From: Herbaspirillum sp. ST 5-3
Lineage (GTDB): Bacteria; Pseudomonadota; Gammaproteobacteria; Burkholderiales; Burkholderiaceae_D
Reading direction: 5' to 3'
Assembly: GCF_004804275.1 (NCBI RefSeq)
Contig: NZ_STGI01000004.1
Span: 269,605 to 333,604, forward strand
Length of the DNA stretch: 64,000 nucleotides
Below, piece after piece: positions 1 through 64,000 of the stretch. A program made the translations under genes and the position numbers. The notes below the pieces were generated by a model. That model worked only from the letters and a program-made list of their open reading frames with translations. It had not been told where the DNA came from and did not search any database. Position 1 is the stretch's first letter. Each line of letters begins with the position of its first letter.

Positions 1-2124
1 GCGGGGACGGAAGATGTGTTGCCGCATGGCCGCGCCGACGCCGCCCCCAGCGCCAAGAATGCACCAACCATGTTCGGCGCCGCCCATGACGTGATATGGG
101 AACTGAGAGGCGTGAAGAAAAACCTGCGCAAGATGGAAGCCGCTTTGAAAGCGCTGGAAGAAGCCAGCACAGTCTTCGAGAAGAGCGGCACCAACGCGGA
201 CAGGGAGAAGTTGGAAAAGGCCACGGAGAAACTGGAGATCGGCTTTGCGAAGATCTGTCGCCAGTTGGAAGTCAAAGCCTCGTACAAGGTATCTTCAGAA
301 AGCGCAAAGATTGAATTCCGCGGTAACCAGCGCTATCTCGGCACCAGCTATGCGGGCACCACGCTTACTCTCGGCGCCGGGCTGTTTTCCATTCTGACGC
401 CTGTCCTCGGCGCAGCGGCCGCGCCGATCACCGGCGGCGTCAGCCTTGCCACGGCCGCACTCGTTGCGACCCTCTATGCAGGCTATCAGCTCAGCAAGGG
501 CCCGAGCAAGGATGGCGAAGCGAAGGCAAGGCGAGCCATTGTCGCGCTGAGCAAATCCGCTGACATATTGAGCGGGGACACCGTACAAAGCCGGAAGGAC
601 CGAGCCGCCGCTCTCAAGATATACAGAAAGGATCGACGAAAAGCCCGTCTGAAGTTCGGCAAAGCCAGGGCCGAGGCCAAAGAAACCGCGAGAGCGAAGT
701 TATTGGCGCGATTGGAGGCAATCTCGGAGCAGGAGAAGGTCGGAGATCTCATGGATGCGCGGCGAAACTGGAAGACCTATCGCGCGCACCTTGGAGAGGT
801 ATCGAAGATCGAACAGACGGCAGCACGTGAAGAATGGCCACCCTCGCGGCTCGCCGATCGGGTGGCGCGACTGGAAAAGCAATTCCAGACCACTCATCAA
901 GCCGACTTTTCCACAAAAGTCATTGCGGACGCATGGAAGAATCCGATGCGCATACGCATGGATACAGCCGTCCGTCTGTTGAAAGGCAAGGTGGCACAAT
1001 CGACCGATCACCTCATCAATCAGGTACAACATCCGGGCTTGAAAGCGCGGCTTTCCAGGAGCGGGAACGAAAACGCAATTGATGCGACCAGGACGGAACT
1101 GCGAAAAAACCTGCAGGATTTGTTCAATCTGGGGATCGCACTGCGTGAACTGAAGGCGCTGAAAGACGGAAGTGACGCCGACCCTGCGGCAATGCACCGC
1201 GCCGCGACCGCCATCGGCGCTATTGAAGATGCGGACGTGCGCAGCCTGTTTTGCGGCGATGGCAGGGAGCAGGTCGAGGCTGCAGACAAGGCGAAGAAAC
1301 TGACAGCCGGGGAAGCAGAACGTTATGTCTATACGAATGCAGGCGCTTCCTCGATAGGCATCGGCTTGAATGTCGGGGTTGGCGCCACCGACTTCGGCAT
1401 TGGCCTGGCGAAGGCGAGCAACGTTGTCCACGTCGGTCTCGATGACCCGAATCCCGAAGGAAAGCCAAGGATCCCCGAGTACAACGATTACAAGTTTGCC
1501 GCAATTTCCCAGGCCGGAGCGCCACTGATGGCGCATATGAACGCCGGCAATCGTGCGGCATTCCAGAAGACTCAAATGCCGGCCGCTCTGAAAGCCACGA
1601 TACGTCCGAAGGATGAGCAAGTCGAACTGAAGATCGACCTCGACAGCGATATTGTCCACCTTCAGGACGGCAATGGCGCGACAAAGGAAAAGATCGATGC
1701 ACTTGTCGAGCAGCTTGCCAGTGCGGACTCGGTACCCGACAAAATCATCCTGTCCATGACGCAAGCGCCTGATACTGCCGCACCGGGCGAAGCTGTGCGC
1801 AGGAATATCGCGTTCAATCTCCGGTCGACTTCCGCTTATCACCGTGCCCGATACAAAACTGCGTCACGAAGGGAGAAGTTGAAAGTGATGAGCGCGAAGG
1901 CCGGCATTATCGGACGACACGCCTTCATGTCGATCGCCGGCTTGCCAGCGCAAGCGATCGCCCAATATAACCTGAAGAAAACCCGAGCCGCGCTTGAGCA
2001 GGCCGCAACACTCGAGCACAAGGTGCGTGAGACGCTGTCTGGCGTCGCCACCACAGGCATCGTCCCGCAAGGCAGTCAGGATCGTTCCGGCTCGGATGCC
2101 GGGACAGACAATGAACTGCCATAA
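1..2124 (+). CDS. Unrecognised large coiled-coil/membrane protein, 5' end outside window
   Basis: The reading frame is open to the first base of the window, so the true start probably lies upstream; the first in-window start-like codon is a GTG at 16. At least 707 residues are encoded. The N-terminal part is charged and helical (about residues 30-90, coiled-coil-like). It is followed by a Gly/Ala-rich hydrophobic stretch (about residues 120-165) that could form one or two membrane segments, then a long Lys/Arg/Glu-rich helical region. There is a second Gly-rich patch near residues 450-475. No catalytic motif or known domain was recognised. The architecture resembles large secreted or pore-forming effectors, but this is only an impression. 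It converges on the nar operon. Confidence 0.7.
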   Translation, partial: AGTEDVLPHGRADAAPSAKNAPTMFGAAHDVIWELRGVKKNLRKMEAALKALEEASTVFEKSGTNADREKLEKATEKLEIGFAKICRQLEVKASYKVSSESAKIEFRGNQRYLGTSYAGTTLTLGAGLFSILTPVLGAAAAPITGGVSLATAALVATLYAGYQLSKGPSKDGEAKARRAIVALSKSADILSGDTVQSRKDRAAALKIYRKDRRKARLKFGKARAEAKETARAKLLARLEAISEQEKVGDLMDARRNWKTYRAHLGEVSKIEQTAAREEWPPSRLADRVARLEKQFQTTHQADFSTKVIADAWKNPMRIRMDTAVRLLKGKVAQSTDHLINQVQHPGLKARLSRSGNENAIDATRTELRKNLQDLFNLGIALRELKALKDGSDADPAAMHRAATAIGAIEDADVRSLFCGDGREQVEAADKAKKLTAGEAERYVYTNAGASSIGIGLNVGVGATDFGIGLAKASNVVHVGLDDPNPEGKPRIPEYNDYKFAAISQAGAPLMAHMNAGNRAAFQKTQMPAALKATIRPKDEQVELKIDLDSDIVHLQDGNGATKEKIDALVEQLASADSVPDKIILSMTQAPDTAAPGEAVRRNIAFNLRSTSAYHRARYKTASRREKLKVMSAKAGIIGRHAFMSIAGLPAQAIAQYNLKKTRAALEQAATLEHKVRETLSGVATTGIVPQGSQDRSGSDAGTDNELP

Positions 2125-2197
2125 AAGCCACCGTGATACGTTGCCGTACCCGCCGGTGGAGACGTCATGGCGAGCCAAGCCAAGTTCGAACAACGCA

Positions 2198-2229
2198 GCG
2201 AGATGGAAATAGACGCGATGCCATCTCGC
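2198..2229. terminator. Hairpin between convergent genes
   Basis: Perfect 9-bp arms GCGAGATGG / CCATCTCGC with a 14-nt loop lie between the stop of the first gene and the stop of ppiC. There is no T tract, so it may act as a bidirectional stem-loop rather than a classical intrinsic terminator. Confidence 0.5.
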
Positions 2230-2249
2230 GTGACGGATGCGGATTGGTG

Positions 2250-2996
2250 TTACTGCACCAGCAGCGTTTCGGCACCTTCGAGCGTGACCCCTTGGATGTC
2301 AGCCTTACCGACCAGGATTTGCAGATACTGATGGACGGCGCGCTGCGACGATTGGCGCGTCAACGTATCCGCGATCTGGCTCCTGACCGATTCGAACGGC
2401 AGCAACTTGCCGGCGATATGCCGGGTGACCTGAACGATATGGAGCCCGAACCGCGTTTCCAGCAGACGGCTGCCAATCTCGCCCTCCTTCATGCGAAACA
2501 CGAAACGTTCGAATTCCGGCACGGTCTGGCCGCGCGAGAGCTGTCCAAGATTGCCGCCGACCGTACCGGAAGGACAATTGGAATACGTCGTCGCGAGTTC
2601 GGCAAAGCGCTCGGGATTCGACTGCAGTTCTTCCAGCACCGACTCCGCCGTCGTGCGCAGGAATTCCAGCGGCACCGTCGGCGTGACCTGGAACAGGATG
2701 TGGCGCGCCTCGACCAGTTCACCATAGGTGAACAGTTCCGGGCGGCCTCGGTAATACGCCTCGCATGCGGCCTCGTCGGCTTCCGGAACGCGGATTTCCT
2801 GCGCGAGCAGTGCCTCTACGCGCGCATCCTCGTCCTCGCCGGCGATGCCGAGCCGGTCCGCTTCCTGCAGCAGCAGGGTGCGCAGGACCAGCTCGTGCAC
2901 GCTTTGCTTCAGCGGGTTTTCCGCACTTTGATGATGCGGCATCTCGTTCTCGATGGCGCGGTCGGTGATCTCGACGCCGTTGACGGAAATACCCAT
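2250..2996 (-). CDS. Parvulin-type peptidyl-prolyl cis-trans isomerase of the nar operon
   Basis: A 248-residue PpiC/NifM-like protein. A helical N-terminal chaperone part precedes a rotamase domain at about residues 95-200 that contains the parvulin signatures ARHILF, GG-LG-L-RG and the ETRFGLHIVQV strand. There is no signal peptide, so it is predicted cytoplasmic. It is the last gene of narK1K2GHJI and starts 21 nt after narI with a good AAGGAGA site. A rotamase in this position is known from other proteobacterial nar operons and is thought to help fold the reductase. The precise client is inferred. Confidence 0.88.
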   Translation of the reverse strand: MGISVNGVEITDRAIENEMPHHQSAENPLKQSVHELVLRTLLLQEADRLGIAGEDEDARVEALLAQEIRVPEADEAACEAYYRGRPELFTYGELVEARHILFQVTPTVPLEFLRTTAESVLEELQSNPERFAELATTYSNCPSGTVGGNLGQLSRGQTVPEFERFVFRMKEGEIGSRLLETRFGLHIVQVTRHIAGKLLPFESVRSQIADTLTRQSSQRAVHQYLQILVGKADIQGVTLEGAETLLVQ

Positions 2997-3017
2997 GACA
3001 ATCTCTCCTTGTATGAC

Positions 3018-3701
3018 TTAACGCGGGCGCACCAGCTGATAGGCGCGACCAAGGTAGCCGACCGAAGCAAAACCGCTCCAGACATGCACCAGACGAGTGA
3101 ACGGGAAGATCACGAACAGTGACATGCCCATGAACAGATGGATCTTGAAGACGGTCGGCGCATCGGCGATGAAGGATGCAGCATCACCGCGCAGCGTGAT
3201 GACGTGCTGTGCCCAGGTCATCAGCTGCACCATCATGTGGCCGTCGGTATGCGAGGCGGACACGAAGATGGAAGACAGGCCGAGCAGCAAGGTGACGAGA
3301 ATCCACAGCATCACGACCTTGTCCTTGAAGGTCGTCACGCGCAGCAGGCGATCGTTCGAGAAGCGGCGTGCCAGCAGGATCAGCAGGCCGATCAGGCACA
3401 GCGAGCCCATCAGGCCGCCGGCGGCCATCGCGAAGATCTGCTTCGCGCCATGCGAGACGCCGAGCGTGTCCCACACCACCACCGGTGTCAGCAAGCCCAC
3501 TGCGTGGCCGAAGAACAGGCCGATGATGCCGATATGGAAAAGTATATTGCCAAGACGCAGGCTGCCACGATGCAGCATCTGGCTCGACTCCGATTTCCAG
3601 GTGTATTGCTCGCGATCGAACCGGATCAGGCTGCCGAGGAAAAAGATCGCCAGCGCGATGTACGGGTAGATCCCGAAAAAGAACTGATTGGCATAATTCA
3701 T
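3018..3701 (-). CDS. narI: Respiratory nitrate reductase gamma subunit (cytochrome b)
   Basis: NarI, 227 residues, the di-heme b integral membrane subunit. It oxidises quinol on the periplasmic side and passes electrons to NarH. Five hydrophobic segments are visible. The histidines expected to ligate the two hemes are present: ILFHIGIIGLFFGH near residues 55-66 and, towards the C-terminus, KIHLF and RLVHVWS. The length matches the family. An AAGGAG site precedes the ATG. It follows narJ by 51 nt. Confidence 0.96.
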   Translation of the reverse strand: MNYANQFFFGIYPYIALAIFFLGSLIRFDREQYTWKSESSQMLHRGSLRLGNILFHIGIIGLFFGHAVGLLTPVVVWDTLGVSHGAKQIFAMAAGGLMGSLCLIGLLILLARRFSNDRLLRVTTFKDKVVMLWILVTLLLGLSSIFVSASHTDGHMMVQLMTWAQHVITLRGDAASFIADAPTVFKIHLFMGMSLFVIFPFTRLVHVWSGFASVGYLGRAYQLVRPR

Positions 3702-3752
3702 TGTTATATCTCCTTTATCGATGCTCCGGCAGCGCCGTCGTGCAATGTTGGA

Positions 3753-4415
3753 TCATCCGGCGGCGCAAGCATTGTTGCGTGCGCCCTTCGGATAGAAATT
3801 GATCGGCTGGACGCCGTTCCCCTGCGCCTTCTTCAGCAGCGGCTCGACGCCATCGACGCCGGGGCCGAAGGTTTCCAGCGCTTCATCCATGTCGCGTACC
3901 GGCGGCTCGCTCAACTCCTCCGCCACCACCGGGCTGAGTTGTTGCACGGCGTCGAACACGCCTGCGTAGGGGCTGCCGTTGGCGGCGAGCTTGCGTCCCA
4001 CGTGAGCCAGGACATGGACAGCATCGGACAGCAGGCGTTCCGCTTCGTCCTTGTCCAGTTGCGAGAGGAATTCGAGGAACAGCGGCACATAGTCCGGCAG
4101 GTCGTCGCCCACCATTTCCAGTCCGTGCTTCTTGTACTCTTCCATCAGGTCGACCATGGCCTGCCCGCGATCGCGCGATTCGCCGTGGATGTGTTCGAAC
4201 AGATGCAGCGAATGAGAGGGATTGCGGTCGAAGGTCGCTACATAGTTTTCCTGCAGTGCGATCAGCTCTTCCTGCGCAAGGTAAGCGAACAAGGGGCGCA
4301 AGGGAGCGTGCAATTCCGGCGTTTTCTCCAGAATCGACTCGAGTTCGCCGAGGCTGTCGATCAGCCCCCGCTCGGGATACAGCAGGAGGGCCGACAAGAC
4401 TTGATAGTGTTGCAT
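3753..4415 (-). CDS. narJ: Nitrate reductase molybdenum cofactor assembly chaperone
   Basis: NarJ, 220 residues, a cytoplasmic all-helical chaperone of the TorD family. It binds apo-NarG for Mo-bis-MGD insertion and for membrane attachment of NarGH. Diagnostic parts are the Tyr-Pro motif LLLYPERG near the N-terminus, the conserved SLHLFEHIHGESRDRGQAM block at about residues 67-86, and DDLPDYVPLFLEFLS near 103-117. It is the usual length and lies between narH and narI as in other nar operons. An AAGGA site precedes the ATG. Confidence 0.95.
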   Translation of the reverse strand: MQHYQVLSALLLYPERGLIDSLGELESILEKTPELHAPLRPLFAYLAQEELIALQENYVATFDRNPSHSLHLFEHIHGESRDRGQAMVDLMEEYKKHGLEMVGDDLPDYVPLFLEFLSQLDKDEAERLLSDAVHVLAHVGRKLAANGSPYAGVFDAVQQLSPVVAEELSEPPVRDMDEALETFGPGVDGVEPLLKKAQGNGVQPINFYPKGARNNACAAG

Positions 4416-4513
4416 AGTGATTCCTTTTTGACTCGCTTCAGAGTGGCTTCAGGCAGAACGGCAGGACGGACGAACTGGATGGGGGAACAGGCTGTCCATC
4501 CTGCCTTCTGACA

Positions 4514-6070
4514 TCAAGCGCCTTCCGTCTCGCGTTTCTTGCGCGACTTCGGCATGTCGACAAAGATCACCGACCCCTGCTTCTTCTTGCCGAACAGCGA
4601 CTGATCGCTGACGCCGTCCGAGCAGCCGTTGCCGAAGCTGAAGCCGCACGAACCTTTTTCGTTGAAGCTGTCTTCCGCCATTTCCTTGTGGCTGGACGGA
4701 ATCACGAAGCGGTCTTCGTAATTGGCAATCGCCATGATGTGGTACATGTCTTCCACCGTTGCCTTGTCGAGGCCGACCTGCTTCAGAACCTCGAGGTTCT
4801 CCACGCCTTCAACCGACTTGCCACGCATGTAGGCGCGCATGGCGAGCATGCGGTCCAGTGCGTGCACCACCGGGGCTTCCTTGCCTGCGGTCAGCAGATT
4901 GGCCAAGTACTTGACCGGAATGCGCAGGCTCTTGGTATCGGGGATGATGCCGTTCATGCCCATCTTGCCGGACTCCGCCGCAGCCTGGATCGGCGAGAGC
5001 GGCGGGATGTACCAGACCATCGGCAGCGTGCGGTATTCCGGATGCAGCGGGAAAGCGACCTTCCATTCCATCGCCATCTTGTACACCGGCGAACGCTTGG
5101 CGGCTTCCAGCCATGCGTCGGGAATGCCCTGCTTGCGCGCTTCCTCGATGATCTTCGGATCATGCGGATTGAGGAACAGGCCGAGCTGCGATTCGTACAG
5201 GTCCTGCTCGTCGGGCACCGATGCGGCGGATTCGATCTGATCGGCGTCGTACAGCATCACGCCGAGATACCGGATACGGCCCACGCAGGTTTCCGAGCAC
5301 ACGGTCGGCTGGCCGGCTTCGATACGCGGATAGCAGAAGGTGCACTTCTCGGCCTTGCCGGAAGACCAGTTGTAGTAGATCTTCTTGTATGGGCAGCCGG
5401 AAATGCACATGCGCCAGCCGCGGCACTTGTCCTGGTCGATCAGCACGATGCCGTCGTCTTCGCGCTTGTACACGGAACCGGACGGGCAGGATGCGACGCA
5501 GGCCGGGTTCAGGCAGTGTTCGCACAGACGCGGCAGGTACATCATGAAGGTGTTTTCGAACGTGCCGTACATTTCCTTCTGCACGTTGTCGAACAGCTTG
5601 TCCTTGCTGCGCTTGGCGAACTCGCCGCCGAGGTCGTCTTCCCAGTTCGGACCCCATTCGATCTTGTCCATCTTCTTGCCGGTGATCACCGAGATCGGAC
5701 GCGCGGTCGGCGGCGTCTCTGACAAGGGCGCGTTCTGCAGGCGCTCGTAGTCGTAGGTGAACGGCTCGTAGTAGTCGTCAATGGCCGGCAGGTTCGGGTT
5801 GGCGAAAATGTTGGCCAGGATCTTCAGGCGGCTGCCCTGACGCGGTTCCAGCTTGCCGGCCGCATTGCGCTTCCAGCCGCCGTTCCACTTGTCCTGGTTT
5901 TCCCACTCTTTCGGGTAGCCGATGCCCGGCTTGGTTTCCACGTTGTTGAACCATGCGTATTCCACACCGTCACGGCTGGTCCAGACGTTTTTGCAGGTGA
6001 CCGAACAAGTGTGGCAACCGATGCACTTGTCCAGGTTCAACACCATGCCAATTTGCGCTCTAATCTTCAT
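4514..6070 (-). CDS. narH: Respiratory nitrate reductase beta subunit (Fe-S)
   Basis: NarH, 518 residues, carries one [3Fe-4S] and three [4Fe-4S] clusters between NarI heme and NarG. Four Cys groups are visible: CIGCHTCSVTC at the N-terminus, CEHCLNPACVASCP, CRGWRMCISGCP (the Trp replaces a Cys, as expected for the 3Fe cluster) and CTFC with CSETC. There is no signal peptide; it faces the cytoplasm. A GGAG site lies before the ATG, and narG ends 25 nt upstream. The 98-nt gap to narJ is the widest between the structural genes. Confidence 0.97.
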   Translation of the reverse strand: MKIRAQIGMVLNLDKCIGCHTCSVTCKNVWTSRDGVEYAWFNNVETKPGIGYPKEWENQDKWNGGWKRNAAGKLEPRQGSRLKILANIFANPNLPAIDDYYEPFTYDYERLQNAPLSETPPTARPISVITGKKMDKIEWGPNWEDDLGGEFAKRSKDKLFDNVQKEMYGTFENTFMMYLPRLCEHCLNPACVASCPSGSVYKREDDGIVLIDQDKCRGWRMCISGCPYKKIYYNWSSGKAEKCTFCYPRIEAGQPTVCSETCVGRIRYLGVMLYDADQIESAASVPDEQDLYESQLGLFLNPHDPKIIEEARKQGIPDAWLEAAKRSPVYKMAMEWKVAFPLHPEYRTLPMVWYIPPLSPIQAAAESGKMGMNGIIPDTKSLRIPVKYLANLLTAGKEAPVVHALDRMLAMRAYMRGKSVEGVENLEVLKQVGLDKATVEDMYHIMAIANYEDRFVIPSSHKEMAEDSFNEKGSCGFSFGNGCSDGVSDQSLFGKKKQGSVIFVDMPKSRKKRETEGA

Positions 6071-6095
6071 GTTTGCTCCAGATCTGTGACTGTGA

Positions 6096-9000
6096 TTACG
6101 CTTTTTCTTTCAGCGGGCCTTCCAGCCAATCGATGTTCTTCATCTTGCGAATCAGCACAAACTCGTCGCGGTTCGAACCCACGGTGCCGTAGTAGTTGAA
6201 GCCGTAGGAGAGCTGCGCATAACCGCCGATCATGTGCGTCGGCTTGGTCACGACACGCGTCACCGAGTTATGGATGCCGCCGCGCATGCCGGATGTCTCG
6301 GCGCCGGGAACGTTCACGATCTTTTCCTGGGCGTGATACATCAGGGTCATGCCGACCGGTACGCGCTGGCTCACCACCGCACGGGCGGTCAGCGTGCCGT
6401 TGACGTTGAAGATTTCGATCCAGTCGTTGTCGACGATTCCAGCCGTCTTCGCGTCTTCTTCCGACAGCCACACGTGCGGGCCGCCGCGTGACAGCGTCAG
6501 CATGCGCAGGTTGTCCGAATAGGTCGAGTGGATGCCCCACTTCTGGTGCGGCGTAATCCAGTTCAGCGCGATTTCCTTGTTGCCGTTCGGACGCTTGCCG
6601 AGCATCGAGCTGGTGGTCTTGGTATTGATCGCCGGCTTGTACACGCACAGTCCTTCGCCGAATTCGCGCATCCACAGGTGGTCCTGGTAGAACTGCTGGC
6701 GACCGGTCAGCGTGCGCCAGGGAATCAGCTCATGCACGTTGGTATAGCAGGCGTTGTAGCTGACTTCTTCGCTTTCCAGGCCGGACCAGGTCGGCGACGA
6801 AATGATCTTGCGCGGTTGCGCCTGCACGTCGCGGAAGCGGATGCTGTCGTGTTCGCGCGGGATCGCCAGGTGCGTGTGATCGCGGCCGGTGATCTTCGAC
6901 AGCGCATCCCATGCTTTCACTGCAACGTGGCCGTTGGTTTCGGGAGCGAGCGAGAGAATCATCTCGGCTGCATCGATCGCGGTGTTCAGGCGCGGCTGCC
7001 CCTTCGACACACCCTCTTCCGTGACCACGCGATTCAGGCCGCGCAAGACGTCGACTTCATGCTCCGTCTTCCAGCTGATACCTTTGCCGCCGTTGCCGAC
7101 TTTCTCTAGCAGCGGGCCGATCGAGGTGTACTTCTTGAATACATCGCGGTAGTTGCGCTCCACCACCGTCATCGACGGCATGGTCTTGCCGGGGATCGGC
7201 TCGCATTCGCCCTTGCGCCAGTCCTTCGGATCGAAGGGCTGACCGAGTTCTCCCGGCGTGTCGTGCATCAGCGGTGTGAGCACGAGATCTTTCTGCGTGC
7301 CGAGGTATTCGCCGCCGATCTCGCTGAATTTCTCCGCGATGCCCTTGTAGATTTCCCAGTCGGACTTCGACTTCCACAGCGGCTGCACGGCTTCCGACAG
7401 CGGATGGATGAACGGATGCATGTCCGAGGTGTTCAGGTCATCCTTCTCGTACCAGGTCGCCGTCGGCAGCACGATGTCGCCGTACAGGCAGGTGGTGGAC
7501 ATGCGGAAGTCGAGCACGACCAGCAGGTCGAGCTTGCCTTCGACTGCCGGACGCACCTTCACGTCCTTCGGCAGCACGCAGCCTTCTTCCTCGCTCATCA
7601 GTGCATTCTGCGTGCCGAGCAGGTACTTCAGGAAGTACTCGTGGCCCTTGCCGGAGCTGCCAAGGATGTTGGAACGCCACACAAACATGTTGCGCGGGAA
7701 GTTCGCCGGATTGTCAGGATCGTCGCAGGACAGGTTCAGCTTGCCGTCCTTCAGGTTCTCGACCGCATACTTGACCGGATCCTTGCCGGCCGCTTCCGCG
7801 GCGCGCACGACTTCCAGCGGGTTGGTTTCGAGCTGCGGTGCGGAAGGCAGCCAGCCGAGGCGTTCTGCCTTGGCGTTGAAATCGAGCAGCGACATTTCCG
7901 CCGTCTTGCCGTCCGCCGTCGGGCAGAGGATTTCGGAAGTCTGCAGCTTCTCGTGACGCCATTGGCTGGTGTGCGCGTAGAAGAACGAAGTCGAGTTCAT
8001 CTGACGCGACGGACGGTGCCAGTCGAGTGCGAAGGCGAGCGGCGTCCAGCCGGTCTGCGGGCGCAGTTTTTCCTGGCCCACATAGTGCGACCAGCCGCCG
8101 CCGGATTGACCGACGCAACCGCACATCATCAGCATGTTGATGATGCCGCGATAGGTCATGTCCATGTGATACCAGTGGTTCAGCGCAGCGCCGACAATCA
8201 CCATGCTCTTGCCGCGCGTCTTGTCGGCGTTGTCCGCGAATTCGCGGGCCACAGTGATGACGTCTTCCGGCTTGACGCCGGTATGCTTCTGCTGCCACTT
8301 CGGCGTATAGGGAACGTCGTCGTTGTAATCGCGTGCGACGTTCTTGCCGCCGAGGCCGCGATCGACGCCGTAGTTCGCCATCGACAGGTCGAACACGGTG
8401 GCGACCAGCGCGGTCGTGCCGTCGGCCAGTTGCACTTTCTTCACCGGCACGTTGCGAACCAGCACGTCGTCGGCATCCTTGCCGCCGAAGTAGCCGAAAC
8501 CGACTTCAACAACTTCATCGTGGCTGTCGATCAGCGACAGTTTCGGATCGATTGCCTTGCCGCTCTTGCCTTCGATCTGCTCCAGGTTCCACTTGCCGGA
8601 TTCACCCCAGCGGAAGCCGATCGAACCGGCCGGCGCCGTGATGTTGCCCGTTGCCTCGTCAATGACCAGCGTCTTCCATTCCGGATTGTTGGCTTCGTCG
8701 AGATTGTTGGTGAGATTGGATGCGCGCAGGAAGTAATCCGGCACCAGATGGCCGTTCTTTTCCTTCAGCAGCACCAGCATCGGGAAGTCGGTGTACTGCT
8801 TCGCATATTCGCGGAAATAGGCCGACTTGTTCGTTGCGTGGAATTCTTTCAGAATCACGTGGCCCATCGCCATCGCGAGCGCCGCGTCGGTGCCCTGCTT
8901 CGGCGCGAGCCAGATGTCGCCGAACTTGGCCATTTCGCCGAAGTCGGACGAGACGGCGACCGTCTTCGTGCCCTTGTAACGCACTTCGGTGTAGAAGTGT

Positions 9001-9791
9001 GCGTCCGGGGTACGGGTCATCGGGATGTTGGAGCCCCACACCATCAGGTAGGTCGAGTTGTACCAGTCGGCCGATTCCGGCACGTCGGTCTGCTCGCCCC
9101 ACACTTGCGGGCTGGACGGCGGCAAGTCGCAATACCAGTCGTAGAAGCTCATCGCCACGCCGCCGATCAGGCTCAGGTAACGCGTTCCCGCGGCATAGCT
9201 GATCATCGACATCGCGGGAATCGGCGAGAAACCAAGGATGCGGTCCGGACCGAATTTCTTGATGGTGAAGGCATTCGCCGCAGCGATGATTTCGTTCACC
9301 TCATTCCAGTCAGCACGCACGAAACCGCCCTGGCCGCGCACCTTCTTGTAATGCGCTGCACGAGCCGGATTCTGGCTGATGTGTTCCCAGGCTTCGATCG
9401 GGGACATGGTCTGGCGTGCTTCGCGCCACATCTTCATCAGACGGCCGCGCACCATCGGGTATTTCACGCGCTGGGCGGAATACACATACCAGGAATAGCT
9501 GGCGCCACGCGGGCAGCCGCGCGGCTCATGGTTGGGCAGGTCGGGACGCGTGCGCGGATAATCGGTCTGCTGGGTTTCCCAGGTGATCAGGCCGTTCTTG
9601 ACGTAGACCTTCCAGCTGCACGACCCGGTGCAGTTCACACCGTGGGTCGAACGCACGATCTTGTCATGCTGCCAGCGCTGGCGATAGGCGTTTTCCCAGG
9701 TGCGGTCTTCGTTTACAACCGCGCCATGGCCGTTGGAAAAGGTTTCCTTCGGCTTGCTGAAGAATTTCAGGCGGTCCAGAAAGTGACTCAT
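6096..9791 (-). CDS. narG: Respiratory nitrate reductase alpha subunit (Mo catalytic)
   Basis: NarG, 1231 residues, reduces nitrate to nitrite at Mo-bis-MGD in the cytoplasm. The FS0 [4Fe-4S] site is present as HGVNCTGSC followed by the fourth ligand in RGCPRGASYSW. The start chosen is the ATG at 9791, giving MSHFLDRLKFF, the usual vestigial Tat-like N-terminus of NarG, with GGAGA ten bases upstream. A longer open frame to 9827 has no support. The 209-bp space before it contains repeats and a motif shared with the narK1 upstream, so an internal promoter is possible. Confidence 0.97.
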   Translation of the reverse strand: MSHFLDRLKFFSKPKETFSNGHGAVVNEDRTWENAYRQRWQHDKIVRSTHGVNCTGSCSWKVYVKNGLITWETQQTDYPRTRPDLPNHEPRGCPRGASYSWYVYSAQRVKYPMVRGRLMKMWREARQTMSPIEAWEHISQNPARAAHYKKVRGQGGFVRADWNEVNEIIAAANAFTIKKFGPDRILGFSPIPAMSMISYAAGTRYLSLIGGVAMSFYDWYCDLPPSSPQVWGEQTDVPESADWYNSTYLMVWGSNIPMTRTPDAHFYTEVRYKGTKTVAVSSDFGEMAKFGDIWLAPKQGTDAALAMAMGHVILKEFHATNKSAYFREYAKQYTDFPMLVLLKEKNGHLVPDYFLRASNLTNNLDEANNPEWKTLVIDEATGNITAPAGSIGFRWGESGKWNLEQIEGKSGKAIDPKLSLIDSHDEVVEVGFGYFGGKDADDVLVRNVPVKKVQLADGTTALVATVFDLSMANYGVDRGLGGKNVARDYNDDVPYTPKWQQKHTGVKPEDVITVAREFADNADKTRGKSMVIVGAALNHWYHMDMTYRGIINMLMMCGCVGQSGGGWSHYVGQEKLRPQTGWTPLAFALDWHRPSRQMNSTSFFYAHTSQWRHEKLQTSEILCPTADGKTAEMSLLDFNAKAERLGWLPSAPQLETNPLEVVRAAEAAGKDPVKYAVENLKDGKLNLSCDDPDNPANFPRNMFVWRSNILGSSGKGHEYFLKYLLGTQNALMSEEEGCVLPKDVKVRPAVEGKLDLLVVLDFRMSTTCLYGDIVLPTATWYEKDDLNTSDMHPFIHPLSEAVQPLWKSKSDWEIYKGIAEKFSEIGGEYLGTQKDLVLTPLMHDTPGELGQPFDPKDWRKGECEPIPGKTMPSMTVVERNYRDVFKKYTSIGPLLEKVGNGGKGISWKTEHEVDVLRGLNRVVTEEGVSKGQPRLNTAIDAAEMILSLAPETNGHVAVKAWDALSKITGRDHTHLAIPREHDSIRFRDVQAQPRKIISSPTWSGLESEEVSYNACYTNVHELIPWRTLTGRQQFYQDHLWMREFGEGLCVYKPAINTKTTSSMLGKRPNGNKEIALNWITPHQKWGIHSTYSDNLRMLTLSRGGPHVWLSEEDAKTAGIVDNDWIEIFNVNGTLTARAVVSQRVPVGMTLMYHAQEKIVNVPGAETSGMRGGIHNSVTRVVTKPTHMIGGYAQLSYGFNYYGTVGSNRDEFVLIRKMKNIDWLEGPLKEKA

Positions 9792-9833
9792 GGTTTCTCC
9801 ATCCTTGTGCCCGGTGGTCGGACACATTGTTTT

Positions 9834-9878
9834 TCGAGGCTTGATTCGAGGCTTGTCTACGCAGAAAGTCTACGCAGA
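9834..9878. repeat. Two tandem duplications in the narK2-narG spacer
   Basis: TCGAGGCTTG occurs at 9834-9843 and 9846-9855 (12-nt period). It is followed directly by GTCTACGCAGA at 9855-9865 and 9868-9878 (13-nt period). Just beyond, 9881-9895 reads TATCACGTCTTGATA, a palindrome with 5-bp arms. The periods are close to a helical turn, so tandem protein-binding sites for narG are possible, but replication slippage is equally possible. Confidence 0.6.
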
Positions 9879-9939
9879 TGTATCACGTCTTGATATTCCC
9901 TAGAAGTCGGGCCGGTCTCTGCGGAGTGACTAGCCCATC

Positions 9940-9955
9940 TAGATCGAAAGTAGTA
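9940..9955 (-). promoter_or_regulatory. Putative 16-nt regulatory motif upstream of narG
   Basis: On the minus strand this reads TACTACTTTCGATCTA. It matches 14 of 16 positions of a site upstream of narK1 (12850-12865) and shares the CTTTC core with a third site between nosZ and nrdD (22955-22970). Its length fits a 7-2-7 arrangement as used by NarL/NarP, but the heptamers only partly fit their consensus. Confidence 0.4.
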
Positions 9956-9971
9956 GTGCGGGATTGAAGCG

Positions 9972-9990
9972 CGCCCCGTCGAGCGGGGCG
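9972..9990 (-). terminator. GC-rich hairpin downstream of narK2
   Basis: Perfect 7-bp arms CGCCCCG / CGGGGCG around a 5-nt loop, 10 bases after the narK2 stop. No T run follows on the minus strand, so partial termination or RNA protection between narK2 and narG is more likely than full termination. Confidence 0.5.
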
Positions 9991-10000
9991 TGCCGGAAAA

Positions 10001-11386
10001 TCAACAGGGCATATCCGCGCCCTTGCGCGAATAGAACCACCAGGTGATGGCGACGCAGGTCACGTAGAAGCCGATGAAGCACCACAAGGCTGCTTCAGGT
10101 CCGCCCGTCAACGCGATCGAGGTGCCGTAGCTCTTCGGAATGAAGAAGGCGCCATAGGCTGCGACCGCCGAGGTGAAGCCGAGGACAGCAGCGGCTTCCT
10201 TGTTGCCGTTCGTGATGGCTTGCGCTTCCGCTGCCGCGCCTTTGCCGGCGGCTGCGCGCTGCTGCTCGGTGAGGAAAATGACCGGGATCATGCGGAAGGT
10301 CGATGCATTTCCGACACCAGTGCCGGCGAACAGCAGCATGAACATCCAGAAGAAGCCCGTGAAGCTGCCCGCAGTGCCGGCGTTCGGCAGGAAGAAGATG
10401 ACGCCGACCACGGCAAGCGCCATCACGATGAAGGTCCAGAACGTGACGACCGCACCGCCCAGCTTGTCAGAAATCCATCCGCCCGCGACGCGCGCCAGGG
10501 CGCCGACAAGCGGGCCGAGGAATGCGTATTGCAAAGGATTCACATTCGGGAACTGCGACTTGATCAGCAGCGGGAAGCCTGCGGAATAGCCGATGAACGA
10601 ACCGAAGGTGCCGAGGTAAAGCCAGCACATCAGCCAGTTGTGCTTGCGCTTGAAGATGACGGCTTGCTCTGCGAAGGATGCATTTGCCGATGCGAGATCA
10701 TTCATGCCGTACCAGGCTGCGACGGTCGTGACCAGGATGAACGGCACCCAGACGAAACCCGCGTTCTGCAGCCACATTTCCTTCGTCATGCCGCCGCTGT
10801 TCCAGACCTGCGCTTCGCCGCCGATTCCGCCGAAGACGCCCGCCGTGATCACCAGCGGCACCACGAACTGCACCACCGAGACGCCAAGATTGCCGAGGCC
10901 GGCATTCATGCCGAGCGCATAGCCCTTCTGCGATTTTGGAAAGAAGAAACTGATATTGGCCATCGAAGAAGCGAAGTTGCCGCCGCCGAAGCCGCACAGC
11001 AAGGCCAGGATCAGCATGGTCGGATAGCTGGTGGCCGGATCCTGCACCGCATAGCCGATGCCGATTGCCGGGATCAGCAGCGACGCGGTGGAAATCGTGG
11101 TCCACTTGCGACCGCCGAAGATCGGCACCATGAAGGAATAAAAGATGCGCAAGGTGGCGCCCGACAAACCGGGCAAGGCTGCCAGCCAGAACAACTGGTT
11201 GGTGCTGTACTTGAAGCCGATGTTCGGCAAGTTCACCACCACCACGCTCCACACCATCCACACCGCGAACGCCAGCAGCAAGGCCGGGATCGAGATCCAC
11301 AGGTTGCGGTTGGCGGTCGACCTGCCTTTGCTGAGCCAGAAGGACGGTGTTTCCGGCTCCCAGTGGCTGATCAGATATCTACTCAC
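10001..11386 (-). CDS. narK2: Nitrate/nitrite antiporter, NarK2 type (MFS)
   Basis: A 461-residue major facilitator with about 12 hydrophobic segments. It is closer in length and motifs to E. coli NarK than the neighbouring transporter. The nitrate signature is visible as GFGGGNFASSMANISFFFP near residues 135-153, with GLGNLGVSVVQ following. A second Gly-rich block, FAGTGVGNASTFRMIP, lies near residue 350. It starts with GTG behind an AGGAG site (AATAGGAGAAAAAC). It would import nitrate and export nitrite for NarG. It lies 57 nt after narK1. Confidence 0.92.
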   Translation of the reverse strand: MSRYLISHWEPETPSFWLSKGRSTANRNLWISIPALLLAFAVWMVWSVVVVNLPNIGFKYSTNQLFWLAALPGLSGATLRIFYSFMVPIFGGRKWTTISTASLLIPAIGIGYAVQDPATSYPTMLILALLCGFGGGNFASSMANISFFFPKSQKGYALGMNAGLGNLGVSVVQFVVPLVITAGVFGGIGGEAQVWNSGGMTKEMWLQNAGFVWVPFILVTTVAAWYGMNDLASANASFAEQAVIFKRKHNWLMCWLYLGTFGSFIGYSAGFPLLIKSQFPNVNPLQYAFLGPLVGALARVAGGWISDKLGGAVVTFWTFIVMALAVVGVIFFLPNAGTAGSFTGFFWMFMLLFAGTGVGNASTFRMIPVIFLTEQQRAAAGKGAAAEAQAITNGNKEAAAVLGFTSAVAAYGAFFIPKSYGTSIALTGGPEAALWCFIGFYVTCVAITWWFYSRKGADMPC

Positions 11387-11443
11387 GTTTTTCTCCTATT
11401 GATGGCAGACGGGGCATTTACCCCGGAATTCGATGGCAATCGG

Positions 11444-12709
11444 TTATGCAGCTTTCGCAAACGGCATGGCCGATTCGGGCATGTTCCGCTGCGGTTTGAA
11501 CGAGTAATGCATCCACACCAGCGACACGCAGACAGTTCCGTACAAGAGCATGAATGCGCTGGAGCGGATGCCGGTCAAGTCGACCAGCGCACCGAACATG
11601 ACCGGCAGCACGAAGCCGCCCAGTCCGCCGGCCAGGCCGACGACGCCGGACACCGCGCCGATGTTGTGTGTGAAGTCGTCGGAAATGAACTTGAAGACAG
11701 AAGCCTTGCCGACCGCCATGGCGACGCCGACGACGAACAACAGCACCGTGAACATCACCGGCGACACGCCGATATTCATCGCCATGTCACCCTTCACGGT
11801 TTTGACGATCATGCTGGTTTGCGGATAGGACAGCAGGAAGAAGCTGACCCAGCAGACCCACATCACCCACCAGGTCACCTTGTAGGCGCCGTACTTGTCC
11901 GAAATCCAGCCTCCCAGGGCGCGCAACACGCCGCCCGGCAGGGAAAAGCATGCGGCAAGCAAGGCGGCCAGCCGCATGTCGAAGCCGTATTCGGACACGT
12001 AGTATTTCGTCATCCACAGCGCCAGCGCGACATAGCCGCCGAACACCACGGAGTAATACTGGCAGTAGCGCCACACACGCGGATCCTTCAGCACCCGCAA
12101 CTGATCGATAAAGGACACGTTGGACGGCACCGTATGCGACTTGTCGCTGTAGGAGAAGAACCAGAACAGCAAGGCAGTCACGAGCATCGCAGCCGCATAA
12201 ACTTTCGGCAGCATGGTCCATCCAAAGGCGGCGATGATGGGCGGCGCGACAAACTTCGTGAGCGCCGAGCCGGAGTTGCCGGCGCCGAAAATGCCCATCG
12301 CCAGCCCGCGGCGCTCTTGCGAGAACCAGCGCGCCACATAGGGCGTACCGACCGAGAAGGAGCCGCCCGCCAGACCGACGAACAAGCCGAGTGCGAGGAA
12401 GTGCCAGAACTGTGTCGCCTCGCTGATCAGGTAGATCGGGATCACGGTGGAAAGCATCAGGGCGAACAGGACGACGCGGCCGCCGAACTTGTCGGTCCAG
12501 ATACCGAGCGGCACCCGCACCAGCGAACCGGTCAGCACCGGCGTCGCTGCCAGCAGGCCGAACTGCGTTTCGTTCAAGCCAAGCTTGGCCTTGATCGGGA
12601 TGCCCAGCACCGCGAACATCATCCAGATGGCAAAGCAGATGGTGAACGCGAAGGTACTGCTGACGAGTACCGAAATTTGCTTCCTGCCGTTATTGTTTGA
12701 GTCGACCAC
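11444..12709 (-). CDS. narK1: Nitrate transporter, NarK1 type (MFS)
   Basis: A 421-residue MFS protein of the shorter NarK1 class, usually regarded as a proton-coupled nitrate importer active before nitrite accumulates. It has about 12 membrane segments and the nitrate signatures GGSFSVGTPYVARWF and GAGNSGSALTKFVAPP. The start is a GTG at 12709, because AAGGAGG sits six bases upstream; the open frame runs 12 codons further but that start would lie upstream of this strong site. It is the first gene of the nar operon and is paired with narK2, as in several pseudomonads and betaproteobacteria. Confidence 0.92.
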   Translation of the reverse strand: MVDSNNNGRKQISVLVSSTFAFTICFAIWMMFAVLGIPIKAKLGLNETQFGLLAATPVLTGSLVRVPLGIWTDKFGGRVVLFALMLSTVIPIYLISEATQFWHFLALGLFVGLAGGSFSVGTPYVARWFSQERRGLAMGIFGAGNSGSALTKFVAPPIIAAFGWTMLPKVYAAAMLVTALLFWFFSYSDKSHTVPSNVSFIDQLRVLKDPRVWRYCQYYSVVFGGYVALALWMTKYYVSEYGFDMRLAALLAACFSLPGGVLRALGGWISDKYGAYKVTWWVMWVCWVSFFLLSYPQTSMIVKTVKGDMAMNIGVSPVMFTVLLFVVGVAMAVGKASVFKFISDDFTHNIGAVSGVVGLAGGLGGFVLPVMFGALVDLTGIRSSAFMLLYGTVCVSLVWMHYSFKPQRNMPESAMPFAKAA

Positions 12710-12849
12710 GACACACCTCCTTGGACGAATGACCAGATGCAGCAAGGTTACGACTGGTCACGCGACAGCACTATTGGCCGGAGGGGTATTTGCGGGAGGC
12801 AAGCGAGCTAGGCCGGTAGGGCTTAGGGATTAGGCAAGTTGGAGGAGAA

Positions 12850-12865
12850 TAGGCCGAAAGTAGTA
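12850..12865 (-). promoter_or_regulatory. Putative 16-nt regulatory motif upstream of narK1
   Basis: Minus-strand TACTACTTTCGGCCTA, about 140 nt before the narK1 GTG. It is nearly identical to the site before narG. No convincing FNR box is seen in the 248-nt apbE-narK1 spacer, so this is the best candidate operator for the nar operon. A 7-bp inverted repeat TGACCAG...CTGGTCA also lies at 12730-12760. Confidence 0.4.
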
Positions 12866-12904
12866 GAAGAGTATCGACAGGCAGGAAGTCCGTGCGGATT
12901 ATGT

Positions 12905-12927
12905 GGCTCCGGCTGAATCGTGGAGCC
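12905..12927 (-). terminator. Weak hairpin after apbE
   Basis: Arms GGCTCC / GGAGCC with an 11-nt loop, 30 bases downstream of the apbE stop. It would separate the nos transcript from the nar promoter. The stem is short and lacks a T tract. Confidence 0.3.
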
Positions 12928-12957
12928 GGAAACACCCGGCTATCAGGCGCGTGGAGA

Positions 12958-13986
12958 TCAGCTCGGCCCGGCTTCCGACGCCAGACGCTGTTGCATCGCA
13001 GGCGTCATCTCGACGTTCCGATTGGCGTCGATCAGCATCACTTCCTTGAGTCCAAGGTGCTCGGCAATCTCGCGCCAGTGCGCAGGACCGGCGACAAACA
13101 TCGGCTTGGAGTTACCGTCGGAGCGCAGGCCAACGTCCTTGCCGCCCGAGACGATGATGGTCACCGAAGCCACCAGATCGGTCGTTTCTCCAGTGCGTGG
13201 ATCGATGATGTGCGGATGGCGTTTGCCATCTTTCATGAAGTAGCGCTCGTAGTCGCCGCTGGTGCCGACCGCCTCATTGTCCTGCAGCGCGACGCTGGCG
13301 ATCATGCCTTCCGAGCGCGGGTCGCGGATGCCGACGCGCCAGGGTCTGTCTCCCGGCCGGCCGATCGCGAGTATGTTGCCGCCGACATTGATCAGCGCCG
13401 CCTTCACATGTTCGGCGCGCAGAATGTGCGCGGCCTGGTCGAGCGCGTAGCCCTTCGCGTAGCCGCCCAGGTCAAGCATCACTGCCGTGTTCCTGCTTGA
13501 AATCCTGGTGCCGTCGAAAACCAGATCGGACATGCGCGGATTGGCGTCGACCCAGCGCTTGATCTCCGCCCTGCTCGGTCCGTGTTCGGTGATATCGCTG
13601 CTCTGGAATCCCCATAGCCGGATCAGGTGGCCGATGGCGGGATTGAACAGGTTGTTCGATTGTTCGGCAAGGACGGTGGCGGATTTCAGCAGATCGACCA
13701 TCTCTTCATCTGCCTGATACACCTCGCCGCGTGCGATGGCATCATTGAGCGCAGTCAGCTGGCTCGGCTGCCATGCGTGGAATTTGTGATGCAGACGGTC
13801 GAACTCCTTCAGGACCGCGGCGCCCAATGCCTGCGCGCGCTCTTCGGATTCGCCGTAAACACTGACTTCAACCTGGGTGCCAAAAACATGGCCCTGCGTT
13901 CGGTATACCGTGTCGTTCTTGCCGCAGCCTTCCAATAGCGGCAACATGAGAAACAACACAAACGCCCACAAGCTCAGCTTACGCAT
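12958..13986 (-). CDS. apbE: FAD:protein FMN transferase (ApbE/NosX) lipoprotein
   Basis: A 342-residue flavin transferase that attaches FMN to a Ser/Thr of periplasmic or membrane flavoproteins. The likely target is NosR, encoded in the same cluster, whose FMN site is DAISGATVTA. A signal peptide ending in a lipobox (LLEGC, Cys at 21) suggests an outer-periplasmic lipoprotein. Family blocks seen are GTQVEVSVYG, LDLGGYAKGYALD, ALINVGGNILA and the C-terminal HIIDPRTGETTDLVASVTII. It is last in the nos cluster, in the place where NosX occurs in other denitrifiers. Confidence 0.93.
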   Translation of the reverse strand: MRKLSLWAFVLFLMLPLLEGCGKNDTVYRTQGHVFGTQVEVSVYGESEERAQALGAAVLKEFDRLHHKFHAWQPSQLTALNDAIARGEVYQADEEMVDLLKSATVLAEQSNNLFNPAIGHLIRLWGFQSSDITEHGPSRAEIKRWVDANPRMSDLVFDGTRISSRNTAVMLDLGGYAKGYALDQAAHILRAEHVKAALINVGGNILAIGRPGDRPWRVGIRDPRSEGMIASVALQDNEAVGTSGDYERYFMKDGKRHPHIIDPRTGETTDLVASVTIIVSGGKDVGLRSDGNSKPMFVAGPAHWREIAEHLGLKEVMLIDANRNVEMTPAMQQRLASEAGPS

Positions 13987-14087
13987 CCCCGTAATTCCAG
14001 TACTTCAAGTTCTGCTGAAAAAATGCGCCGGCGATGCGATGCGCAGGCCGGCGCTTATTGCAACTCTTACTGCGACTATCTTGCGAA

Positions 14088-14588
14088 TCAGCTGGACTTG
14101 CTGACCATGAAGTCGATCGCGTTCTTGACTTCCTCATCCTTCAGTGCAGCATTGCCGCCGCGCGGAGGCATCATCTTGAAGCCGTTGAGCGCGTGGGTGT
14201 ACAGCGTGTCCTTGCCTTGTGCAACGCGCGGCTGCCAGGCGGCCTTGTCGCCGACCTTCGGTGCGCCGAGTACGCCGGCGCCGTGGCACGAAACGCAAGT
14301 GGTGTTGTAGACCTTCTCGCCTGCAGCGAGGTCGCCGCCGCCTGCAGCGGAAGCGCTTGCCGAAGCGGCGCCCGATGCTGCCGGAGCTGCTTCAGCCGGA
14401 GCCGAGGCTGCCGGTGCGGAAGCGGCCGGAGCGGGTGCTTCAGCAGCCGGCGGAGCTGCCGGAGCCGGAGCCGAAGCGGCCGGCGGAGTCTGCTCTGCGG
14501 GGGCCGGGGCTTGCGCCTCTTCCTTCTTGCTGCAACCTGCCGCCAATATTGCAACCATCAAGAATGGTAGAACCTTCGATGCTTTCAT
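14088..14588 (-). CDS. Lipid-anchored class I c-type cytochrome with Ala/Pro-rich tether
   Basis: A 166-residue protein with a signal peptide and lipobox (LAAGC) and about 70 residues of almost pure Ala/Pro/Glu. A single cytochrome c domain follows, with heme motif CVSCH at about residues 98-102 and a distal Met in FKMMPPRGG. The domain resembles cytochrome c5/c555. The long tether would let the heme domain swing in the periplasm. Placed between nosL and apbE, it is a natural candidate electron donor to NosZ or partner of NosR; this is inferred from position. GAGGAA precedes the ATG. Confidence 0.88.
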   Translation of the reverse strand: MKASKVLPFLMVAILAAGCSKKEEAQAPAPAEQTPPAASAPAPAAPPAAEAPAPAASAPAASAPAEAAPAASGAASASASAAGGGDLAAGEKVYNTTCVSCHGAGVLGAPKVGDKAAWQPRVAQGKDTLYTHALNGFKMMPPRGGNAALKDEEVKNAIDFMVSKSS

Positions 14589-14645
14589 GTTTCCTCTTTC
14601 CTATTTTTAATTAACAACAACAAAAAAACCGTTTGAAGATCATGC

Positions 14646-15200
14646 TCAGTGCGACATGCCGTCGTCGTGCGCTGCAGTGCTATTCATACTGACCATGTCT
14701 GCGGTAATCTGTTCAAAGCGGAAAACCTTTCCGCCTTCCTTTTGCGCAAACGCTTCAGCGTCCTGCGCATTGGAAAAAGAACCGAAGGTCGGGCCCATCG
14801 ATCCGCGTTTCTTGCTGCCGACCACGTAAATAGCCGTCTTTGCGTCGATCCAGTTGCCCTGCGGATGCTCCCACTCGGTCTTGCCCATATCCTGCACGTA
14901 AATCGCCGCAACGGCGCGCTTGTGCTCGGGCGCCAGCACCTGTCCGAACAATTCCGTCAGGTCACAGAAGAAATCCGGCTGTCCTTCCGTGTAATGCATT
15001 TGAGCCTTCGGTCCAGCATAGTCCTTGAGTATCATGCCGTCCAGCGCGCAAGCGGTGTCATCCGTCGGTTCTTGCGCGGCAATTTTTTGCACTGCCTCAC
15101 TACAGGCGGCGAGCGCGGCAATCAATACCAGACCGCTGATCCATTTCGACGATGCCATCCGAGCCAGCGCAGACTTCTTCACGATCAATCCCGAATTCAC
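14646..15200 (-). CDS. nosL: Copper chaperone lipoprotein for nitrous oxide reductase
   Basis: NosL, 184 residues from the chosen start, delivers Cu(I) for maturation of the NosZ copper sites. The lipobox LAAC gives a lipidated Cys. The mature part contains CALDGMILKDY and the aromatic block MHYTEGQPDFFCDLTELF typical of NosL, and ends in a His-rich tail. The GTG at 15200 is preferred: it overlaps the nosY stop (GTGA), with GGAG six bases upstream. A longer frame starting at TTG 15212 would put the start inside this ribosome site. It is translationally coupled to nosY. Confidence 0.92.
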   Translation of the reverse strand: MNSGLIVKKSALARMASSKWISGLVLIAALAACSEAVQKIAAQEPTDDTACALDGMILKDYAGPKAQMHYTEGQPDFFCDLTELFGQVLAPEHKRAVAAIYVQDMGKTEWEHPQGNWIDAKTAIYVVGSKKRGSMGPTFGSFSNAQDAEAFAQKEGGKVFRFEQITADMVSMNSTAAHDDGMSH

Positions 15201-16021
15201 TTGAATCTCCAATGTGCAAAAACGAACGGCGTCACAATCCAGGCCAGCATGATGCCGATCAGAATCGTCGGATCGGTGAGCCTGTCCGGCATCACGGTGG
15301 CGAGGCCGTACATGTTCTGCACCTGTTCCGAACTGAAGATGTTCAGCAAACGGAAAACATCGGCGGGATTAAGCATCAGCAAGGCACCGAACAATCCGCT
15401 GCCCAGCCTGCCCTGACTCAGCACGAGCGCTCCCATCAGCAGCAGATCGAAAATCAGCACAAAGAAAAACCAGAGCCCGATTGCCACGCCGCTTGCGCGA
15501 ATGCGGTCAAGCGCAAGTACCGACACCAGCAAGGACAGGCTCAAGAACGCCATGCCCATCAGAATCGCGCTGCACACAAAACCCGCGTAATGATACACGT
15601 CTCGAGTACCGAGTTGGGATGACAGAAGCAATACCCCTGCTCCGAACCCGAGAATAGTCGAGCTTGCCAGCGCTGCCGACAGACCCGCGAATTTGCCGAG
15701 CAAAATCTCGAAACGCGTGATCGGCATCGACAGCAGCAGCTCCAGCGAGCCGCGCTCCTTCTCGCCCACGATTGCGTCGTAGCCGAGGATCAGCGAGATC
15801 AGCGGCACGAGGTAAATCACCAGGCTGACCAGGCTGGCGATGGTGACGTCGATCCCGCGAAAACCGACCGCGCCCTGCTGCGCGGAGCCGAAATACGCGA
15901 TCGCCAGCGCGAACAGCGAAAAGATCAGCGCAACCGCCAGCACCCAGCGATTGCGGATGCGATCGCGAAACTCCTTGCTCGCGATGACGCGTACCTGCGA
16001 CCAATCAACGCTGCTTGCCAT
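15197..16021 (-). CDS. nosY: ABC transporter permease for NosZ maturation
   Basis: NosY, 274 residues with six predicted membrane helices. It pairs with the NosF ATPase and works with NosD in assembling the Cu-Z site of NosZ. Features are the N-terminal ASKEFRDRIRNRWVL, the loop GYDAIVGEKERGSLELLLSMPITR at about residues 82-105 (the coupling region of this ABC-2-like family) and LNPADVFR near the C-terminus. The start at 16021 follows GGAGG by five bases and overlaps the end of nosF by 17 nt. Confidence 0.94.
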   Translation of the reverse strand: MASSVDWSQVRVIASKEFRDRIRNRWVLAVALIFSLFALAIAYFGSAQQGAVGFRGIDVTIASLVSLVIYLVPLISLILGYDAIVGEKERGSLELLLSMPITRFEILLGKFAGLSAALASSTILGFGAGVLLLSSQLGTRDVYHYAGFVCSAILMGMAFLSLSLLVSVLALDRIRASGVAIGLWFFFVLIFDLLLMGALVLSQGRLGSGLFGALLMLNPADVFRLLNIFSSEQVQNMYGLATVMPDRLTDPTILIGIMLAWIVTPFVFAHWRFK

Positions 16022-16934
16022 GCAAACCTCCATAACCGAGAAACAGATCTTCCAGCGAGGGCTCGTGAATGGCGATGTCATGCACCGTATCCGCCAGCGC
16101 CGAAAGAATATTGAGAACCGCGACCTTCTGCCCCGGCAGGCAGGACACGCGCACGCAATCCTGGTCGATCTTCAGCTCCAGGCCGGCAAGATGTTGCAAG
16201 GCCGCCTGCACGCGCGTCTCTTGTCCGGAGCGCAGTTGAATCTGAATCACCGAAGGCAGCACCATCTGCGCACGCAATTCCGTCAGCGTGCCTTGGGCGG
16301 CGATGCGCCCGGAATTCAGGATCACCAACCGGTCCACCCGTTCCTGGATTTCCGCCAGAATGTGCGAGGTGATGATGATGGTCGTGCCCTTCGCCTTCAC
16401 GTCATGCAGGACCTGGTAGAAATCGTGGATACCCTCCGGATCGAGCCCGTTGGTTGGCTCGTCCAGAAAGATCAGGTCGGGCGAACCGAGCAGCACCTGT
16501 GCGAATCCGAGCCGTTGGCGCATGCCCTTGGAATAACCGCGCACCCGCCTTCCGGCGGCCTCGCGCAGGCCGACACGTTCCAGCACCGCATCGCATTCGC
16601 GACGCGGGACCTTTTTCAGATCCGCGAACAAGTGCAAGACTTCCAGTCCGGTGAGATTGTCATAGGTGACGAAGCTCTCCGGCAGATAGCCGATGCGGCG
16701 CCTCACCTCGCGAAAATCGCGACCGCCGATCAAGGCGCCGTTGACGCGGATCTCGCCTGCGGATGCCGGGATCAGGCCCAGCATCATCTTGAACAGTGTG
16801 CTTTTGCCAGCGCCATTGTGGCCGATCAGGCCGAACATCTCGCCGCTGCCGACTTTCAGGCTGACGCCGTCGACCGCATGCACGTCGCCGAACCACTTGC
16901 TGACGTTGCTGACTTCAATGAGATCGCTTGTCAT
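16005..16934 (-). CDS. nosF: ABC transporter ATP-binding protein for NosZ maturation
   Basis: NosF, 309 residues. Walker A GHNGAGKST at about residues 38-46, signature YSKGMRQR near 131-138, Walker B LIFLDEP followed by TNGLDPEG, and switch His in ITSHILAE. The C-terminal 80 residues form the usual accessory domain. It energises NosY. It overlaps nosD by 20 nt and nosY by 17 nt, so translation of the three is coupled. A GGAG site precedes the ATG. Confidence 0.96.
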   Translation of the reverse strand: MTSDLIEVSNVSKWFGDVHAVDGVSLKVGSGEMFGLIGHNGAGKSTLFKMMLGLIPASAGEIRVNGALIGGRDFREVRRRIGYLPESFVTYDNLTGLEVLHLFADLKKVPRRECDAVLERVGLREAAGRRVRGYSKGMRQRLGFAQVLLGSPDLIFLDEPTNGLDPEGIHDFYQVLHDVKAKGTTIIITSHILAEIQERVDRLVILNSGRIAAQGTLTELRAQMVLPSVIQIQLRSGQETRVQAALQHLAGLELKIDQDCVRVSCLPGQKVAVLNILSALADTVHDIAIHEPSLEDLFLGYGGLHGKQR

Positions 16935-18192
16935 TCCACTTACTCCAGTTTTCGTTCCAGGGTCGCATGCGCGGATGCTTGTCGACGATGCTCGGTGCGC
17001 GCAGCACCGGGAACTGCCGCGCCACGAAGCGCAGCGTTTGTATCGACGGGCTGCTCAACAGCAGCTTGAGCAAGGGATATTGCCAGTTGAGGCGATCCAC
17101 GACATCGTTCGCTTCATAAATGACGTCGCCGATGCCGTCGCCATTCTGGTCCCAGCCGCTGTAATTGCTCCAGTAGTTGCCCTTGCCCTGCCCCCATTCC
17201 AGGTCGCTCGATGCGACGAATTTCACTTGTTCCTCGTTGTCGATGAAATCATTGCCTTCGACCTTGTTGTTCTTCGATCCCGCCGACAGATGGACGCCGG
17301 AGTGATTACCGATCACGAGATTGTCCTTGACCGTGTTGTATTCCGCGTCATAGATGAAAAAACCGCGCCCGTTGCCGGCGACGACGTTGTTTTCAACGAC
17401 CGAATCCTGAATCGTGCGCAGCATGATGCCGTGATCGTCATTTCCCCAGGCGATGTTATTGCGCACCACCAGGTTGCGCACTTCCATCAGCGCCAGGCCG
17501 CCGCGGTTCTGATAGACCTGGTTACCTTCCCATGTACTGTTGTTGGTGTTCATGTAGTGCGTTCCGTAACGCACATGATGAATCGTGTTGCCGCGAAACA
17601 GCGCGTGACGCGAAATATCGACATAGATGCCGTCACGCGTGAAGCTGATCTTGTTATCGATGACTTCCGAGCCGGAAGTGTTGTAGACCTGGATGCCGTT
17701 GCCGCGATTGACCGACATCTGGTCGCGCCTGCCGGTGATGACATTGCGAAGGATGCGGGAATCCGCCGAGTTCTCCAGCCAGATGCCGAAGAGGTTGTAG
17801 ACCAGCTCGCAGTCCTGCACCGTGGCGCGGTCGGCGCCGGGCTGGATGTAGACGCCTGCGTTCTGCTTGTCGAGATCGATGCCGCTGTCGCGTACGATCA
17901 ATCCTTGAATCTTCACGTCAGCGGCCGTGACGCGAATCACGTCTCCGCTGTTCTGACCGCTGATGGTGGGATGGTTGAGACCTTGCAGCGTCAGGCGCTT
18001 GTCGATCAGCAGATGTTCGTTGTACGTTCCGCGCTCAACCTGAACCGTGTCGCCCGGCTGCGCTGCGCGTATGGCGGCAGCAATCGACTGACCCGGCTTG
18101 ACTTGCAGGACTGCGCTCCAGGCGGCGCAGCCCGTTAATGCCAGCGCTCCGGTGAACAAGGTCGCGCCTATCTTTCTGCTGAGCGACTTCAC
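16915..18192 (-). CDS. nosD: Periplasmic copper-site maturation protein NosD (beta-helix)
   Basis: NosD, 425 residues, a Sec-exported right-handed parallel beta-helix protein that interacts with NosFY to supply the Cu-Z centre of NosZ. Many degenerate 22-24-residue turns with N-x-V/I-x-x-N-x-I patterns are visible from about residue 60 to 330 (for example NVVAGNGRGFFIYDAEYNTV). The N-terminus has a signal peptide ending near AWSA. The start is GTG, with only a distant GGAAG site, so reinitiation after nosR (34 nt upstream) may matter. Confidence 0.95.
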   Translation of the reverse strand: MKSLSRKIGATLFTGALALTGCAAWSAVLQVKPGQSIAAAIRAAQPGDTVQVERGTYNEHLLIDKRLTLQGLNHPTISGQNSGDVIRVTAADVKIQGLIVRDSGIDLDKQNAGVYIQPGADRATVQDCELVYNLFGIWLENSADSRILRNVITGRRDQMSVNRGNGIQVYNTSGSEVIDNKISFTRDGIYVDISRHALFRGNTIHHVRYGTHYMNTNNSTWEGNQVYQNRGGLALMEVRNLVVRNNIAWGNDDHGIMLRTIQDSVVENNVVAGNGRGFFIYDAEYNTVKDNLVIGNHSGVHLSAGSKNNKVEGNDFIDNEEQVKFVASSDLEWGQGKGNYWSNYSGWDQNGDGIGDVIYEANDVVDRLNWQYPLLKLLLSSPSIQTLRFVARQFPVLRAPSIVDKHPRMRPWNENWSKWNDKRSH

Positions 18193-18226
18193 CGGAACGC
18201 TTCCTTACACTCGGCTTTCATGATCG

Positions 18227-20446
18227 TTATCCTGCCTTTCTTTTCACTTCGGTAGATTTCTCGGCCAGATTCTGCCGCACGCTGTCCAGCGAAATGAAGT
18301 AACCCTTGTCATCGATCGGCGTCAGCGGCAATCCCGCCTTGTCGCGCGACTTGCGTTCCTTGACCAGCGGCGGACAGGCGTGATCATCGTAATACATCAC
18401 CATGCAATCGAGGCAAGCCAGGCACTCGCGCTGGTCGATCTTGCCTTTCGCATCGATTGCGTGCGAACCGCAACCGGCGGCACAGGCATGGCAGGTCTCG
18501 CATTCCTTCTTGCGCTTCAGGCCGAACAGCCGGAACGTGCTCGGAATCGCCAGGCCGGCGCCCATCGGGCAAATGTATTTGCAGTAGGGGCGTTCGCTGA
18601 ACAGGGAAATTCCGAGAATCGCGGTGACAAACAGCACGAACGGCCAGGAACGATTCCACACGCCGACCAGGAACGTGGTCTTGAACGGCTCGATCTCCGC
18701 CATGGTCTCGGCCAGCTCCATCGAGTAGAAGGACGCGCACAGCAGCACGACGAACACGGCGTACTTGATCCATTTGAGTTTGTCATGCAGCTTCTTCGGC
18801 AACAAACCCTGGAAGCGCTTGAGGCCGATGAGCTGACCCAGCTTGAACGTGAGGTGCTGCAAGGAGCCGAACGGGCACATCCATCCGCAGAACAGGCCGC
18901 GCCCCCAGATCAGCACCGTGCCGATCATGAACCACCAGAAGATGAATATGAACGGATCCGACAGAAACAGTTCCCACTTCCAGTGATGAATCACCGAATG
19001 GAACCAGGTCATGATCTGCGTGATGCTGGGCTGCGCCTTCAGGTAAAAACCGATGTAGACGACAGCGACGATCCACAGCAGATGGCGCGGAATCGAAATC
19101 CACGGCTTGTGCTTGCGCGTGGATGCACGCACCAGTTTGTCGCGCAGCGCATACAGCACGGCAGTCGTGGCGAGGAACAGCACGAAGAAGGCGATTTCCA
19201 CTTTCTTCGCGATCCACATCTTCTTCCATGCCGCCTGCGGGCGCTCCACCTTGGGCCGTCCGCCTTCCAGATAGCGGGCCGGCAGCCAGTATTCCTGGTC
19301 GAAATGCTCGAAAGTCTTGATGCGTGTCTGCGCGTCGACCTTGTTGGCAAGGTAGGTCAGCTGCCATGGCCAGGCCGGATTGAAATTGGCCGAGCGGATG
19401 ATGAAGATGCCGGACTCCTTGTAGTCGGGCGTGTCGGCAGGCTCAAGATGGTACAGGTTCTGATAGTCGGTATCGCGGAAAGTGAAGGTGCCGGAATCCT
19501 GCCGAACCTGGATCCGGTCATAAATGCCGCCGCGCACGAAGCCCGATCCCTTGAACGACACCTGGCCGTTGGCGACGACGAACAAGGCATGTTCATCCTT
19601 CTTCAGGTCCTGCATCAGGCGCTCGTAACCGCGCTCGCCCAGCAGGCTGATGCCGAGCGTCGGCACATTCAGGTAGCCGAAATACAAATCCATGTAAGGG
19701 CGCGAACTGTCGCCGGTGCCGACGTCGGATGCCTCCAGCACGAGGTGCTGAACGCTGCCTTCCTTTTCCAGCGCTTTCCAATCGAGCTTCTCGCGCAGCG
19801 GCGTGAAATGCGCGCGCGGCTTGGGGGTGTACTTGAAAATGCCGACCTGCTTGCCGATCTCATAAGAACTCTGTGCGATCACCTGATTCTCGGCAATCGC
19901 CGTCACCGTCGCGCCGCTGATCGCATCCAGGCCGACTGCACCATTATCCTGCTGGGTCTGGCTGTGTCCGATTTCCAGCTTGGCCGCCGCCGACTTGCCG
20001 ATGTATTGCGCAATGAACTTGGTCAGCACCGATTCAGGAATGCCGGCCAGCAGAATCGGCTCCGAGTGTTTCAGAATGCGCACGCCGGTAATGATGCCCT
20101 TCGTGTCCATGCCGATCAAGGTGATGACCGGCTTGCCGGAGTAAGCGGGGATATCGACCACGTCGGTGGACAGGAAGACATAACCGATAAGCTGCTTGCC
20201 GCTCTCGTCGGAATACGCTTCGACGTAGCTCGGCATGCCCTTGCGGGTGGAGAACTTCTTTGCCGACGGTATGACGTCGCCGCATGGCGCGTAGGCACAC
20301 AGGTCGGGGCTGGTTGTGAGTTCGGGCGGAAGAACGGTGTCGTACATCGATGCATGCGAACGCGGGGCAAACAGCAGCCCGCAAAGCGCGATCCAGAGAA
20401 CGAGCATCAGATGCAACGGGGGGAGACGGCGAAAAGTATGTTTCAT
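18227..20446 (-). CDS. nosR: NosR, membrane FMN/Fe-S electron-transfer protein
   Basis: NosR, 739 residues from the ATG at 20446, needed for nosZ expression and for electron delivery to NosZ. Order: signal/TM segment; periplasmic FMN-binding domain with the flavinylation motif DAISGATVTA (about residues 155-165); several TM helices (about 415-600) with CGWMCPFGS and CKYICPMG; and a C-terminal ferredoxin-like domain with CETCHACAAGC and CLACLDC. A longer frame to 20515 starts with TTG and has no ribosome site. It follows nosZ, whereas nosR commonly precedes nosZ. Confidence 0.95.
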   Translation of the reverse strand: MKHTFRRLPPLHLMLVLWIALCGLLFAPRSHASMYDTVLPPELTTSPDLCAYAPCGDVIPSAKKFSTRKGMPSYVEAYSDESGKQLIGYVFLSTDVVDIPAYSGKPVITLIGMDTKGIITGVRILKHSEPILLAGIPESVLTKFIAQYIGKSAAAKLEIGHSQTQQDNGAVGLDAISGATVTAIAENQVIAQSSYEIGKQVGIFKYTPKPRAHFTPLREKLDWKALEKEGSVQHLVLEASDVGTGDSSRPYMDLYFGYLNVPTLGISLLGERGYERLMQDLKKDEHALFVVANGQVSFKGSGFVRGGIYDRIQVRQDSGTFTFRDTDYQNLYHLEPADTPDYKESGIFIIRSANFNPAWPWQLTYLANKVDAQTRIKTFEHFDQEYWLPARYLEGGRPKVERPQAAWKKMWIAKKVEIAFFVLFLATTAVLYALRDKLVRASTRKHKPWISIPRHLLWIVAVVYIGFYLKAQPSITQIMTWFHSVIHHWKWELFLSDPFIFIFWWFMIGTVLIWGRGLFCGWMCPFGSLQHLTFKLGQLIGLKRFQGLLPKKLHDKLKWIKYAVFVVLLCASFYSMELAETMAEIEPFKTTFLVGVWNRSWPFVLFVTAILGISLFSERPYCKYICPMGAGLAIPSTFRLFGLKRKKECETCHACAAGCGSHAIDAKGKIDQRECLACLDCMVMYYDDHACPPLVKERKSRDKAGLPLTPIDDKGYFISLDSVRQNLAEKSTEVKRKAG

Positions 20447-20564
20447 ACGGATTTTCTTGAGTATTTTCAGAAATACTCGGACCGGCACGCGTTGTGGGCT
20501 TGTTTCACAGGGCAATAGCGGAATGGCGACGTGCCGGAAAGATCCGCCATTTGAAACAAAAACC

Positions 20565-20589
20565 GTAGGGCAGGTCCTGCCCGCCCTAC
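20565..20589 (-). terminator. Attenuator-like hairpin between nosZ and nosR
   Basis: GTAGGGC / GCCCTAC arms, with a further inner CAGG/CCTG pairing, lie in the 168 nt after nosZ. There is no T run. It could give partial termination, so that nosZ mRNA exceeds the nosRDFYL message. Confidence 0.5.
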
Positions 20590-20614
20590 GTCATGCATGT
20601 TACAGCTACATCAA

Positions 20615-22564
20615 TTACGCTTCGACGATGAAGCGGCTACGCATTTCCAAATGCAGCGCGTGGCAGAAGTGGGTGCAATAGATCCAGTAGAGCCCCGGCT
20701 TGTCGGCCTTGAAGGTCACCGACTTGGTTTCCTGCGGATTCACGATGAAGTTGATGTTGTAGTTCGGGATTGCGCAGCCGTGCGTCAGATCTTCCACCTT
20801 GTCATGGTTGGTCAGGATGATCGTGACTTCATCACCCTTCTTCACCTTGATCTCGGGGATGCTGTACGCCGGAGCGACCGACATCATGCGTACCGTGACC
20901 TTGTTGCCCTTGCGGGTGATGCCTGCGTTTTCCGCCTTGACCGCGTTCGGGAAGTCGTCCATGTTGTAGATCTGGCGCGTCTTCACGATATCGCGGCGCA
21001 CGATGATCGCATCATGCGGTTCCGGATGTGCGGTATGGTCCGCGAGCAGGCGCATCTTGTCGCCGGTGATGTCGATCAGCTGCTCCGTTTCGACGTGCAG
21101 CGGGCCAACCGGCAGGAAGCGATCCTTCGAGAACTTGTTGCCCGAGTTGTAGTACTTGCCGTCGGCTTCCTTCGTTTCACCCATCGATGCAAAACCGTGG
21201 CCAGGCTGGTAATGCACGTCGAGCTTGTCGAGGATCGGCTTGGCGTTCTTGTCGCCCTTGTAGAGCGCAATCGCCTTGTCGACGTTCCACTTGACGATCT
21301 GGCTGTCCAGGAACAGGGTGGTGTAGGCATTGCCCTTGCCGTCGAAACCGGTATGCAAGGGGCCGAGGCCGATTTCCGGTTCCGCCACGACTGCATCGCG
21401 CTCGGTCTTCAACTCGCCGTTGAACCACTTGGTCACAAGCGCCAGTTCGATGACAGTGGCGGTCGGCGACAGCTTGCCGGAGCATACGAAGTACTTGCCG
21501 TCCGGGCTGGCGTTCACGCCGTGCGGGTTCTTGCCGACCGGCACGTAGCAAGTGATCGCGGTCTTCGGATCCTGGTTGGCTGCCTTGCGGCCGTCAACGA
21601 CCGGTACCTTGGACTTGCCGATGGTAGTGAACTTGCCGTCCTTGACGAGCTTCTCGATGCGGGCAATATTGAAGAACAGGCATGCATCGCGCTCGGCGGA
21701 CATCATGCCGGCCTGGTCGGCAGCGTTCTCGACGTTGTACTGGTTCGTACCAGCCAGCGTGCCGTCGTACGACGTCGCGACCAGGTCGCAGTTGCCGTCG
21801 ATACGGACCTGCCAGCGCACTTCCATCGATTCCGCATCGACGCAGCTGAACAGGCAACCCCACTTGGTCGGATCGTTCAGATCGTGGCCGTCGTTCGGCA
21901 GCGGGATATGGAATTCGGCGCCGCAGAACACGCGGGTGGTGTAATTGATCTTCGGATCAACCGGGTCGCACTTGTCCGGGAAGATCCCGTGGAAACCCAT
22001 CACGTTCGGCAACTGGGTGATCTTGTCGCACTCCATCGTATCCATACGGACGCGAGCGATGCGCGAATGGATCTTGTCGTTGACGAACAACCAGCGACCG
22101 TCGTACGTGCCGTCCTTGTAGCTGCCATGCACGTGATGCGTGTCGCCCGTGGTGTACTTCAGGCTGCCATCCGGGTTGGTGCCGATGATCGCCTTCGATT
22201 CATTCGTGATACCCCAGCCGCTCATCGGGTCGATGTTGAACACCGGGATGCGCTTCAGCGTGCGGCCGGAAGGAATACCGATGATGCGCATTTCGCCCGA
22301 GTGGCCGCCGCTGGAGAGTGTGTAGTAATCGTCAAGCTGGCCAGGGGGAACTTCAATGCCGTGCTTGGCAGCGGGCTGGACGGCAGCGGTTGCGCTGGCC
22401 GAACCTGCCGGTGCCGCCCCCTTCGTTGCTGCGGGCTCTTCCTTGCAACCGGCCAACACCCCTGCGCCGGCGAGTCCCAGCAATGCGCTCTGGCCCAAGA
22501 AGCGGCGGCGAGTGTTTTGCTCGGGTAGATCGTTGTTCAACTTGGTCTTTTTGGCCTTATCCAT
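20615..22564 (-). CDS. nosZ: Nitrous oxide reductase (clade I, Tat signal)
   Basis: NosZ, 649 residues, reduces N2O to N2 in the periplasm. The Tat motif TRRRFLG lies at residues 18-24. A seven-bladed propeller carries the Cu-Z histidines (for example DTHHVHG and HEPHDA-like blocks). The C-terminal cupredoxin has the CuA ligands C630, C634, H638 and M641 in YCTHFCHALHLEM. The Tat segment ends in LAGC followed by an Ala/Pro-rich stretch, which looks like a lipobox plus linker. An AAAGGT site precedes the ATG. Two FNR-type boxes lie 110 and 213 nt upstream. Confidence 0.97.
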   Translation of the reverse strand: MDKAKKTKLNNDLPEQNTRRRFLGQSALLGLAGAGVLAGCKEEPAATKGAAPAGSASATAAVQPAAKHGIEVPPGQLDDYYTLSSGGHSGEMRIIGIPSGRTLKRIPVFNIDPMSGWGITNESKAIIGTNPDGSLKYTTGDTHHVHGSYKDGTYDGRWLFVNDKIHSRIARVRMDTMECDKITQLPNVMGFHGIFPDKCDPVDPKINYTTRVFCGAEFHIPLPNDGHDLNDPTKWGCLFSCVDAESMEVRWQVRIDGNCDLVATSYDGTLAGTNQYNVENAADQAGMMSAERDACLFFNIARIEKLVKDGKFTTIGKSKVPVVDGRKAANQDPKTAITCYVPVGKNPHGVNASPDGKYFVCSGKLSPTATVIELALVTKWFNGELKTERDAVVAEPEIGLGPLHTGFDGKGNAYTTLFLDSQIVKWNVDKAIALYKGDKNAKPILDKLDVHYQPGHGFASMGETKEADGKYYNSGNKFSKDRFLPVGPLHVETEQLIDITGDKMRLLADHTAHPEPHDAIIVRRDIVKTRQIYNMDDFPNAVKAENAGITRKGNKVTVRMMSVAPAYSIPEIKVKKGDEVTIILTNHDKVEDLTHGCAIPNYNINFIVNPQETKSVTFKADKPGLYWIYCTHFCHALHLEMRSRFIVEA

Positions 22565-22673
22565 GAGTACCTTTCTGAGTCGGCTGCCTTAAGTAAAAAA
22601 ATCGTGTTGCGGACAAACCCGTCTAAATATGCATTTCTGATGCAGATTATTCGTTTTGCGTCGCAGAAAAAAT

Positions 22674-22687
22674 ATGATCTGGATCAA
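22674..22687 (-). promoter_or_regulatory. FNR/DNR box upstream of nosZ (proximal)
   Basis: ATGAT-CTGG-ATCAA on the plus strand (minus strand TTGATCCAGATCAT), 9 of 10 consensus half-site bases, centred about 116 nt before the nosZ ATG. It would respond to FNR, DNR or the CRP-family regulator at 32789. Confidence 0.75.
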
Positions 22688-22776
22688 CTTTCCCCGGATC
22701 CAGACCGGAAACAACTATTTCGGATTGGCGTTTACTACAGGGACGAGAGCTTAATTATTTTTCTGCAATTGGCCCA

Positions 22777-22790
22777 ATGACCTGAATCAA
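22777..22790 (-). promoter_or_regulatory. FNR/DNR box upstream of nosZ (distal)
   Basis: Minus strand TTGAT-TCAG-GTCAT: a perfect left half-site and three of five bases in the right. It is centred about 103 nt upstream of the proximal box. It may be a second activator site or belong to another start point. Confidence 0.5.
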
Positions 22791-22907
22791 GACTAGCCCG
22801 AACTAATTTTTTTAATTGCATGCACCCAGATTGTGCATCGCGACATGAAGGATATGTCTTTTGGGAAATATGAGCTATCCGTTGGAGGGCTAAAGCGAGC
22901 TCCCAAT

Positions 22908-22927
22908 ATGACTAGCGCCCTAGTCAT
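22908..22927. promoter_or_regulatory. 20-nt palindrome in the nosZ-nrdD intergenic
   Basis: ATGACTAG-CGCC-CTAGTCAT, perfect 8-bp arms. It lies in the 563-bp divergent spacer between nosZ and nrdD and is likely an operator. A related CTAG-N5-CTAG arrangement occurs at 9930-9942 before narG, and ACTAGCCC recurs at 22792-22799. Confidence 0.5.
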
Positions 22928-22954
22928 AAAGGCGTAGGCAACACGCTACTGCGC

Positions 22955-22970
22955 TAGGCTGAAAGATCTA
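22955..22970. promoter_or_regulatory. Third copy of the nar-type 16-nt motif
   Basis: Plus strand TAGGCTGAAAGATCTA. With the narK1 and narG sites it gives the consensus TAGNNYGAAAGNNNTA. It lies 28 nt beyond the palindrome and 158 nt before nrdD. Confidence 0.35.
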
Positions 22971-23018
22971 TCTCGACGACAGGCGATGCAGGAACGGAAT
23001 TCGCCCCGACCACTGGAC

Positions 23019-23032
23019 TTATTCCAGATCAA
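23019..23032 (+). promoter_or_regulatory. FNR/DNR box upstream of nrdD
   Basis: TTATT-CCAG-ATCAA: right half perfect, left half 3 of 5. Centred about 103 nt before the nrdD ATG, consistent with anaerobic induction. Confidence 0.5.
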
Positions 23033-23127
23033 GAATTTCAAATAAATCCACACCCCTGATTGTCGACACTAGATTTAGTGATTAACATCATTTCGACCAC
23101 AACAGGTTGTATTCATCAGGAGGCGCA

Positions 23128-25149
23128 ATGACGGCTCGCGCAATTACTTTTCTCACAAAAATCATCAAACGGGACGGCAGTCTCAAGCCGTTCGATCCCA
23201 ACAAGATCCTGTCCGCCCTGCTTCGCGCCGGCCAGGCAAGCGGCGAGTTCGGCCATGAAGAGGCCGAAGCGCTGACCCTGCAGGCGGTCATGCAGCGCAT
23301 CCAGCTGCAAGGCGATGCTGCACCGCACATCGAGCAAATCCAGGACGTGGTCGAGGCTGTGCTGTTCGACGCAGGCTATCGCAAGACGCTGCGCGCCTAT
23401 GTCGTCTATCGCGAACAGCACAAGAAACTGCGCAACGACCGCAAGACGCTGGTCGACGTGGAATCCTCGATCAACGAATATCTCGAACAGCTCGACTGGC
23501 GCGTCAACGCGAATGCCAACCAGGGTTATTCTCTCGGCGGACTGATCCTCAATGTGTCCGGCAAGGTCATCGCGAACTACTGGCTGAATCACGTCTATCC
23601 GCCGGAAGTGGGTGAAGCACATCGCCGCGCCGACATTCATATCCACGATCTCGACATGCTGGCAGGCTATTGCGCCGGCTGGTCGCTGCGCACCTTGCTC
23701 AACGAAGGTTTGAACGGCGTGCCCGGCAAGGTGGAATCCGGCCCGCCCAGGCATATGTCGAGCGCGATTGGTCAGATCGTCAACTTTCTCGGCACCCTGC
23801 AGAACGAGTGGGCCGGCGCGCAGGCGTTCAGTTCCTTCGATACCTACATGGCGGCCTTCGTGCGCAACGACAAGCTGTCGTATGGCGAAGTCCGGCAGTA
23901 CATGCAGGAGCTGATCTACAACCTCAACGTGCCCTCGCGCTGGGGAACGCAGACGCCCTTCACCAACCTCACCTTCGACTGGGTCTGCCCGGAAGATCTG
24001 CGAGAGCAGGTGCCGGTCATCGGCGGCAAGGAAATGCCCTTCACCTATGGCGACCTGCAAGGCGAGATGGACATGATCAATCGCGCCTACATCGAAGTGA
24101 TGATGGCCGGTGATGCCAAGGGCCGCGTGTTCACCTTCCCGATCCCGACCTACAACATCACCGAAGACTTCGACTGGAACAGCCCGAACGCCGAACTGCT
24201 GTTCGAAATGACCGCACGCTATGGTCTCCCCTACTTCCAGAACTTCGTCAATTCAGAACTCAAGCCGAACATGATCCGTTCCATGTGCTGCCGGCTGCAG
24301 CTCGACCTGCGCGAGCTGCTCAAGCGCGGCAACGGCCTGTTCGGCTCGGCGGAGCAGACCGGCTCGCTCGGCGTGGTCACGATCAATTGCGCGCGCCTCG
24401 GCTATCAGTTCCGAGGCGATGAAGCCGGCTTGCTGGAGCGCGTGGACCAGTTGCTGGAAATCGGCAAGATCAGCCTCGAGATCAAGCGCAAGGTGATCCA
24501 GCGTCACATGGACAATGGATTGTTCCCGTACACCAAGCGCTACCTCGGCACGCTGCGCAATCACTTCTCGACGCTCGGCGTGAATGGCATCAATGAGATG
24601 ATCCGCAACTTCACCAACGACGAGCACGACATCACCAGCGAATGGGGCAATGCTTTCGCGCTGCGCCTGCTCGACCACGTCCGCGCGCGCATGCTGGAAT
24701 TCCAGGACCAGACCGGCAACATGTACAACCTGGAAGCGACGCCTGCGGAAGGCACGACCTACCGCTTTGCCAAGGAAGACCGCAAGCGTTTCCCGGACAT
24801 CCTGCAGGCCGGCACGGCAGAGATGCCCTACTACACCAACTCCTCGCAGTTACCGGTCGGGTTTACCGACGATCCCTTCGAGGCGCTGGAGCGGCAGGAC
24901 GAACTGCAGCGCAAGTACACCGGCGGCACGGTGCTGCACCTCTACATGACCGAACCGGTGTCCAGCTCGAACGCGTGCCGCATGCTGGTCAAGCGCGCGC
25001 TGAGCCGGTTCCGTCTGCCGTATATCACGGTCACCCCGACTTTTTCCATCTGCCCCAAGCATGGATATCTGAGCGGGAAACACGAATTCTGTCCGAAATG
25101 CGATGACGAAATTATCGCGCGCAAGATGCGCGAGGCGGAATCGGCTTAG
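23128..25149 (+). CDS. nrdD: Class III ribonucleotide reductase large subunit lacking its glycyl-radical tail
   Basis: NrdD, 673 residues, makes dNTPs without oxygen. An N-terminal ATP-cone (about residues 4-95, KIIKRDGSLKPFDPNKI) precedes the barrel with the active-site cysteines in AGYCAGWSL and RSMCCRLQ. A C-terminal zinc-type motif follows (CPKHGYL...CPKC; the second position is His, not Cys). The chain then stops 14 residues after CPKC. The glycyl-radical segment that follows in E. coli NrdD is absent and is found as a separate gene at 25371. The start at 23128 has AGGAGG four bases upstream. Confidence 0.95.
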   Translation: MTARAITFLTKIIKRDGSLKPFDPNKILSALLRAGQASGEFGHEEAEALTLQAVMQRIQLQGDAAPHIEQIQDVVEAVLFDAGYRKTLRAYVVYREQHKKLRNDRKTLVDVESSINEYLEQLDWRVNANANQGYSLGGLILNVSGKVIANYWLNHVYPPEVGEAHRRADIHIHDLDMLAGYCAGWSLRTLLNEGLNGVPGKVESGPPRHMSSAIGQIVNFLGTLQNEWAGAQAFSSFDTYMAAFVRNDKLSYGEVRQYMQELIYNLNVPSRWGTQTPFTNLTFDWVCPEDLREQVPVIGGKEMPFTYGDLQGEMDMINRAYIEVMMAGDAKGRVFTFPIPTYNITEDFDWNSPNAELLFEMTARYGLPYFQNFVNSELKPNMIRSMCCRLQLDLRELLKRGNGLFGSAEQTGSLGVVTINCARLGYQFRGDEAGLLERVDQLLEIGKISLEIKRKVIQRHMDNGLFPYTKRYLGTLRNHFSTLGVNGINEMIRNFTNDEHDITSEWGNAFALRLLDHVRARMLEFQDQTGNMYNLEATPAEGTTYRFAKEDRKRFPDILQAGTAEMPYYTNSSQLPVGFTDDPFEALERQDELQRKYTGGTVLHLYMTEPVSSSNACRMLVKRALSRFRLPYITVTPTFSICPKHGYLSGKHEFCPKCDDEIIARKMREAESA

Positions 25150-25152
25150 ATA

Positions 25153-25277
25153 GCAGACTGTTGAAAAACGTAGTGAGCGGCGCGAGATTGGAGCCGAGGA
25201 GCGCACGCGTACGGAGTGGTACGCAGAGCACCGCAGGCCCCAGGATCGGCCCGCGCAGCAGTTTTTCAACAGACTGC
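25153..25277. repeat. 125-bp palindromic element between nrdD and the glycyl-radical gene
   Basis: Imperfect 17-bp terminal inverted repeats (GCAGACTGTTGAAAAAC and GTTTTTCAACAGACTGC, one mismatch) enclose about 90 bp that can also pair imperfectly, giving one long hairpin. The loop contains ACGGAGTG and GAGCACCGC-AGG, blocks also found in the element at 58461. There is no open reading frame. It begins three bases after the nrdD stop and may also serve as its terminator. No clear target duplication is seen. Confidence 0.65.
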
Positions 25278-25370
25278 CAGAACTAGCCGAGATCAAGTCG
25301 GATCGTTTTCATTGGTCCGAAAGACGACAAAAGATGCAACTTCAACGTACACTTCGATAAGGAGATAGTC

Positions 25371-25568
25371 ATGACAGACCTTAGCAATCAAAAGGCGCTC
25401 GCAAGCAGGCAAATCATTCTCACGGATGCAGAACGCCAGCCATGCGAAATCTGGACCCGGGTGATGGGTTATCACCGTCCCGTGTCCTCCTTCAATATCG
25501 GGAAAAAGGGAGAATTTCATGAGCGTCAGTACTTTAGCGAGCAATCAGCACAACTCTCCAGCGACTGA
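25371..25568 (+). CDS. Stand-alone glycyl-radical domain of class III ribonucleotide reductase
   Basis: A 65-residue protein. Residues 25-52 (CEIWTRVMGYHRP, then SSFNIGKKGEFHER) match the C-terminal radical segment of NrdD. The RVxGY motif places the radical on Gly33, and FN-GK--E-xxR follows as in E. coli NrdD. NrdD encoded just upstream ends before this segment, so the two chains would have to combine. This parallels GrcA, the spare radical domain of pyruvate formate-lyase. The AAGGAG site six bases before the ATG is strong, and the 3' end overlaps nrdG by 50 nt. Confidence 0.85.
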   Translation: MTDLSNQKALASRQIILTDAERQPCEIWTRVMGYHRPVSSFNIGKKGEFHERQYFSEQSAQLSSD

Positions 25569-26274
25569 GAGTTTGCCGCGTTCGCTGAAGGTCGGTGGCA
25601 TCACGCCGTTTACGTCCACCGACTACCCCGGACAGCTTGCCGCGGTCGTGTTCGTGCAAGGTTGTCCGTGGCAGTGCGGGTATTGCCATAACCCGCACTT
25701 GCAGCCGCGCCTGCAGAAGAGCCCACTTCAATGGTCGCGCGTACTGGGCCTGCTGGAAAAGCGCGTCGGCCTGATCGACGGTGTCGTGTTCAGCGGCGGC
25801 GAGCCGACACTCGATCCGGCGCTGGGCAATGCCATACGAGATGTGCGCAGGCTGGGTTTCAAGATCGGCCTGCACACCGGCGGATCCTATCCGCATCGCC
25901 TCATGGAACTGTTGCCGGAGATTGACTGGATCGCGCTGGACGTCAAGGCGCCATTCAATCAGTACGAGAAAATCACCGGCGTCACCGAAAGCGGCCTGCA
26001 CGCGCTCGCATCGGCCGAAGCGATCCTTTCAAGCGGTATCGACCATGAGTTCCGCACGACCGTGCATCCGTCGCTGCTCAGTGAAGAGGAAGTGCTTGAA
26101 TTGGGCCGCACGCTGTCGAGCATGGGCGTCAAGAACTATGCGCTGCAAGTCTTCCGCGCACAGGGATGCAAAACCAAGGAATTGAAAGCGACGGCGCTGG
26201 CCGGTTATCCGAGCACAGGCCTGATTGCGCAGCTCTCGCAGTTGTTTCCGGGCTTCGTCCATCGCCCGGCATAG
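25519..26274 (+). CDS. nrdG: Radical SAM activase of anaerobic ribonucleotide reductase
   Basis: A 251-residue radical SAM enzyme that abstracts hydrogen from the glycine of its partner to form the radical. The CxxxCxxC cluster is C49-PWQ-C53-GY-C56. The SAM-binding GGEP lies in FSGGEPTLD near residues 93-101. It belongs to the longer NrdG-2 type (about 230-250 residues) rather than the 154-residue E. coli form. It starts inside the glycyl-radical gene, with GGGAG six bases upstream, so synthesis of activase and radical domain is coupled. Confidence 0.94.
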   Translation: MSVSTLASNQHNSPATESLPRSLKVGGITPFTSTDYPGQLAAVVFVQGCPWQCGYCHNPHLQPRLQKSPLQWSRVLGLLEKRVGLIDGVVFSGGEPTLDPALGNAIRDVRRLGFKIGLHTGGSYPHRLMELLPEIDWIALDVKAPFNQYEKITGVTESGLHALASAEAILSSGIDHEFRTTVHPSLLSEEEVLELGRTLSSMGVKNYALQVFRAQGCKTKELKATALAGYPSTGLIAQLSQLFPGFVHRPA

Positions 26275-26346
26275 AGACTGAAACCAACATAGGAAGGGAA
26301 ATACGGTGCGCGTGGCAGATGTCGCGCACCATCCCCGCAGCAGCGC

Positions 26347-26745
26347 TTACTCCTGCTCTTCGTTCACTGCTTCGGCGCGATGCCGATCGAGGTCGGCGAT
26401 CACACGCTCCACCACCGCATCGCCCTGCTCGCGATCGAAGTCCATGTGATTGCGTTTCTTGACGCCATACTCGTTCAACTGGTGATAATGTTCCGGCGTG
26501 ACGCCATGACGCGCCAGCGAGCTGCGAGTGCATGCAAGGGGGCAGCCATCGAGCGCGATGATCGGACGCCCGGATTTGGCGACCCTCACCAATTGCGGCA
26601 CATCGCCGCCCACGCCCGCGATGCACGACATTTCAGCGACTCCGCGACGATCCAGTCGCAGGGCAACATAGTTCGCCGTCTGTGCGGCACTGGAACAGCC
26701 CGAGCAGGAATACACCAGTGGAAAATTCGGATCCTTTGCAGCCAT
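26347..26745 (-). CDS. DGC-domain putative zinc-binding protein
   Basis: A 132-residue protein of the DGC family (Pfam PF08859 type). Conserved cysteines are C14 and C17 (YSCSGC), C41 (MSCIAG) and C68/C72 in the name-giving DGCPLAC. Function is unknown; metal or redox roles have been proposed for the family. The start at 26745 keeps the typical FPLVYSCSGC N-terminus; a longer frame to 26856 overlaps ubiT and is unlikely. It follows ubiT by 19 nt as last gene of the ubiU-V-T unit, which suggests a link with anaerobic quinone synthesis or Fe-S supply. Confidence 0.85.
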   Translation of the reverse strand: MAAKDPNFPLVYSCSGCSSAAQTANYVALRLDRRGVAEMSCIAGVGGDVPQLVRVAKSGRPIIALDGCPLACTRSSLARHGVTPEHYHQLNEYGVKKRNHMDFDREQGDAVVERVIADLDRHRAEAVNEEQE

Positions 26746-26764
26746 CCTATTCGCCCCCGCTCTA

Positions 26765-27241
26765 TCAGGCCTGTCCGCGTCCGCCCGGCTTGATCCTTCC
26801 CAATACGCGGGCCGGAGCCAGTTTTCCGAGTTCGAATACCGGCAGCTCGATCGCATCCAGCGTGTTCTTCACCAGCAGGCCGAGTTCGGTATCGCCCTCC
26901 ATCGAAAGACGGCGGCTGAAGAACAGCGTGTCAGGATCTTCCTGGCGACGCGCAAGCAGCAGGAAGTCGTGCGCGCTGGCGCCGATCGTCAAGTCCGGCT
27001 CGCCATCCTTGCCGCATGCGGCGAAGCGTCCGTTCTCCCACTTGAAATCGAAGGACAGCTTGGCATCGGTGACGCTGATGCGCAGTTTTTTCCCGTTCAG
27101 GGACTGCTGCACGTCGGGCGGCAGATCGCCCTTCAACGCAATATTGAGCCCGGTTGCGAACAACAGTGAACCGGGATAGACCGGCAACAGGGAAAGTAGC
27201 TTGCCCACCGGCTCTGGCAACAGAAAACGACTTTGACTCAT
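26765..27241 (-). CDS. ubiT: O2-independent ubiquinone biosynthesis accessory factor UbiT (SCP2 domain)
   Basis: A 158-residue protein with an SCP2 lipid-binding domain (about residues 35-135, with LRISVTDAKLSFDFKW and DLTIGASAHDFLLLARRQEDPDTLFFSRRLSMEGDTELG). E. coli UbiT binds prenyl-quinone intermediates for anaerobic ubiquinone synthesis. The start at 27241 gives MSQSRFLLPEPVG, and GAGG lies about ten bases upstream. Denitrifying respiration uses ubiquinone, so the gene fits its surroundings. Confidence 0.9.
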   Translation of the reverse strand: MSQSRFLLPEPVGKLLSLLPVYPGSLLFATGLNIALKGDLPPDVQQSLNGKKLRISVTDAKLSFDFKWENGRFAACGKDGEPDLTIGASAHDFLLLARRQEDPDTLFFSRRLSMEGDTELGLLVKNTLDAIELPVFELGKLAPARVLGRIKPGGRGQA

Positions 27242-27380
27242 AGGAGTTTCCTCGACTGAAACTTGCTGGGCTTTGCACAGACAGATCACAGTCGACAAAG
27301 CTCAGTCCTTCACTTCCTCTCACGGAATCGCGAGAGGGCACGTCGCGGCGGAAACAGGGACTCTCCCGCTCCCGCAAAAA

Positions 27381-28274
27381 TCAGGCTGCCACCATCTGGT
27401 CAAGACCGGGCTTGCCGTACCAGAAACCGTTGCATGGCGCAGCCGGCATCAATGCCTCCATCTCGCGCATCGCTTCGGCTGCATCGCGCTTCTGCGCGAT
27501 GACATCATGGAACAGGCCAATGATACGATCGGTATGCTGCGATTGCGGACTGATGCGAACCACATCCACGCCAAGCTCGCGCATGGCGCCGATTTCATTG
27601 ACCAGGTTGTAGACCAGCGCCGATTGCGTCTGGATGCCGTTGAGCGTCAGGAAATGCTGGCCCTCGCGCGTCTTCAGCGCCAGACCATCCGGGAATTCCA
27701 TGCAGGTGAACTGGCAATCATCTTTCGGCAGGTTGCGATGGCGCGCGGTGAAGCAACGCGCGGAGAACGCCAGCGGCATTCGTCCGTAAGAGAACACCTC
27801 AGTCTCGATTCCGGCCGGGCGCCCCTGCTGCATATGGATCAGTCCATCGCGCGACATTTCCAGCGGCATGACCCAGCGTCTTGCGCCGGTTTCAGCCATG
27901 AACTGCAAGGTCGGCGGGTTGAATACATTCAGATGCGGACCGGCGACGAACGGCACCTTGCCCGCCAGGCAATGCACCGCGCCCATATCGTTCGCCTCGA
28001 CGTCGAAGCGGCCGTTTTCGGTGATCCGGTGCAGCGTGCCGATATCGGTCTTGGACTCCAGCAGGACTTGCGTGGACAGCACCACTTCCTTGCCGGCTGC
28101 CTGCAGCATATCGGCGACGTCAAGCCAATCGGTGAGCTTCAGTTCGCGACGGCGCGAGCAAACGGCCTCGCCGATATAAACGATATCGACCGGCGTCTCC
28201 GCGATCATCTGATAAAACTCGAATACGGTATTGCGCGGCCAGAAATACAGGTTCGGCCCCAGAGCCAGCTTCAA
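27381..28274 (-). CDS. ubiV: O2-independent ubiquinone hydroxylation protein UbiV (U32 family)
   Basis: A 297-residue protein of the U32 peptidase-like family. With UbiU it forms a [4Fe-4S] heterodimer that hydroxylates the ubiquinone ring without oxygen, using prephenate-derived chemistry in E. coli. The four cluster cysteines are in place: C39 (AVCSRR), C174 (ARCFTARH), C187 and C191 (DDCQFTC). It starts with TTG behind a GGAG site eight bases away. It follows ubiU by 18 nt; a 139-nt gap separates it from ubiT. Confidence 0.93.
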   Translation of the reverse strand: MKLALGPNLYFWPRNTVFEFYQMIAETPVDIVYIGEAVCSRRRELKLTDWLDVADMLQAAGKEVVLSTQVLLESKTDIGTLHRITENGRFDVEANDMGAVHCLAGKVPFVAGPHLNVFNPPTLQFMAETGARRWVMPLEMSRDGLIHMQQGRPAGIETEVFSYGRMPLAFSARCFTARHRNLPKDDCQFTCMEFPDGLALKTREGQHFLTLNGIQTQSALVYNLVNEIGAMRELGVDVVRISPQSQHTDRIIGLFHDVIAQKRDAAEAMREMEALMPAAPCNGFWYGKPGLDQMVAA

Positions 28275-28292
28275 AATGTGTTCTCCAGCAAA

Positions 28293-29309
28293 TTATTTCC
28301 AAGGCTTGTGGTAGGCGCCGAGCGTGTGCTGCTGTCCTTCCGCTACCTTGTTGAGTTCCGACATCCAGGCCGGCTTCACGGAATAGCGCTGCGCATGGTC
28401 GCGGCAATTGTCGATCGCCTCGCGCCACACCTTGGTGACTTGCGCAACGTAAGCCGGGCTGCGCTGGCGGCCTTCGATCTTGATGGCGCGCACGCCCATC
28501 GCCAGCAGTTGCGGCAGCAGTTCCAGCGTATTGAGGCTGGTCGGCTCCTCGATCGCGTAATAGCTTTCGTTGTTGACTTCGAAGCGGCCCTTGCACAGCG
28601 TCGGATAGCCCGCGTTTTCGCCTTCGTCATACCGGTCGATCAGCACGCCGTTCAGACGCGACTCCAGTCCCTTCGACGTCTGCTGCCAGCGCACCGACTT
28701 GGCGGGGGAACACACGCCGTGCGTGTTGGGCGCTTCGCCCGTGACATAGGATGAAAGTGCGCAGCGGCCTTCCACCATCACGCACAGGCTGCCGAATCCA
28801 AAGACTTCGATTTCCACCTGCGTGTTCTGGCTGACGAACTCGACCTGCTCCAGCGACAGCACGCGCGGCAGAACGGCGCGCTGGATGTTGAAGCGCTCGC
28901 GATAGAAATTGATCGCCTCGTAGTTGGTCGCCGATCCTTGCACCGAAAGATGCAAGCGCAGATCCGGGTAATTCTTCGCCGCATACTGCATCAGCGCCGG
29001 GTCCGCCAGGATGATCGCATCGATGCCCGAAGATGCGGCGCGGTCGATGGCCTTGCGCCACGGCGTGACGTCGGTTGCCTGCGGATAGGTATTCAGCGCC
29101 AGCAGGACCTTGCGACCCTTGCCATGCGCGTACGCGATACCTTCCGCAATGGCCTTCTCGTCGAAATTCAGACCCGCGAAATTGCGCGCGTTGGTCGCGT
29201 CGCGAAAGCCGAGATAAACACAATCCGCGCCATTATCGACGGCCAGCTTCAGGGCCGGGAGGCTACCGGCCGGACAAACCAGTTCCATCTGGCCTGCTGC
29301 GTTCTGCAT
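28293..29309 (-). CDS. ubiU: O2-independent ubiquinone hydroxylation protein UbiU (U32 family)
   Basis: A 338-residue partner of UbiV. Cluster cysteines C176, C183, C200 and C239 occur in the known pattern (SLCVMVEGRC, HGVCSPAK, TLCKG). The family block ELVCPAGSLPALKLAVDNGADCVYLG opens the barrel. It is the first gene of ubiU-ubiV-ubiT-DGC. Only a poor FNR half-site (TTGAT at 29343) is seen upstream, and the 58-nt gap after the flavoprotein gene suggests read-through from that promoter. Confidence 0.94.
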   Translation of the reverse strand: MQNAAGQMELVCPAGSLPALKLAVDNGADCVYLGFRDATNARNFAGLNFDEKAIAEGIAYAHGKGRKVLLALNTYPQATDVTPWRKAIDRAASSGIDAIILADPALMQYAAKNYPDLRLHLSVQGSATNYEAINFYRERFNIQRAVLPRVLSLEQVEFVSQNTQVEIEVFGFGSLCVMVEGRCALSSYVTGEAPNTHGVCSPAKSVRWQQTSKGLESRLNGVLIDRYDEGENAGYPTLCKGRFEVNNESYYAIEEPTSLNTLELLPQLLAMGVRAIKIEGRQRSPAYVAQVTKVWREAIDNCRDHAQRYSVKPAWMSELNKVAEGQQHTLGAYHKPWK

Positions 29310-29367
29310 AACTTCTATTCTTCAAAAATAACGATGGGGTTCTTGATCATGCAAACTTCAGTGTCCC

Positions 29368-30567
29368 TCAAGCGGGCATGATCGCCGCCGACGGCGAAAC
29401 TGCAATGCAGTCGGCTTTCGCGGGGCGCATGCCGTTCAGCAGGAATTCGATCAACTCGCGTACGGAGCGGATTTCACTGCCGAAAGGAAGCTTTTCCGAG
29501 CCGCGGAAGAACAGGCCGCGCTTGACGTCGCCTTTCATCGCGAAGGCAAGCTGGGTATCGATGCAGAACTGGCCGTGCTTGGCAATGCCGTCGCGCAGAC
29601 CGCACTCATGCAGGCAGTCGAAACCGACCGTGCAATCCTTCGGTGCCGCCTTGCTCTGCAGCTTCGCTTCTTTCTCCAGGTAGTTCGCCAGCCAGGGAGT
29701 ACGCACTGCACGCGCGGGCAGGCCGGCAACGCTCATGAAGGTAACAATATCTTCAGGCTTGGCCTCGGCCAGCACTTTCTTGAAGTTGATGTGGGCATCG
29801 CCCTCTTCGGTCACCGCAAAGGCGGTACCGAGCTGAATCGCGCTCGCACCCATATCCAGCAAGGCACGCACCTGCTCGTGAGAGTTGATGCCGCCGGCGG
29901 TAATCAGGGGAATGCGTTCACGCTCGATGCCAAGTTCCTTGAACAATTCAAGCGTGCCTTCCAGCACCGTGGGGAAAGCGAAATGCGGCTTGTCAACATC
30001 TTCCACCTTGGCCGCGCCGAGGTGGCCTGCGGCATAGCGCGGATTTTCGATCACGATCGCATCCGGCAGGCGATTCTTGCGCATCCACTTTTTCAGGATC
30101 AGCGCAATGCCGCGCACATCCGACAGGATCGGAACCAATGCCACATCCGGGTGGTCTACGGTCAACTCGGGAAGGTCCAGCGGCAAGCCGGCACCGACAA
30201 CGACCGCATCGATGCCGCTCTCGCAGGCTTGCTTGACATAGCTGGCGTACTCGGCAACGGCACGCATGACATTGACCGCGACCATGCCGACGCCTTGCGC
30301 AACCGCCTTGGCCGCCTTGATTTCACGATCGAGGGCAATCAGGTTGGCGCGGTCGATCAGCGCCTTGTTGCGCGACTTGCCGGTCTGCGCCATGAGATCG
30401 GCGTGATGACGCCGCAAATCCACGCTGGAAATCGTGCCGACGCCGCCCAGGCTGGCGACTGTGCCAGCCAGACGATGTGCGGAAACCCCGACACCCATAC
30501 CGCCCTGGACAATTGGAAGGAGAGACTTGCCCTTGACGACAAGCGGTTTTAAAGCGGTTTTCAGCAC
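29368..30567 (-). CDS. FMN-dependent 2-nitropropane dioxygenase / nitronate monooxygenase family protein
   Basis: A 399-residue TIM-barrel flavoprotein of the NPD family. Phosphate and flavin-binding blocks are visible: PIVQGGMGVGVS at the N-terminus, VVVGAGLPLDLP, LITAGGINSHEQVRALLDMGASAIQLGTAFAVTEE, and a C-terminal Cys-rich part (CTVGFDCLHECGLRD). That Cys cluster is not typical of nitronate monooxygenases and hints at a different or Fe-S-linked role. The start is GTG 30567, behind AAGGA; the longer TTG-initiated frame begins inside the FNR box. A perfect FNR box lies about 67 nt upstream. Confidence 0.82.
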   Translation of the reverse strand: MLKTALKPLVVKGKSLLPIVQGGMGVGVSAHRLAGTVASLGGVGTISSVDLRRHHADLMAQTGKSRNKALIDRANLIALDREIKAAKAVAQGVGMVAVNVMRAVAEYASYVKQACESGIDAVVVGAGLPLDLPELTVDHPDVALVPILSDVRGIALILKKWMRKNRLPDAIVIENPRYAAGHLGAAKVEDVDKPHFAFPTVLEGTLELFKELGIERERIPLITAGGINSHEQVRALLDMGASAIQLGTAFAVTEEGDAHINFKKVLAEAKPEDIVTFMSVAGLPARAVRTPWLANYLEKEAKLQSKAAPKDCTVGFDCLHECGLRDGIAKHGQFCIDTQLAFAMKGDVKRGLFFRGSEKLPFGSEIRSVRELIEFLLNGMRPAKADCIAVSPSAAIMPA

Positions 30568-30626
30568 GACGGTCCTTCCGATCTCTAAGCAACGAGCGAA
30601 TGTAGCAAATGCGAAGTCGAATTTGT

Positions 30627-30640
30627 TTGATCTCAATCAA
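30627..30640 (-). promoter_or_regulatory. Perfect FNR/DNR box
   Basis: TTGAT-CTCA-ATCAA, 10 of 10 half-site bases, centred 67 nt upstream of the GTG of the NPD-family gene. With a -41.5 position this predicts a transcript start about 25 nt before the gene. It probably drives the flavoprotein and the ubiUVT genes. Confidence 0.82.
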
Positions 30641-30727
30641 GAATTTCGGACTTGAATTGAATTAAGGCAATAACATCCGCCACATAGCCATTTTGCCCAC
30701 TCTACTCTGCGGACGGCCCTGAAATCC

Positions 30728-30741
30728 TTGATCCAGGTTAA
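30728..30741 (+). promoter_or_regulatory. FNR/DNR box upstream of the hemerythrin operon
   Basis: TTGAT-CCAG-GTTAA, left half perfect and right half 3 of 5, centred about 66 nt before the hemerythrin ATG. That spacing suits class II activation with a short leader. Confidence 0.6.
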
Positions 30742-30800
30742 GGATTCCCGCTTGCCACGAATGTCACAATGTGATGCACTTTTAACGAACAAGGCTTTAC

Positions 30801-31247
30801 ATGACCACCATCTCACGCTTTCTCGGCAGCGATCACAAACGCTGCGATGATCTTTTTGCCAACGCCGAGACCAGCGTCAGCAAGGCCGAATGGGATCAGG
30901 CCACAAACTACCTGAATGAATTCACCGAAGCGGTCGAACACCACTTCACCATGGAAGAAAAAGTGCTGTTTCCGGCGTTTGAACAAGCCACCGGCAGTAC
31001 TGAAGGCCCGACGCGCGTCATGCGCATGGAGCATGAGCAGTTGCGCTCCATCATGGGAATGCTGAAGGCCGCGCTGGACAAGCGTGATCCGGACGATTTC
31101 TTCGGCTGCTCGGACACGCTGAACACGATGGTTCAGCAGCACAACATGAAGGAAGAGACGATTCTCTACCAGATGGCCGAACGCGTGCTGGGCGGACAGC
31201 AGGAGCAGATCATCAGCGAGATGAGCGCCGTCGACGCCACGCTATGA
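30801..31247 (+). CDS. Hemerythrin-domain protein
   Basis: A 148-residue cytoplasmic di-iron protein of the hemerythrin HHE family. Likely ligands: His12 (GSDHKRC), His47/48 with Glu52/53 (EHHFTMEE), His78 (MEHEQ), and His114 with Glu118/119 (QQHNMKEE). Such proteins bind O2 or NO and help repair Fe-S clusters under nitrosative stress. It leads an operon with a DUF2249 protein (ATGA overlap) and an NnrS-like membrane protein. AAGG lies before the ATG. Confidence 0.9.
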   Translation: MTTISRFLGSDHKRCDDLFANAETSVSKAEWDQATNYLNEFTEAVEHHFTMEEKVLFPAFEQATGSTEGPTRVMRMEHEQLRSIMGMLKAALDKRDPDDFFGCSDTLNTMVQQHNMKEETILYQMAERVLGGQQEQIISEMSAVDATL

Positions 31248-31483
31248 ACAAGCCGGCAGACGACATCGTCCTGGATGTATGCGGACTGGAACCGCCGGAA
31301 CCGCTGGAGCGCATTCTGGAGGCGCTGTCCGATCTCGCGCCCGGCCGTCGCTTGTGCGTCATGATCGGCCGCGAGCCGTTTCCCCTCTATCGCATCCTGG
31401 AGCAGAACGGCTTCGCGCATCAGACCCGGTGCCGCGAGGATTTCATCTACGAAGTCCTGATCTGGCACCGAAACAAGAACTGA
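31244..31483 (+). CDS. DUF2249 small protein
   Basis: A 79-residue protein of the DUF2249 family, with a TusA-like fold. Conserved parts: LDVCGLEPPEPLERIL, LAPGRRLCVMIGREPFPLYRIL and the C-terminal EVLIWH. Its start overlaps the hemerythrin stop, so the two are translationally coupled. DUF2249 is repeatedly found with hemerythrins and NO-metabolism genes. A role in NO or Fe-S handling is inferred from that association; the biochemical activity is unknown. Confidence 0.85.
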   Translation: MNKPADDIVLDVCGLEPPEPLERILEALSDLAPGRRLCVMIGREPFPLYRILEQNGFAHQTRCREDFIYEVLIWHRNKN

Positions 31484-31493
31484 GACGAAGTCC

Positions 31494-32792
31494 ATGCAGC
31501 GCGTCTTATCGTTCGAACAGACACCGCCCTTATCGGTGCCGCTTCGCTTCTTCCTCACCGCACCGCTCTTTGCCGTCGCCGCCGGACTGTTGCTGCTCTG
31601 GCAAGGACCGGAGGCGCTGGTATCGCGCTGGACGCCGGCAACGCTCGCCCTCACCCATCTGCTCACGCTGGGCTTTCTCGCGATGTGCATGATCGGGGCG
31701 CTGCTGCAGATTCTCCCCGTGGTCGCCGGCATCGACATTCCACATTCGAAATTGACCGCCGGTGTGGCGCATGCATTGCTGACATCCGGCGTTCTCGCGC
31801 TGGTCGTCGGCTTTCTGCTGTCCTCGTCTGCCTTTTTCAAACTGGCGCTGCCGCTGCTTCTTCTTGCATTCGGCTGGCTTCTCCTTGCCGGCTTGCGCGG
31901 CGTCTGGTTTGCGCCGGATGGCAAGGAAATGCTGACCGCGATCCGCCTGGCGCTCAGCGCACTGGGCATTGTCGTTGTGCTTGGAATCACGGCGGCAAGC
32001 GGATTTGCCTGGCCGCTTCCGCTGCCGCTGATGCAAATCACCGATATCCACGCCGGCTGGGGACTGCTTGGGTGGGTCGGCTTGTTAATCGTCGGCATCT
32101 CCTACCAGGTCGTGCCGATGTTTCAGGTGACGCCGACTTATCCGCGCATCGTCACGAAATGGCTGGCCAAAACCGTTTTCGCATTGATCGCGATCTGGTC
32201 CATTGCGGAGGTGCTCGGCTTCCCGGGCAATCCATTGTCCGCCCTGCTCGCCATTCTCTTCGCCGCCTTCGCCTGCACGACGTTTTATCTGCTGTGGCAA
32301 CGCAAACGGCCGAAACCGGACCCGACCACCTTGTTCTGGCGTGCCGGCCTTGCCAGCCTGCTCGGCGCGGCGGCTCTGTGGCTCGCAGGACGGCTGTTCC
32401 CGCAACTCGCCGCGACATCGGCCTATCCGCTGACGCTGGGTGTGTTGTTCATCGTCGGCTTTGCCTATTCGATCGTGAACGGCATGCTCTACAAGATCGT
32501 TCCGTTCCTGGTGTGGTACCACCTCCAGAACCAGCTCGCGGGCGGCTGCACCAAGGCCCCGAACGTCAAGCAGATCGTGCCCGACAAAGTCGCCCAAAAG
32601 CAGTTTCGCGTCCATTTGTTGGCATTGGTATTGCTGACTGCGAGCACGCTATGGCCGCAGTGGCTGTCGCAGCTTGCCGCGCTGGCCTTTGTCGCATCTT
32701 CCGGCTGGCTCTGGTTGAATATCTGGAAAGCGGCGCGCATCTACCGCAACATGACATCGGACCTCTCGAAGCTGCGCGATGCGGCAGCCTAG
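31494..32792 (+). CDS. Polytopic membrane protein, NnrS-like
   Basis: A 432-residue protein with about 12 hydrophobic helices. Histidines within or next to helices (LTHLLTLGF, IPHSK, VAHALL, ITDIHAGWGLLGW, VWYHLQNQ) suggest heme or metal ligation, as in NnrS and in cytochrome oxidase subunit I relatives. Third gene of the hemerythrin operon, 10 nt after DUF2249. NnrS proteins protect against NO stress; a similar role is inferred here from fold and place. The ribosome site is weak (GACGAAG). It meets the CRP-family gene tail to tail with a 4-nt overlap. Confidence 0.7.
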   Translation: MQRVLSFEQTPPLSVPLRFFLTAPLFAVAAGLLLLWQGPEALVSRWTPATLALTHLLTLGFLAMCMIGALLQILPVVAGIDIPHSKLTAGVAHALLTSGVLALVVGFLLSSSAFFKLALPLLLLAFGWLLLAGLRGVWFAPDGKEMLTAIRLALSALGIVVVLGITAASGFAWPLPLPLMQITDIHAGWGLLGWVGLLIVGISYQVVPMFQVTPTYPRIVTKWLAKTVFALIAIWSIAEVLGFPGNPLSALLAILFAAFACTTFYLLWQRKRPKPDPTTLFWRAGLASLLGAAALWLAGRLFPQLAATSAYPLTLGVLFIVGFAYSIVNGMLYKIVPFLVWYHLQNQLAGGCTKAPNVKQIVPDKVAQKQFRVHLLALVLLTASTLWPQWLSQLAALAFVASSGWLWLNIWKAARIYRNMTSDLSKLRDAAA

Positions 32793-33472
32793 CGGCCCTC
32801 GTAGGAGCGCAGTTTTTCGATATCGAGAATCGTGATGGTGCGCCCCTCCACGCTGATCATCTGCCGGTCGGCGAGATCATGCAGGATGCGCGAGAAATGT
32901 TCCGGTGTCAGGTTGAGGCGGGAGGCCAGCACCGTCTTGCTCACCTTCAGGGTGATCTGATCGCCGTCCGCCGGCGCCTCTTCCTTCAGCAAGTAACCGA
33001 TCACCCGCTGCGTGCCGGAACTCAGCGAGTAGGCTTCGACATCGCAGATCAGGCCGTGCAAGCGCCGGCTCAGGCCCGCCAGCATCTTGCGCGCAAACTT
33101 CGGATCGCGTTCCAGTTCGTCGAACACCGCTTTCTTCGGAACGTGCAGCAGCAAGGAATCCGCGAGCGCCTGTGCCGTCACGATGTACGGCTTTTCCATG
33201 AACATCAGCGCCTCGCCGAAGCTGTATCCCGGCCCGATGATCTCGACCACCTTTTCGTTGCCGTCGACGGAATGAAACGCCAGCTTCACCTGGCCGTAAA
33301 TCACGGTGTGAAACCCGAGGCAAGGATCGCCCCGGCGAAAAATGATGTCGCCGCGCGGAACGTGAACTTCACTTGCCGATTCGGCGATCTTTTCCAGTTC
33401 TTCCGGCGCGATTTCATTGAACAACGGCAGCCGGGACAGGAAATCGCGGATCTTGGTTTTGCTGGTGCCCAT
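32789..33472 (-). CDS. CRP/FNR-family regulator without Fe-S cysteines (DNR-like)
   Basis: A 227-residue regulator: N-terminal cyclic-nucleotide-type beta-roll (about residues 18-120), dimerisation helix (about 122-150) and a winged helix with recognition segment LTPEHFSRIL. The E--SR pattern there equals that of FNR and predicts binding to TTGAT-N4-ATCAA, the boxes found throughout this window. The N-terminal Cys group of FNR is missing, so it is more like DNR/NnrR regulators that sense NO through heme. It follows the universal stress gene by 6 nt. Confidence 0.88.
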   Translation of the reverse strand: MGTSKTKIRDFLSRLPLFNEIAPEELEKIAESASEVHVPRGDIIFRRGDPCLGFHTVIYGQVKLAFHSVDGNEKVVEIIGPGYSFGEALMFMEKPYIVTAQALADSLLLHVPKKAVFDELERDPKFARKMLAGLSRRLHGLICDVEAYSLSSGTQRVIGYLLKEEAPADGDQITLKVSKTVLASRLNLTPEHFSRILHDLADRQMISVEGRTITILDIEKLRSYEGR

Positions 33473-33478
33473 TCCGTA

Positions 33479-33904
33479 TTAACGCACGATCAGAACAGGG
33501 ATGGTCGTCGCGGCAAGCACCTTGGTGGCTACCGAGCCCATCACGAGGTTCTGGAAGGCCGTGTGTCCATGCGAGCCCATGACAATCATGTCAATCTTCT
33601 GCTTCTTGGCATAAGCGCGAATTTCCTCCGCCACGTTGCCGATTTTCCAGGCCGACGTATAGGGAATCTCCAGCTTGCGCAACAACTTCTCGGCCGGAAC
33701 CAGTTCGGCCTGGGACTCTTCCTTGTAATAATTCTTGACCATCTCTTCACCCAGAATCGCGCTGGCGCGACCCGGTGGAATGGGTTCCGTCACGTGCAAT
33801 AGATGCAACTCCGGCGTTCCCTGAAACCAATCGAGGTGCGAGGTCACATGCTTTACCGCCTTGAGCGAATATTTCGAGCCATCAACCGCGATCAATATTT
33901 TCAT
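33479..33904 (-). CDS. Universal stress protein (UspA family)
   Basis: A 141-residue single-domain Usp with the ATP-binding motif G-x2-G-x9-G-S in MGSHGHTAFQNLVMGSV near the C-terminus and the starting strand MKILIAVDGSKYS. It is probably cytoplasmic and ATP-binding. It is the first gene of a two-gene unit with the CRP-family regulator, behind a perfect FNR box, so both should rise under oxygen limitation. Such Usp genes occur in anaerobic regulons of pseudomonads. Confidence 0.9.
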   Translation of the reverse strand: MKILIAVDGSKYSLKAVKHVTSHLDWFQGTPELHLLHVTEPIPPGRASAILGEEMVKNYYKEESQAELVPAEKLLRKLEIPYTSAWKIGNVAEEIRAYAKKQKIDMIVMGSHGHTAFQNLVMGSVATKVLAATTIPVLIVR

Positions 33905-33980
33905 TGGAATTCCCTGTATCCGAAGTGGTTAATATGCAGATTGTCGCGCACGAATGTAACAAAGGGGTATTGCAAATTGT

Positions 33981-33994
33981 TTGATTTGAATCAA
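33981..33994. promoter_or_regulatory. Perfect FNR/DNR box in the uspA / NDH-2 divergence
   Basis: TTGAT-TTGA-ATCAA, 10 of 10 half-site bases, centred 83 nt upstream of uspA and 142 nt upstream of the NADH dehydrogenase. It suits activation of uspA and the adjoining regulator and might repress or activate the dehydrogenase. Confidence 0.8.
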
Positions 33995-34129
33995 TTCGTC
34001 CAAGATTGACGCAACGCCCGCCTGCCGGTCATACAAAGAGGGTTTTCGCCTTCATCGGTCGGATCAATGGTATTTTCACAACGCCTCGCAACATCCCCGT
34101 GAACCTGTCTGCATTGCCTGGAGATCGTT

Positions 34130-35458
34130 TTGACACAACATTCTGGCACACATCTGCATCGCATCACCATCGTCGGCGGTGGCGCCGGCGGCCTCGAGCT
34201 CGCTGTTCGCCTCGGCAAAAAACTGGGAAAGCACGGCAAGGCGCAGATCACCCTGGTCGACGCCGCCCGCACCCATTTGTGGAAACCCTTGCTGCACCAG
34301 GTCGCCGCCGGCACCATGGACAGTCATACCGATGAACTCGAATATCTCGCGCTGGCGCGCAATTACCACTTCAAGTTTCGGCTCGGTCGCATGGACGGAT
34401 TGAGCCGCACGCAAAAGGAAATCTATCTTGCGCCGACATACGACGAGGAAGGCAATGAAATCCTGCCGCGCCAATCCATCCCGTACGACACGCTGGTGCT
34501 TGCGATCGGCAGCCAGTCCAATGACTTCGGCACGCCGGGCGCGCAGGAGCATTGCATCATGCTCGACTCCCCTGAGGCCGCAGAGCGGTTTCACCAGCGC
34601 CTCATCAACTCCTGCCTGCGCGCGCAAACCCGGCCACGGACTCCCGGCCAGGATCAATTCACCGTGACGATTATTGGCGGCGGCGCGACCGGCGTGGAGT
34701 TGTCCGCCGAACTGCACATGACAACCAAGATCATGTCGACGTACGGCCTCGCCAACTTTGATCCGGAAAAGGATTTGAGAATCGTCGTGGTGGAAGCCGC
34801 GCCGCGCTTGTTGCAGGCGCTGCCGGAACGCCTGTCTTCAGCAGTCGCGCATGAGCTGCGTTCACTGCATATCGAAATTCATACCAGCGAACGTGTCGTG
34901 GAAGTGACGAAGGACGGCGTCAGGATGGCCAACGGCACTTTCATCCCGAGCGAAATCGTCGTGTGGTGTGCGGGCATCAAGATTCCCGATTTCATGAAAG
35001 ACCTCGATGGGCTGGAAGTGAACCGTCTGAATCAACTGATTGTCCACCGCACCCTGCAGAGTACCCGGGACACATCCATTTTTGCCATGGGCGATTGCGC
35101 GGCGATTCCCCAAGGAGACGACAAACCCGTCGTGCCCCCGCGTGCTCAATCCGCGCATCAGGAAGCAACGATGCTGGCAAAATCCCTTGTGCGCATGTTG
35201 CAAGGAAAACCCCTTCTCGAATTCACCTATCACGATTACGGCTCGCTGGTGTCCCTCGGCGACTACAGCGCGGTCGGCAGCCTGATGGGCGCAATCGCCA
35301 AGGGCTCGGTCTTCATCGAGGGAACTATTGCCAAGTGGATGTACTGGTGGCTGCACAAGAGCCACCAGATTGCCGTGAGCGGCTGGTTCCGGACTTGGCT
35401 GGTGACTTGGGCCGAAGCCATCAACTGGGCCCGCAATCCGCGCATCAAGCTGCATTAG
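34130..35458 (+). CDS. ndh: Type II NADH:quinone oxidoreductase (NDH-2)
   Basis: A 442-residue single-subunit flavoenzyme oxidising NADH and reducing quinone without pumping protons. Two dinucleotide folds: ITIVGGGAGGLELA (FAD, about residues 12-25) and VTIIGGGATGVELSAEL (NADH). FAD contact AMGDCAAIP and the amphipathic membrane-binding C-terminus (AKWMYWWLHKSHQI) are present. It starts with TTG behind GGAGA. Next to an anaerobic regulon it may serve to keep redox balance during denitrification. Confidence 0.9.
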   Translation: MTQHSGTHLHRITIVGGGAGGLELAVRLGKKLGKHGKAQITLVDAARTHLWKPLLHQVAAGTMDSHTDELEYLALARNYHFKFRLGRMDGLSRTQKEIYLAPTYDEEGNEILPRQSIPYDTLVLAIGSQSNDFGTPGAQEHCIMLDSPEAAERFHQRLINSCLRAQTRPRTPGQDQFTVTIIGGGATGVELSAELHMTTKIMSTYGLANFDPEKDLRIVVVEAAPRLLQALPERLSSAVAHELRSLHIEIHTSERVVEVTKDGVRMANGTFIPSEIVVWCAGIKIPDFMKDLDGLEVNRLNQLIVHRTLQSTRDTSIFAMGDCAAIPQGDDKPVVPPRAQSAHQEATMLAKSLVRMLQGKPLLEFTYHDYGSLVSLGDYSAVGSLMGAIAKGSVFIEGTIAKWMYWWLHKSHQIAVSGWFRTWLVTWAEAINWARNPRIKLH

Positions 35459-35487
35459 AGCGGATTCCGGATTAGTACCCGGTCACG

Positions 35488-36321
35488 CTATGGCCTGGCG
35501 AGCGTCACGCCGTGCCTCGCGAAAATCTGGGCCAGCTGCCCGGATGCCGCCAGGTCATTGGTTGCGGCTTGCAAGGCTTTCGCCAGCTCGACATTGTCGT
35601 TCTTCACTGCCATGCCGACCACCCAGCCCTGGCGCGGCAGTCGCTGGAACGTGGCCTCGCTCAAGGCAAAGTTGGGATCTTGCCTGATCACCGATTCGAT
35701 CTCGGAACGATTGGCGAGTACCGCATCGAGCTCACCCGCCTTCAGCTTTTCCAATGCCTCGACGGCCGTCGGATAGATCTTCACATTGTCGCGAAATTTT
35801 CCGTCCTGTTCGCCCAGCATGACCATCGCAGAGATCGACACTTTTTCCACACCGACCTTCTTGCCGGCGAGCGAATCGACGCCGTCGTAGGTCGGAATCT
35901 TGCGCACATCGCGCACCAGACGCACGTTCTCATGATAGTACGGCGCAAATATCTTGACCTTCCTGGCCCCGTCCATCAGGCGCGGGTCGACCGGTACATG
36001 CATCAGCACGTCGGCCGGACCATAGCCGAGATAATGGCCTTTCCACACCATGTTGCGCAGGTCGTCGCCGAGGTCTTCACCGGCATCGAAAGGTAGCAGG
36101 CTCAGGCGTAGCCCAAGCTTTTCCGCCAGAGCGCGTGCAAGGTCGATATCGATCCCGCTGTCCTGCGCAGAGAATGGCGCGAAATCCTTGTATACCGCGA
36201 CCTTCAGGATACCGTCGTGCTTCAGCTTGTCGAGATCGGCATGCGCGGAATGCAGCGGTGCATACAGCAAGAGTGCCAGCGCAAAAGGCGCCATCAGTCT
36301 TCGAATGAATGGCATGAACAT
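35488..36321 (-). CDS. Quinoprotein-dehydrogenase-associated periplasmic binding protein (MxaJ/XoxJ-like)
   Basis: A 277-residue exported protein of the bacterial solute-binding family 3, with a signal peptide ending near SAHA. It has the opening strand GILKVAVYKDFAPFSAQDSGIDIDLARALAEKLG. Family members occur beside PQQ alcohol dehydrogenases, not ABC transporters; XoxJ is thought to assist assembly or activation of the dehydrogenase. No permease is near. It lies 39 nt after cytochrome c-550, with GGAG before the ATG, so both form one unit. Confidence 0.85.
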   Translation of the reverse strand: MFMPFIRRLMAPFALALLLYAPLHSAHADLDKLKHDGILKVAVYKDFAPFSAQDSGIDIDLARALAEKLGLRLSLLPFDAGEDLGDDLRNMVWKGHYLGYGPADVLMHVPVDPRLMDGARKVKIFAPYYHENVRLVRDVRKIPTYDGVDSLAGKKVGVEKVSISAMVMLGEQDGKFRDNVKIYPTAVEALEKLKAGELDAVLANRSEIESVIRQDPNFALSEATFQRLPRQGWVVGMAVKNDNVELAKALQAATNDLAASGQLAQIFARHGVTLARP

Positions 36322-36360
36322 CTTTGTCTCCGTTGATCTTGTTGAATTTGCCCCAGTCGC

Positions 36361-36834
36361 TTATCGCGTTTCCCGGCGCGTCTCCAGATAAGCCTTGATT
36401 GCCCACATCGCTTCCTGGTTGAACACATTTTCAAAAGGCGGCATGTACACGGCACCGTTGCGCACCTTCCCGCCGCGGATCGACGTCAGGAAGTATTTGT
36501 CGGTGTCCTTGAAGCATGCCTGCTTCTTCGCCTCGTTCTTCAAGCCGAGGCAATCGCGGTCCAGCTTGCGCAGGTCGGGCGCAATGCCGCCGGAAACGGC
36601 CTCGATGCCGTGGCAACGTGCGCAATTCTGTGCGAAGGCGGAGGTTCCGACCTTGACCGCCTCCTCGTTGCCCTTGTAGGGATTTTCATCGCGCCATTTC
36701 TCGCCCAGGGGCGGCAAGGATTTGGTATCGACGGCTTGCGGCGTGACGTCGCCGTGTGCATGGGCCGCAAGCGGCATCAACGATGACGCGGACATCATGA
36801 GACCAACAACAAAAGTGCAAGGTTTGAATTTCAT
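36361..36834 (-). CDS. Cytochrome c-550 (PedF-like electron acceptor of PQQ alcohol dehydrogenase)
   Basis: A 157-residue periplasmic c-type cytochrome: signal peptide ending AHAHG, heme motif CARCHG at about residues 70-75, followed by the family block EAVSGGIAPDLRKL and a distal Met in VYMPPFENV. The extra Cys pair (DCLGL...ACF) is typical of the c-550 that accepts electrons from quinoprotein ethanol dehydrogenases (ExaB/PedF). Start 36834 has GGGAG five bases upstream. A sigma-54 type promoter lies 43 nt before the start. Confidence 0.9.
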   Translation of the reverse strand: MKFKPCTFVVGLMMSASSLMPLAAHAHGDVTPQAVDTKSLPPLGEKWRDENPYKGNEEAVKVGTSAFAQNCARCHGIEAVSGGIAPDLRKLDRDCLGLKNEAKKQACFKDTDKYFLTSIRGGKVRNGAVYMPPFENVFNQEAMWAIKAYLETRRETR

Positions 36835-36876
36835 GGTAGCTCCCGAATTAAAAAAATGAAGGGTAAGCACCCAAAC

Positions 36877-36891
36877 GCAATTGGTATGCCA
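36877..36891 (-). promoter_or_regulatory. Sigma-54 promoter for cytochrome c-550
   Basis: Minus strand TGGCAT-ACCAA-TTGC, with GG and GC ten bases apart, as required for RpoN. A near-palindrome TGTCGC-ATAGA-GCGAACA at 36936-36953 could be the enhancer. The rest of the 388-nt spacer up to the hairpin at 37155 shows nothing further. Confidence 0.7.
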
Positions 36892-37154
36892 TGCGGTTCA
36901 CCGCGCATCGCGAAGGCCGCATCAATCCGGATTCCTGTCGCATAGAGCGAACATGCGCTGTTCAATGCTCCTCGACGGGGCTGAACCGTCGGCATGCGGT
37001 ACAAATCCGTTGCGTCAATATGCAACAGTGCTCCAGAACACAACGCTTCAAAACAGGATCAACGAGCGGTCTGCATTGCGCAAAAGACATGATGAAAAAC
37101 GGTTGGAAAGTCGGTGGGGAAAAAGCGAGACTGCGATATCTCGATGCGCAAACG

Positions 37155-37197
37155 CGACAATGCGCAGGATGCGCATAACGCGTCCTGCGCATTGTCG
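37155..37197 (-). terminator. Strong stem-loop after cytochrome b561
   Basis: Arms of 15 perfect base pairs (CGACAATGCGCAGGA / TCCTGCGCATTGTCG) extend to about 19 bp with one wobble and a 5-nt loop. It starts 26 bases after the cytochrome b561 stop. There is no T run, but the stem is very stable; it would end the TonB receptor/propeller/b561 transcript. Confidence 0.65.
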
Positions 37198-37222
37198 AAT
37201 GCGCGCAATTCTGGTCCGAGCT

Positions 37223-37759
37223 TTAACGCGGCAACATGCGCCAGATGATGCGCGTCCCGGAAACGGCGAGGTGGTAGAACACCGCCATGACATGCACGAC
37301 GATCAAGCAGACAAGCAGCCAGGAAAACGCCACATGCGTGCTGTTGAACACGGAATGAATGAGCGGATCATCCCATCCTGTGCGCGGCAGCGGGTATCCG
37401 AAAAAACTGATTCCATGCCGCGTGAAACTGGATGCGACGAAGCCGCAGAATGGCGTCAAAACCATGCACGCATACAGCAGCCGATGCGAAATCTGCGCGG
37501 CTTTTTCCTGCAAGGCAGAGCGATGCAGGCTGGCCGGCGCCGGCATCCTTGACTTCCACCACAAACGCAGCACGACCAGCGCAAACGCAATCAGTCCAAG
37601 CGACTTGTGCAAGCCGTAATAAAACGCGACCGGCGGTGTGCGCTTCGGAATATCGACCATGTACCAACCGATCCCGATCTGTACAAACAACAGGATCGCC
37701 ATGATCCAGTGCATTGCCATCGCCGGCTTGCTATACGCGTCTTCGGAATTTGCTTTCAT
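37223..37759 (-). CDS. Cytochrome b561
   Basis: A 178-residue membrane di-heme b cytochrome of the bacterial b561 family, with four helices and His ligands in MHWIMAIL, LHKSLGL, STHVAFSW and VVHVMAVFYH. It likely exchanges electrons between ubiquinol and a periplasmic partner. In this place it may link alcohol oxidation to the quinone pool, which is inferred. Start 37759 has GGAG six bases upstream; the longer frame to 37789 lacks a ribosome site. It is last of the TonB receptor/propeller unit. Confidence 0.88.
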   Translation of the reverse strand: MKANSEDAYSKPAMAMHWIMAILLFVQIGIGWYMVDIPKRTPPVAFYYGLHKSLGLIAFALVVLRLWWKSRMPAPASLHRSALQEKAAQISHRLLYACMVLTPFCGFVASSFTRHGISFFGYPLPRTGWDDPLIHSVFNSTHVAFSWLLVCLIVVHVMAVFYHLAVSGTRIIWRMLPR

Positions 37760-37792
37760 GCTAGTCTCCAGCCGTTTCAGGTTCTCCATCGA

Positions 37793-38734
37793 TTACTGCA
37801 CCACCACGCCCCACGGCAATTCGCCGACCGGGATTTCCTTGATCACCTTGTTGCTCTCCGTATCCAGCACCGACACCGAATTGGATCGGCCGTTGGCCAC
37901 GTACAATTTCTTTCCGTCCGGTGTCAGCGCCATGTTCCATGGCCGCTTGCCGACCGGGATGGTGTCGATCATCTTGTTATCGACGGCATCGATCACCGAC
38001 ACGCTGGCATCCTTGCCGTTCGATATATAGACATGCTTGCCGTCCGGATGCACTGCCACGCCGTTGGAGAATTTTCCGGCCTTGATTTGGGTGATCAGTG
38101 CCTGGCCCGGTACATCGATCACATACACGGTGCTCGCAATTTCGGCGGCAACGTAGGCCTTGCTTCCGTCGGGCGAAAATCCGATGCCGCGCGGCCGCTC
38201 GCCGAGCTTGATCGAATTGACCTGCTCGCGCTTCGCGACATCGACGATATCCAGCGTGTCCGCCTCTTCCGCACTCACATAGAGCCATTTGCCGTCCGGG
38301 CTGAACTCCGCATGCTCCGGATTCTTGCCTTTCGTCTTGACGCTGAATACCTGCTGATTGGTGGCCGTCGACACGAAGCTCACGCTATTGCTGATTTCGC
38401 TCGCAACCACGACCCAGTCGCCGGCGCGAGAGATGCCAACACCCTCGGGCGATTCCTCCAGCACCACCTTGGACACCACGGCTTTTTTCGCGAGGTCGAC
38501 GATCAACAATGCATTGCTGGTCTGGTCGCTGACATAGAGAAATTTTCCGTCATGGCTGGCCACGAGTCCTCTCGGCTTTTTACCGGCTGCGATGGTATCG
38601 ACCACGGTATCGGTGGCGCAGTCGATCACCGACAGCGTGCCGGATTTCTCGTTCGGTACATAGGCGAAGGGACTGGCATAGGCGCCGAGCGTTGATGCAG
38701 ACAGAACAAGGGTTGCGGCGAAATGTTTTTTCAT
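37793..38734 (-). CDS. PQQ-associated YVTN beta-propeller protein
   Basis: A 313-residue exported protein with about seven repeats of the YVTN type (for example GKFLYVSDQTSNALLIVDL, GKKLYVANGRSNSVSVLDT). It has a signal peptide ending AYA-S. This belongs to the beta-propeller family found next to quinoprotein alcohol dehydrogenases; its role is unknown, perhaps in substrate or cofactor handling. Start 38734 has GGAG five bases upstream. A longer frame to 39250 overlaps the receptor gene and is rejected. It lies 37 nt after the receptor. Confidence 0.9.
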   Translation of the reverse strand: MKKHFAATLVLSASTLGAYASPFAYVPNEKSGTLSVIDCATDTVVDTIAAGKKPRGLVASHDGKFLYVSDQTSNALLIVDLAKKAVVSKVVLEESPEGVGISRAGDWVVVASEISNSVSFVSTATNQQVFSVKTKGKNPEHAEFSPDGKWLYVSAEEADTLDIVDVAKREQVNSIKLGERPRGIGFSPDGSKAYVAAEIASTVYVIDVPGQALITQIKAGKFSNGVAVHPDGKHVYISNGKDASVSVIDAVDNKMIDTIPVGKRPWNMALTPDGKKLYVANGRSNSVSVLDTESNKVIKEIPVGELPWGVVVQ

Positions 38735-38771
38735 GATGTCTCCGTTATAGGATCTTGTGGTCAATCGTTGT

Positions 38772-40892
38772 TCAAAACATCGTGCGCAAACCGACGAACA
38801 GGCGCCGCCCGGCGGCCGGCTCGAAGAAACGTCGGTTGCCGTCATTGACGATGATCGATCCGGCGTAGTTCTTGTCGAACAGGTTGTCGATTCGTCCGTA
38901 CAGATACATCTTCGCCTTGCCAACCCGGAAGTCGTAACCTGCGCGGACATTGAACACGGCATATCCGGGCGCAGCGTCGCTGTTGAGGTCATCGACATAG
39001 GCACGGCTTTCGGCGCGCATCTCCAGCGCAGTCGTGACTGCCTCCAGCGGCCGGTATTCAAGTTGCGCGAACAAGCTGTGCATCGGCGCGCCAGGCAAGC
39101 GGTTGCCGGAAGCGATCGCCGCATTCTGCCCATTGACGAACTGCTGCCTGAAGCGTGCATCAAGCAAGGTATAGCCAAGCTGCGTGGCGAACTTGTCCCA
39201 TGCGGCTTTCCACGCCACTTCAAATCCGCGACGTTCCACCTTGTCGACATTCTGGAAAATCGAGCGTCCGTTCTCGGTCGTCAAGGGAACGATTTCATCA
39301 TTGCTCTTCGCATCGAACAGCGCCATGTCGACGCTGTGCCGACCCTGACGCAGCTTGATCCCCACTTCGCCCTGCACGCTGCGCGATGGTTTCAAAGCCA
39401 GGTTCGGGCCGGTTGCGCCGGGCCGATAGGCCATCTCGGTCAGCGTCGGCGTTTCAAAGCCGCGACCGATATTGCCATACACGTTCACATCATCATTGGC
39501 ATGCCACACGAGGCCGAGAACCGGGCTGGTATTGCGATATTCCACGCTGCCGCTGTCATTCGGGCTGGCGGAAGTGACGTAATGATCATCGACCGAGAAG
39601 CGCACGCGTGACGCACGTGCACCGGCGGTCGCAGTCCATTGCGGCGAAAAGGTCCAGTCCATCTGACCAAAGAGATCAAGATTGTCCGCGCTGTCGATCT
39701 CGTCGCGGCGCAAGTCCCCGACGCTGCCGTTGTTGTTGACGAAGCCACGCCGGTTCTGATCGAGCTGATCCGCCTCGACACCGAGCGTCCAGTGCAGCGG
39801 CAATCCATTGAGTTTCGTCTTGTGAGTCCAGCTCAAGCCGGCGCCGTCGAACTTGTTATCCAGATCGACAATGCCGCCGGCGGAGTTGCTTGCCGCACCG
39901 CTGAACGAGAGAGTCTGGAACGCCTGGCGCGTGCCGCCGTACACCCGCGCATTGAGCGTATCGCTGGTCGACAAGCGTTGTTCCAGCAATACGCCGGCCT
40001 GATTCTGTTCGATCGACTTGCGCGTGTCGAAGGCAATCGCACCGGATATCACCTGTCGCGGATTCTGCTCGAACTGGGCATGTGTCAGGCCGAGCGGATC
40101 CTGCGCACGCGGCTGGTCGAAGCGATTGAAAATGCCCGTGATGGTGGTATCCGCGGACGGACGCGCCACCAGTTTGGCATTGACCTGGGTGCGATCGGCC
40201 GCACTGTGATCGCGATATCCATCCGTCGAATAATGCGAGACGTCAAGCAATGCACCGACAGTCTCATTACCGCCACCCACCGACACATCTGCCTGCCGCT
40301 GTCCATATGTACCGGCACCGACTGCGAGGCTGGCGAACGGCGCTGCCGGCGCCATCGGCGGATCCTTGGTAAATACTTGCACCACACCGCCGGCGGCATT
40401 GCCATACAGTTGCGCAACCGGGCCGCGCAACACCTCGATGCGCTTGGCGGAAGTCAGGCTGGCGATCGCCGCCTGCCCTTGCCCGTCCGGCATGGTGGCC
40501 GGGATGCCATCGATCAGTATCCGCACCCCGCGAACACCGAAGGTCGAACGCGTGCCGAATCCTCGCACCGACATCTGCAGGTCCTGCGCATAATTCTGGC
40601 GCTCCCGGACCTGAACCCCGGGCACGGCCTGAAGCAGCTCCGACAGGTTCACCAGCGGCGACGCAGCGTGCTGCGTATCGATCTGCACGGCGTCGATCGA
40701 GGCCGCGGCATCGAAGCGGCGCTGCTCCGAACGACTGGCGGACACGACCACATCTTCCAATCGCTTTTCCTGCGCGTTCGCGACATGTGCCGCGCACAGC
40801 AGCTGCGCACTTAATGAAAGAACAAGGACCGGACGGCGCCCTGCCAGCGAAGGAACTGCTGCGCTGCAGCGATGACGATTGGATGAATTCAT
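38772..40892 (-). CDS. TonB-dependent outer-membrane receptor of the alcohol-oxidation cluster
   Basis: About 706 residues. A signal peptide ends at NAQ, then a TonB box (EDVVVSA), a plug domain (about residues 50-165, with VPGVQVRER, SVRGFG and VRILIDGIPATMPDGQG) and a 22-strand barrel ending in GLRTMF. The start at 40892 is chosen for its signal peptide; the ribosome site is poor and an ATG at 40934 is an alternative. It is cotranscribed with the propeller and b561 genes. A cargo linked to the dehydrogenase (lanthanide chelate or PQQ) is an inference from context. Confidence 0.88.
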   Translation of the reverse strand: MNSSNRHRCSAAVPSLAGRRPVLVLSLSAQLLCAAHVANAQEKRLEDVVVSASRSEQRRFDAAASIDAVQIDTQHAASPLVNLSELLQAVPGVQVRERQNYAQDLQMSVRGFGTRSTFGVRGVRILIDGIPATMPDGQGQAAIASLTSAKRIEVLRGPVAQLYGNAAGGVVQVFTKDPPMAPAAPFASLAVGAGTYGQRQADVSVGGGNETVGALLDVSHYSTDGYRDHSAADRTQVNAKLVARPSADTTITGIFNRFDQPRAQDPLGLTHAQFEQNPRQVISGAIAFDTRKSIEQNQAGVLLEQRLSTSDTLNARVYGGTRQAFQTLSFSGAASNSAGGIVDLDNKFDGAGLSWTHKTKLNGLPLHWTLGVEADQLDQNRRGFVNNNGSVGDLRRDEIDSADNLDLFGQMDWTFSPQWTATAGARASRVRFSVDDHYVTSASPNDSGSVEYRNTSPVLGLVWHANDDVNVYGNIGRGFETPTLTEMAYRPGATGPNLALKPSRSVQGEVGIKLRQGRHSVDMALFDAKSNDEIVPLTTENGRSIFQNVDKVERRGFEVAWKAAWDKFATQLGYTLLDARFRQQFVNGQNAAIASGNRLPGAPMHSLFAQLEYRPLEAVTTALEMRAESRAYVDDLNSDAAPGYAVFNVRAGYDFRVGKAKMYLYGRIDNLFDKNYAGSIIVNDGNRRFFEPAAGRRLFVGLRTMF

Positions 40893-40946
40893 TTGGAAAT
40901 TGATGTTGAGGTTGACAGGAGCGACAGAGGCCATGCACCACGGTTT

Positions 40947-40961
40947 GCAAGTTGCATGCCA
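40947..40961 (-). promoter_or_regulatory. Sigma-54 promoter for the TonB receptor/propeller/b561 unit
   Basis: Minus strand TGGCAT-GCAAC-TTGC, GG and GC ten bases apart, 55 nt before the ATG at 40892. It is the same form as the promoters of cytochrome c-550 and the dehydrogenase. Confidence 0.7.
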
Positions 40962-41000
40962 CGGCCAAACCTGACAGGCCGGATCCGATGCACCTGACGC

Positions 41001-41015
41001 GGGAACGGAAATTGC
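41001..41015 (+). promoter_or_regulatory. Weak sigma-54-like site for the divergent receptor
   Basis: GGGAACGGAAATTGC has GG and GC ten bases apart and a good TTGC, but a poor -24 block. It lies 42 nt before the receptor ATG at 41057. Confidence 0.3.
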
Positions 41016-41056
41016 GCTGCGATGTGCCGCACACATTTTCCAGAGGGAGCGCGTTC

Positions 41057-43471
41057 ATGGACTTCGTTACTCGCAGCGCGGATTCGCGCCAATTCATCGA
41101 CCGGCTGATCGAAGCTGTCGAACCGCGCATGATTGCGCAGGCGATCGCTGCGCTGGCTGCCGCGGCCGGCACTGCTGTTCATGCACAGGTAGCGCCAGCG
41201 AATTCGGAGCGGGAGTTACCCGCCGTGTCCGTGACCGCCGCTGCCTTGCTTCCTGGCCTCGGTATTGATGGCAGGCTGCTTCCCTACGACGTGCAGACCG
41301 CGTCGGACATGGTCTTGAAGCAGTCGCAGTCCGGCACACTCACCGAGTACATGACGCGCAACCTCACCGGTGTCAACGCGAATGAGATCCAGGGCGGCAC
41401 GTTCCAAAGTGACATCACCTTCCGCGGCTTTCGCGCTTCCCCCATCCTCGGTTCGCCGCAGGGCATGTCGGTCTATCTCGACGGCGTGCGCGTGAATGAG
41501 CCCTTCGGCGATGTCGTGAACTGGGACATGCTGCCCGAAGCGGCCATCGCGAGCGTGTCGCTCGTACCTGGATCGAATCCGCTGTTCGGCCTAAACACAC
41601 TGGGCGGCGCGCTCGCCTTCACTACCAAGAGCGGACGCAGTCATCCCGGCCTCGACATGGAAAGCTCCATCAGCAGCGGCGGCAACAAGCGCGTCGACAT
41701 TGCCTACGGCACCCGCCATCAAGGCGGCTTACACAGCTTCGTCGCCGCCACGATGCTGAGCGACAGCGGCTGGCGTGAGCATTCGCAAAGCCGCCTCGCC
41801 AACCTGTTTGCCCGGATCGGCGCGCAACACGGCATGACGCAATGGGATGCCTCGCTTCTGCAGGGTTCCAGTCATCTTGCCGGCAACGGCCTGCTGCCGA
41901 GCTACCGCTGGTCGGATGGTGCGCTGCGCAGCGGCTTGTATGAAGACAGCCGCCGCGCCGCCTACACTTACCCCGATGTCACGGAAAACCAGGTGACGCA
42001 GCTGGCGTTCAACATGCGCCATGCGCTTGACGCCGAAACCGACATTGCGGGAACTGCCTATTGGCGCAACAGCCGGCGCGACGGCGTCACCGGAGATGTC
42101 AATCAGCAATACAGCGACTATGTGCAAGCCTGCGCGGCCGGATTCGATGTGCGCGGCGCAGCCCTTGATCCCGGAAGCTGCGAGGCTGACCGGAACGTCG
42201 CCAACGCACTGCATTCCGCCTCGTTGAACACCGCGACGACGCGGCAGGACAGCATCGGCTTCAGTCTGAACTTGAACAAGTACCTGGAGCGCCATCAATT
42301 CACGCTGGGCGCCGCGCTCGATGCGAGCCGCGTGCATTACGCTCAACAGGAACAAGATGCGTGGTTCACCGAACAAAGAGGCGTGCTGGCCGATGCGCAG
42401 GCGGTCCCTGAGCTTAGCGCAACCGTCAAGGGAACATCGACTGCCACCGGGCTGTATGCAACCGACACATGGCAAGTCGCGCCCGCCACGCATGTCACTG
42501 GCGCGGCGCGCTTCAACCACGTCGAAGTCGGAAACACGCTGGGCAACAGCGCCGGCAATCAACCGCACGAACACTTCACCTACAACAAGCTCAACCCGGC
42601 ACTCGGTATCGCCCACGACGTAAGCAGCGGCCTCACCGTGTTTGCTAACCTCGCGCAAAGCAACCGCGTACCGACCGTAATTGAACTGGGTTGCGCCGAT
42701 CCGACTCAGCCTTGCCGCCTTCCCGCGGGGCTGCAATCCGACCCCTACCTGAAGCAAGTGGTGTCACGCACGGTCGAGGCCGGCACGCGCTGGCAACCAT
42801 CCTCCGCCATGTCGCTCTCTGCGTCGGCATACCAGACAGTGAATCGGGATGACATTCTTTTCTTCACCGCCGGCGCAACGCAGCTAGGCTATTTTGCGAA
42901 CTTTGAGCGCACCCGGCGCCGGGGAATCGACCTCGCCTTGAGCCGCCGGTTCGGCAGTGTGACGACCCATGTGGCGTACAGCTACCTGCGCGCCACATAT
43001 GACGCACAAGGCGTGCTGTTCGCCGGCGAGCGTAATGTGACCGTCCAGCCGGGAACGCCGATCGCCGGCCTGCCGCGCCACACTCTGAAGCTCACCATCG
43101 ATTGGAATGCCGCACGCCATTGGCGGATCGGCGGCAGCATGCTTGCCCTGTCGCGCCTTGCCACGCAGGGCAACGAGGACGGCTTGCGGTCGGACACGAC
43201 GACAGCTTCCCCCGCCGATTGGAGCATACGCGGCCACGCAATTTTCAACCTGCATGCGAGCTATCGGCATGACCATCAGTGGGAGTTGTTCGCAAGGGTC
43301 AGCAATCTCTTCGACCGCCGTTATGAAACCTACGGCGTACTGGCGCGAGACCTGTTCCCGAACGGTGTTCTGGTGCAGCCGCATGTCGCGCCGGCCGAAG
43401 CGGCGGAAGCACGCTTTGTCGCTCCCGGCTCGCCGCGCATCATTGTTGTCGGGGTTCGCTACCAAATGTGA
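41057..43471 (+). CDS. Second TonB-dependent outer-membrane receptor
   Basis: 804 residues from the ATG at 41057 (GGGAG seven bases upstream). Signal sequence ends at VHAQ; TonB box-like LPAVSVTA; plug with LTEYMTRNLTGVNANEIQGG, ITFRGFRAS and VYLDGVRVNEPFGDVVNWDMLP; barrel ending in VGVRYQM. A surface loop carries Cys pairs (CAAGFDV...GSCEA and GCADPTQPC). It is divergent from the first receptor, with 164 nt between start codons. Substrate not predictable from sequence; a metal chelate is plausible given the neighbouring metalloenzyme. Confidence 0.88.
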   Translation: MDFVTRSADSRQFIDRLIEAVEPRMIAQAIAALAAAAGTAVHAQVAPANSERELPAVSVTAAALLPGLGIDGRLLPYDVQTASDMVLKQSQSGTLTEYMTRNLTGVNANEIQGGTFQSDITFRGFRASPILGSPQGMSVYLDGVRVNEPFGDVVNWDMLPEAAIASVSLVPGSNPLFGLNTLGGALAFTTKSGRSHPGLDMESSISSGGNKRVDIAYGTRHQGGLHSFVAATMLSDSGWREHSQSRLANLFARIGAQHGMTQWDASLLQGSSHLAGNGLLPSYRWSDGALRSGLYEDSRRAAYTYPDVTENQVTQLAFNMRHALDAETDIAGTAYWRNSRRDGVTGDVNQQYSDYVQACAAGFDVRGAALDPGSCEADRNVANALHSASLNTATTRQDSIGFSLNLNKYLERHQFTLGAALDASRVHYAQQEQDAWFTEQRGVLADAQAVPELSATVKGTSTATGLYATDTWQVAPATHVTGAARFNHVEVGNTLGNSAGNQPHEHFTYNKLNPALGIAHDVSSGLTVFANLAQSNRVPTVIELGCADPTQPCRLPAGLQSDPYLKQVVSRTVEAGTRWQPSSAMSLSASAYQTVNRDDILFFTAGATQLGYFANFERTRRRGIDLALSRRFGSVTTHVAYSYLRATYDAQGVLFAGERNVTVQPGTPIAGLPRHTLKLTIDWNAARHWRIGGSMLALSRLATQGNEDGLRSDTTTASPADWSIRGHAIFNLHASYRHDHQWELFARVSNLFDRRYETYGVLARDLFPNGVLVQPHVAPAEAAEARFVAPGSPRIIVVGVRYQM

Positions 43472-43486
43472 AGTCGACCGGCTGAA

Positions 43487-43531
43487 CATTGCTCCAAAGT
43501 GCAACACACGCTGCGACATCTTGGAGCAATG
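43487..43531. repeat. Inverted repeat after the second receptor
   Basis: Perfect 11-bp arms CATTGCTCCAA / TTGGAGCAATG with a 23-nt loop, 16 bases after the receptor stop; a possible terminator. The remaining 260 nt up to the next hairpin show no gene. Confidence 0.5.
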
Positions 43532-43790
43532 TGCAATGTCACACGCCGCCAATCAAGATAGATCCACACACCTTGTCGCGACGCACCATAACCGCGTGCG
43601 AAGCGACGGATGCAACAGGATGCATTCGTTCCCGTTATCGTTGCAAATCGTCCGTCCGTACTGCTGAGAGATGCGTATTTCCAAAAAGTTACTGCGCATT
43701 GTTTTCACAAGCGTCTGACACCGACGCATCGCGCGCGCCGTGTCGCTGACAACAGGCAACTCCATCACGCCTAGCCCGAGTCACTGCCAC

Positions 43791-43822
43791 AAAAAAAAGG
43801 CCGATGATTTGCATCATCGGCC
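43791..43822 (-). terminator. Intrinsic terminator of the PQQ dehydrogenase gene
   Basis: Perfect 10-bp stem GGCCGATGAT / ATCATCGGCC with a 4-nt loop. On the minus strand it is followed by eight T residues. It lies 75 nt downstream of the dehydrogenase stop. Confidence 0.9.
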
Positions 43823-43896
43823 AAACCGTCCTTAGGCGAGGGTTAGGCTGGCTGTGCATGCCAGCACCCAAGGAGGAAGAGACAATATTTCGTCGC

Positions 43897-45645
43897 TCAG
43901 AGGGAGGACAATTTGAATACCCAGACCGAACCGCCTTGCTCGAGGAAGTTGACACGACGCGCAACATCGCCGCCCCACAGCGGAACCGCGCCGCCCCAGC
44001 CGGACACCACCGCAACATATTGCGTATCGCCGTCCTGCCAGGTGATCGGCGGCGCGACCACACCCGATCCGGTCTGGAACTTCCACAACTCCTTGCCGGT
44101 CTTGGCGTCAAGCGCTTTCAGATAGCCCTCCGGCGTACCGTAGAACACCAGGTCGCCCGCGGTCGTCATCACCCCGCCCCACAGCGGCGCATTGTTTTTC
44201 GCTTCCCACACGATCTTGCCGCTCTTCGGATCGATCGCACGCAGTGCGCCGATGTAGTCTTCATTCAGCGCCTTGATGGTGAAGCCGGCACCCAGATAGG
44301 CAGCACCTTTCTTGTAGCTGATCGGCTCGTTCCAGATCTCCATGCCCCACTCGTTGGCCGGCACGTAGAACAGCTTCGATTTCGGGCTGTATGCCATCGG
44401 CATCTGGTTCTTGCCGCCGAGGAAGGACGGCGCGGAGAATACGGACTTGCCCTTCTTGCCAGTCTCGCCCTTGGTCGGATCGCCGGGACGTCCCTCTTCG
44501 ATATAGTTCGGACGGCCTGTCTTCAGATCGATGCTGCTAGCCCAGGTGATTTTCTTCACGAACGGAAACGCGTTTTGCAGCTTGCCGTTGTTCGCGTCGA
44601 TCACGTAGAAGAAACCATTACGGTCGGCCTTGCCGCCGTAGCGCTTGCCGTCCATGTCGAATGTGACGAATTCATTGACGCCGTCGAAGTCCCAGCCATC
44701 GTGCGGCGTGGTCTGGTAATGCCACTTGATTTGCCCGGTCTCGACATCGATCGCGACGGTGGACGACGAGTACAGGTTGTCGCCTGGACGCAGGTGGCTG
44801 TTCCATGGCGCCGGATTGCCGGTGCCGAAATAGGCCAGCCCGGTTTTGGGATCATAGGTGCCGCCCAGCCAAGTCGCCGCGCCACCGGTTTTCCACAGTT
44901 CGCCAGGCCAGGTCTTGTTGGTGGTGCCGGATACGCCGTTGGGGATGGGATTGCCATCCTTGTCGTACTTGTAACCCATGTGGCCTTCCACCGTAGGCCG
45001 CGACCACACCAGTTGACCGGTGCGCGGATTGCGGGCTTCCACGCGGCCGACGATGCCGAACTCGCCGCCCGACACACCTGTCAGCAGCAGGCCTTTCGCA
45101 ATCAATGGCGCCGCAGTATTCGAATAACCTGCGGCATAGTCGTCGATCTTTTCCTTCCACACCACTTCCCCGGTCGCCTGATCGAGCGCGACCAGCTGCG
45201 CGTCGAGCGTGGCGAAGATCACCAGGTTGTCGTACAGCGCTGCGCCGCGATTGATCACGTCGCAGCAAGGCATGATGTTTTCCGGCAGACGGTGTTCATA
45301 TTTCCACAGCTTGGCGCCTGTCTTCACATCCAGCGCGTAGATGCGCGAATACGATGCGGTGACGAACATGCGGCCGTTGTAAATCAGCGGCTGCGATTCC
45401 TGTCCGCGCTGCTTTTCACCGCCGAACGAGAATGACCAGGCCGGCGTCAATCGACGAACGGTTTTGGTATTGATTTGCGTAAGCGGAGAAAATCGTTGGC
45501 CTTGCTGGCCCATTCCCCACGTCAGCACGTCGCCGGTCGATTTTGTGCCGGCTTCGATCATGGCGTCGGTGACGCCAGCGGCATGCGCCGCCAACGGCCC
45601 CGCCAGGGCTGCTAATACAGACAACTTGATCAGATGCGTTTTCAT
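43897..45645 (-). CDS. PQQ-dependent alcohol dehydrogenase, lanthanide-type signature
   Basis: A 582-residue periplasmic quinoprotein with a signal peptide ending HAA and an eight-bladed propeller with repeated W-docking motifs ([20 protein letters not shown]). The vicinal disulfide C127-C128 (IMPCCDV) stacks on PQQ. The catalytic Asp319 is followed by Asp321 (GWDFDG). This second Asp is the residue known to coordinate lanthanides in XoxF and PedH; calcium enzymes have Ala, Ser or Thr there. It would feed electrons to cytochrome c-550. Monocistronic: AGGAGG site, own terminator, sigma-54 promoter. Confidence 0.92.
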
Positions 45646-45834
45646 TCACTCCTCCTGTTATAGGTTTTCCTTCTTCAGCCAGGCAGCCGTCGCACATGAC
45701 GCTACCCAACCTGGCCAACAGTGCTCAGGCACGTGACTGATCGACTGGTGCGCACGCAGCGCGCAATGCGCATGCGAGGAACCGATGTCATTCAGGCCTG
45801 TGTCACAAATCCTTTGGTGACGCGCATGGCTAAC

Positions 45835-45849
45835 GCAATCTGTGTGCCA
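45835..45849 (-). promoter_or_regulatory. Sigma-54 promoter for the PQQ dehydrogenase
   Basis: Minus strand TGGCAC-ACAGA-TTGC, all consensus -24/-12 bases present, GG-N10-GC. It predicts a leader of about 180 nt before the ATG at 45645. The rest of this 498-nt intergenic has the palindrome at 45934 and two hairpins. Confidence 0.8.
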
Positions 45850-45933
45850 TCTCTTATTTATCGATGTATGCAGGAGGTAGGAAGGAGGAAATCTACGGCG
45901 TACCTGATTTCATCTGATACAAAATTCACCACT

Positions 45934-45950
45934 TGTCCCAAAACGGGACA
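45934..45950. promoter_or_regulatory. Palindromic enhancer-like site
   Basis: TGTCCC-AAAAC-GGGACA, perfect 6-bp arms, about 85 nt upstream of the -24 element. Position and symmetry fit a dimeric sigma-54 activator site. No such activator gene lies in the window. Confidence 0.6.
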
Positions 45951-45990
45951 GTCCGCCTGACAGTGCGCGGCAAGCTTATCGAGCGCGGAC

Positions 45991-46023
45991 AGCGCGATGC
46001 ATCGTCATACGGTGCATCGCGCT
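45991..46023. repeat. 11-bp inverted repeat
   Basis: AGCGCGATGCA / TGCATCGCGCT perfect arms with an 11-nt loop between the Spy-like gene and the dehydrogenase promoter. It may insulate the two. Confidence 0.5.
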
Positions 46024-46109
46024 CTAATGGAAATTCGCCAAGTACGAGTGTGAGACGAACGCCAGCCTTTTGCAGGCCGGCGTCGAAGAAGGGCAAGCCC
46101 CGATTCAAT

Positions 46110-46133
46110 GACGAGGAAGCTGCCTTCCTCGTC
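46110..46133 (-). terminator. Hairpin after the Spy-like gene
   Basis: GACGAGGAAG / CTTCCTCGTC, 10-bp perfect stem with a 4-nt loop, ten bases downstream of the stop. No T tract. Confidence 0.6.
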
Positions 46134-46143
46134 GATTTACAAA

Positions 46144-46611
46144 TTACCGACGGAAGCGACGATGTCCTCCTGCGGCAAACTCGTCGTTAAAAATCTTTTG
46201 CTGTTCGGGCGTCAGCACTGCATAGAAATCCTTCACGGCGACCACATGATCGGCCATGCGCTGTTCGCGATCTTTCATCAGTGCAAGCATTTTTTCCATG
46301 CGCTCGGGCGCGGATAACTTGTCCAGCTCAGCCCTATTGCCCCACGCAGGCGGGGTTCCCGGTTGCATTTTCTGGGTAAAGGTCTTCCACGCCGGCTCCT
46401 GAGCCGCCGTCAGCTTTAGCTTGTCATGCAGTTGCGCCTGGCGCTGTTCCATGCGCTCTTTCATGCGCTCGCTGAACCTCGCCGGACCACCATCTCCTCC
46501 CGGGCCCATCCCATAGCCCCAGCCCGGCCCGCCGGCATAGGCGGCAAAAGATCCGGCACCGATACCCAGCGCAACAAGCCCGGTCAACAATTGTTTGCGA
46601 AATTTCATCAT
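46144..46611 (-). CDS. Spy/CpxP-like periplasmic protein
   Basis: A 155-residue exported protein: signal peptide ending AAYA, Gly-rich segment, then a helical domain with LTAAQEPAWKTFTQKM and LTPEQQKIFNDEF, the paired LTxxQ motifs of the Spy/CpxP (LTXXQ) family, rich in Met and Arg. Such proteins act as periplasmic chaperones or metal-stress sensors. Start 46611 has GGAG five bases upstream. It is divergent from an OmpR-type response regulator gene, its probable controller. Confidence 0.87.
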   Translation of the reverse strand: MMKFRKQLLTGLVALGIGAGSFAAYAGGPGWGYGMGPGGDGGPARFSERMKERMEQRQAQLHDKLKLTAAQEPAWKTFTQKMQPGTPPAWGNRAELDKLSAPERMEKMLALMKDREQRMADHVVAVKDFYAVLTPEQQKIFNDEFAAGGHRRFRR

Positions 46612-46748
46612 GATCACTCCTATGCTCATATTCATTCGATGTATGCGTGCATCCGTTTCAGCACGGTTCTCATGATGGTGGCCGGATGTATCGGGAGCTT
46701 GTCTGCCACTCGGATTCTTGTAGCACCGCGTAACGCCTGAGGTGCAAT

Positions 46749-46795
46749 TTGTATCGTGTTGTATCAGCCCGACCGGGCGAAATAGAGGGATACAA
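46749..46795. promoter_or_regulatory. TTGTATC repeats between the Spy-like gene and the response regulator
   Basis: TTGTATC at 46749-46755 and 46759-46765 (10-nt period) and its inverse GATACAA at 46789-46795. Direct heptamers one helical turn apart are typical of OmpR-family binding sites, so autoregulation by the adjacent regulator is likely. Confidence 0.5.
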
Positions 46796-46838
46796 TTCAG
46801 TCACGCCTTGTACCGTCCGAATCGCCATAATTACGTCT

Positions 46839-47558
46839 ATGGAACAACCTGCCCAAATCCTGATCGTGGATGACGATCGCGAAATCAGTGCCCTTCTCGC
46901 CGAGTACCTGGAGAAGAACGGCTATCGCACGCTCACGGCCGGCGACGGCAAGGCGATGTGGAAAACCCTGGACGAAGCGCGCATCGACCTGATCGTGCTC
47001 GACCTGAACCTGCCCGGCGATGACGGACTGACCTTGTGCCGCAACCTGCGCACCCGCTCGAACATACCGATCATCATGCTCACCGCGCGCGGTGAACCTC
47101 TCGACAGGATCCTCGGCCTTGAAATGGGCGCAGACGACTATCTCCCGAAGCCCTTCGAGCCGCGCGAACTGTTCGCCCGGATTCGCAGTGTCCTGCGACG
47201 TGCACAGTCATTGCCGCATAATGCACAAACTGCCGAAGCGCAGCAGATGCACTTCGCCGGCTGGACCATGGATTTCACCGCGCGCCACCTGATCAATCCG
47301 CAGGGCACCGTCGTCGCGCTGTCCGGAGCGGAATATCGCCTGCTCAAGGTTTTCCTCGACCATGCCAATCGCGTCCTCAGCCGCGACCAGTTGCTCAACC
47401 TGACGCAAGGGCGCGACGCCGATCCTTTCGACCGGTCAATCGACTTGCAGATCAGCCGCCTGCGCCAGAAGCTGGGGGAGGATGCGCGCTCACCGCAGAT
47501 CATCAAGACCGTGCGCAATGAAGGCTATGTGCTCGCCACGGTGGTTGCCAAGGAATGA
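46839..47558 (+). CDS. OmpR-family response regulator
   Basis: A 239-residue regulator: receiver domain (residues 6-118) with acidic pocket D11-D13, phospho-acceptor D55 ([10 protein letters not shown]), K104 (LPKPFEP), and a C-terminal winged helix (about 140-235, [13 protein letters not shown]...[15 protein letters not shown]). The start at 46839 is an ATG; a longer TTG frame from 46749 runs through the operator repeats. It overlaps the kinase by ATGA. The nearby Spy-like gene suggests envelope or metal stress as the signal. Confidence 0.93.
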
Positions 47559-48904
47559 GAGCGCTCTTCCAGTCCATGACGAGCAGGGTGATTCTCATCC
47601 TGATTTCCGGCGTCGTCGTCAGCGCACTCCTGACGCTGTTTCTCGCATTCGGCGAGAGCCAGCGGATGGCAAGACAATTTCGCGACTTCCATGCTGTCGA
47701 ACGTGTGGCGCAGTTCATCGTTTCGCTGGAGACCGTTCCAGCCGATGTGCGGCCGCAGTTTCTTGCCGCAGCATCCGGCATGGGCATTCGTGCCCAAATG
47801 GCCGATCCCACCGAGGACGCGACCGAACAGCGCACCGAACTCGCCGAAATGTTGAATGAACGCCTGCCGCAGGAGTATCAAGTTGCGTCCGTCACGAGCA
47901 AGCCGTCGGACTGTCCGCCTCCAGGCATGCGTCGTCGCATGCGCCGTATGCCGGACCACTGGGCCGGCTGTGAAGCCTTGCTCATCACGCTGAACGACGG
48001 TGCAAGATTGCGCGTGACGATCGCGCCGCCGCGCGCGCCTCTGCCGCGCCCGCGGCAAGACTATCTGACCTACGGCGTCGTGTTTCTGATCAGCGTCGGC
48101 CTGCTTGCCGCGCTCATTGCACGCATGACCATGCGCCCGCTGAAAAAGCTGGCGCAGGCAGCCACCGAACTCGGCAACGACATCGAACGCCCTCCACTGG
48201 CCGAACGCGGCGCGCTGGAGATCCGCCAGGCCGCTGCTGCCTTCAATGCCATGCAATCGCGCATCCGGCATCACATCAAGCAGCGCGCCCATATCCTGGG
48301 CGCGATCACACATGATTTGCAGACGCCTCTGACACGACTGCGTCTGCGTCTGGAAAAAGTGGAAGATGCCGAGCTGCGGGAAAAACTCATCAACGACCTC
48401 TCCGCAATGCAAAGCATGGTGCGCGAAGGATTGGATCTTGCGCGAAGCATGGATTCATCCGAAGCCCTGCAACTGCTCGACCTCGACTCCTTGATCGACA
48501 GCGTATGCACCGACGCGGTCGATGCAGGCCAATCGGTGACGATCGACGGCAAGACGCGCGCTGCGCTGCGGGCGCGACCGCTGGCACTTCGCCGATGCCT
48601 CACCAACCTGATCGACAATGCGGTGAAATACGGCCAATACGCGCATGTCACGGCAGAACGCGACGGCGCATTCGCCACCATACGGATCAAGGATGGCGGT
48701 CCCGGCATCCCCGAAGCTGAATTGGAAAAGGTGTTCGATCCGTTCTATCGGTTGGAAAATTCCCGCTCCCGCGATACCGGCGGCACGGGACTCGGACTGA
48801 CGATCGCGCGCAATATCGCGGAGCAGCACGGCGGTACTATTCGCCTGCAAAACCATCCGGAGGGCGGGCTTTTGGTCATCCTTTCGCTGCCCTGCAAGCA
48901 CTAG
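47555..48904 (+). CDS. Sensor histidine kinase
   Basis: A 449-residue inner-membrane kinase: TM1 at about residues 10-32, a periplasmic domain (about 33-168) with [13 protein letters not shown] and paired Cys, TM2 near 170-190, HAMP, HisKA with the phospho-acceptor His in [17 protein letters not shown] (near residue 252), and ATPase boxes [20 protein letters not shown] and [14 protein letters not shown]. Partner of the upstream regulator. It ends 4 nt inside the convergent next gene. Confidence 0.93.
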
Positions 48905-49833
48905 TGAGTGTTGGCCGCCTTGTCCACGCTGGTTGGGCACGCCGGGTTCTTGCCCCAAAGACCCGAACAGATGCGCACGCGGCACAATTCGCCTTCAATG
49001 AAGCCGAGGGCCTTGCAGCGCTTCACCAGTGATTCGGTCGAATCCCCCGGCCCTCGCATGACAATTTCACTGCTCCGATCATTCGCTCGAGCCCGGTCCG
49101 GCACCACGGATACCGCTCCGGCATGCTGGGTTGAAGCGGTCTCTGCCCTTCCATGGGAAGGCTGAGTGCCACCTGCCGCGGGTCGCGACACATGAGACAA
49201 GAGTGCCGCAATGAGTTCAACATCCTTGTCCTTGCTCTTCCCGTTTGAAGACGCGAGCTTCGTCTTGCTTGTGCTGTCGTGTTTCTTCGTTTTGACGATC
49301 TCCTTACGCTCGACTCGACCTTTTTTCAAAGGAGCTTGAACTGATTTCGGGTCCGGCACAGTTGTTTTCTGCGGGCTCCCCTCATTTTCCTGCGCCGGAT
49401 TCACGGTAATTGCCGTCGCCAGGGTCGTCGCGGGTGGTTCGAGCACATCATCCACCCGCGCAAGTGCGTGTTGCGCTTCGGGCAGCGCGGGCGACGGTTC
49501 GGCACCGTGCAGCTCTGCCGAGGCAAGTGTGGGCACCGATTCCACTGCCTTTAGGACGGGAGCCGGTTGGGGAAGCTCTCCTCTCACCGCTGAAGACAAG
49601 CTTTCATTCAGCCACGCCGGGTTCAAAGAAATGACCATAACGATGGCAACCATCAGCGCCAGTGCCGCGCCCAAGACCCGGCCGCGATACCCCCGCAGCT
49701 TTCCGCGCCGCGGCTCAAGCGCCTCCAGAATGCTGAATTGCGCGTTGCTGCTCGCGGCCGCTCCCGCTTCATACAAGGAGGGGAGATCCAATTTATTCAT
49801 ATTCACAACGGTTCCGGTCATTCGCTTATTCAT
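48901..49833 (-). CDS. Unrecognised single-pass membrane protein beside the T6SS genes
   Basis: About 310 residues: short cytoplasmic N-terminus, one TM helix ([18 protein letters not shown]), a long Pro/Ala/Lys-rich disordered linker, and a compact C-terminus with four Cys ([30 protein letters not shown]). No known domain. Start uncertain: ATGs at 49833, 49821 and 49800 all lack a good ribosome site. It is divergent from the TagX-like gene, 119 nt away, so it may be an accessory T6SS protein; this is inferred only from position. Confidence 0.65.
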
Positions 49834-49952
49834 TCGGTGGTCGATCTTTCCTGGAGCAAATGTGATTGCTCGCAAGTATTTGCCAAAATTGCATTTATAA
49901 TAACATCTGATTTTGCTTTTTTGACAATGTTCAATTACAAAGGCTGGAGCTT

Positions 49953-50807
49953 GTGGGCGCAACGTTTTTCTTTGTATTTCTTGCGGTGATTTACGGTGCA
50001 GCGATCGGGTTCGGCGGCTGGTATGTCGCGGGAAATGATAGAAGACGGCAGTGGCGACTGCACTTCACGGAAAAACGCGCCGCTCTTATGGGATGGTTTA
50101 GCGCACGACGCCAATCGGCCTCATACCGGCGACGACAGGTATTTCCGCTCATCCTGACGCACGCCGACCACGCCCGCAACCTTCTTCACCGGCATCGGCG
50201 CGCCCTTTCCCTGGCACTAGTCATCCTTTGCGTGCCCCCCATCCTTGTTCAGCTGCTCGCACCGACCGGCGGCCTCGAAGGCTATGACGATATGCCGCGT
50301 GCCAGCGCGCCGGTCATTGCCGGCCTCCTCCAGGGCGAACAACTCGTTCCACCGCCGCCACTTCCGCCGGAACTGTTTGTGACCCGTGAAATCGCGGCCG
50401 AGAGAAACGAGCTCGCCTCTGCAAATCGGGAATGGAATGCATTCGATACCGAATTCCGCCAGCGCCTGCTGACCGTCTATCAGTTGATAGCAAAGCACGG
50501 ATACCAGATGGCCCTCCTGGAAGGCTATCGCAGCCCGGAGAGGCAAGCCTCCCTCGCCCGGCTCGGCCCGCATGTCACCAACGCCGGCGCATATCAAAGC
50601 TATCACCAGTACGGGCTTGCCGCCGACAGCGCGTTTTATCGGGGAGGCAGGATCGTTATCTCAGAACGCGATCCTTGGGCGATGGAGGGCTATCGTCTTT
50701 ATGGACAATTCGCGGAATCGGTCGGGCTTGTGTGGGGCGGGCGCTGGCAATTGATGGATTTCGGCCATGTCGAACTGCGAAAACCCGAAGTGATGGCGCG
50801 TCGCTAA
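49953..50807 (+). CDS. M15-family peptidoglycan endopeptidase, TagX-like
   Basis: A 284-residue protein: TM helix at the N-terminus, basic loop, second TM near residues 82-102, then an M15/VanY-like zinc peptidase domain with LLEGYRSPERQ, YHQYGLAADSAF and the terminal zinc site MDFGHVEL. TagX of Acinetobacter is such an enzyme and opens peptidoglycan for T6SS assembly. The first motif has YHQYGLAAD in place of SxHxxGxAxD, with the zinc His and Asp kept. GTG start with GGAG just upstream. Confidence 0.83.
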   Translation: MGATFFFVFLAVIYGAAIGFGGWYVAGNDRRRQWRLHFTEKRAALMGWFSARRQSASYRRRQVFPLILTHADHARNLLHRHRRALSLALVILCVPPILVQLLAPTGGLEGYDDMPRASAPVIAGLLQGEQLVPPPPLPPELFVTREIAAERNELASANREWNAFDTEFRQRLLTVYQLIAKHGYQMALLEGYRSPERQASLARLGPHVTNAGAYQSYHQYGLAADSAFYRGGRIVISERDPWAMEGYRLYGQFAESVGLVWGGRWQLMDFGHVELRKPEVMARR

Positions 50808-50898
50808 CAGGCAAATATCCAACGGCAAAAGGGGATGACTTTTTCCCGCAATTCAAGTTATCATCTAGACAAGTTTATCAAAACAACAACTTTGCCAT

Positions 50899-51168
50899 AT
50901 GACACGACCATTCATCGTAATCGGTGACTCCACGGACCACGGCGGAAAGGTCGTGGGCGGCGCCGCCACCACGGATACACATGGCAAGCGGATAGCGCGT
51001 GTGGGTGACAAGGTTACTTGTCCGAAAAAGGGTCACGGCGGCACAACGGTCATTGTCAGCGGCGATCCAACTGTCACCATCGACGGCAGTCCTGCCGCCC
51101 GTCATGGAGACAAGACAGCATGTGGCGCGGTGCTGATCGCAACACAGTTCCCGACAGGCAGCAAGTAG
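50899..51168 (+). CDS. PAAR-repeat T6SS tip protein
   Basis: An 89-residue PAAR protein that would cap the VgrG spike. Three PAAR-type blocks are seen: DSTDHGGKVVGGA, RIARVGDKVTCPKKGHGGTTVIVSGDPTVTIDG and PAARHGDKTACGAVLI. Single domain without effector extension. It lies between the TagX-like and ketoacyl-synthase-like genes. No clear ribosome site. Confidence 0.93.
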   Translation: MTRPFIVIGDSTDHGGKVVGGAATTDTHGKRIARVGDKVTCPKKGHGGTTVIVSGDPTVTIDGSPAARHGDKTACGAVLIATQFPTGSK

Positions 51169-51224
51169 CCGAAAAGGAATCTTGCCACAATTCAAATCGC
51201 CACTTGCAATCCAGCCCTTTATCG

Positions 51225-52766
51225 ATGTCATCCCAATTTCCATCCAGCAGCAGGTTGCGCCGCACGTCACGCGTCGCCGTCGCATCCATCGCGCTGATCG
51301 CCGCAACCTGGTGCATCGTGCTTACCTGGTGGCATGTCACGCAACGTGTTATTACGACTTCAGACACCCTCGTCTATCTCATCGCGCTTCCGGTCCTGCT
51401 CGTGCTTAGTCTGGGGATCCTTGCCTGGCGCGCCTCAAGCAAGCAATCCGCAGCCAAGGCCGAAAGTCCAACATCGGAAATGCCGGACGCAGTACCGATA
51501 CCCAGCGCGGGCTTCCTGCCCGCCGCTAATCTGCCCATTCTCGGCACCTGGTCCGCAACCCCGCTCTCTTACACTGCCGGGGGATTTATCGAGTCGCTCG
51601 CAGAACGACGGCGTCGCCCGGTGCCGGATGAATTTTTAACCGATGGCAACGGATTTCCGGTGCTATCCGGTAGAACCCGCGATCTCGACACGACATTCGT
51701 CGAGGAAAACCTGCGGCAAATTTTGCGCATCGAACTGGCGGAAAACGCGCACGAGGAAGCGGAAGAGGAATTGCGCGACGCCGTCATCAGGGCGCTCACC
51801 CTCCTCGACTCTGTCGTGGAACAGGCGTTACAAGAATGGCCATCGGAGCTGATTGATGAAAACGGGTCAGACGCCGCACCTGCTTCATCAATCCCCATTT
51901 TGCGCGGTTCGGCCGGAATACGTCCACCGTCCGGGAAGGCTCTTCAACTTCGCGTCACGTTGCTCGTCGCCGACGACCTTTCTCCGCCTGAACACCTGCT
52001 CATCCAGAAGTTTCTAGTTTCCCGAATCACAAGCCTGCAGCACGCCGTTCAAGATCTCACAGTCGAAGTCATGCCCGCCTGCGACGACGCGCGCGCCTTG
52101 ACCCTGTCCGAGGACTTTCGCCGCGCCACGCAAGATGACGACCGTCCGCGCGCACTATTGCTGCTAGCCTGCGATTCCCTGCTTTGCGCAAACGTGGTCG
52201 AGAATCTGGAGTCCAAGGGAAAGTTGTTCGACGCGGAACGGCCTAATGGTCTGATGATCGGCGAAGCGGCTTTCGGCGTCCTGTTCGCCAATCAGAGCGC
52301 ATTGGTTACCGCAACCGTGCAACCGCTCTGTCATTTGACACCGGTGCAACGAGTGCAGCGCGAAGCCCCCGTCGATGCGCGAGTTCGGACTTCGTTCCTG
52401 CATCTCGCCAGGACTGTGGAGGCCGCACTAAAGGCTTCCGGCATCCCAGCGAACCAAATAGGGACTGTCGTATGTGATGCAGACCACCGGGCCAACAGAG
52501 TGCTGGAAAGCATCGAAGCTATTGCCGCCCATGCGCCCCAACTCGACGCTATTCAAAACCGCCTCGCCCCAAATGAAGCATGCGGCCATCTTGGCGCCGC
52601 CTCGGTACTCGGTGTCCTTTCCGCCGGCATAAGCCAGTGTGTCGACGCTGGTCATCCGGTTCTGGTTTTCAACGTCGGTCACGACACCGATCGCGCCGCC
52701 ACATTACTTCTCCCCGCAAACGGCTTCCATGCCGAATCGGATTCACAACATTCTCAAGCCGTATAA
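51225..52766 (+). CDS. Membrane protein with degenerate ketoacyl-synthase-like domain, T6SS-linked
   Basis: 513 residues from the ATG at 51225. Two TM helices near the N-terminus (about residues 12-62), an acidic helical region, then a C-terminal half that resembles the thiolase fold of beta-ketoacyl synthases: LMIGEAAFGVLFAN (near 344), ALKASGIPANQIGTVVCDADHRANRVLE, and NEACGHLGAASVLGVLSAGI (near 453). The catalytic Cys block is missing and the first active-site His region reads CDADH, so it is probably not enzymatic. It ends 13 nt before tssM. Weak ribosome site. Confidence 0.72.
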   Translation: MSSQFPSSSRLRRTSRVAVASIALIAATWCIVLTWWHVTQRVITTSDTLVYLIALPVLLVLSLGILAWRASSKQSAAKAESPTSEMPDAVPIPSAGFLPAANLPILGTWSATPLSYTAGGFIESLAERRRRPVPDEFLTDGNGFPVLSGRTRDLDTTFVEENLRQILRIELAENAHEEAEEELRDAVIRALTLLDSVVEQALQEWPSELIDENGSDAAPASSIPILRGSAGIRPPSGKALQLRVTLLVADDLSPPEHLLIQKFLVSRITSLQHAVQDLTVEVMPACDDARALTLSEDFRRATQDDDRPRALLLLACDSLLCANVVENLESKGKLFDAERPNGLMIGEAAFGVLFANQSALVTATVQPLCHLTPVQRVQREAPVDARVRTSFLHLARTVEAALKASGIPANQIGTVVCDADHRANRVLESIEAIAAHAPQLDAIQNRLAPNEACGHLGAASVLGVLSAGISQCVDAGHPVLVFNVGHDTDRAATLLLPANGFHAESDSQHSQAV

Positions 52767-52779
52767 CCGATTGATTTCA

Positions 52780-55700
52780 ATGAGCCGCATCTTCGATTTC
52801 CTCAAGGACAAGCGGGTAATTTCCGCGCTTGGTCTGATACTCGGCCTCGCCGTCATCTATCTTGTCGCCTCGGTATTTCATGTGCCGACGAAGTGGTCTA
52901 TTGCGATAGCGCTTGCTTTTCTGCTCGCATGGACTGGCTACTGGGTCATGCAGTGGAAGCAATCGCGGCGCGCTTCCGACGCCATGGACCGCATGTTTCA
53001 GAACCAGGCGGAAGAAGCCGTCAAAGCGGCTCCGGCCGGCCAGAAACAAGATGTCGATGTCCTACGCAAGCGATTGCTCGAAGCGATCCAGACGATCAAA
53101 ACATCCAAGCTCGGCCAGACAACGGGGAGCGCCGCCTTGTATGAAATGCCGTGGTACATCATTATCGGCAACCCTGCCGCCGGCAAGAGCACCGCAGTGA
53201 TTAACTCGGGATTGAATTTCCCGTTCTCGGACAAGGGCGGCCAAGCCGTTCAAGGCCTCGGAGGAACGCGCAATTGCGACTGGTTCTTCACAACCGAAGG
53301 CATTCTGCTCGACACCGCCGGCCGTTATGCCGTGCATGAAGAAGATCGAAGCGAATGGTTCGGCTTCCTCAGCCTGCTCAAGAAATATCGCCCCAAGGCG
53401 CCGATCAATGGCATCGTCATTGTCGCCAGTATCGCCGAACTGACGAACAATCGACCGGAAGTCACCATCAATCTCGCAAAGCAGTTGCGACAGCGCGTTC
53501 AGGAACTCACTGAGCGACTCGAGCTCTTTGCACCGGTCTATGTGATGTTCACCAAGGTCGATTTGATCGCAGGATTCGTCGACTTTTTCGAAGATTCCGA
53601 TGCAGAGGAGCGCAGCCGCGTGTGGGGCGCAACCCTGCCATATGACATGGACGGCAAGGCTAACGCAGTCTTGTTGTTCGACCAGCACTTCGACGCACTC
53701 AGTGACGGCATCAAGGAACTCGGCAGCACACGCATGTCGCTCAATCGAGGCCAGGCCATGAGCCCTGGCATTCTGACTTTTCCCATGGAGTTCATTGGTA
53801 TCAAACAGCATCTTCGAACGTTCATTGCGACTCTCTTCGAAGAAAACCCATTCCAGTTCAAGCCCGTTTTCCGCGGCTTCTACTTCACAAGCGCCGTGCA
53901 GGAAGGTGTGGCAACTCACGCGACCGGCCAGCGCATCGTCCAGCAATACGGGCTTTCCATCGGTCGAAAAATGACGGCAAGCATCAGCTCCAATACGGGC
54001 TTTTTCCTCAGGAATCTGTTCTCGTCCGTCATCTTCGCCGACCGCAACCTGGTGCGCCAATACGCAAGCCGGAACAAGCTGCTGATGCGACAAGCCATCT
54101 TTTTCGGTAGTGTGCTGGTGCTTGGCCTGCTGCTCGGCGGCTGGAGCTGGTCATTTGTCACCAATCGCCAATTAGTCGCCAACGTTCAGGCCGACTTGGA
54201 GAAAGTCGTCAAGATCCAGGAAACAAGTGTCGACCTTGCTTCCCGGCTTGAGGCGCTCGAAGTCATGCAAGACCGGCTGGAGCAACTGCAGCGCTATCGT
54301 ACGACCAAGCCCCTGGCGCTTGGCTTCGGTCTGTATCAGGGCGCACGTGTCGAACATATGCTGCGCGCCGAATACTTCAAGGGACTGCAACAGGTAATGC
54401 TCGCCCCGGTAACAGCCAACCTCGAGAGCTTTCTTGGCGAGGTGAATGCCAATGCAGGCAAACTCGAATCTGCAGTGAGGCCGCAGTCGAACACCGATAC
54501 TTCCGCGACAGGGGCCGCGACCGACACCAGACAAGCCAGAGCAGGCGGCGCCTTGTACAAAGACCTTTCACCGACCAACCCCGAGGACGCCTACAATGCA
54601 CTTAAAACCTACCTGATGCTTGCCAGCCGCGAGCATATCGATGCCGGCCACCTGGGGGATCAGATCACCCGCTTCTGGCGCAACTGGCTGGAAACGCGCC
54701 GCGGCAATGCCCCGCGTGAACAAGTGATTCGCAGCGCCGAAAAGCTCATCACCTTCTATCTCGCCCAGGCGCAGGAACCGGACTTCCCGCTCATTGAAAA
54801 TAAACTTGCCCTGGTTGACCAGGCGCGCGAAACACTCCGCGTGGCCATCAAGGGAACGCCTGCGCGTGAACGCGTATACAGCGAAATCAGGATGCGCGCC
54901 TCCACGCGCTTCCCCGCTGTCACCGTCGCCGGCATCGTCGGCGATCAAAACAAGGAGATTGTCGCCGGCAGCCATGCAGTCTCCGGTGCATTTACCCATG
55001 ACGCATGGGAGCAATTCATCGAAGCAGCGATCAAGGAGGCGAGCACGAAGGAATTGCAGAGTGCAGACTGGGTTCTGAAAACGACCGCTCGCGACGACCT
55101 GTCGCTCGAAGGCAGCCCGGAACAAATCCAGCGCGAGTTGGTGCGCATGTACAAGACCGAGTACATCAGCGAGTGGAAGAAGTTCGCGCAAGGCATCACG
55201 ATTGCCGACTTTGGCAATTTCGACAAGGCGGTAGCAGGCATGAACCGGCTCGGCGACCCGATATCATCCCCGCTCAATATTCTGCTACAGACCTTGTACC
55301 GGGAAACGTCCTGGGACAATCCCTCGCTCGTCAACCAAGGGCTACAAAGTGCGCGTAATGGAATTGCCGATTGGTTCCGCGCCACCATTCTTCGCCAGAC
55401 ACCTTCGCAGCTTAATGTCAACCTCGGCACGGCCAAACCAGGTGAAATCCGGACGGGCATGATCGGTCAGAATTTTGCCGCCATCGCCAATCTCGTTGTC
55501 GTACGTGGAGAGAACAAGGACAGCTCGCTGATCAACGGCTATCTCGCCCAGCTGTCCAAAGTGCGTACGCGTTTCAATCAAATCAAGAACTCGGGCGATG
55601 TAGGCCCGGCGAGCCGGCTACTGATGCAAGCAACGCTGGACGGTGGCAATTCGGAACTGTCAGAAGCGCTGAAGTATGTCGACGAAAGCATGCTGACGGG

Positions 55701-56529
55701 CATGCCGGACGCCGAGCGCTCAACCATACGCCCACTACTGGTTCGCCCGTTGATGCAGGCGTTTGCCGTCATCGTTCAGCCAACCGAGGCAGAACTGAAT
55801 CGAACCTGGGCAGCACAAATATTCGAACCATTCAACAAGTCACTGGGCACGAAATATCCTTTTGCTGCCGACTCGCGGGTTGAGGCGACGCCGGCTGAAA
55901 TTGTCCAGATGTTCGGGCCGGACGGCGCGATCGCCAAGTTCGTGCAGACCACCATGGGTCCCTTGGTAGTGCGACGCGGTGATACGATTTCGGCCCGAAC
56001 CTGGGCCGATATGGGCCTGCATCTCAATTCATCTTTTACCCAAAATCTCGCGCGCTTCATCGCTGCTCAGGGCGCATCCGCCCCATCAGCGTCCGGCAAC
56101 ACCCAGCCTCAAACCAACTTCCAGCTCCAGCCACTACCGACCCCCGGCCTGGTCGAATACCGGATCGAGATCGACGGTCAAAGCCTGCGTTACAGAAACG
56201 GCAGGCAGGATTGGCTTAACTTCACGTGGCCCTCATCCCTCGGCCAACCAGGCGCGAAAATCACCGCCATCACCGCCGACGGGCGATCGGTCGACGTTGT
56301 TGATTTTCCCGGTCAATTCGGACTGGAAAAACTTATCAATTCGGCGCAGCGCAAAAAACTCGATAACGGCCTGTTCTCCATGACCTGGACGGGTGCTGGT
56401 ACAACGGTAGGCGTCAATTTCAAGCTCATCAGCGATTCGCGGAACGGCAGCAACGGATCAGGAGCCGCTGCCGAGACGGGATTGCGTGGCCTGAAACTGC
56501 CAGCCTCGGTGGCAGGTATCGAAGGCTGA
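52780..56529 (+). CDS. tssM: T6SS membrane-complex protein TssM (IcmF)
   Basis: TssM, 1249 residues. Two N-terminal TM helices (about residues 15-60), a cytoplasmic GTPase-like domain with Walker A GNPAAGKST (near 130) and a DTAGRY switch, a third TM near residue 440, and a large periplasmic part ending in the beta-domain that contacts TssJ (QPLPTPGLVEYRIEIDGQSLRYRNG). Walker A is complete. It forms the trans-envelope channel with TssJ and TssL, which are not in the window. Confidence 0.96.
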   Translation: MSRIFDFLKDKRVISALGLILGLAVIYLVASVFHVPTKWSIAIALAFLLAWTGYWVMQWKQSRRASDAMDRMFQNQAEEAVKAAPAGQKQDVDVLRKRLLEAIQTIKTSKLGQTTGSAALYEMPWYIIIGNPAAGKSTAVINSGLNFPFSDKGGQAVQGLGGTRNCDWFFTTEGILLDTAGRYAVHEEDRSEWFGFLSLLKKYRPKAPINGIVIVASIAELTNNRPEVTINLAKQLRQRVQELTERLELFAPVYVMFTKVDLIAGFVDFFEDSDAEERSRVWGATLPYDMDGKANAVLLFDQHFDALSDGIKELGSTRMSLNRGQAMSPGILTFPMEFIGIKQHLRTFIATLFEENPFQFKPVFRGFYFTSAVQEGVATHATGQRIVQQYGLSIGRKMTASISSNTGFFLRNLFSSVIFADRNLVRQYASRNKLLMRQAIFFGSVLVLGLLLGGWSWSFVTNRQLVANVQADLEKVVKIQETSVDLASRLEALEVMQDRLEQLQRYRTTKPLALGFGLYQGARVEHMLRAEYFKGLQQVMLAPVTANLESFLGEVNANAGKLESAVRPQSNTDTSATGAATDTRQARAGGALYKDLSPTNPEDAYNALKTYLMLASREHIDAGHLGDQITRFWRNWLETRRGNAPREQVIRSAEKLITFYLAQAQEPDFPLIENKLALVDQARETLRVAIKGTPARERVYSEIRMRASTRFPAVTVAGIVGDQNKEIVAGSHAVSGAFTHDAWEQFIEAAIKEASTKELQSADWVLKTTARDDLSLEGSPEQIQRELVRMYKTEYISEWKKFAQGITIADFGNFDKAVAGMNRLGDPISSPLNILLQTLYRETSWDNPSLVNQGLQSARNGIADWFRATILRQTPSQLNVNLGTAKPGEIRTGMIGQNFAAIANLVVVRGENKDSSLINGYLAQLSKVRTRFNQIKNSGDVGPASRLLMQATLDGGNSELSEALKYVDESMLTGMPDAERSTIRPLLVRPLMQAFAVIVQPTEAELNRTWAAQIFEPFNKSLGTKYPFAADSRVEATPAEIVQMFGPDGAIAKFVQTTMGPLVVRRGDTISARTWADMGLHLNSSFTQNLARFIAAQGASAPSASGNTQPQTNFQLQPLPTPGLVEYRIEIDGQSLRYRNGRQDWLNFTWPSSLGQPGAKITAITADGRSVDVVDFPGQFGLEKLINSAQRKKLDNGLFSMTWTGAGTTVGVNFKLISDSRNGSNGSGAAAETGLRGLKLPASVAGIEG

Positions 56530-56559
56530 CATCAGATATTTGAACAGGCGAAGCAAATC

Positions 56560-57555
56560 ATGAGTTCAAGCAATGCAATTCAGCTACGCAATTCCAGCTC
56601 ACTCTATTTTGGAAAGATCGCCTCACGCGGTGATTTTGTAAAAAGCACGTCTGGCACCAAAATCATTGCCCTGATCGACAACTGGATCGCGCAAGGGATG
56701 GAACTGCTGATCGCGAATCCCGGATGGAAGAATTACTACGACAACGCCGGCCCCGTCGACTTCCTTCTCCTGGGAACGCGCAAGAAACGCGCAATATGCG
56801 GCTCGCTGATTCCGAGCGGCGATGCATCTTCCCGCCGCTTTCCATTTATCGCTGCGACTCTGTTCGAGACTGATAACGCACTCGAATTTCTCCACCTCAG
56901 TCCGATGGTGCTGGAGCGGCACGTCAATCATCAACGAGCCCTTATTCATCACGCGGCCAAAGCGCATGACGCCGTAGACACATTGATTACGTTAAGTGAC
57001 GTACCGCTGGAAGCTGAGTTCGCGAGAAGCAAAGTCTGCGATGGCTACGATCAGTTCCTTGGTTCCACCACTGTCGCCGGGCTGACGAATGCCCTCGGCA
57101 TCTCCGATGGCCAGGCATCCGTGCGCCAGATGGTTCTTGCGATCGGATATCTGCTGCAGCCCGTGTTGACCAATTACGCGGTTGCGCCTCAAAAAGGTCT
57201 GGCCATGCCGCTACCGCGTGACCCGACGAGGCTCGCGCTGGTCAAGGCCCTATGGCTTCAACTGATCAGTGTCTTTCTCTCCAGAGCAGACTTCGAGCTG
57301 AGCGTATTTTCATGCATGCACTTTGGCAGCCCCAAACTGATTCTCACTTTCAACGGCACGACACCAACCATCTTTCGCGCGCTGTTTGAAGAAGATACGG
57401 CATCGGCTACGCTGATCGACATCAGCCGATCCACTTGGGTCGAAGACCATGCATTGCAGGACGCGGCGACACTTAAGTTGTCAAGCTATCTGGAACATGA
57501 GGAACTCTCATTGCAGCAGCTTGTTGAAACCTTTCGGCAAGGATTTTCTGGATAG
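56560..57555 (+). CDS. tagF: T6SS accessory protein TagF (ImpM)
   Basis: TagF, 331 residues. The N-terminal ImpM domain begins with the hallmark YFGKIASRGDFVKS and contains GSLIPSGDASSRRFPF. The C-terminal part (about 200-330) is an extra all-alpha/beta region. TagF is a post-translational repressor of T6SS assembly in Pseudomonas. It lies 30 nt after tssM. Confidence 0.92.
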   Translation: MSSSNAIQLRNSSSLYFGKIASRGDFVKSTSGTKIIALIDNWIAQGMELLIANPGWKNYYDNAGPVDFLLLGTRKKRAICGSLIPSGDASSRRFPFIAATLFETDNALEFLHLSPMVLERHVNHQRALIHHAAKAHDAVDTLITLSDVPLEAEFARSKVCDGYDQFLGSTTVAGLTNALGISDGQASVRQMVLAIGYLLQPVLTNYAVAPQKGLAMPLPRDPTRLALVKALWLQLISVFLSRADFELSVFSCMHFGSPKLILTFNGTTPTIFRALFEEDTASATLIDISRSTWVEDHALQDAATLKLSSYLEHEELSLQQLVETFRQGFSG

Positions 57556-57608
57556 ATGAACGATATCCCCGCCGGATGCCGCCACTTCACGTCAATAATT
57601 TATTTCGA

Positions 57609-58409
57609 ATGAACATCTCTCTTCGCTCAAGCATCACCTTGTCGGCCATCATGATGCTTCATTCCGCCATGGCGGCCGCAGGCGACGGCACCTCACCGTC
57701 CCAGGTTTCCGTCCCGCCGGGACGCGTTGTTATTTCGGGAACGGTTCCGGATGAAGCCAGTAAAGCGGCCTTGCTGGCGCGCCTGCAAGAGATCTATGGG
57801 GCCGGCCAGGTCATCGATCAAATAGGCGTTGGTGGTGTTGTAGCTCCGCCTAACTGGTCGGCCAATGCATCGAAGCTCATCACCCAGCGATTGAAGTCCA
57901 TCAGCAAAGGGCAATTGGTCCTTGAAGGCACAACTGTTTCCATTCGAGGCGAGGTCAATAGCGAAACGGTGCGTAAAGCAATCGCAAATGACTTTGCCAC
58001 TGCACTCAATCCAAATTATGTCGTGAAGAATGGTCTTCGCGTCACCGCTGACGATCAATCCCTGGTCGATAGAGCATTGGCAAATCGCGTAGTGGAATTT
58101 GAGCCTGGCAGCGCAATGTTGACCGAATCCGGGAAGGAAATTCTCAACGAAATGGTGGATGCACTGAAAAAACTGGATACCAAGAAAATAGAAATCATCG
58201 GACATACCGACAACGTCGGGGCACCTGCGCGTAATACTTCTCTTTCGCGCTCACGTGCCGAGTCCGTCAAGACATATCTTGTGGCACACGGAATTTCTTC
58301 GCAAGCATTGAACACCAGCGGCATGGGCGCAGACCAACCAATTGTTTCTAACACCACCGAAGAAGGCAGGCGGCGAAATCGGCGTATCGAGTTTCGGGTA
58401 AGCCAATAA
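57609..58409 (+). CDS. OmpA-family peptidoglycan-binding protein of the T6SS cluster
   Basis: About 266 residues: signal peptide (ending AMAAAG), a BON-like region (VVISGTVPDEASKAALLARLQEIYG, and a second GTTVSIRGEVNSETVRKAI), and a C-terminal OmpA domain with EFEPGSAMLTESGKEIL, HTDNVGAPARNTSLSRSRAESV and GRRRNRRIEFRV. The residues that bind diaminopimelate (the Asp and Arg of these blocks) are present. It would anchor the secretion apparatus to peptidoglycan, like TagN or TagL. Start uncertain; a longer frame begins at 57576. Confidence 0.87.
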   Translation: MNISLRSSITLSAIMMLHSAMAAAGDGTSPSQVSVPPGRVVISGTVPDEASKAALLARLQEIYGAGQVIDQIGVGGVVAPPNWSANASKLITQRLKSISKGQLVLEGTTVSIRGEVNSETVRKAIANDFATALNPNYVVKNGLRVTADDQSLVDRALANRVVEFEPGSAMLTESGKEILNEMVDALKKLDTKKIEIIGHTDNVGAPARNTSLSRSRAESVKTYLVAHGISSQALNTSGMGADQPIVSNTTEEGRRRNRRIEFRVSQ

Positions 58410-58460
58410 GTGGATGGATCTATTCAGAACATTGCCTTGCTGCGCCGCTAATTAAAGACC

Positions 58461-58622
58461 TAAGTACCTGCTCATAAAACACTGTGAGATGGATGTGGTC
58501 CGTGTCGGATGCGATGCAAGGCGCCTGACCCGACGGAGTGCGAGCACTGCCAGGGGCGGGCAACGCAGTAGCGCGCCGACTTGGGCCACAGACAATCACA
58601 GTTTTTTATGAGCAAGTACTTA
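58461..58622. mobile_element. 162-bp MITE-like element
   Basis: 27-bp terminal inverted repeats (58461-58487 and 58596-58622, 25 of 27 matching, beginning TAAGTACYTGCTCATAAAA) flanked by a 4-bp direct repeat GACC on each side (58457-58460, 58623-58626), as left by transposition. The inner sequence also pairs (GTGGTCCGTGTCGG with CCGACTTGGGCCAC). The loop has CGGAGTG and GAGCACTGCCAGG, as in the element at 25153. No coding capacity. It sits between the convergent OmpA-family gene and tssA. Confidence 0.72.
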
Positions 58623-58695
58623 GACCCGGCGTTGTCTTGCATGAAGTGTGCCGATCTGTAATTCCTACCACATGAGATTTTCGCAGCAGGAACAG

Positions 58696-59769
58696 TCAAG
58701 CTCCACGACTGCTGTCCTGATCAGCTTCCAAGCCCAGCAATTCCTCGATGTGCGACATGCTGCTCTGATCCTTGACCACGCTCCGCAACCACAGGTGCAA
58801 AGGCATTGCCCCCCAATGGGCGGCCTTATCTGCAAGATACGCGACCGGACTGTGAGGCTCGGTAGTTCGGAAAAACTTCGCGACCTCGCGCAATGCCTCC
58901 AACGCCTGTGCACGGGTTCGGATAGGTCCACGAGACGTCGCCTGGGCGGCCAACTCCCCCTCAATGGGGTCCGAGCTTCCGTTCATGCCTGCTGGCGTAT
59001 CCTCGACTGAAAGGATGCCGAGCTCCTTGGCAATTGATTCGAGGCGCTGCCGGATCGCGTCAATCCCGTCGCGCAATTGTGTAAACGACGGACCGTCGAC
59101 ACCGAACTGACGATCTGCCGCCGTTGCCAACTGCATTAATGCGTCACGACCGCGCGAAGCATCATCCATCCATTGCCTGTACAGTGACTTCTCAGTCTTG
59201 CCGGCAGCGCTAGAAAATTTTTCGAGCGTGGCGCCTTCTTCCGCATTTTCCGCAGCCTCCGCATTGCGTTGCCGTTGCGCCTGCAACTGGCGAGCCGCAA
59301 CATAATCGTTCAAGCTGTATTGACCTTCCTTTGCGCGCGTGAGGGGTATCTGACGAACAAGTTCCGACATTCTCAGGTTGAGCCAGTTCAGCGTGCCAAT
59401 GCGCATCTCCTGGTCTCCCTCATCGCCCTGCGGATGAATGTCCAGACCAAAACGCTCCATCAGGCGCGCATGAAGCTCGATGCCGTCGGCAAGGCCGCGC
59501 AATCCAGCTGTCTTTACAAGACCTTCGGTCAGCCATGCTGCCAAACGCAAGTCCTTGCTGCGAGTCCGAAGCAAGTCGGTGCAACAAGCGATCACTGCAG
59601 GCCAATCGGCTTGCTTGAGCGTCGTTTGCCACGCGCCATAATCCACATTCGGGTCGTCTTCCCGCCGCGCCTCCTGAATCTGGTCGAATTCGGCAGAAAA
59701 GGACAAATCCTCGCCGCACGGCCGAGCGTCGGAAATTGGTACTAACAAGTCGCTGATATTTGCAGTCAT
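58696..59769 (-). CDS. tssA: T6SS cap/priming protein TssA
   Basis: TssA, 357 residues. The N-terminal ImpA domain is visible (LLVPISDARPCGEDLSFSAEF...VDYGAWQTTLKQADWPAV), with a coiled region (about 165-195). The C-terminus has RTTEPHSPVAYLADKAAHWGAMPLHLWLRSVV, the block of the shorter TssA class. It coordinates sheath polymerisation. Last gene of tssF-G-H-A, 15 nt after tssH. Confidence 0.94.
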   Translation of the reverse strand: MTANISDLLVPISDARPCGEDLSFSAEFDQIQEARREDDPNVDYGAWQTTLKQADWPAVIACCTDLLRTRSKDLRLAAWLTEGLVKTAGLRGLADGIELHARLMERFGLDIHPQGDEGDQEMRIGTLNWLNLRMSELVRQIPLTRAKEGQYSLNDYVAARQLQAQRQRNAEAAENAEEGATLEKFSSAAGKTEKSLYRQWMDDASRGRDALMQLATAADRQFGVDGPSFTQLRDGIDAIRQRLESIAKELGILSVEDTPAGMNGSSDPIEGELAAQATSRGPIRTRAQALEALREVAKFFRTTEPHSPVAYLADKAAHWGAMPLHLWLRSVVKDQSSMSHIEELLGLEADQDSSRGA

Positions 59770-59784
59770 AAGCTTTGTACCCGA

Positions 59785-62505
59785 TCAATTGACCTTGTAA
59801 CTGAACTGGCCGTCCTTGTTGACACCGATCTTGACTGCATTGATTGGCTTACCTTCCGCCATCCGCACAAGAACCGTTTCCGCAATTTGCGGCAGCATTG
59901 TCCCATTAAGAATATGGTCGACATTACGTGCACCTGAATCCACTTCCGTGCAGCGGGCGAGTACCGAATCAACAACCTCACTGCTGAATGAGAGCTTCGC
60001 CTTGTGGTTTAACTGCACTCTCTGCTTGATTCGATCCAATTTGAGACAAATGATTTCGGCGAGAATCGGATCGGGCAACGGATAATACGGAATGACCTTC
60101 ATTCGTCCAAGAAAGGCCGGTTTGAATGCTTTATAAAGCTGCGGTCGGATGGCCTCAGCCAGGTTTTCGGCGCTCGGAAGTTCGTCCACGCTCTTGTTCA
60201 GACAAGCCTGCATGATGCTCTGTGAAGCGACATTGGACGTAAGGATGATCACCGTATTCCTGAAGTCGACTTCGCGGCCCTCGGCATCATCCATCACTCC
60301 CTTGTCGAATACCTGGAAAAACAATTCCAGAACATCGGGATGCGCTTTTTCTATTTCGTCCAGAAGCACCACGGAATAGGGCTTTCTTCGCACAGCCTCA
60401 GTTAACACTCCCCCTTCGCCATATCCGACATATCCCGGTGGCGAACCCTTCAGGCCCGATACCGAGTGGGATTCCTGATATTCGGACATGTTGATAGTAA
60501 CCAGGTTACGCTCGCCGCCGTACAAGATGTCAGCGAGCGCAAGCGCAGTTTCTGTCTTGCCTACGCCGGAGGGTCCGACGAACAGGAAAACTCCTTTGGG
60601 CTTGTTTGGTTCCTCAATGTTGGCACGCGCCGATCGAACGCGTTGCGCAATTTGCTCCAATGCATGCGACTGGCCAACCACGCGTTCCTCGAGTAAAGGC
60701 TTCAGGTTCAGAATCGTCTTGATTTCATCCTTCACCATTTTGCCCAATGGAATGCCAGTCCATCCCGAGATGATTTCCCCCACCGTCTGGCCGTCAACGC
60801 ATACCGGCACCAACGGCTTCTCTCCTTGAAGCGAGATCAGCTCCACGCGCAGGAGGTCCAACTCACGTGTCCGTGCCGCGCTGTCAGAAGCTGGTGCAGC
60901 ACTCTCGTTGATGGCGGCATCACCGCCCGCTTCAAACGCATCGGCCCGCCCGGTTCCAGCATGCGGGCCGGCCTCGAGCTGGGCGCACAACTCCTGGATT
61001 TTCTTCACCAGCGACCTCTCGGTTTTCCACCGGGCTTCGTCCAACGCCAGCTGTGCCTGGCTTGCCTCTCGCTCTGCGCGCAGTTCGCCAAGCCGGCCGG
61101 CGTGCGAACCGCCGCTGGCCATCTCTCTTTCCAATGCAGCAATTTCTTCCGACAGCGCCGTGATCGATCGCCGGCGGTCTTCAATGGAACCCGGTGTGGC
61201 CGAGTTGCCGAGCGCTACTCGCGCGCAAGCCGTATCAAGCACACTAATCGCCTTGTCCGGCAGCTGTCGACCGCTGATGTAGCGCGCTGATAGCCGAACT
61301 GCGTCCACAACAGCCTCATCCAGAACACGAACATTGAAATGGCGCTCCATCCTGGCCACCAGACCCCTCAGCATCGAACAGGCTACTGCTTCTGACGGCT
61401 CTTCAACTTTCACAACCTGGAAGCGGCGCGCAAGTGCAGCGTCCTTCTCGAAAAATTTCTTGTACTCGCTCCAGGTCGTGGCCGCCACCGTGCGCAACTC
61501 ACCTCGCGCGAGAGCCGGCTTCAGCAAATTGGCCGCATCGTTCTGCCCCGCCTGTCCGCCGGCGCCAATAATGGTGTGTGCCTCGTCGATAAAGAGAATG
61601 ATCGGATGCGGGCTGCGCTTGACCTCTTCAATCACACTGCGCAGGCGATTCTCGAACTCCCCCTTCACGCTCGCCCCTGCTTGCAGCAGGCCGAGATCGA
61701 GCACATGCAGCTCGACGCCTTTCAGCGACGAGGGGACATCGCCGTCCGCAATCCGTTGCGCAAGCCCCTCGACGACCGCCGTCTTGCCAACCCCGGCCTC
61801 GCCAGTCAGGATCGGATTGTTCTGCCGCCGCCGCATCAGGATGTCAATCGCCTGGCGGATCTCAGGATCCCGACCGATAACCGGGTCGATTTTTCCCTCG
61901 CGTGCGTGTTGGGTCAGATTGATGGTGTACTGGTCGAGCGCCGGCGTTTTTGCTGAAGACTCACGCCCGCTCGTCATCTGAACCTCGGACGCACCCTCCA
62001 GTCCGGGAATGAAGTCGGCGGATTCCAGAGCTTCCGGAAAAGCGGAGATCAGGTCGGAAAGCTTGTGCTTGAGCTCCTCGACCGAAAACCGGACAAATTG
62101 CTTCGAGCCTCGATATGCTAGTTGCGAAAGATCGGATGCCGTAAGAAGAGCAAGCAGTAGATGTGCGCTGCGGATACGAGGAGTCTGACTATCGAGGGAT
62201 GCCAGAAGCCACGCATGCTCGAATAATTTCGGCAAGTGTTCGGAAAACACCGGAGTACGCGAGTTTCCGGATTTAAAACCTGAAATTTCGTTGAGCAGAT
62301 CTTTTTCAAGAGCCGTATGGCTGATATCGTAATGCCGGCAAAGGAGCGCAAAGTCGCTGCGCCTGTTATCAAGAAGCGCGAGAAAAAAATGCTCCAGATC
62401 GACCTCATATTGCCCACGTGTCACGCAATGATTGACGGCCTGCTCCGCCGCTTGCTTGCATGTCGAGTTCAATTTACCGATTAGTACCTTCAAGTTCGCT
62501 GTCAT
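59785..62505 (-). CDS. tssH: T6SS AAA+ disaggregase TssH (ClpV)
   Basis: ClpV, 906 residues, recycles contracted TssBC sheath. N-domain starts LKVLIGKLNSTCKQAAEQAV; first AAA module with GEAGVGKTAVV and FIDEAHT; middle coiled coil (about 400-520); second AAA module with GPSGVGKTETA and LLDEIEKAH. The ATG at 62505 is chosen from the family N-terminus; the upstream extension to 62646 lies in tssG. The ribosome site is poor, so coupling to tssG is likely. Confidence 0.95.
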   Translation of the reverse strand: MTANLKVLIGKLNSTCKQAAEQAVNHCVTRGQYEVDLEHFFLALLDNRRSDFALLCRHYDISHTALEKDLLNEISGFKSGNSRTPVFSEHLPKLFEHAWLLASLDSQTPRIRSAHLLLALLTASDLSQLAYRGSKQFVRFSVEELKHKLSDLISAFPEALESADFIPGLEGASEVQMTSGRESSAKTPALDQYTINLTQHAREGKIDPVIGRDPEIRQAIDILMRRRQNNPILTGEAGVGKTAVVEGLAQRIADGDVPSSLKGVELHVLDLGLLQAGASVKGEFENRLRSVIEEVKRSPHPIILFIDEAHTIIGAGGQAGQNDAANLLKPALARGELRTVAATTWSEYKKFFEKDAALARRFQVVKVEEPSEAVACSMLRGLVARMERHFNVRVLDEAVVDAVRLSARYISGRQLPDKAISVLDTACARVALGNSATPGSIEDRRRSITALSEEIAALEREMASGGSHAGRLGELRAEREASQAQLALDEARWKTERSLVKKIQELCAQLEAGPHAGTGRADAFEAGGDAAINESAAPASDSAARTRELDLLRVELISLQGEKPLVPVCVDGQTVGEIISGWTGIPLGKMVKDEIKTILNLKPLLEERVVGQSHALEQIAQRVRSARANIEEPNKPKGVFLFVGPSGVGKTETALALADILYGGERNLVTINMSEYQESHSVSGLKGSPPGYVGYGEGGVLTEAVRRKPYSVVLLDEIEKAHPDVLELFFQVFDKGVMDDAEGREVDFRNTVIILTSNVASQSIMQACLNKSVDELPSAENLAEAIRPQLYKAFKPAFLGRMKVIPYYPLPDPILAEIICLKLDRIKQRVQLNHKAKLSFSSEVVDSVLARCTEVDSGARNVDHILNGTMLPQIAETVLVRMAEGKPINAVKIGVNKDGQFSYKVN

Positions 62506-62525
62506 GTCTAAAAAAAATAAGTCTG

Positions 62526-63632
62526 TCAAATAGGATCGGAGGCTCGGATCAGATAGGCCGTGTCGGATGCATCTGCCCAGATATTGCGGGACTTGAACCA
62601 GCCGTTCCAGCCGAGACGCGTGCCGCGTGACTGCGTATCCAGACATGCGGCGCCGATATCCCGCTTATCCAGAACGAGTCTCACCTCACAGTCGAACGTG
62701 GCGCCAACCATGAGCCGAAACAAGCGTCTCAAACTTTTGAACGCCGAGCCGCCGGGAAGGAAACCATCAAACTGGTCACGTCGCATGGGGCCGATTGTCA
62801 ATCGCAACTTCGTATGACGATCCCATACGCGATTCCCACAAAATCCTGTTTGTCCCAACACGCAGTTCGCCACTCCAAGACGAGTCAGTTCGTGCTGCGG
62901 CAATTCGAACCATTGCCCGACAAACTGCTCTATGGTGCAGCGGATTTGAAAATAATCAGCGGCGATGCTGGAGAACCATTGTGCCGATTGCGGTCGCTGT
63001 CGAAGCGCTGCGGAGTAATAAGCGAGTGACTCGTCAGGAATGCCTTCCGCGCCGTCGATCAAGCGGTCGCGGGTACCTTTTAACCCAAGGCCGGCAAGGC
63101 TCAAGATGGAAGGCAGAAAGCAATTCTTGAGGTCTGCCTCGTACTGAAGATGAAGTCGGTACTTTAGCCAGCTCTGATAAAACAGCGCAACCGCCCGGGT
63201 CGTAAAAATATCGAAAAATGCACGGGAAGCAGAGTCCCGATAAAAGATTTCGCGCTCTGCCACATGCTGTGTGTAATGTCGCGGCAAGACTCCAGACGGC
63301 CCTGTAAGCCCCATGAACGATGGTGTCATGGTGACCTTTTTAAACGCTCCCAGGCCGGTTCGGCCAGACGCGTCATTGCATCCCTCGGTGTCGGATTCCG
63401 GCGCATTTTCCCATTCGAAATCGAGAGACTCGATCTCGCTCGGAGGAAATGCCAGCGATACCGAGCTTCGAAAACTGATTGTCTGGCCGAGCACGTCTGC
63501 ATCTTCTTCACACGAATGGGCGCGGGATTGTGCGAGAAGCAGGCGCACCGCCTGAAAAAATTTGAAGCGGTACGGCTCGTCGCGCAGACGATCAATCAGG
63601 CCAGGATCGATGCGCCGTTTCTCACCGGGCAT
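62526..63632 (-). CDS. tssG: T6SS baseplate protein TssG
   Basis: TssG (ImpH), 368 residues. Diagnostic parts: the opening EPYRFKFFQAVRLLL, SVSLAFPPSEI, MTPSFMGLTGPSGVLPRHYT, and FFDIFTTRAVALFYQSWLKYR. Two copies of TssG bind TssF in the baseplate wedge. AGGAG precedes the ATG; the gene overlaps the tssF 3' end by 37 nt. Confidence 0.94.
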   Translation of the reverse strand: MPGEKRRIDPGLIDRLRDEPYRFKFFQAVRLLLAQSRAHSCEEDADVLGQTISFRSSVSLAFPPSEIESLDFEWENAPESDTEGCNDASGRTGLGAFKKVTMTPSFMGLTGPSGVLPRHYTQHVAEREIFYRDSASRAFFDIFTTRAVALFYQSWLKYRLHLQYEADLKNCFLPSILSLAGLGLKGTRDRLIDGAEGIPDESLAYYSAALRQRPQSAQWFSSIAADYFQIRCTIEQFVGQWFELPQHELTRLGVANCVLGQTGFCGNRVWDRHTKLRLTIGPMRRDQFDGFLPGGSAFKSLRRLFRLMVGATFDCEVRLVLDKRDIGAACLDTQSRGTRLGWNGWFKSRNIWADASDTAYLIRASDPI

Positions 63633-64000
63633 GTGAGCAGCTCCTGTCCTGATTGTTTGGAAATCAATACCAATTGCGTGAAGCTATTGGCGTGAACGTA
63701 GTGTCCGAAGAAATGGTCCAGGATCTGGGCAAATGTGAACAGGCCAATACCTGCATAATGCGTTTCATCCAGTGTGATGCGGATCTGCATCCCGCGCGCA
63801 AATACGGGAAATGGATTACCGGGAATACGCGCCGTGACCGGCTGCTGGTCAATCGCCGCAATACCGTTGATCTGCTTGTTGTTCGCAACGGAACCCGCGA
63901 TATCGTAAAGCGTCAAGATTTCCTTGATCGCGTCCACTCCCTGCCCCGACAGCGAAAGATGATTCAGCGACAGATGGGAAATCAAACGCCATTGTGCACC
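63596..64000 (-). CDS. tssF: T6SS baseplate protein TssF, C-terminal fragment
   Basis: The frame continues to the right edge; the last 134 residues are visible. The end of TssF is clear from WRLISHLSLNHLSLSG followed by ALKEIL-type VDAIKEILTLYD, and the closing VLISKQSGQELLTCPVRNG. The remaining tss genes presumably lie further right. Confidence 0.9.
   Translation of the reverse strand, partial: GAQWRLISHLSLNHLSLSGQGVDAIKEILTLYDIAGSVANNKQINGIAAIDQQPVTARIPGNPFPVFARGMQIRITLDETHYAGIGLFTFAQILDHFFGHYVHANSFTQLVLISKQSGQELLTCPVRNGASILA

Follow-up and report, generated by a model that had tools for sequence, protein, structure and literature searches.

Gene organization of the nrdD-grd-nrdG locus

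The window, the whole 64,000-nucleotide stretch of Herbaspirillum sp. ST 5-3 DNA analyzed here, carries three adjacent genes on the forward strand: nrdD, a small glycyl-radical gene for which we propose the name grd, and nrdG. nrdD (23128..25149) encodes a 673-residue class III ribonucleotide reductase catalytic chain with an ATP-cone, a barrel, a finger loop (SMCCR), and a zinc motif (CPKH...CPKC). Positions 2-532 of the Pfam family NRDD (PF13597) fall on this chain (E = 7e-174), which has the core and barrel of a class III reductase. Class III models also ranked first in a profile search; two B12-dependent (class II) models cover just residues 9-108 and 10-135, scoring 57 and 47 bits where the cut-offs are 1125 and 2400. 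C182, C387, C388, C642, H645, C655, and C658 are invariant in an alignment of 25 sequences and presumably have the roles usual for such residues in these enzymes; the last four make up the zinc motif expected ahead of the radical loop, where metal binding is putative. A structure predicted from an alignment with 24 relatives has intermediate confidence (mean pLDDT, 68.7; pTM, 0.61) and serves at the level of fold only: its nearest structural neighbors are class III reductases, and the top match, 8p2s_A, is a 550-residue chain that stops before the radical domain and is therefore uninformative on that domain.

NrdD ends in CPKC-DDEIIARKMREAESA. As the original prediction held, the chain lacks the glycyl-radical motif RVxGY, although it runs 15 residues past CPKC and not 14; the motif lies on the neighboring gene, grd (25371..25568, + strand), whose 65-residue product corresponds to the C-terminal end of NrdD. 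The coordinates and frames of this separate gene proved correct: it has its own ribosome-binding site (AAGGAG, 25359..25364, + strand, 6 nt ahead of the ATG), encodes RVMGY and FNIGKKGE, and overlaps nrdG by 50 nt. The putative radical residue, Gly33, is encoded at 25467-25469. The small protein matches positions 530-562 of NRDD (31 bits against a cut-off of 26.2; E = 1.4e-7). NRDD is the sole Pfam family listed up to E = 10, in a search whose filters drop most matches above 0.1; a search of solved structures at E up to 10 gave no match. The gene is under purifying selection: compared with its nearest relative (L007) over 39 codons, dN is 0.044 and dS is 0.62. RefSeq already names both pieces, calling the small gene nrdD.

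nrdG (25519..26274, + strand), co-encoded with nrdD, specifies a radical-SAM activase of the NrdG2 family (TIGR02495; 202 bits against a cut-off of 131). About 40 bp ahead of nrdD lies TGAT-N4-ATCA (23079..23090), a motif-based candidate that we take to be the core of a box for an Fnr/Anr-type anaerobic regulator. The neighborhood also contains nosZ and ubiT/V/U, consistent with anaerobic life.

Recurrence of the split and fused relatives

How widespread the split is, which the original prediction had left open, can now be answered in part. Of the 124 NrdD rows compared, the window included, 110 encode the tail in a gene of its own downstream of nrdD; the others comprise 10 fused rows, 1 in which the tail is apart, and 3 with no tail in the stretch examined. 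RVMGY is present in every one of the 108 split loci with an assignable start. The two genes need not adjoin: the tail gene lies ∼9.2 kb upstream of nrdD in one genome (G042), 2.4 kb downstream in another (G099), and on a different contig in a third (G091). A decayed tail is present in one genome of the same genus (G001) that has no NRDD match. The laboratory strain Cupriavidus necator H16 carries the split operon on pHG1, with H16_RS32675 (66 residues) as the small gene; the available excerpt of PMC2864759, which cites Siedow et al. 1999, gives NrdDG, with nrdDG taken as a unit, as essential for complete denitrification in this organism.

Both parts occur in one chain in five relatives of a single family (f37), which are 74-76% identical to the window NrdD, and none of 43 genomes with fused NrdD had a separate tail. 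A quick tree of the 124 rows placed the five fused f37 genomes inside split rows (99%), and the linker of one of them (L200) retains the ERQPCEIWT stretch of the small ORF. These features do not amount to proof of secondary fusion, for which a likelihood comparison of 53 chosen rows gave no support: the quick tree scored below one that kept all 8 fused rows on one side (p-AU = 0.83). A careful reconstruction from 30 chosen rows once more placed the three f37 rows inside split rows; fused rows fell on one side in 0 of 200 trees of a bootstrap that had not settled, and an AU test did not reject that arrangement (P = 0.194). Re-fusion in f37 is a possible history, which the trees favor.

A probable class III reductase of two chains

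We consider it very probable that the locus encodes a working class III reductase of two chains, in which the glycyl-radical domain forms an obligate subunit of its own, 65 residues long. The division of the NRDD profile between the two genes, recurrence of the split, selection on grd, and the fused one-chain relatives all support the split enzyme and two-chain assembly that had been predicted. NrdD would contribute its ATP-cone, its zinc domain, and its barrel, the last bearing the active-site cysteines; the RVMGY loop of the small protein, presumably held by non-covalent assembly, would enter the barrel in the manner of the C-terminal loop in an ordinary NrdD. NrdG would place the radical on Gly33 of the small protein, from which it would move to the finger-loop cysteine of NrdD.

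Might the locus instead be an ordinary nrdD interrupted by a stop codon, a frameshift, or the insertion of a palindrome, or be misassembled? A repeated MITE-like palindrome (25153..25277; 17-nt terminal inverted repeats; nine further copies, near full length and 79-92% identical, in the same genome) does sit in the nrdD-grd gap (hairpin energy, −64.1 kcal/mol; z = −6.95), and L007 has a gap of just 30 nt, in frame. However, L007 is also split, grd is under purifying selection and preceded by a ribosome site of its own, and the split is found again in >100 rows, so that we regard a pseudogene or assembly error as scarcely credible. The original prediction had itself named two findings that would speak against it, a sequencing frameshift and a second full-length NrdD; both were looked for and neither was found. 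Beyond the nrdD stop at 25147, further stops follow in the NrdD frame at 25162, 25171, 25174, and 25366, in the second frame at 25151 and 25358, and, upstream of the gene, in the grd frame at 25284; a single frameshift therefore cannot join nrdD and grd, and these stops, the repeat in the gap, and the recurrence rule out a sequencing frameshift. The 5.8-Mb assembly, estimated to be 100% complete, contains no second full-length NrdD: at E up to 0.001, NrdD matches nothing else except the ATP-cone part of a 969-residue frame, remaining matches to the grd protein all have E ≥ 0.5, and the NRDD profile matches only two places, both in the window. That read-through, frameshifting, or peptide ligation joins the two frames in a single chain is very improbable: an intervening stop in frame, as in 29 of the 112 split loci with the tail downstream, would suit it, but the other 83 are out of frame and gaps reach 376 nt (median, 32 nt, for the 108 loci with a picked start), which excludes read-through and frameshifting as a general rule, and the genes are far apart in G042 and G091. 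We think it just as improbable that the small protein serves a different glycyl-radical enzyme. Lone copies away from nrdD would fit such a role, but the protein matches the NrdD-type end and no other listed family, its gene lies between nrdD and nrdG, and all 12 searched genomes with lone copies have split NrdD (two of them, G1082 and G1084, besides a fused NrdD-family protein).

A less improbable alternative, about which we are nonetheless somewhat doubtful, is that the small protein is mainly a spare part: a fresh chain would swap in after an oxygen cut, as GrcA does for pyruvate formate-lyase, and turnover would keep the genes split. Eleven of the 12 lone-copy genomes have one to three copies beyond that beside nrdD; at least three NRDD matches occur in 33 of 153 genomes of one order (28 without the five that have a second core match), a count whose extra matches were viewed singly in a minority of cases, among the matches listed; and in one assembly NrdD bears two tandem tail domains. 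Against this, an even draw yielded an extra copy in 0 of 13 split genomes, the window genome has a single copy, and all 12 lone-copy genomes are metagenome assemblies, as titled or named, so that prophage or contamination is possible. Our preferred reading, an obligate subunit of a two-chain enzyme, leaves room for exchange of the small chain, which is plausible because extra lone copies exist in some genomes and viral contigs.

Lone tail genes in phages

In viral contigs, lone grd genes adjoin genes for phage structural proteins, and 1 of the 104 contigs has NrdD close by; the products of the lone genes have 44-144 residues, by chosen starts. Among 50,697 records of cultivated phages, the window grd protein had two matches (E = 6e-4 and 5e-4): one falls under an annotated anaerobic reductase gene, the other in an unannotated record. 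Two phage-type small proteins had no match; the evidence for lone phage genes here therefore comes solely from IMG/VR contigs and assemblies. We suggest, with a confidence just short of even, that the split makes the glycyl radical an exchangeable cartridge: phages of split-NrdD bacteria would carry just the small subunit instead of a 700-residue reductase, to be charged by host NrdG and used by host NrdD, raising or rescuing the dNTP supply during infection, and some hosts would keep extra chromosomal cartridges.

If the two-chain reading is true, the radical domain could be titrated, swapped, labeled, and crystallized separately from the barrel, ∼670-residue NrdD entries without a radical motif would be explained, and phages would have a minimal handle on the DNA-precursor supply of the host. 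To our knowledge, the glycyl-radical enzymes studied so far hold the radical on their own chain. The accessible text of the papers that we compared, a partial coverage of the literature, contains no description of a separate NrdD radical subunit (PMC4860495, PMC11528403, PMC11226230, PMC4390871, PMC9669993, PMC9531940, PMC4493059, PMC9176816, PMC2795772, PMC1524935, PMC12288474, PMC12386605, PMC3653736, PMC5645315, PMC2864759). One ribonucleotide reductase survey, as excerpted, applied a length filter of 400-1100 residues (PMC9531940); such a filter would drop the radical subunit.

Comparison with known systems

The locus shares with class III NrdD/NrdG (NCBIfam PRK08270, Pfam NRDD) the core, ATP-cone, zinc motif, adjoining activase gene, and RVxGY, but here the radical domain is on a second polypeptide. 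Pyruvate formate-lyase retains its own radical domain, and GrcA (YfiD) rescues an enzyme that already has one. As with GrcA, at least as the available part of PMC12288474 describes it, a separate small protein would supply a large barrel chain with its glycyl radical; the grd protein, however, matches NRDD and not the PFL-type family, and the window NrdD has no radical domain of its own. The small subunit should therefore be obligate and not a rescue part, and the likeness to GrcA is one of logic.

Phage T4 ORF vs.6, which lies apart from nrdD and matches a glycyl-radical domain, is a precedent for lone phage copies, and a role in nucleotide metabolism was suggested for it (PMC1524935, in excerpt); it differs in matching Pfam Gly_radical rather than NRDD and in that T4 has its own nrdD, and we liken the two by description only. 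Class II NrdJa/NrdJb is likewise a one-chain reductase split in two genes with the C-terminal part separate, but it is B12-dependent, and its separate part comprises zinc-finger and IscU-like domains with no radical site (PMC9669993, in the portion available); the window NrdD does not have the class II core. Six cases of phage split nrdD genes also spread nrdD across more than one reading frame; they have partly been ascribed to introns, inteins, or homing endonucleases, with one cause unknown, and no conserved radical-domain split is mentioned in the accessible sections (PMC3653736). Finally, the MCCR finger-loop variant of the NrdDh4 subgroup resembles SMCCR of the window NrdD; the available text reports NrdDh in two proteobacterial classes, among others, and does not mention a missing radical domain in NrdDh4 (PMC4493059), to which we infer that the window NrdD belongs.

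A class III reductase encoded by two genes

The class III reductase in two chains is a real, conserved finding. In the window, nrdD (23128 to 25149, plus strand) encodes an ATP-cone and an NRDD domain (PF13597) spanning profile positions 2 to 532 of 562, and a separate 65-amino-acid ORF that we call grd (25371 to 25568, plus strand) matches positions 530 to 562 (31 bits; cutoff, 26.2). The ribosome site of grd, AAGGAG, lies 6 nt 5' of its ATG. Next in the row is nrdG (25519 to 26274, plus strand), encoding the radical-SAM activase, which shares 50 nt with grd. The C-terminal sequence of NrdD is CPKHGYLSGKHEFCPKC plus 15 more residues; the break falls after the zinc motif and before the radical loop. 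The original prediction of an NrdD whose radical tail sits on a neighboring frame is upheld by this division of the profile, except that 15 residues, not 14, follow CPKC. Whole-genome searches found one NrdD and one grd; the second, full-length NrdD considered as an objection is absent. Anaerobic genes flank the reductase on the minus strand: nosZ (20618 to 22564) on one side and the oxygen-independent ubiquinone genes ubiT/ubiV/ubiU (26768 to 29309) on the other.

A sequencing or assembly error as the source of the split is ruled out: a frameshift joining both frames, raised earlier as a possible refutation, is contradicted by stops in all three frames of the nrdD-grd gap, and the nearest relative, L007, is split as well, with an in-frame gap of 30 nt. 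The window's gap holds a 125-bp palindrome (25153 to 25277) with 17-nt inverted repeats, whose RNA hairpin has a folding energy of −64.1 kcal/mol (z, −6.95). A 131-bp query recovered nine other near-full-length copies in the same genome (79 to 92% identity), plus partial ones, and we interpret the palindrome as a MITE-like element inserted between two genes. For grd, comparison of 39 codons between the window and L007 gives dN 0.044 and dS 0.62; the means across nine loci are 0.81 for pS and 0.068 for pN, in a stretch that partly overlaps nrdG and where the other synonymous distances are mostly saturated.

We found 10 fused rows, in which the tail lies within the NrdD chain. Five of these (family f37) are 74 to 76% identical to the window's NrdD and may have re-fused. 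The fused rows show that nrdD and grd correspond to a single polypeptide. Assembly of NrdD and Grd as two chains is very likely.

Distribution of the split

The window's small protein matched in 16 of 60 genomes, a count that includes the window's genome and G001, where the copy is decayed. That decayed gene (L017), from the same genus, lies beside an nrdG whose start shares 88% identity with the window's; no NRDD match was found in the G001 genome. NrdD as the query matched 82 of 300 genomes of the order at E up to 1e-50 and, at E up to 1e-60, 33 of 369 of the class and 16 of 398 of the phylum; these draws overlap. After incomplete rows, rows under 450 amino acids, the non-NrdD L002, and the duplicate L003 were left out, 124 NrdD rows were compared, including the window and with three genomes present twice; L044, classed as split, meets an unread stretch near its end. 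The tail is a separate downstream gene in 110 rows, fused in 10, apart in 1, and absent from the stretch examined in 3. Whole-genome searches placed the last three: 2.4 kb downstream in G099, on a different contig from nrdD in G091, and, in G188, where nrdD is at a contig end, at the beginning of a second contig. The proposed survey of NrdDs of about 670 residues for a neighboring small RVxGY protein is answered in part by these 110 of 124 rows. RVMGY occurs in all 108 split loci with a script-picked start. In those 108, the median gap is 32 nt (≥100 nt in 11), and the tail overlaps NrdD in 15, including at least one wrong start pick (−1999 nt). Across 112 split loci, the tail is in the NrdD frame in 29 and out of frame in 83.

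Of 396 Pseudomonadota genomes in an even draw, 56 were above the NRDD cutoff, 13 split and 43 fused by our reading of the rows; in two of the fused (G956 and G1017), an insert sets off the domain end within one open frame. Split bearers include Thauera linaloolentis, Pseudomonas carbonaria, Rhodopseudomonas faecalis, Herbaspirillum sp. RV1423, Cupriavidus necator H16, and Sulfuricurvum kujiense; NrdD is fused in Actinomyces oris and Acidiphilium multivorum. Among 64 named loci with NrdD, found via the tail with no kind favored and uneven sampling, NrdD is complete in 51, all 51 lacking the radical motif at its end. In RefSeq, the large gene carries the name ribonucleoside triphosphate reductase and the small gene is called nrdD; one further listing has the small gene and activase only.

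Lone and extra copies in bacterial genomes

Scanning genome contigs for the tail gave at least 584 relatives; in the best 80, NrdD lies alongside in 64 and not in 16, two of which (L250 and L270) are near contig ends with nrdG. Some lone copies neighbor housekeeping genes, encoding gyrase/topoisomerase IV subunit A (L249), prolyl-tRNA synthetase (L247), and argininosuccinate synthase (L304). All 12 lone-copy genomes searched have a split NrdD core (in two frames in G1082), and 11 carry one to three copies beyond the nrdD-adjacent one; G1083 carries just one, on a different contig. By title or name, all 12 come from metagenome assembly, so contamination or prophage is a possible origin of the lone copies, a point against a general rule. 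Within the order that contains G1087, matches occur in 147 of 153 genomes, at least three of them in 33, and no core match among those listed reaches the profile end. None of the 13 split genomes from the even draw had an extra copy, which likewise counts against a general rule, and no separate tail (E up to 0.001) was found in fused-NrdD genomes (0 of 10 tree-chosen; 0 of 43 from the even draw).

Two of the assemblies, G1082 and G1084 (Sutterella and Aphodousia), encode a second, fused NrdD-family protein besides the split one. In L305 (1353 to 1676; alphaproteobacterial MAG SZUA-601), a single open NrdD frame carries two tandem, near-identical glycyl-radical domains, possibly a built-in spare, though they could be an assembly artifact.

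Lone copies in viral contigs

IMG/VR scans with the window's small protein (best 80 of 146 relatives) and with 25 viral copies aligned together with the window's (best 80 of 207) together gave 104 contigs, by our count of names. Within the flanking sequence (at most 5 or 8 kb per side), NrdD was present in one (IMGVR_UViG_2889436542_000005) and NrdG in none of the 104. Twenty-five whole viral records from the best 80 of 146 all contain the tail, and one contains an NrdD core; because such records are often fragments, the viruses themselves may encode NrdD more often than this. Phage-family matches of neighboring genes include portal (L063, L118, and L122), terminase (L073, L086, and L113), tape measure (L053), tail or tail fiber (L096 and L129), endolysin (L064 and L074), and integrase (L090); for the remaining neighbors tested, either nothing matched or the matching families lack a known function. 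The 26 aligned copies share R-V-M-G-Y, R-P, N, G-K, E, and R without variation, and the closest PHROG, 4132, has no assigned function.

Four viral copies (L063, L085, L118, and L122) have a Cys-rich N-terminal extension that may form a separate zinc motif. The L090 contig also carries a reverse transcriptase gene (1826 to 3052), perhaps a diversity-generating element. A gene of about 116 amino acids (L239, 5661 to 6008; L056, 4655 to 5005; and relatives) adjoins the lone radical gene, immediately 5' of it in nine loci and immediately 3' in three; at E up to 1e-4, the L239 gene matched no Pfam or PHROG family and the L056 gene no PHROG.

A bold, testable idea is that the small radical subunit could be exchanged like a cartridge and that phages would supply it to host NrdD. 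A phage precedent for a glycyl-radical ORF separate from nrdD is T4 vs.6 (PMC1524935).
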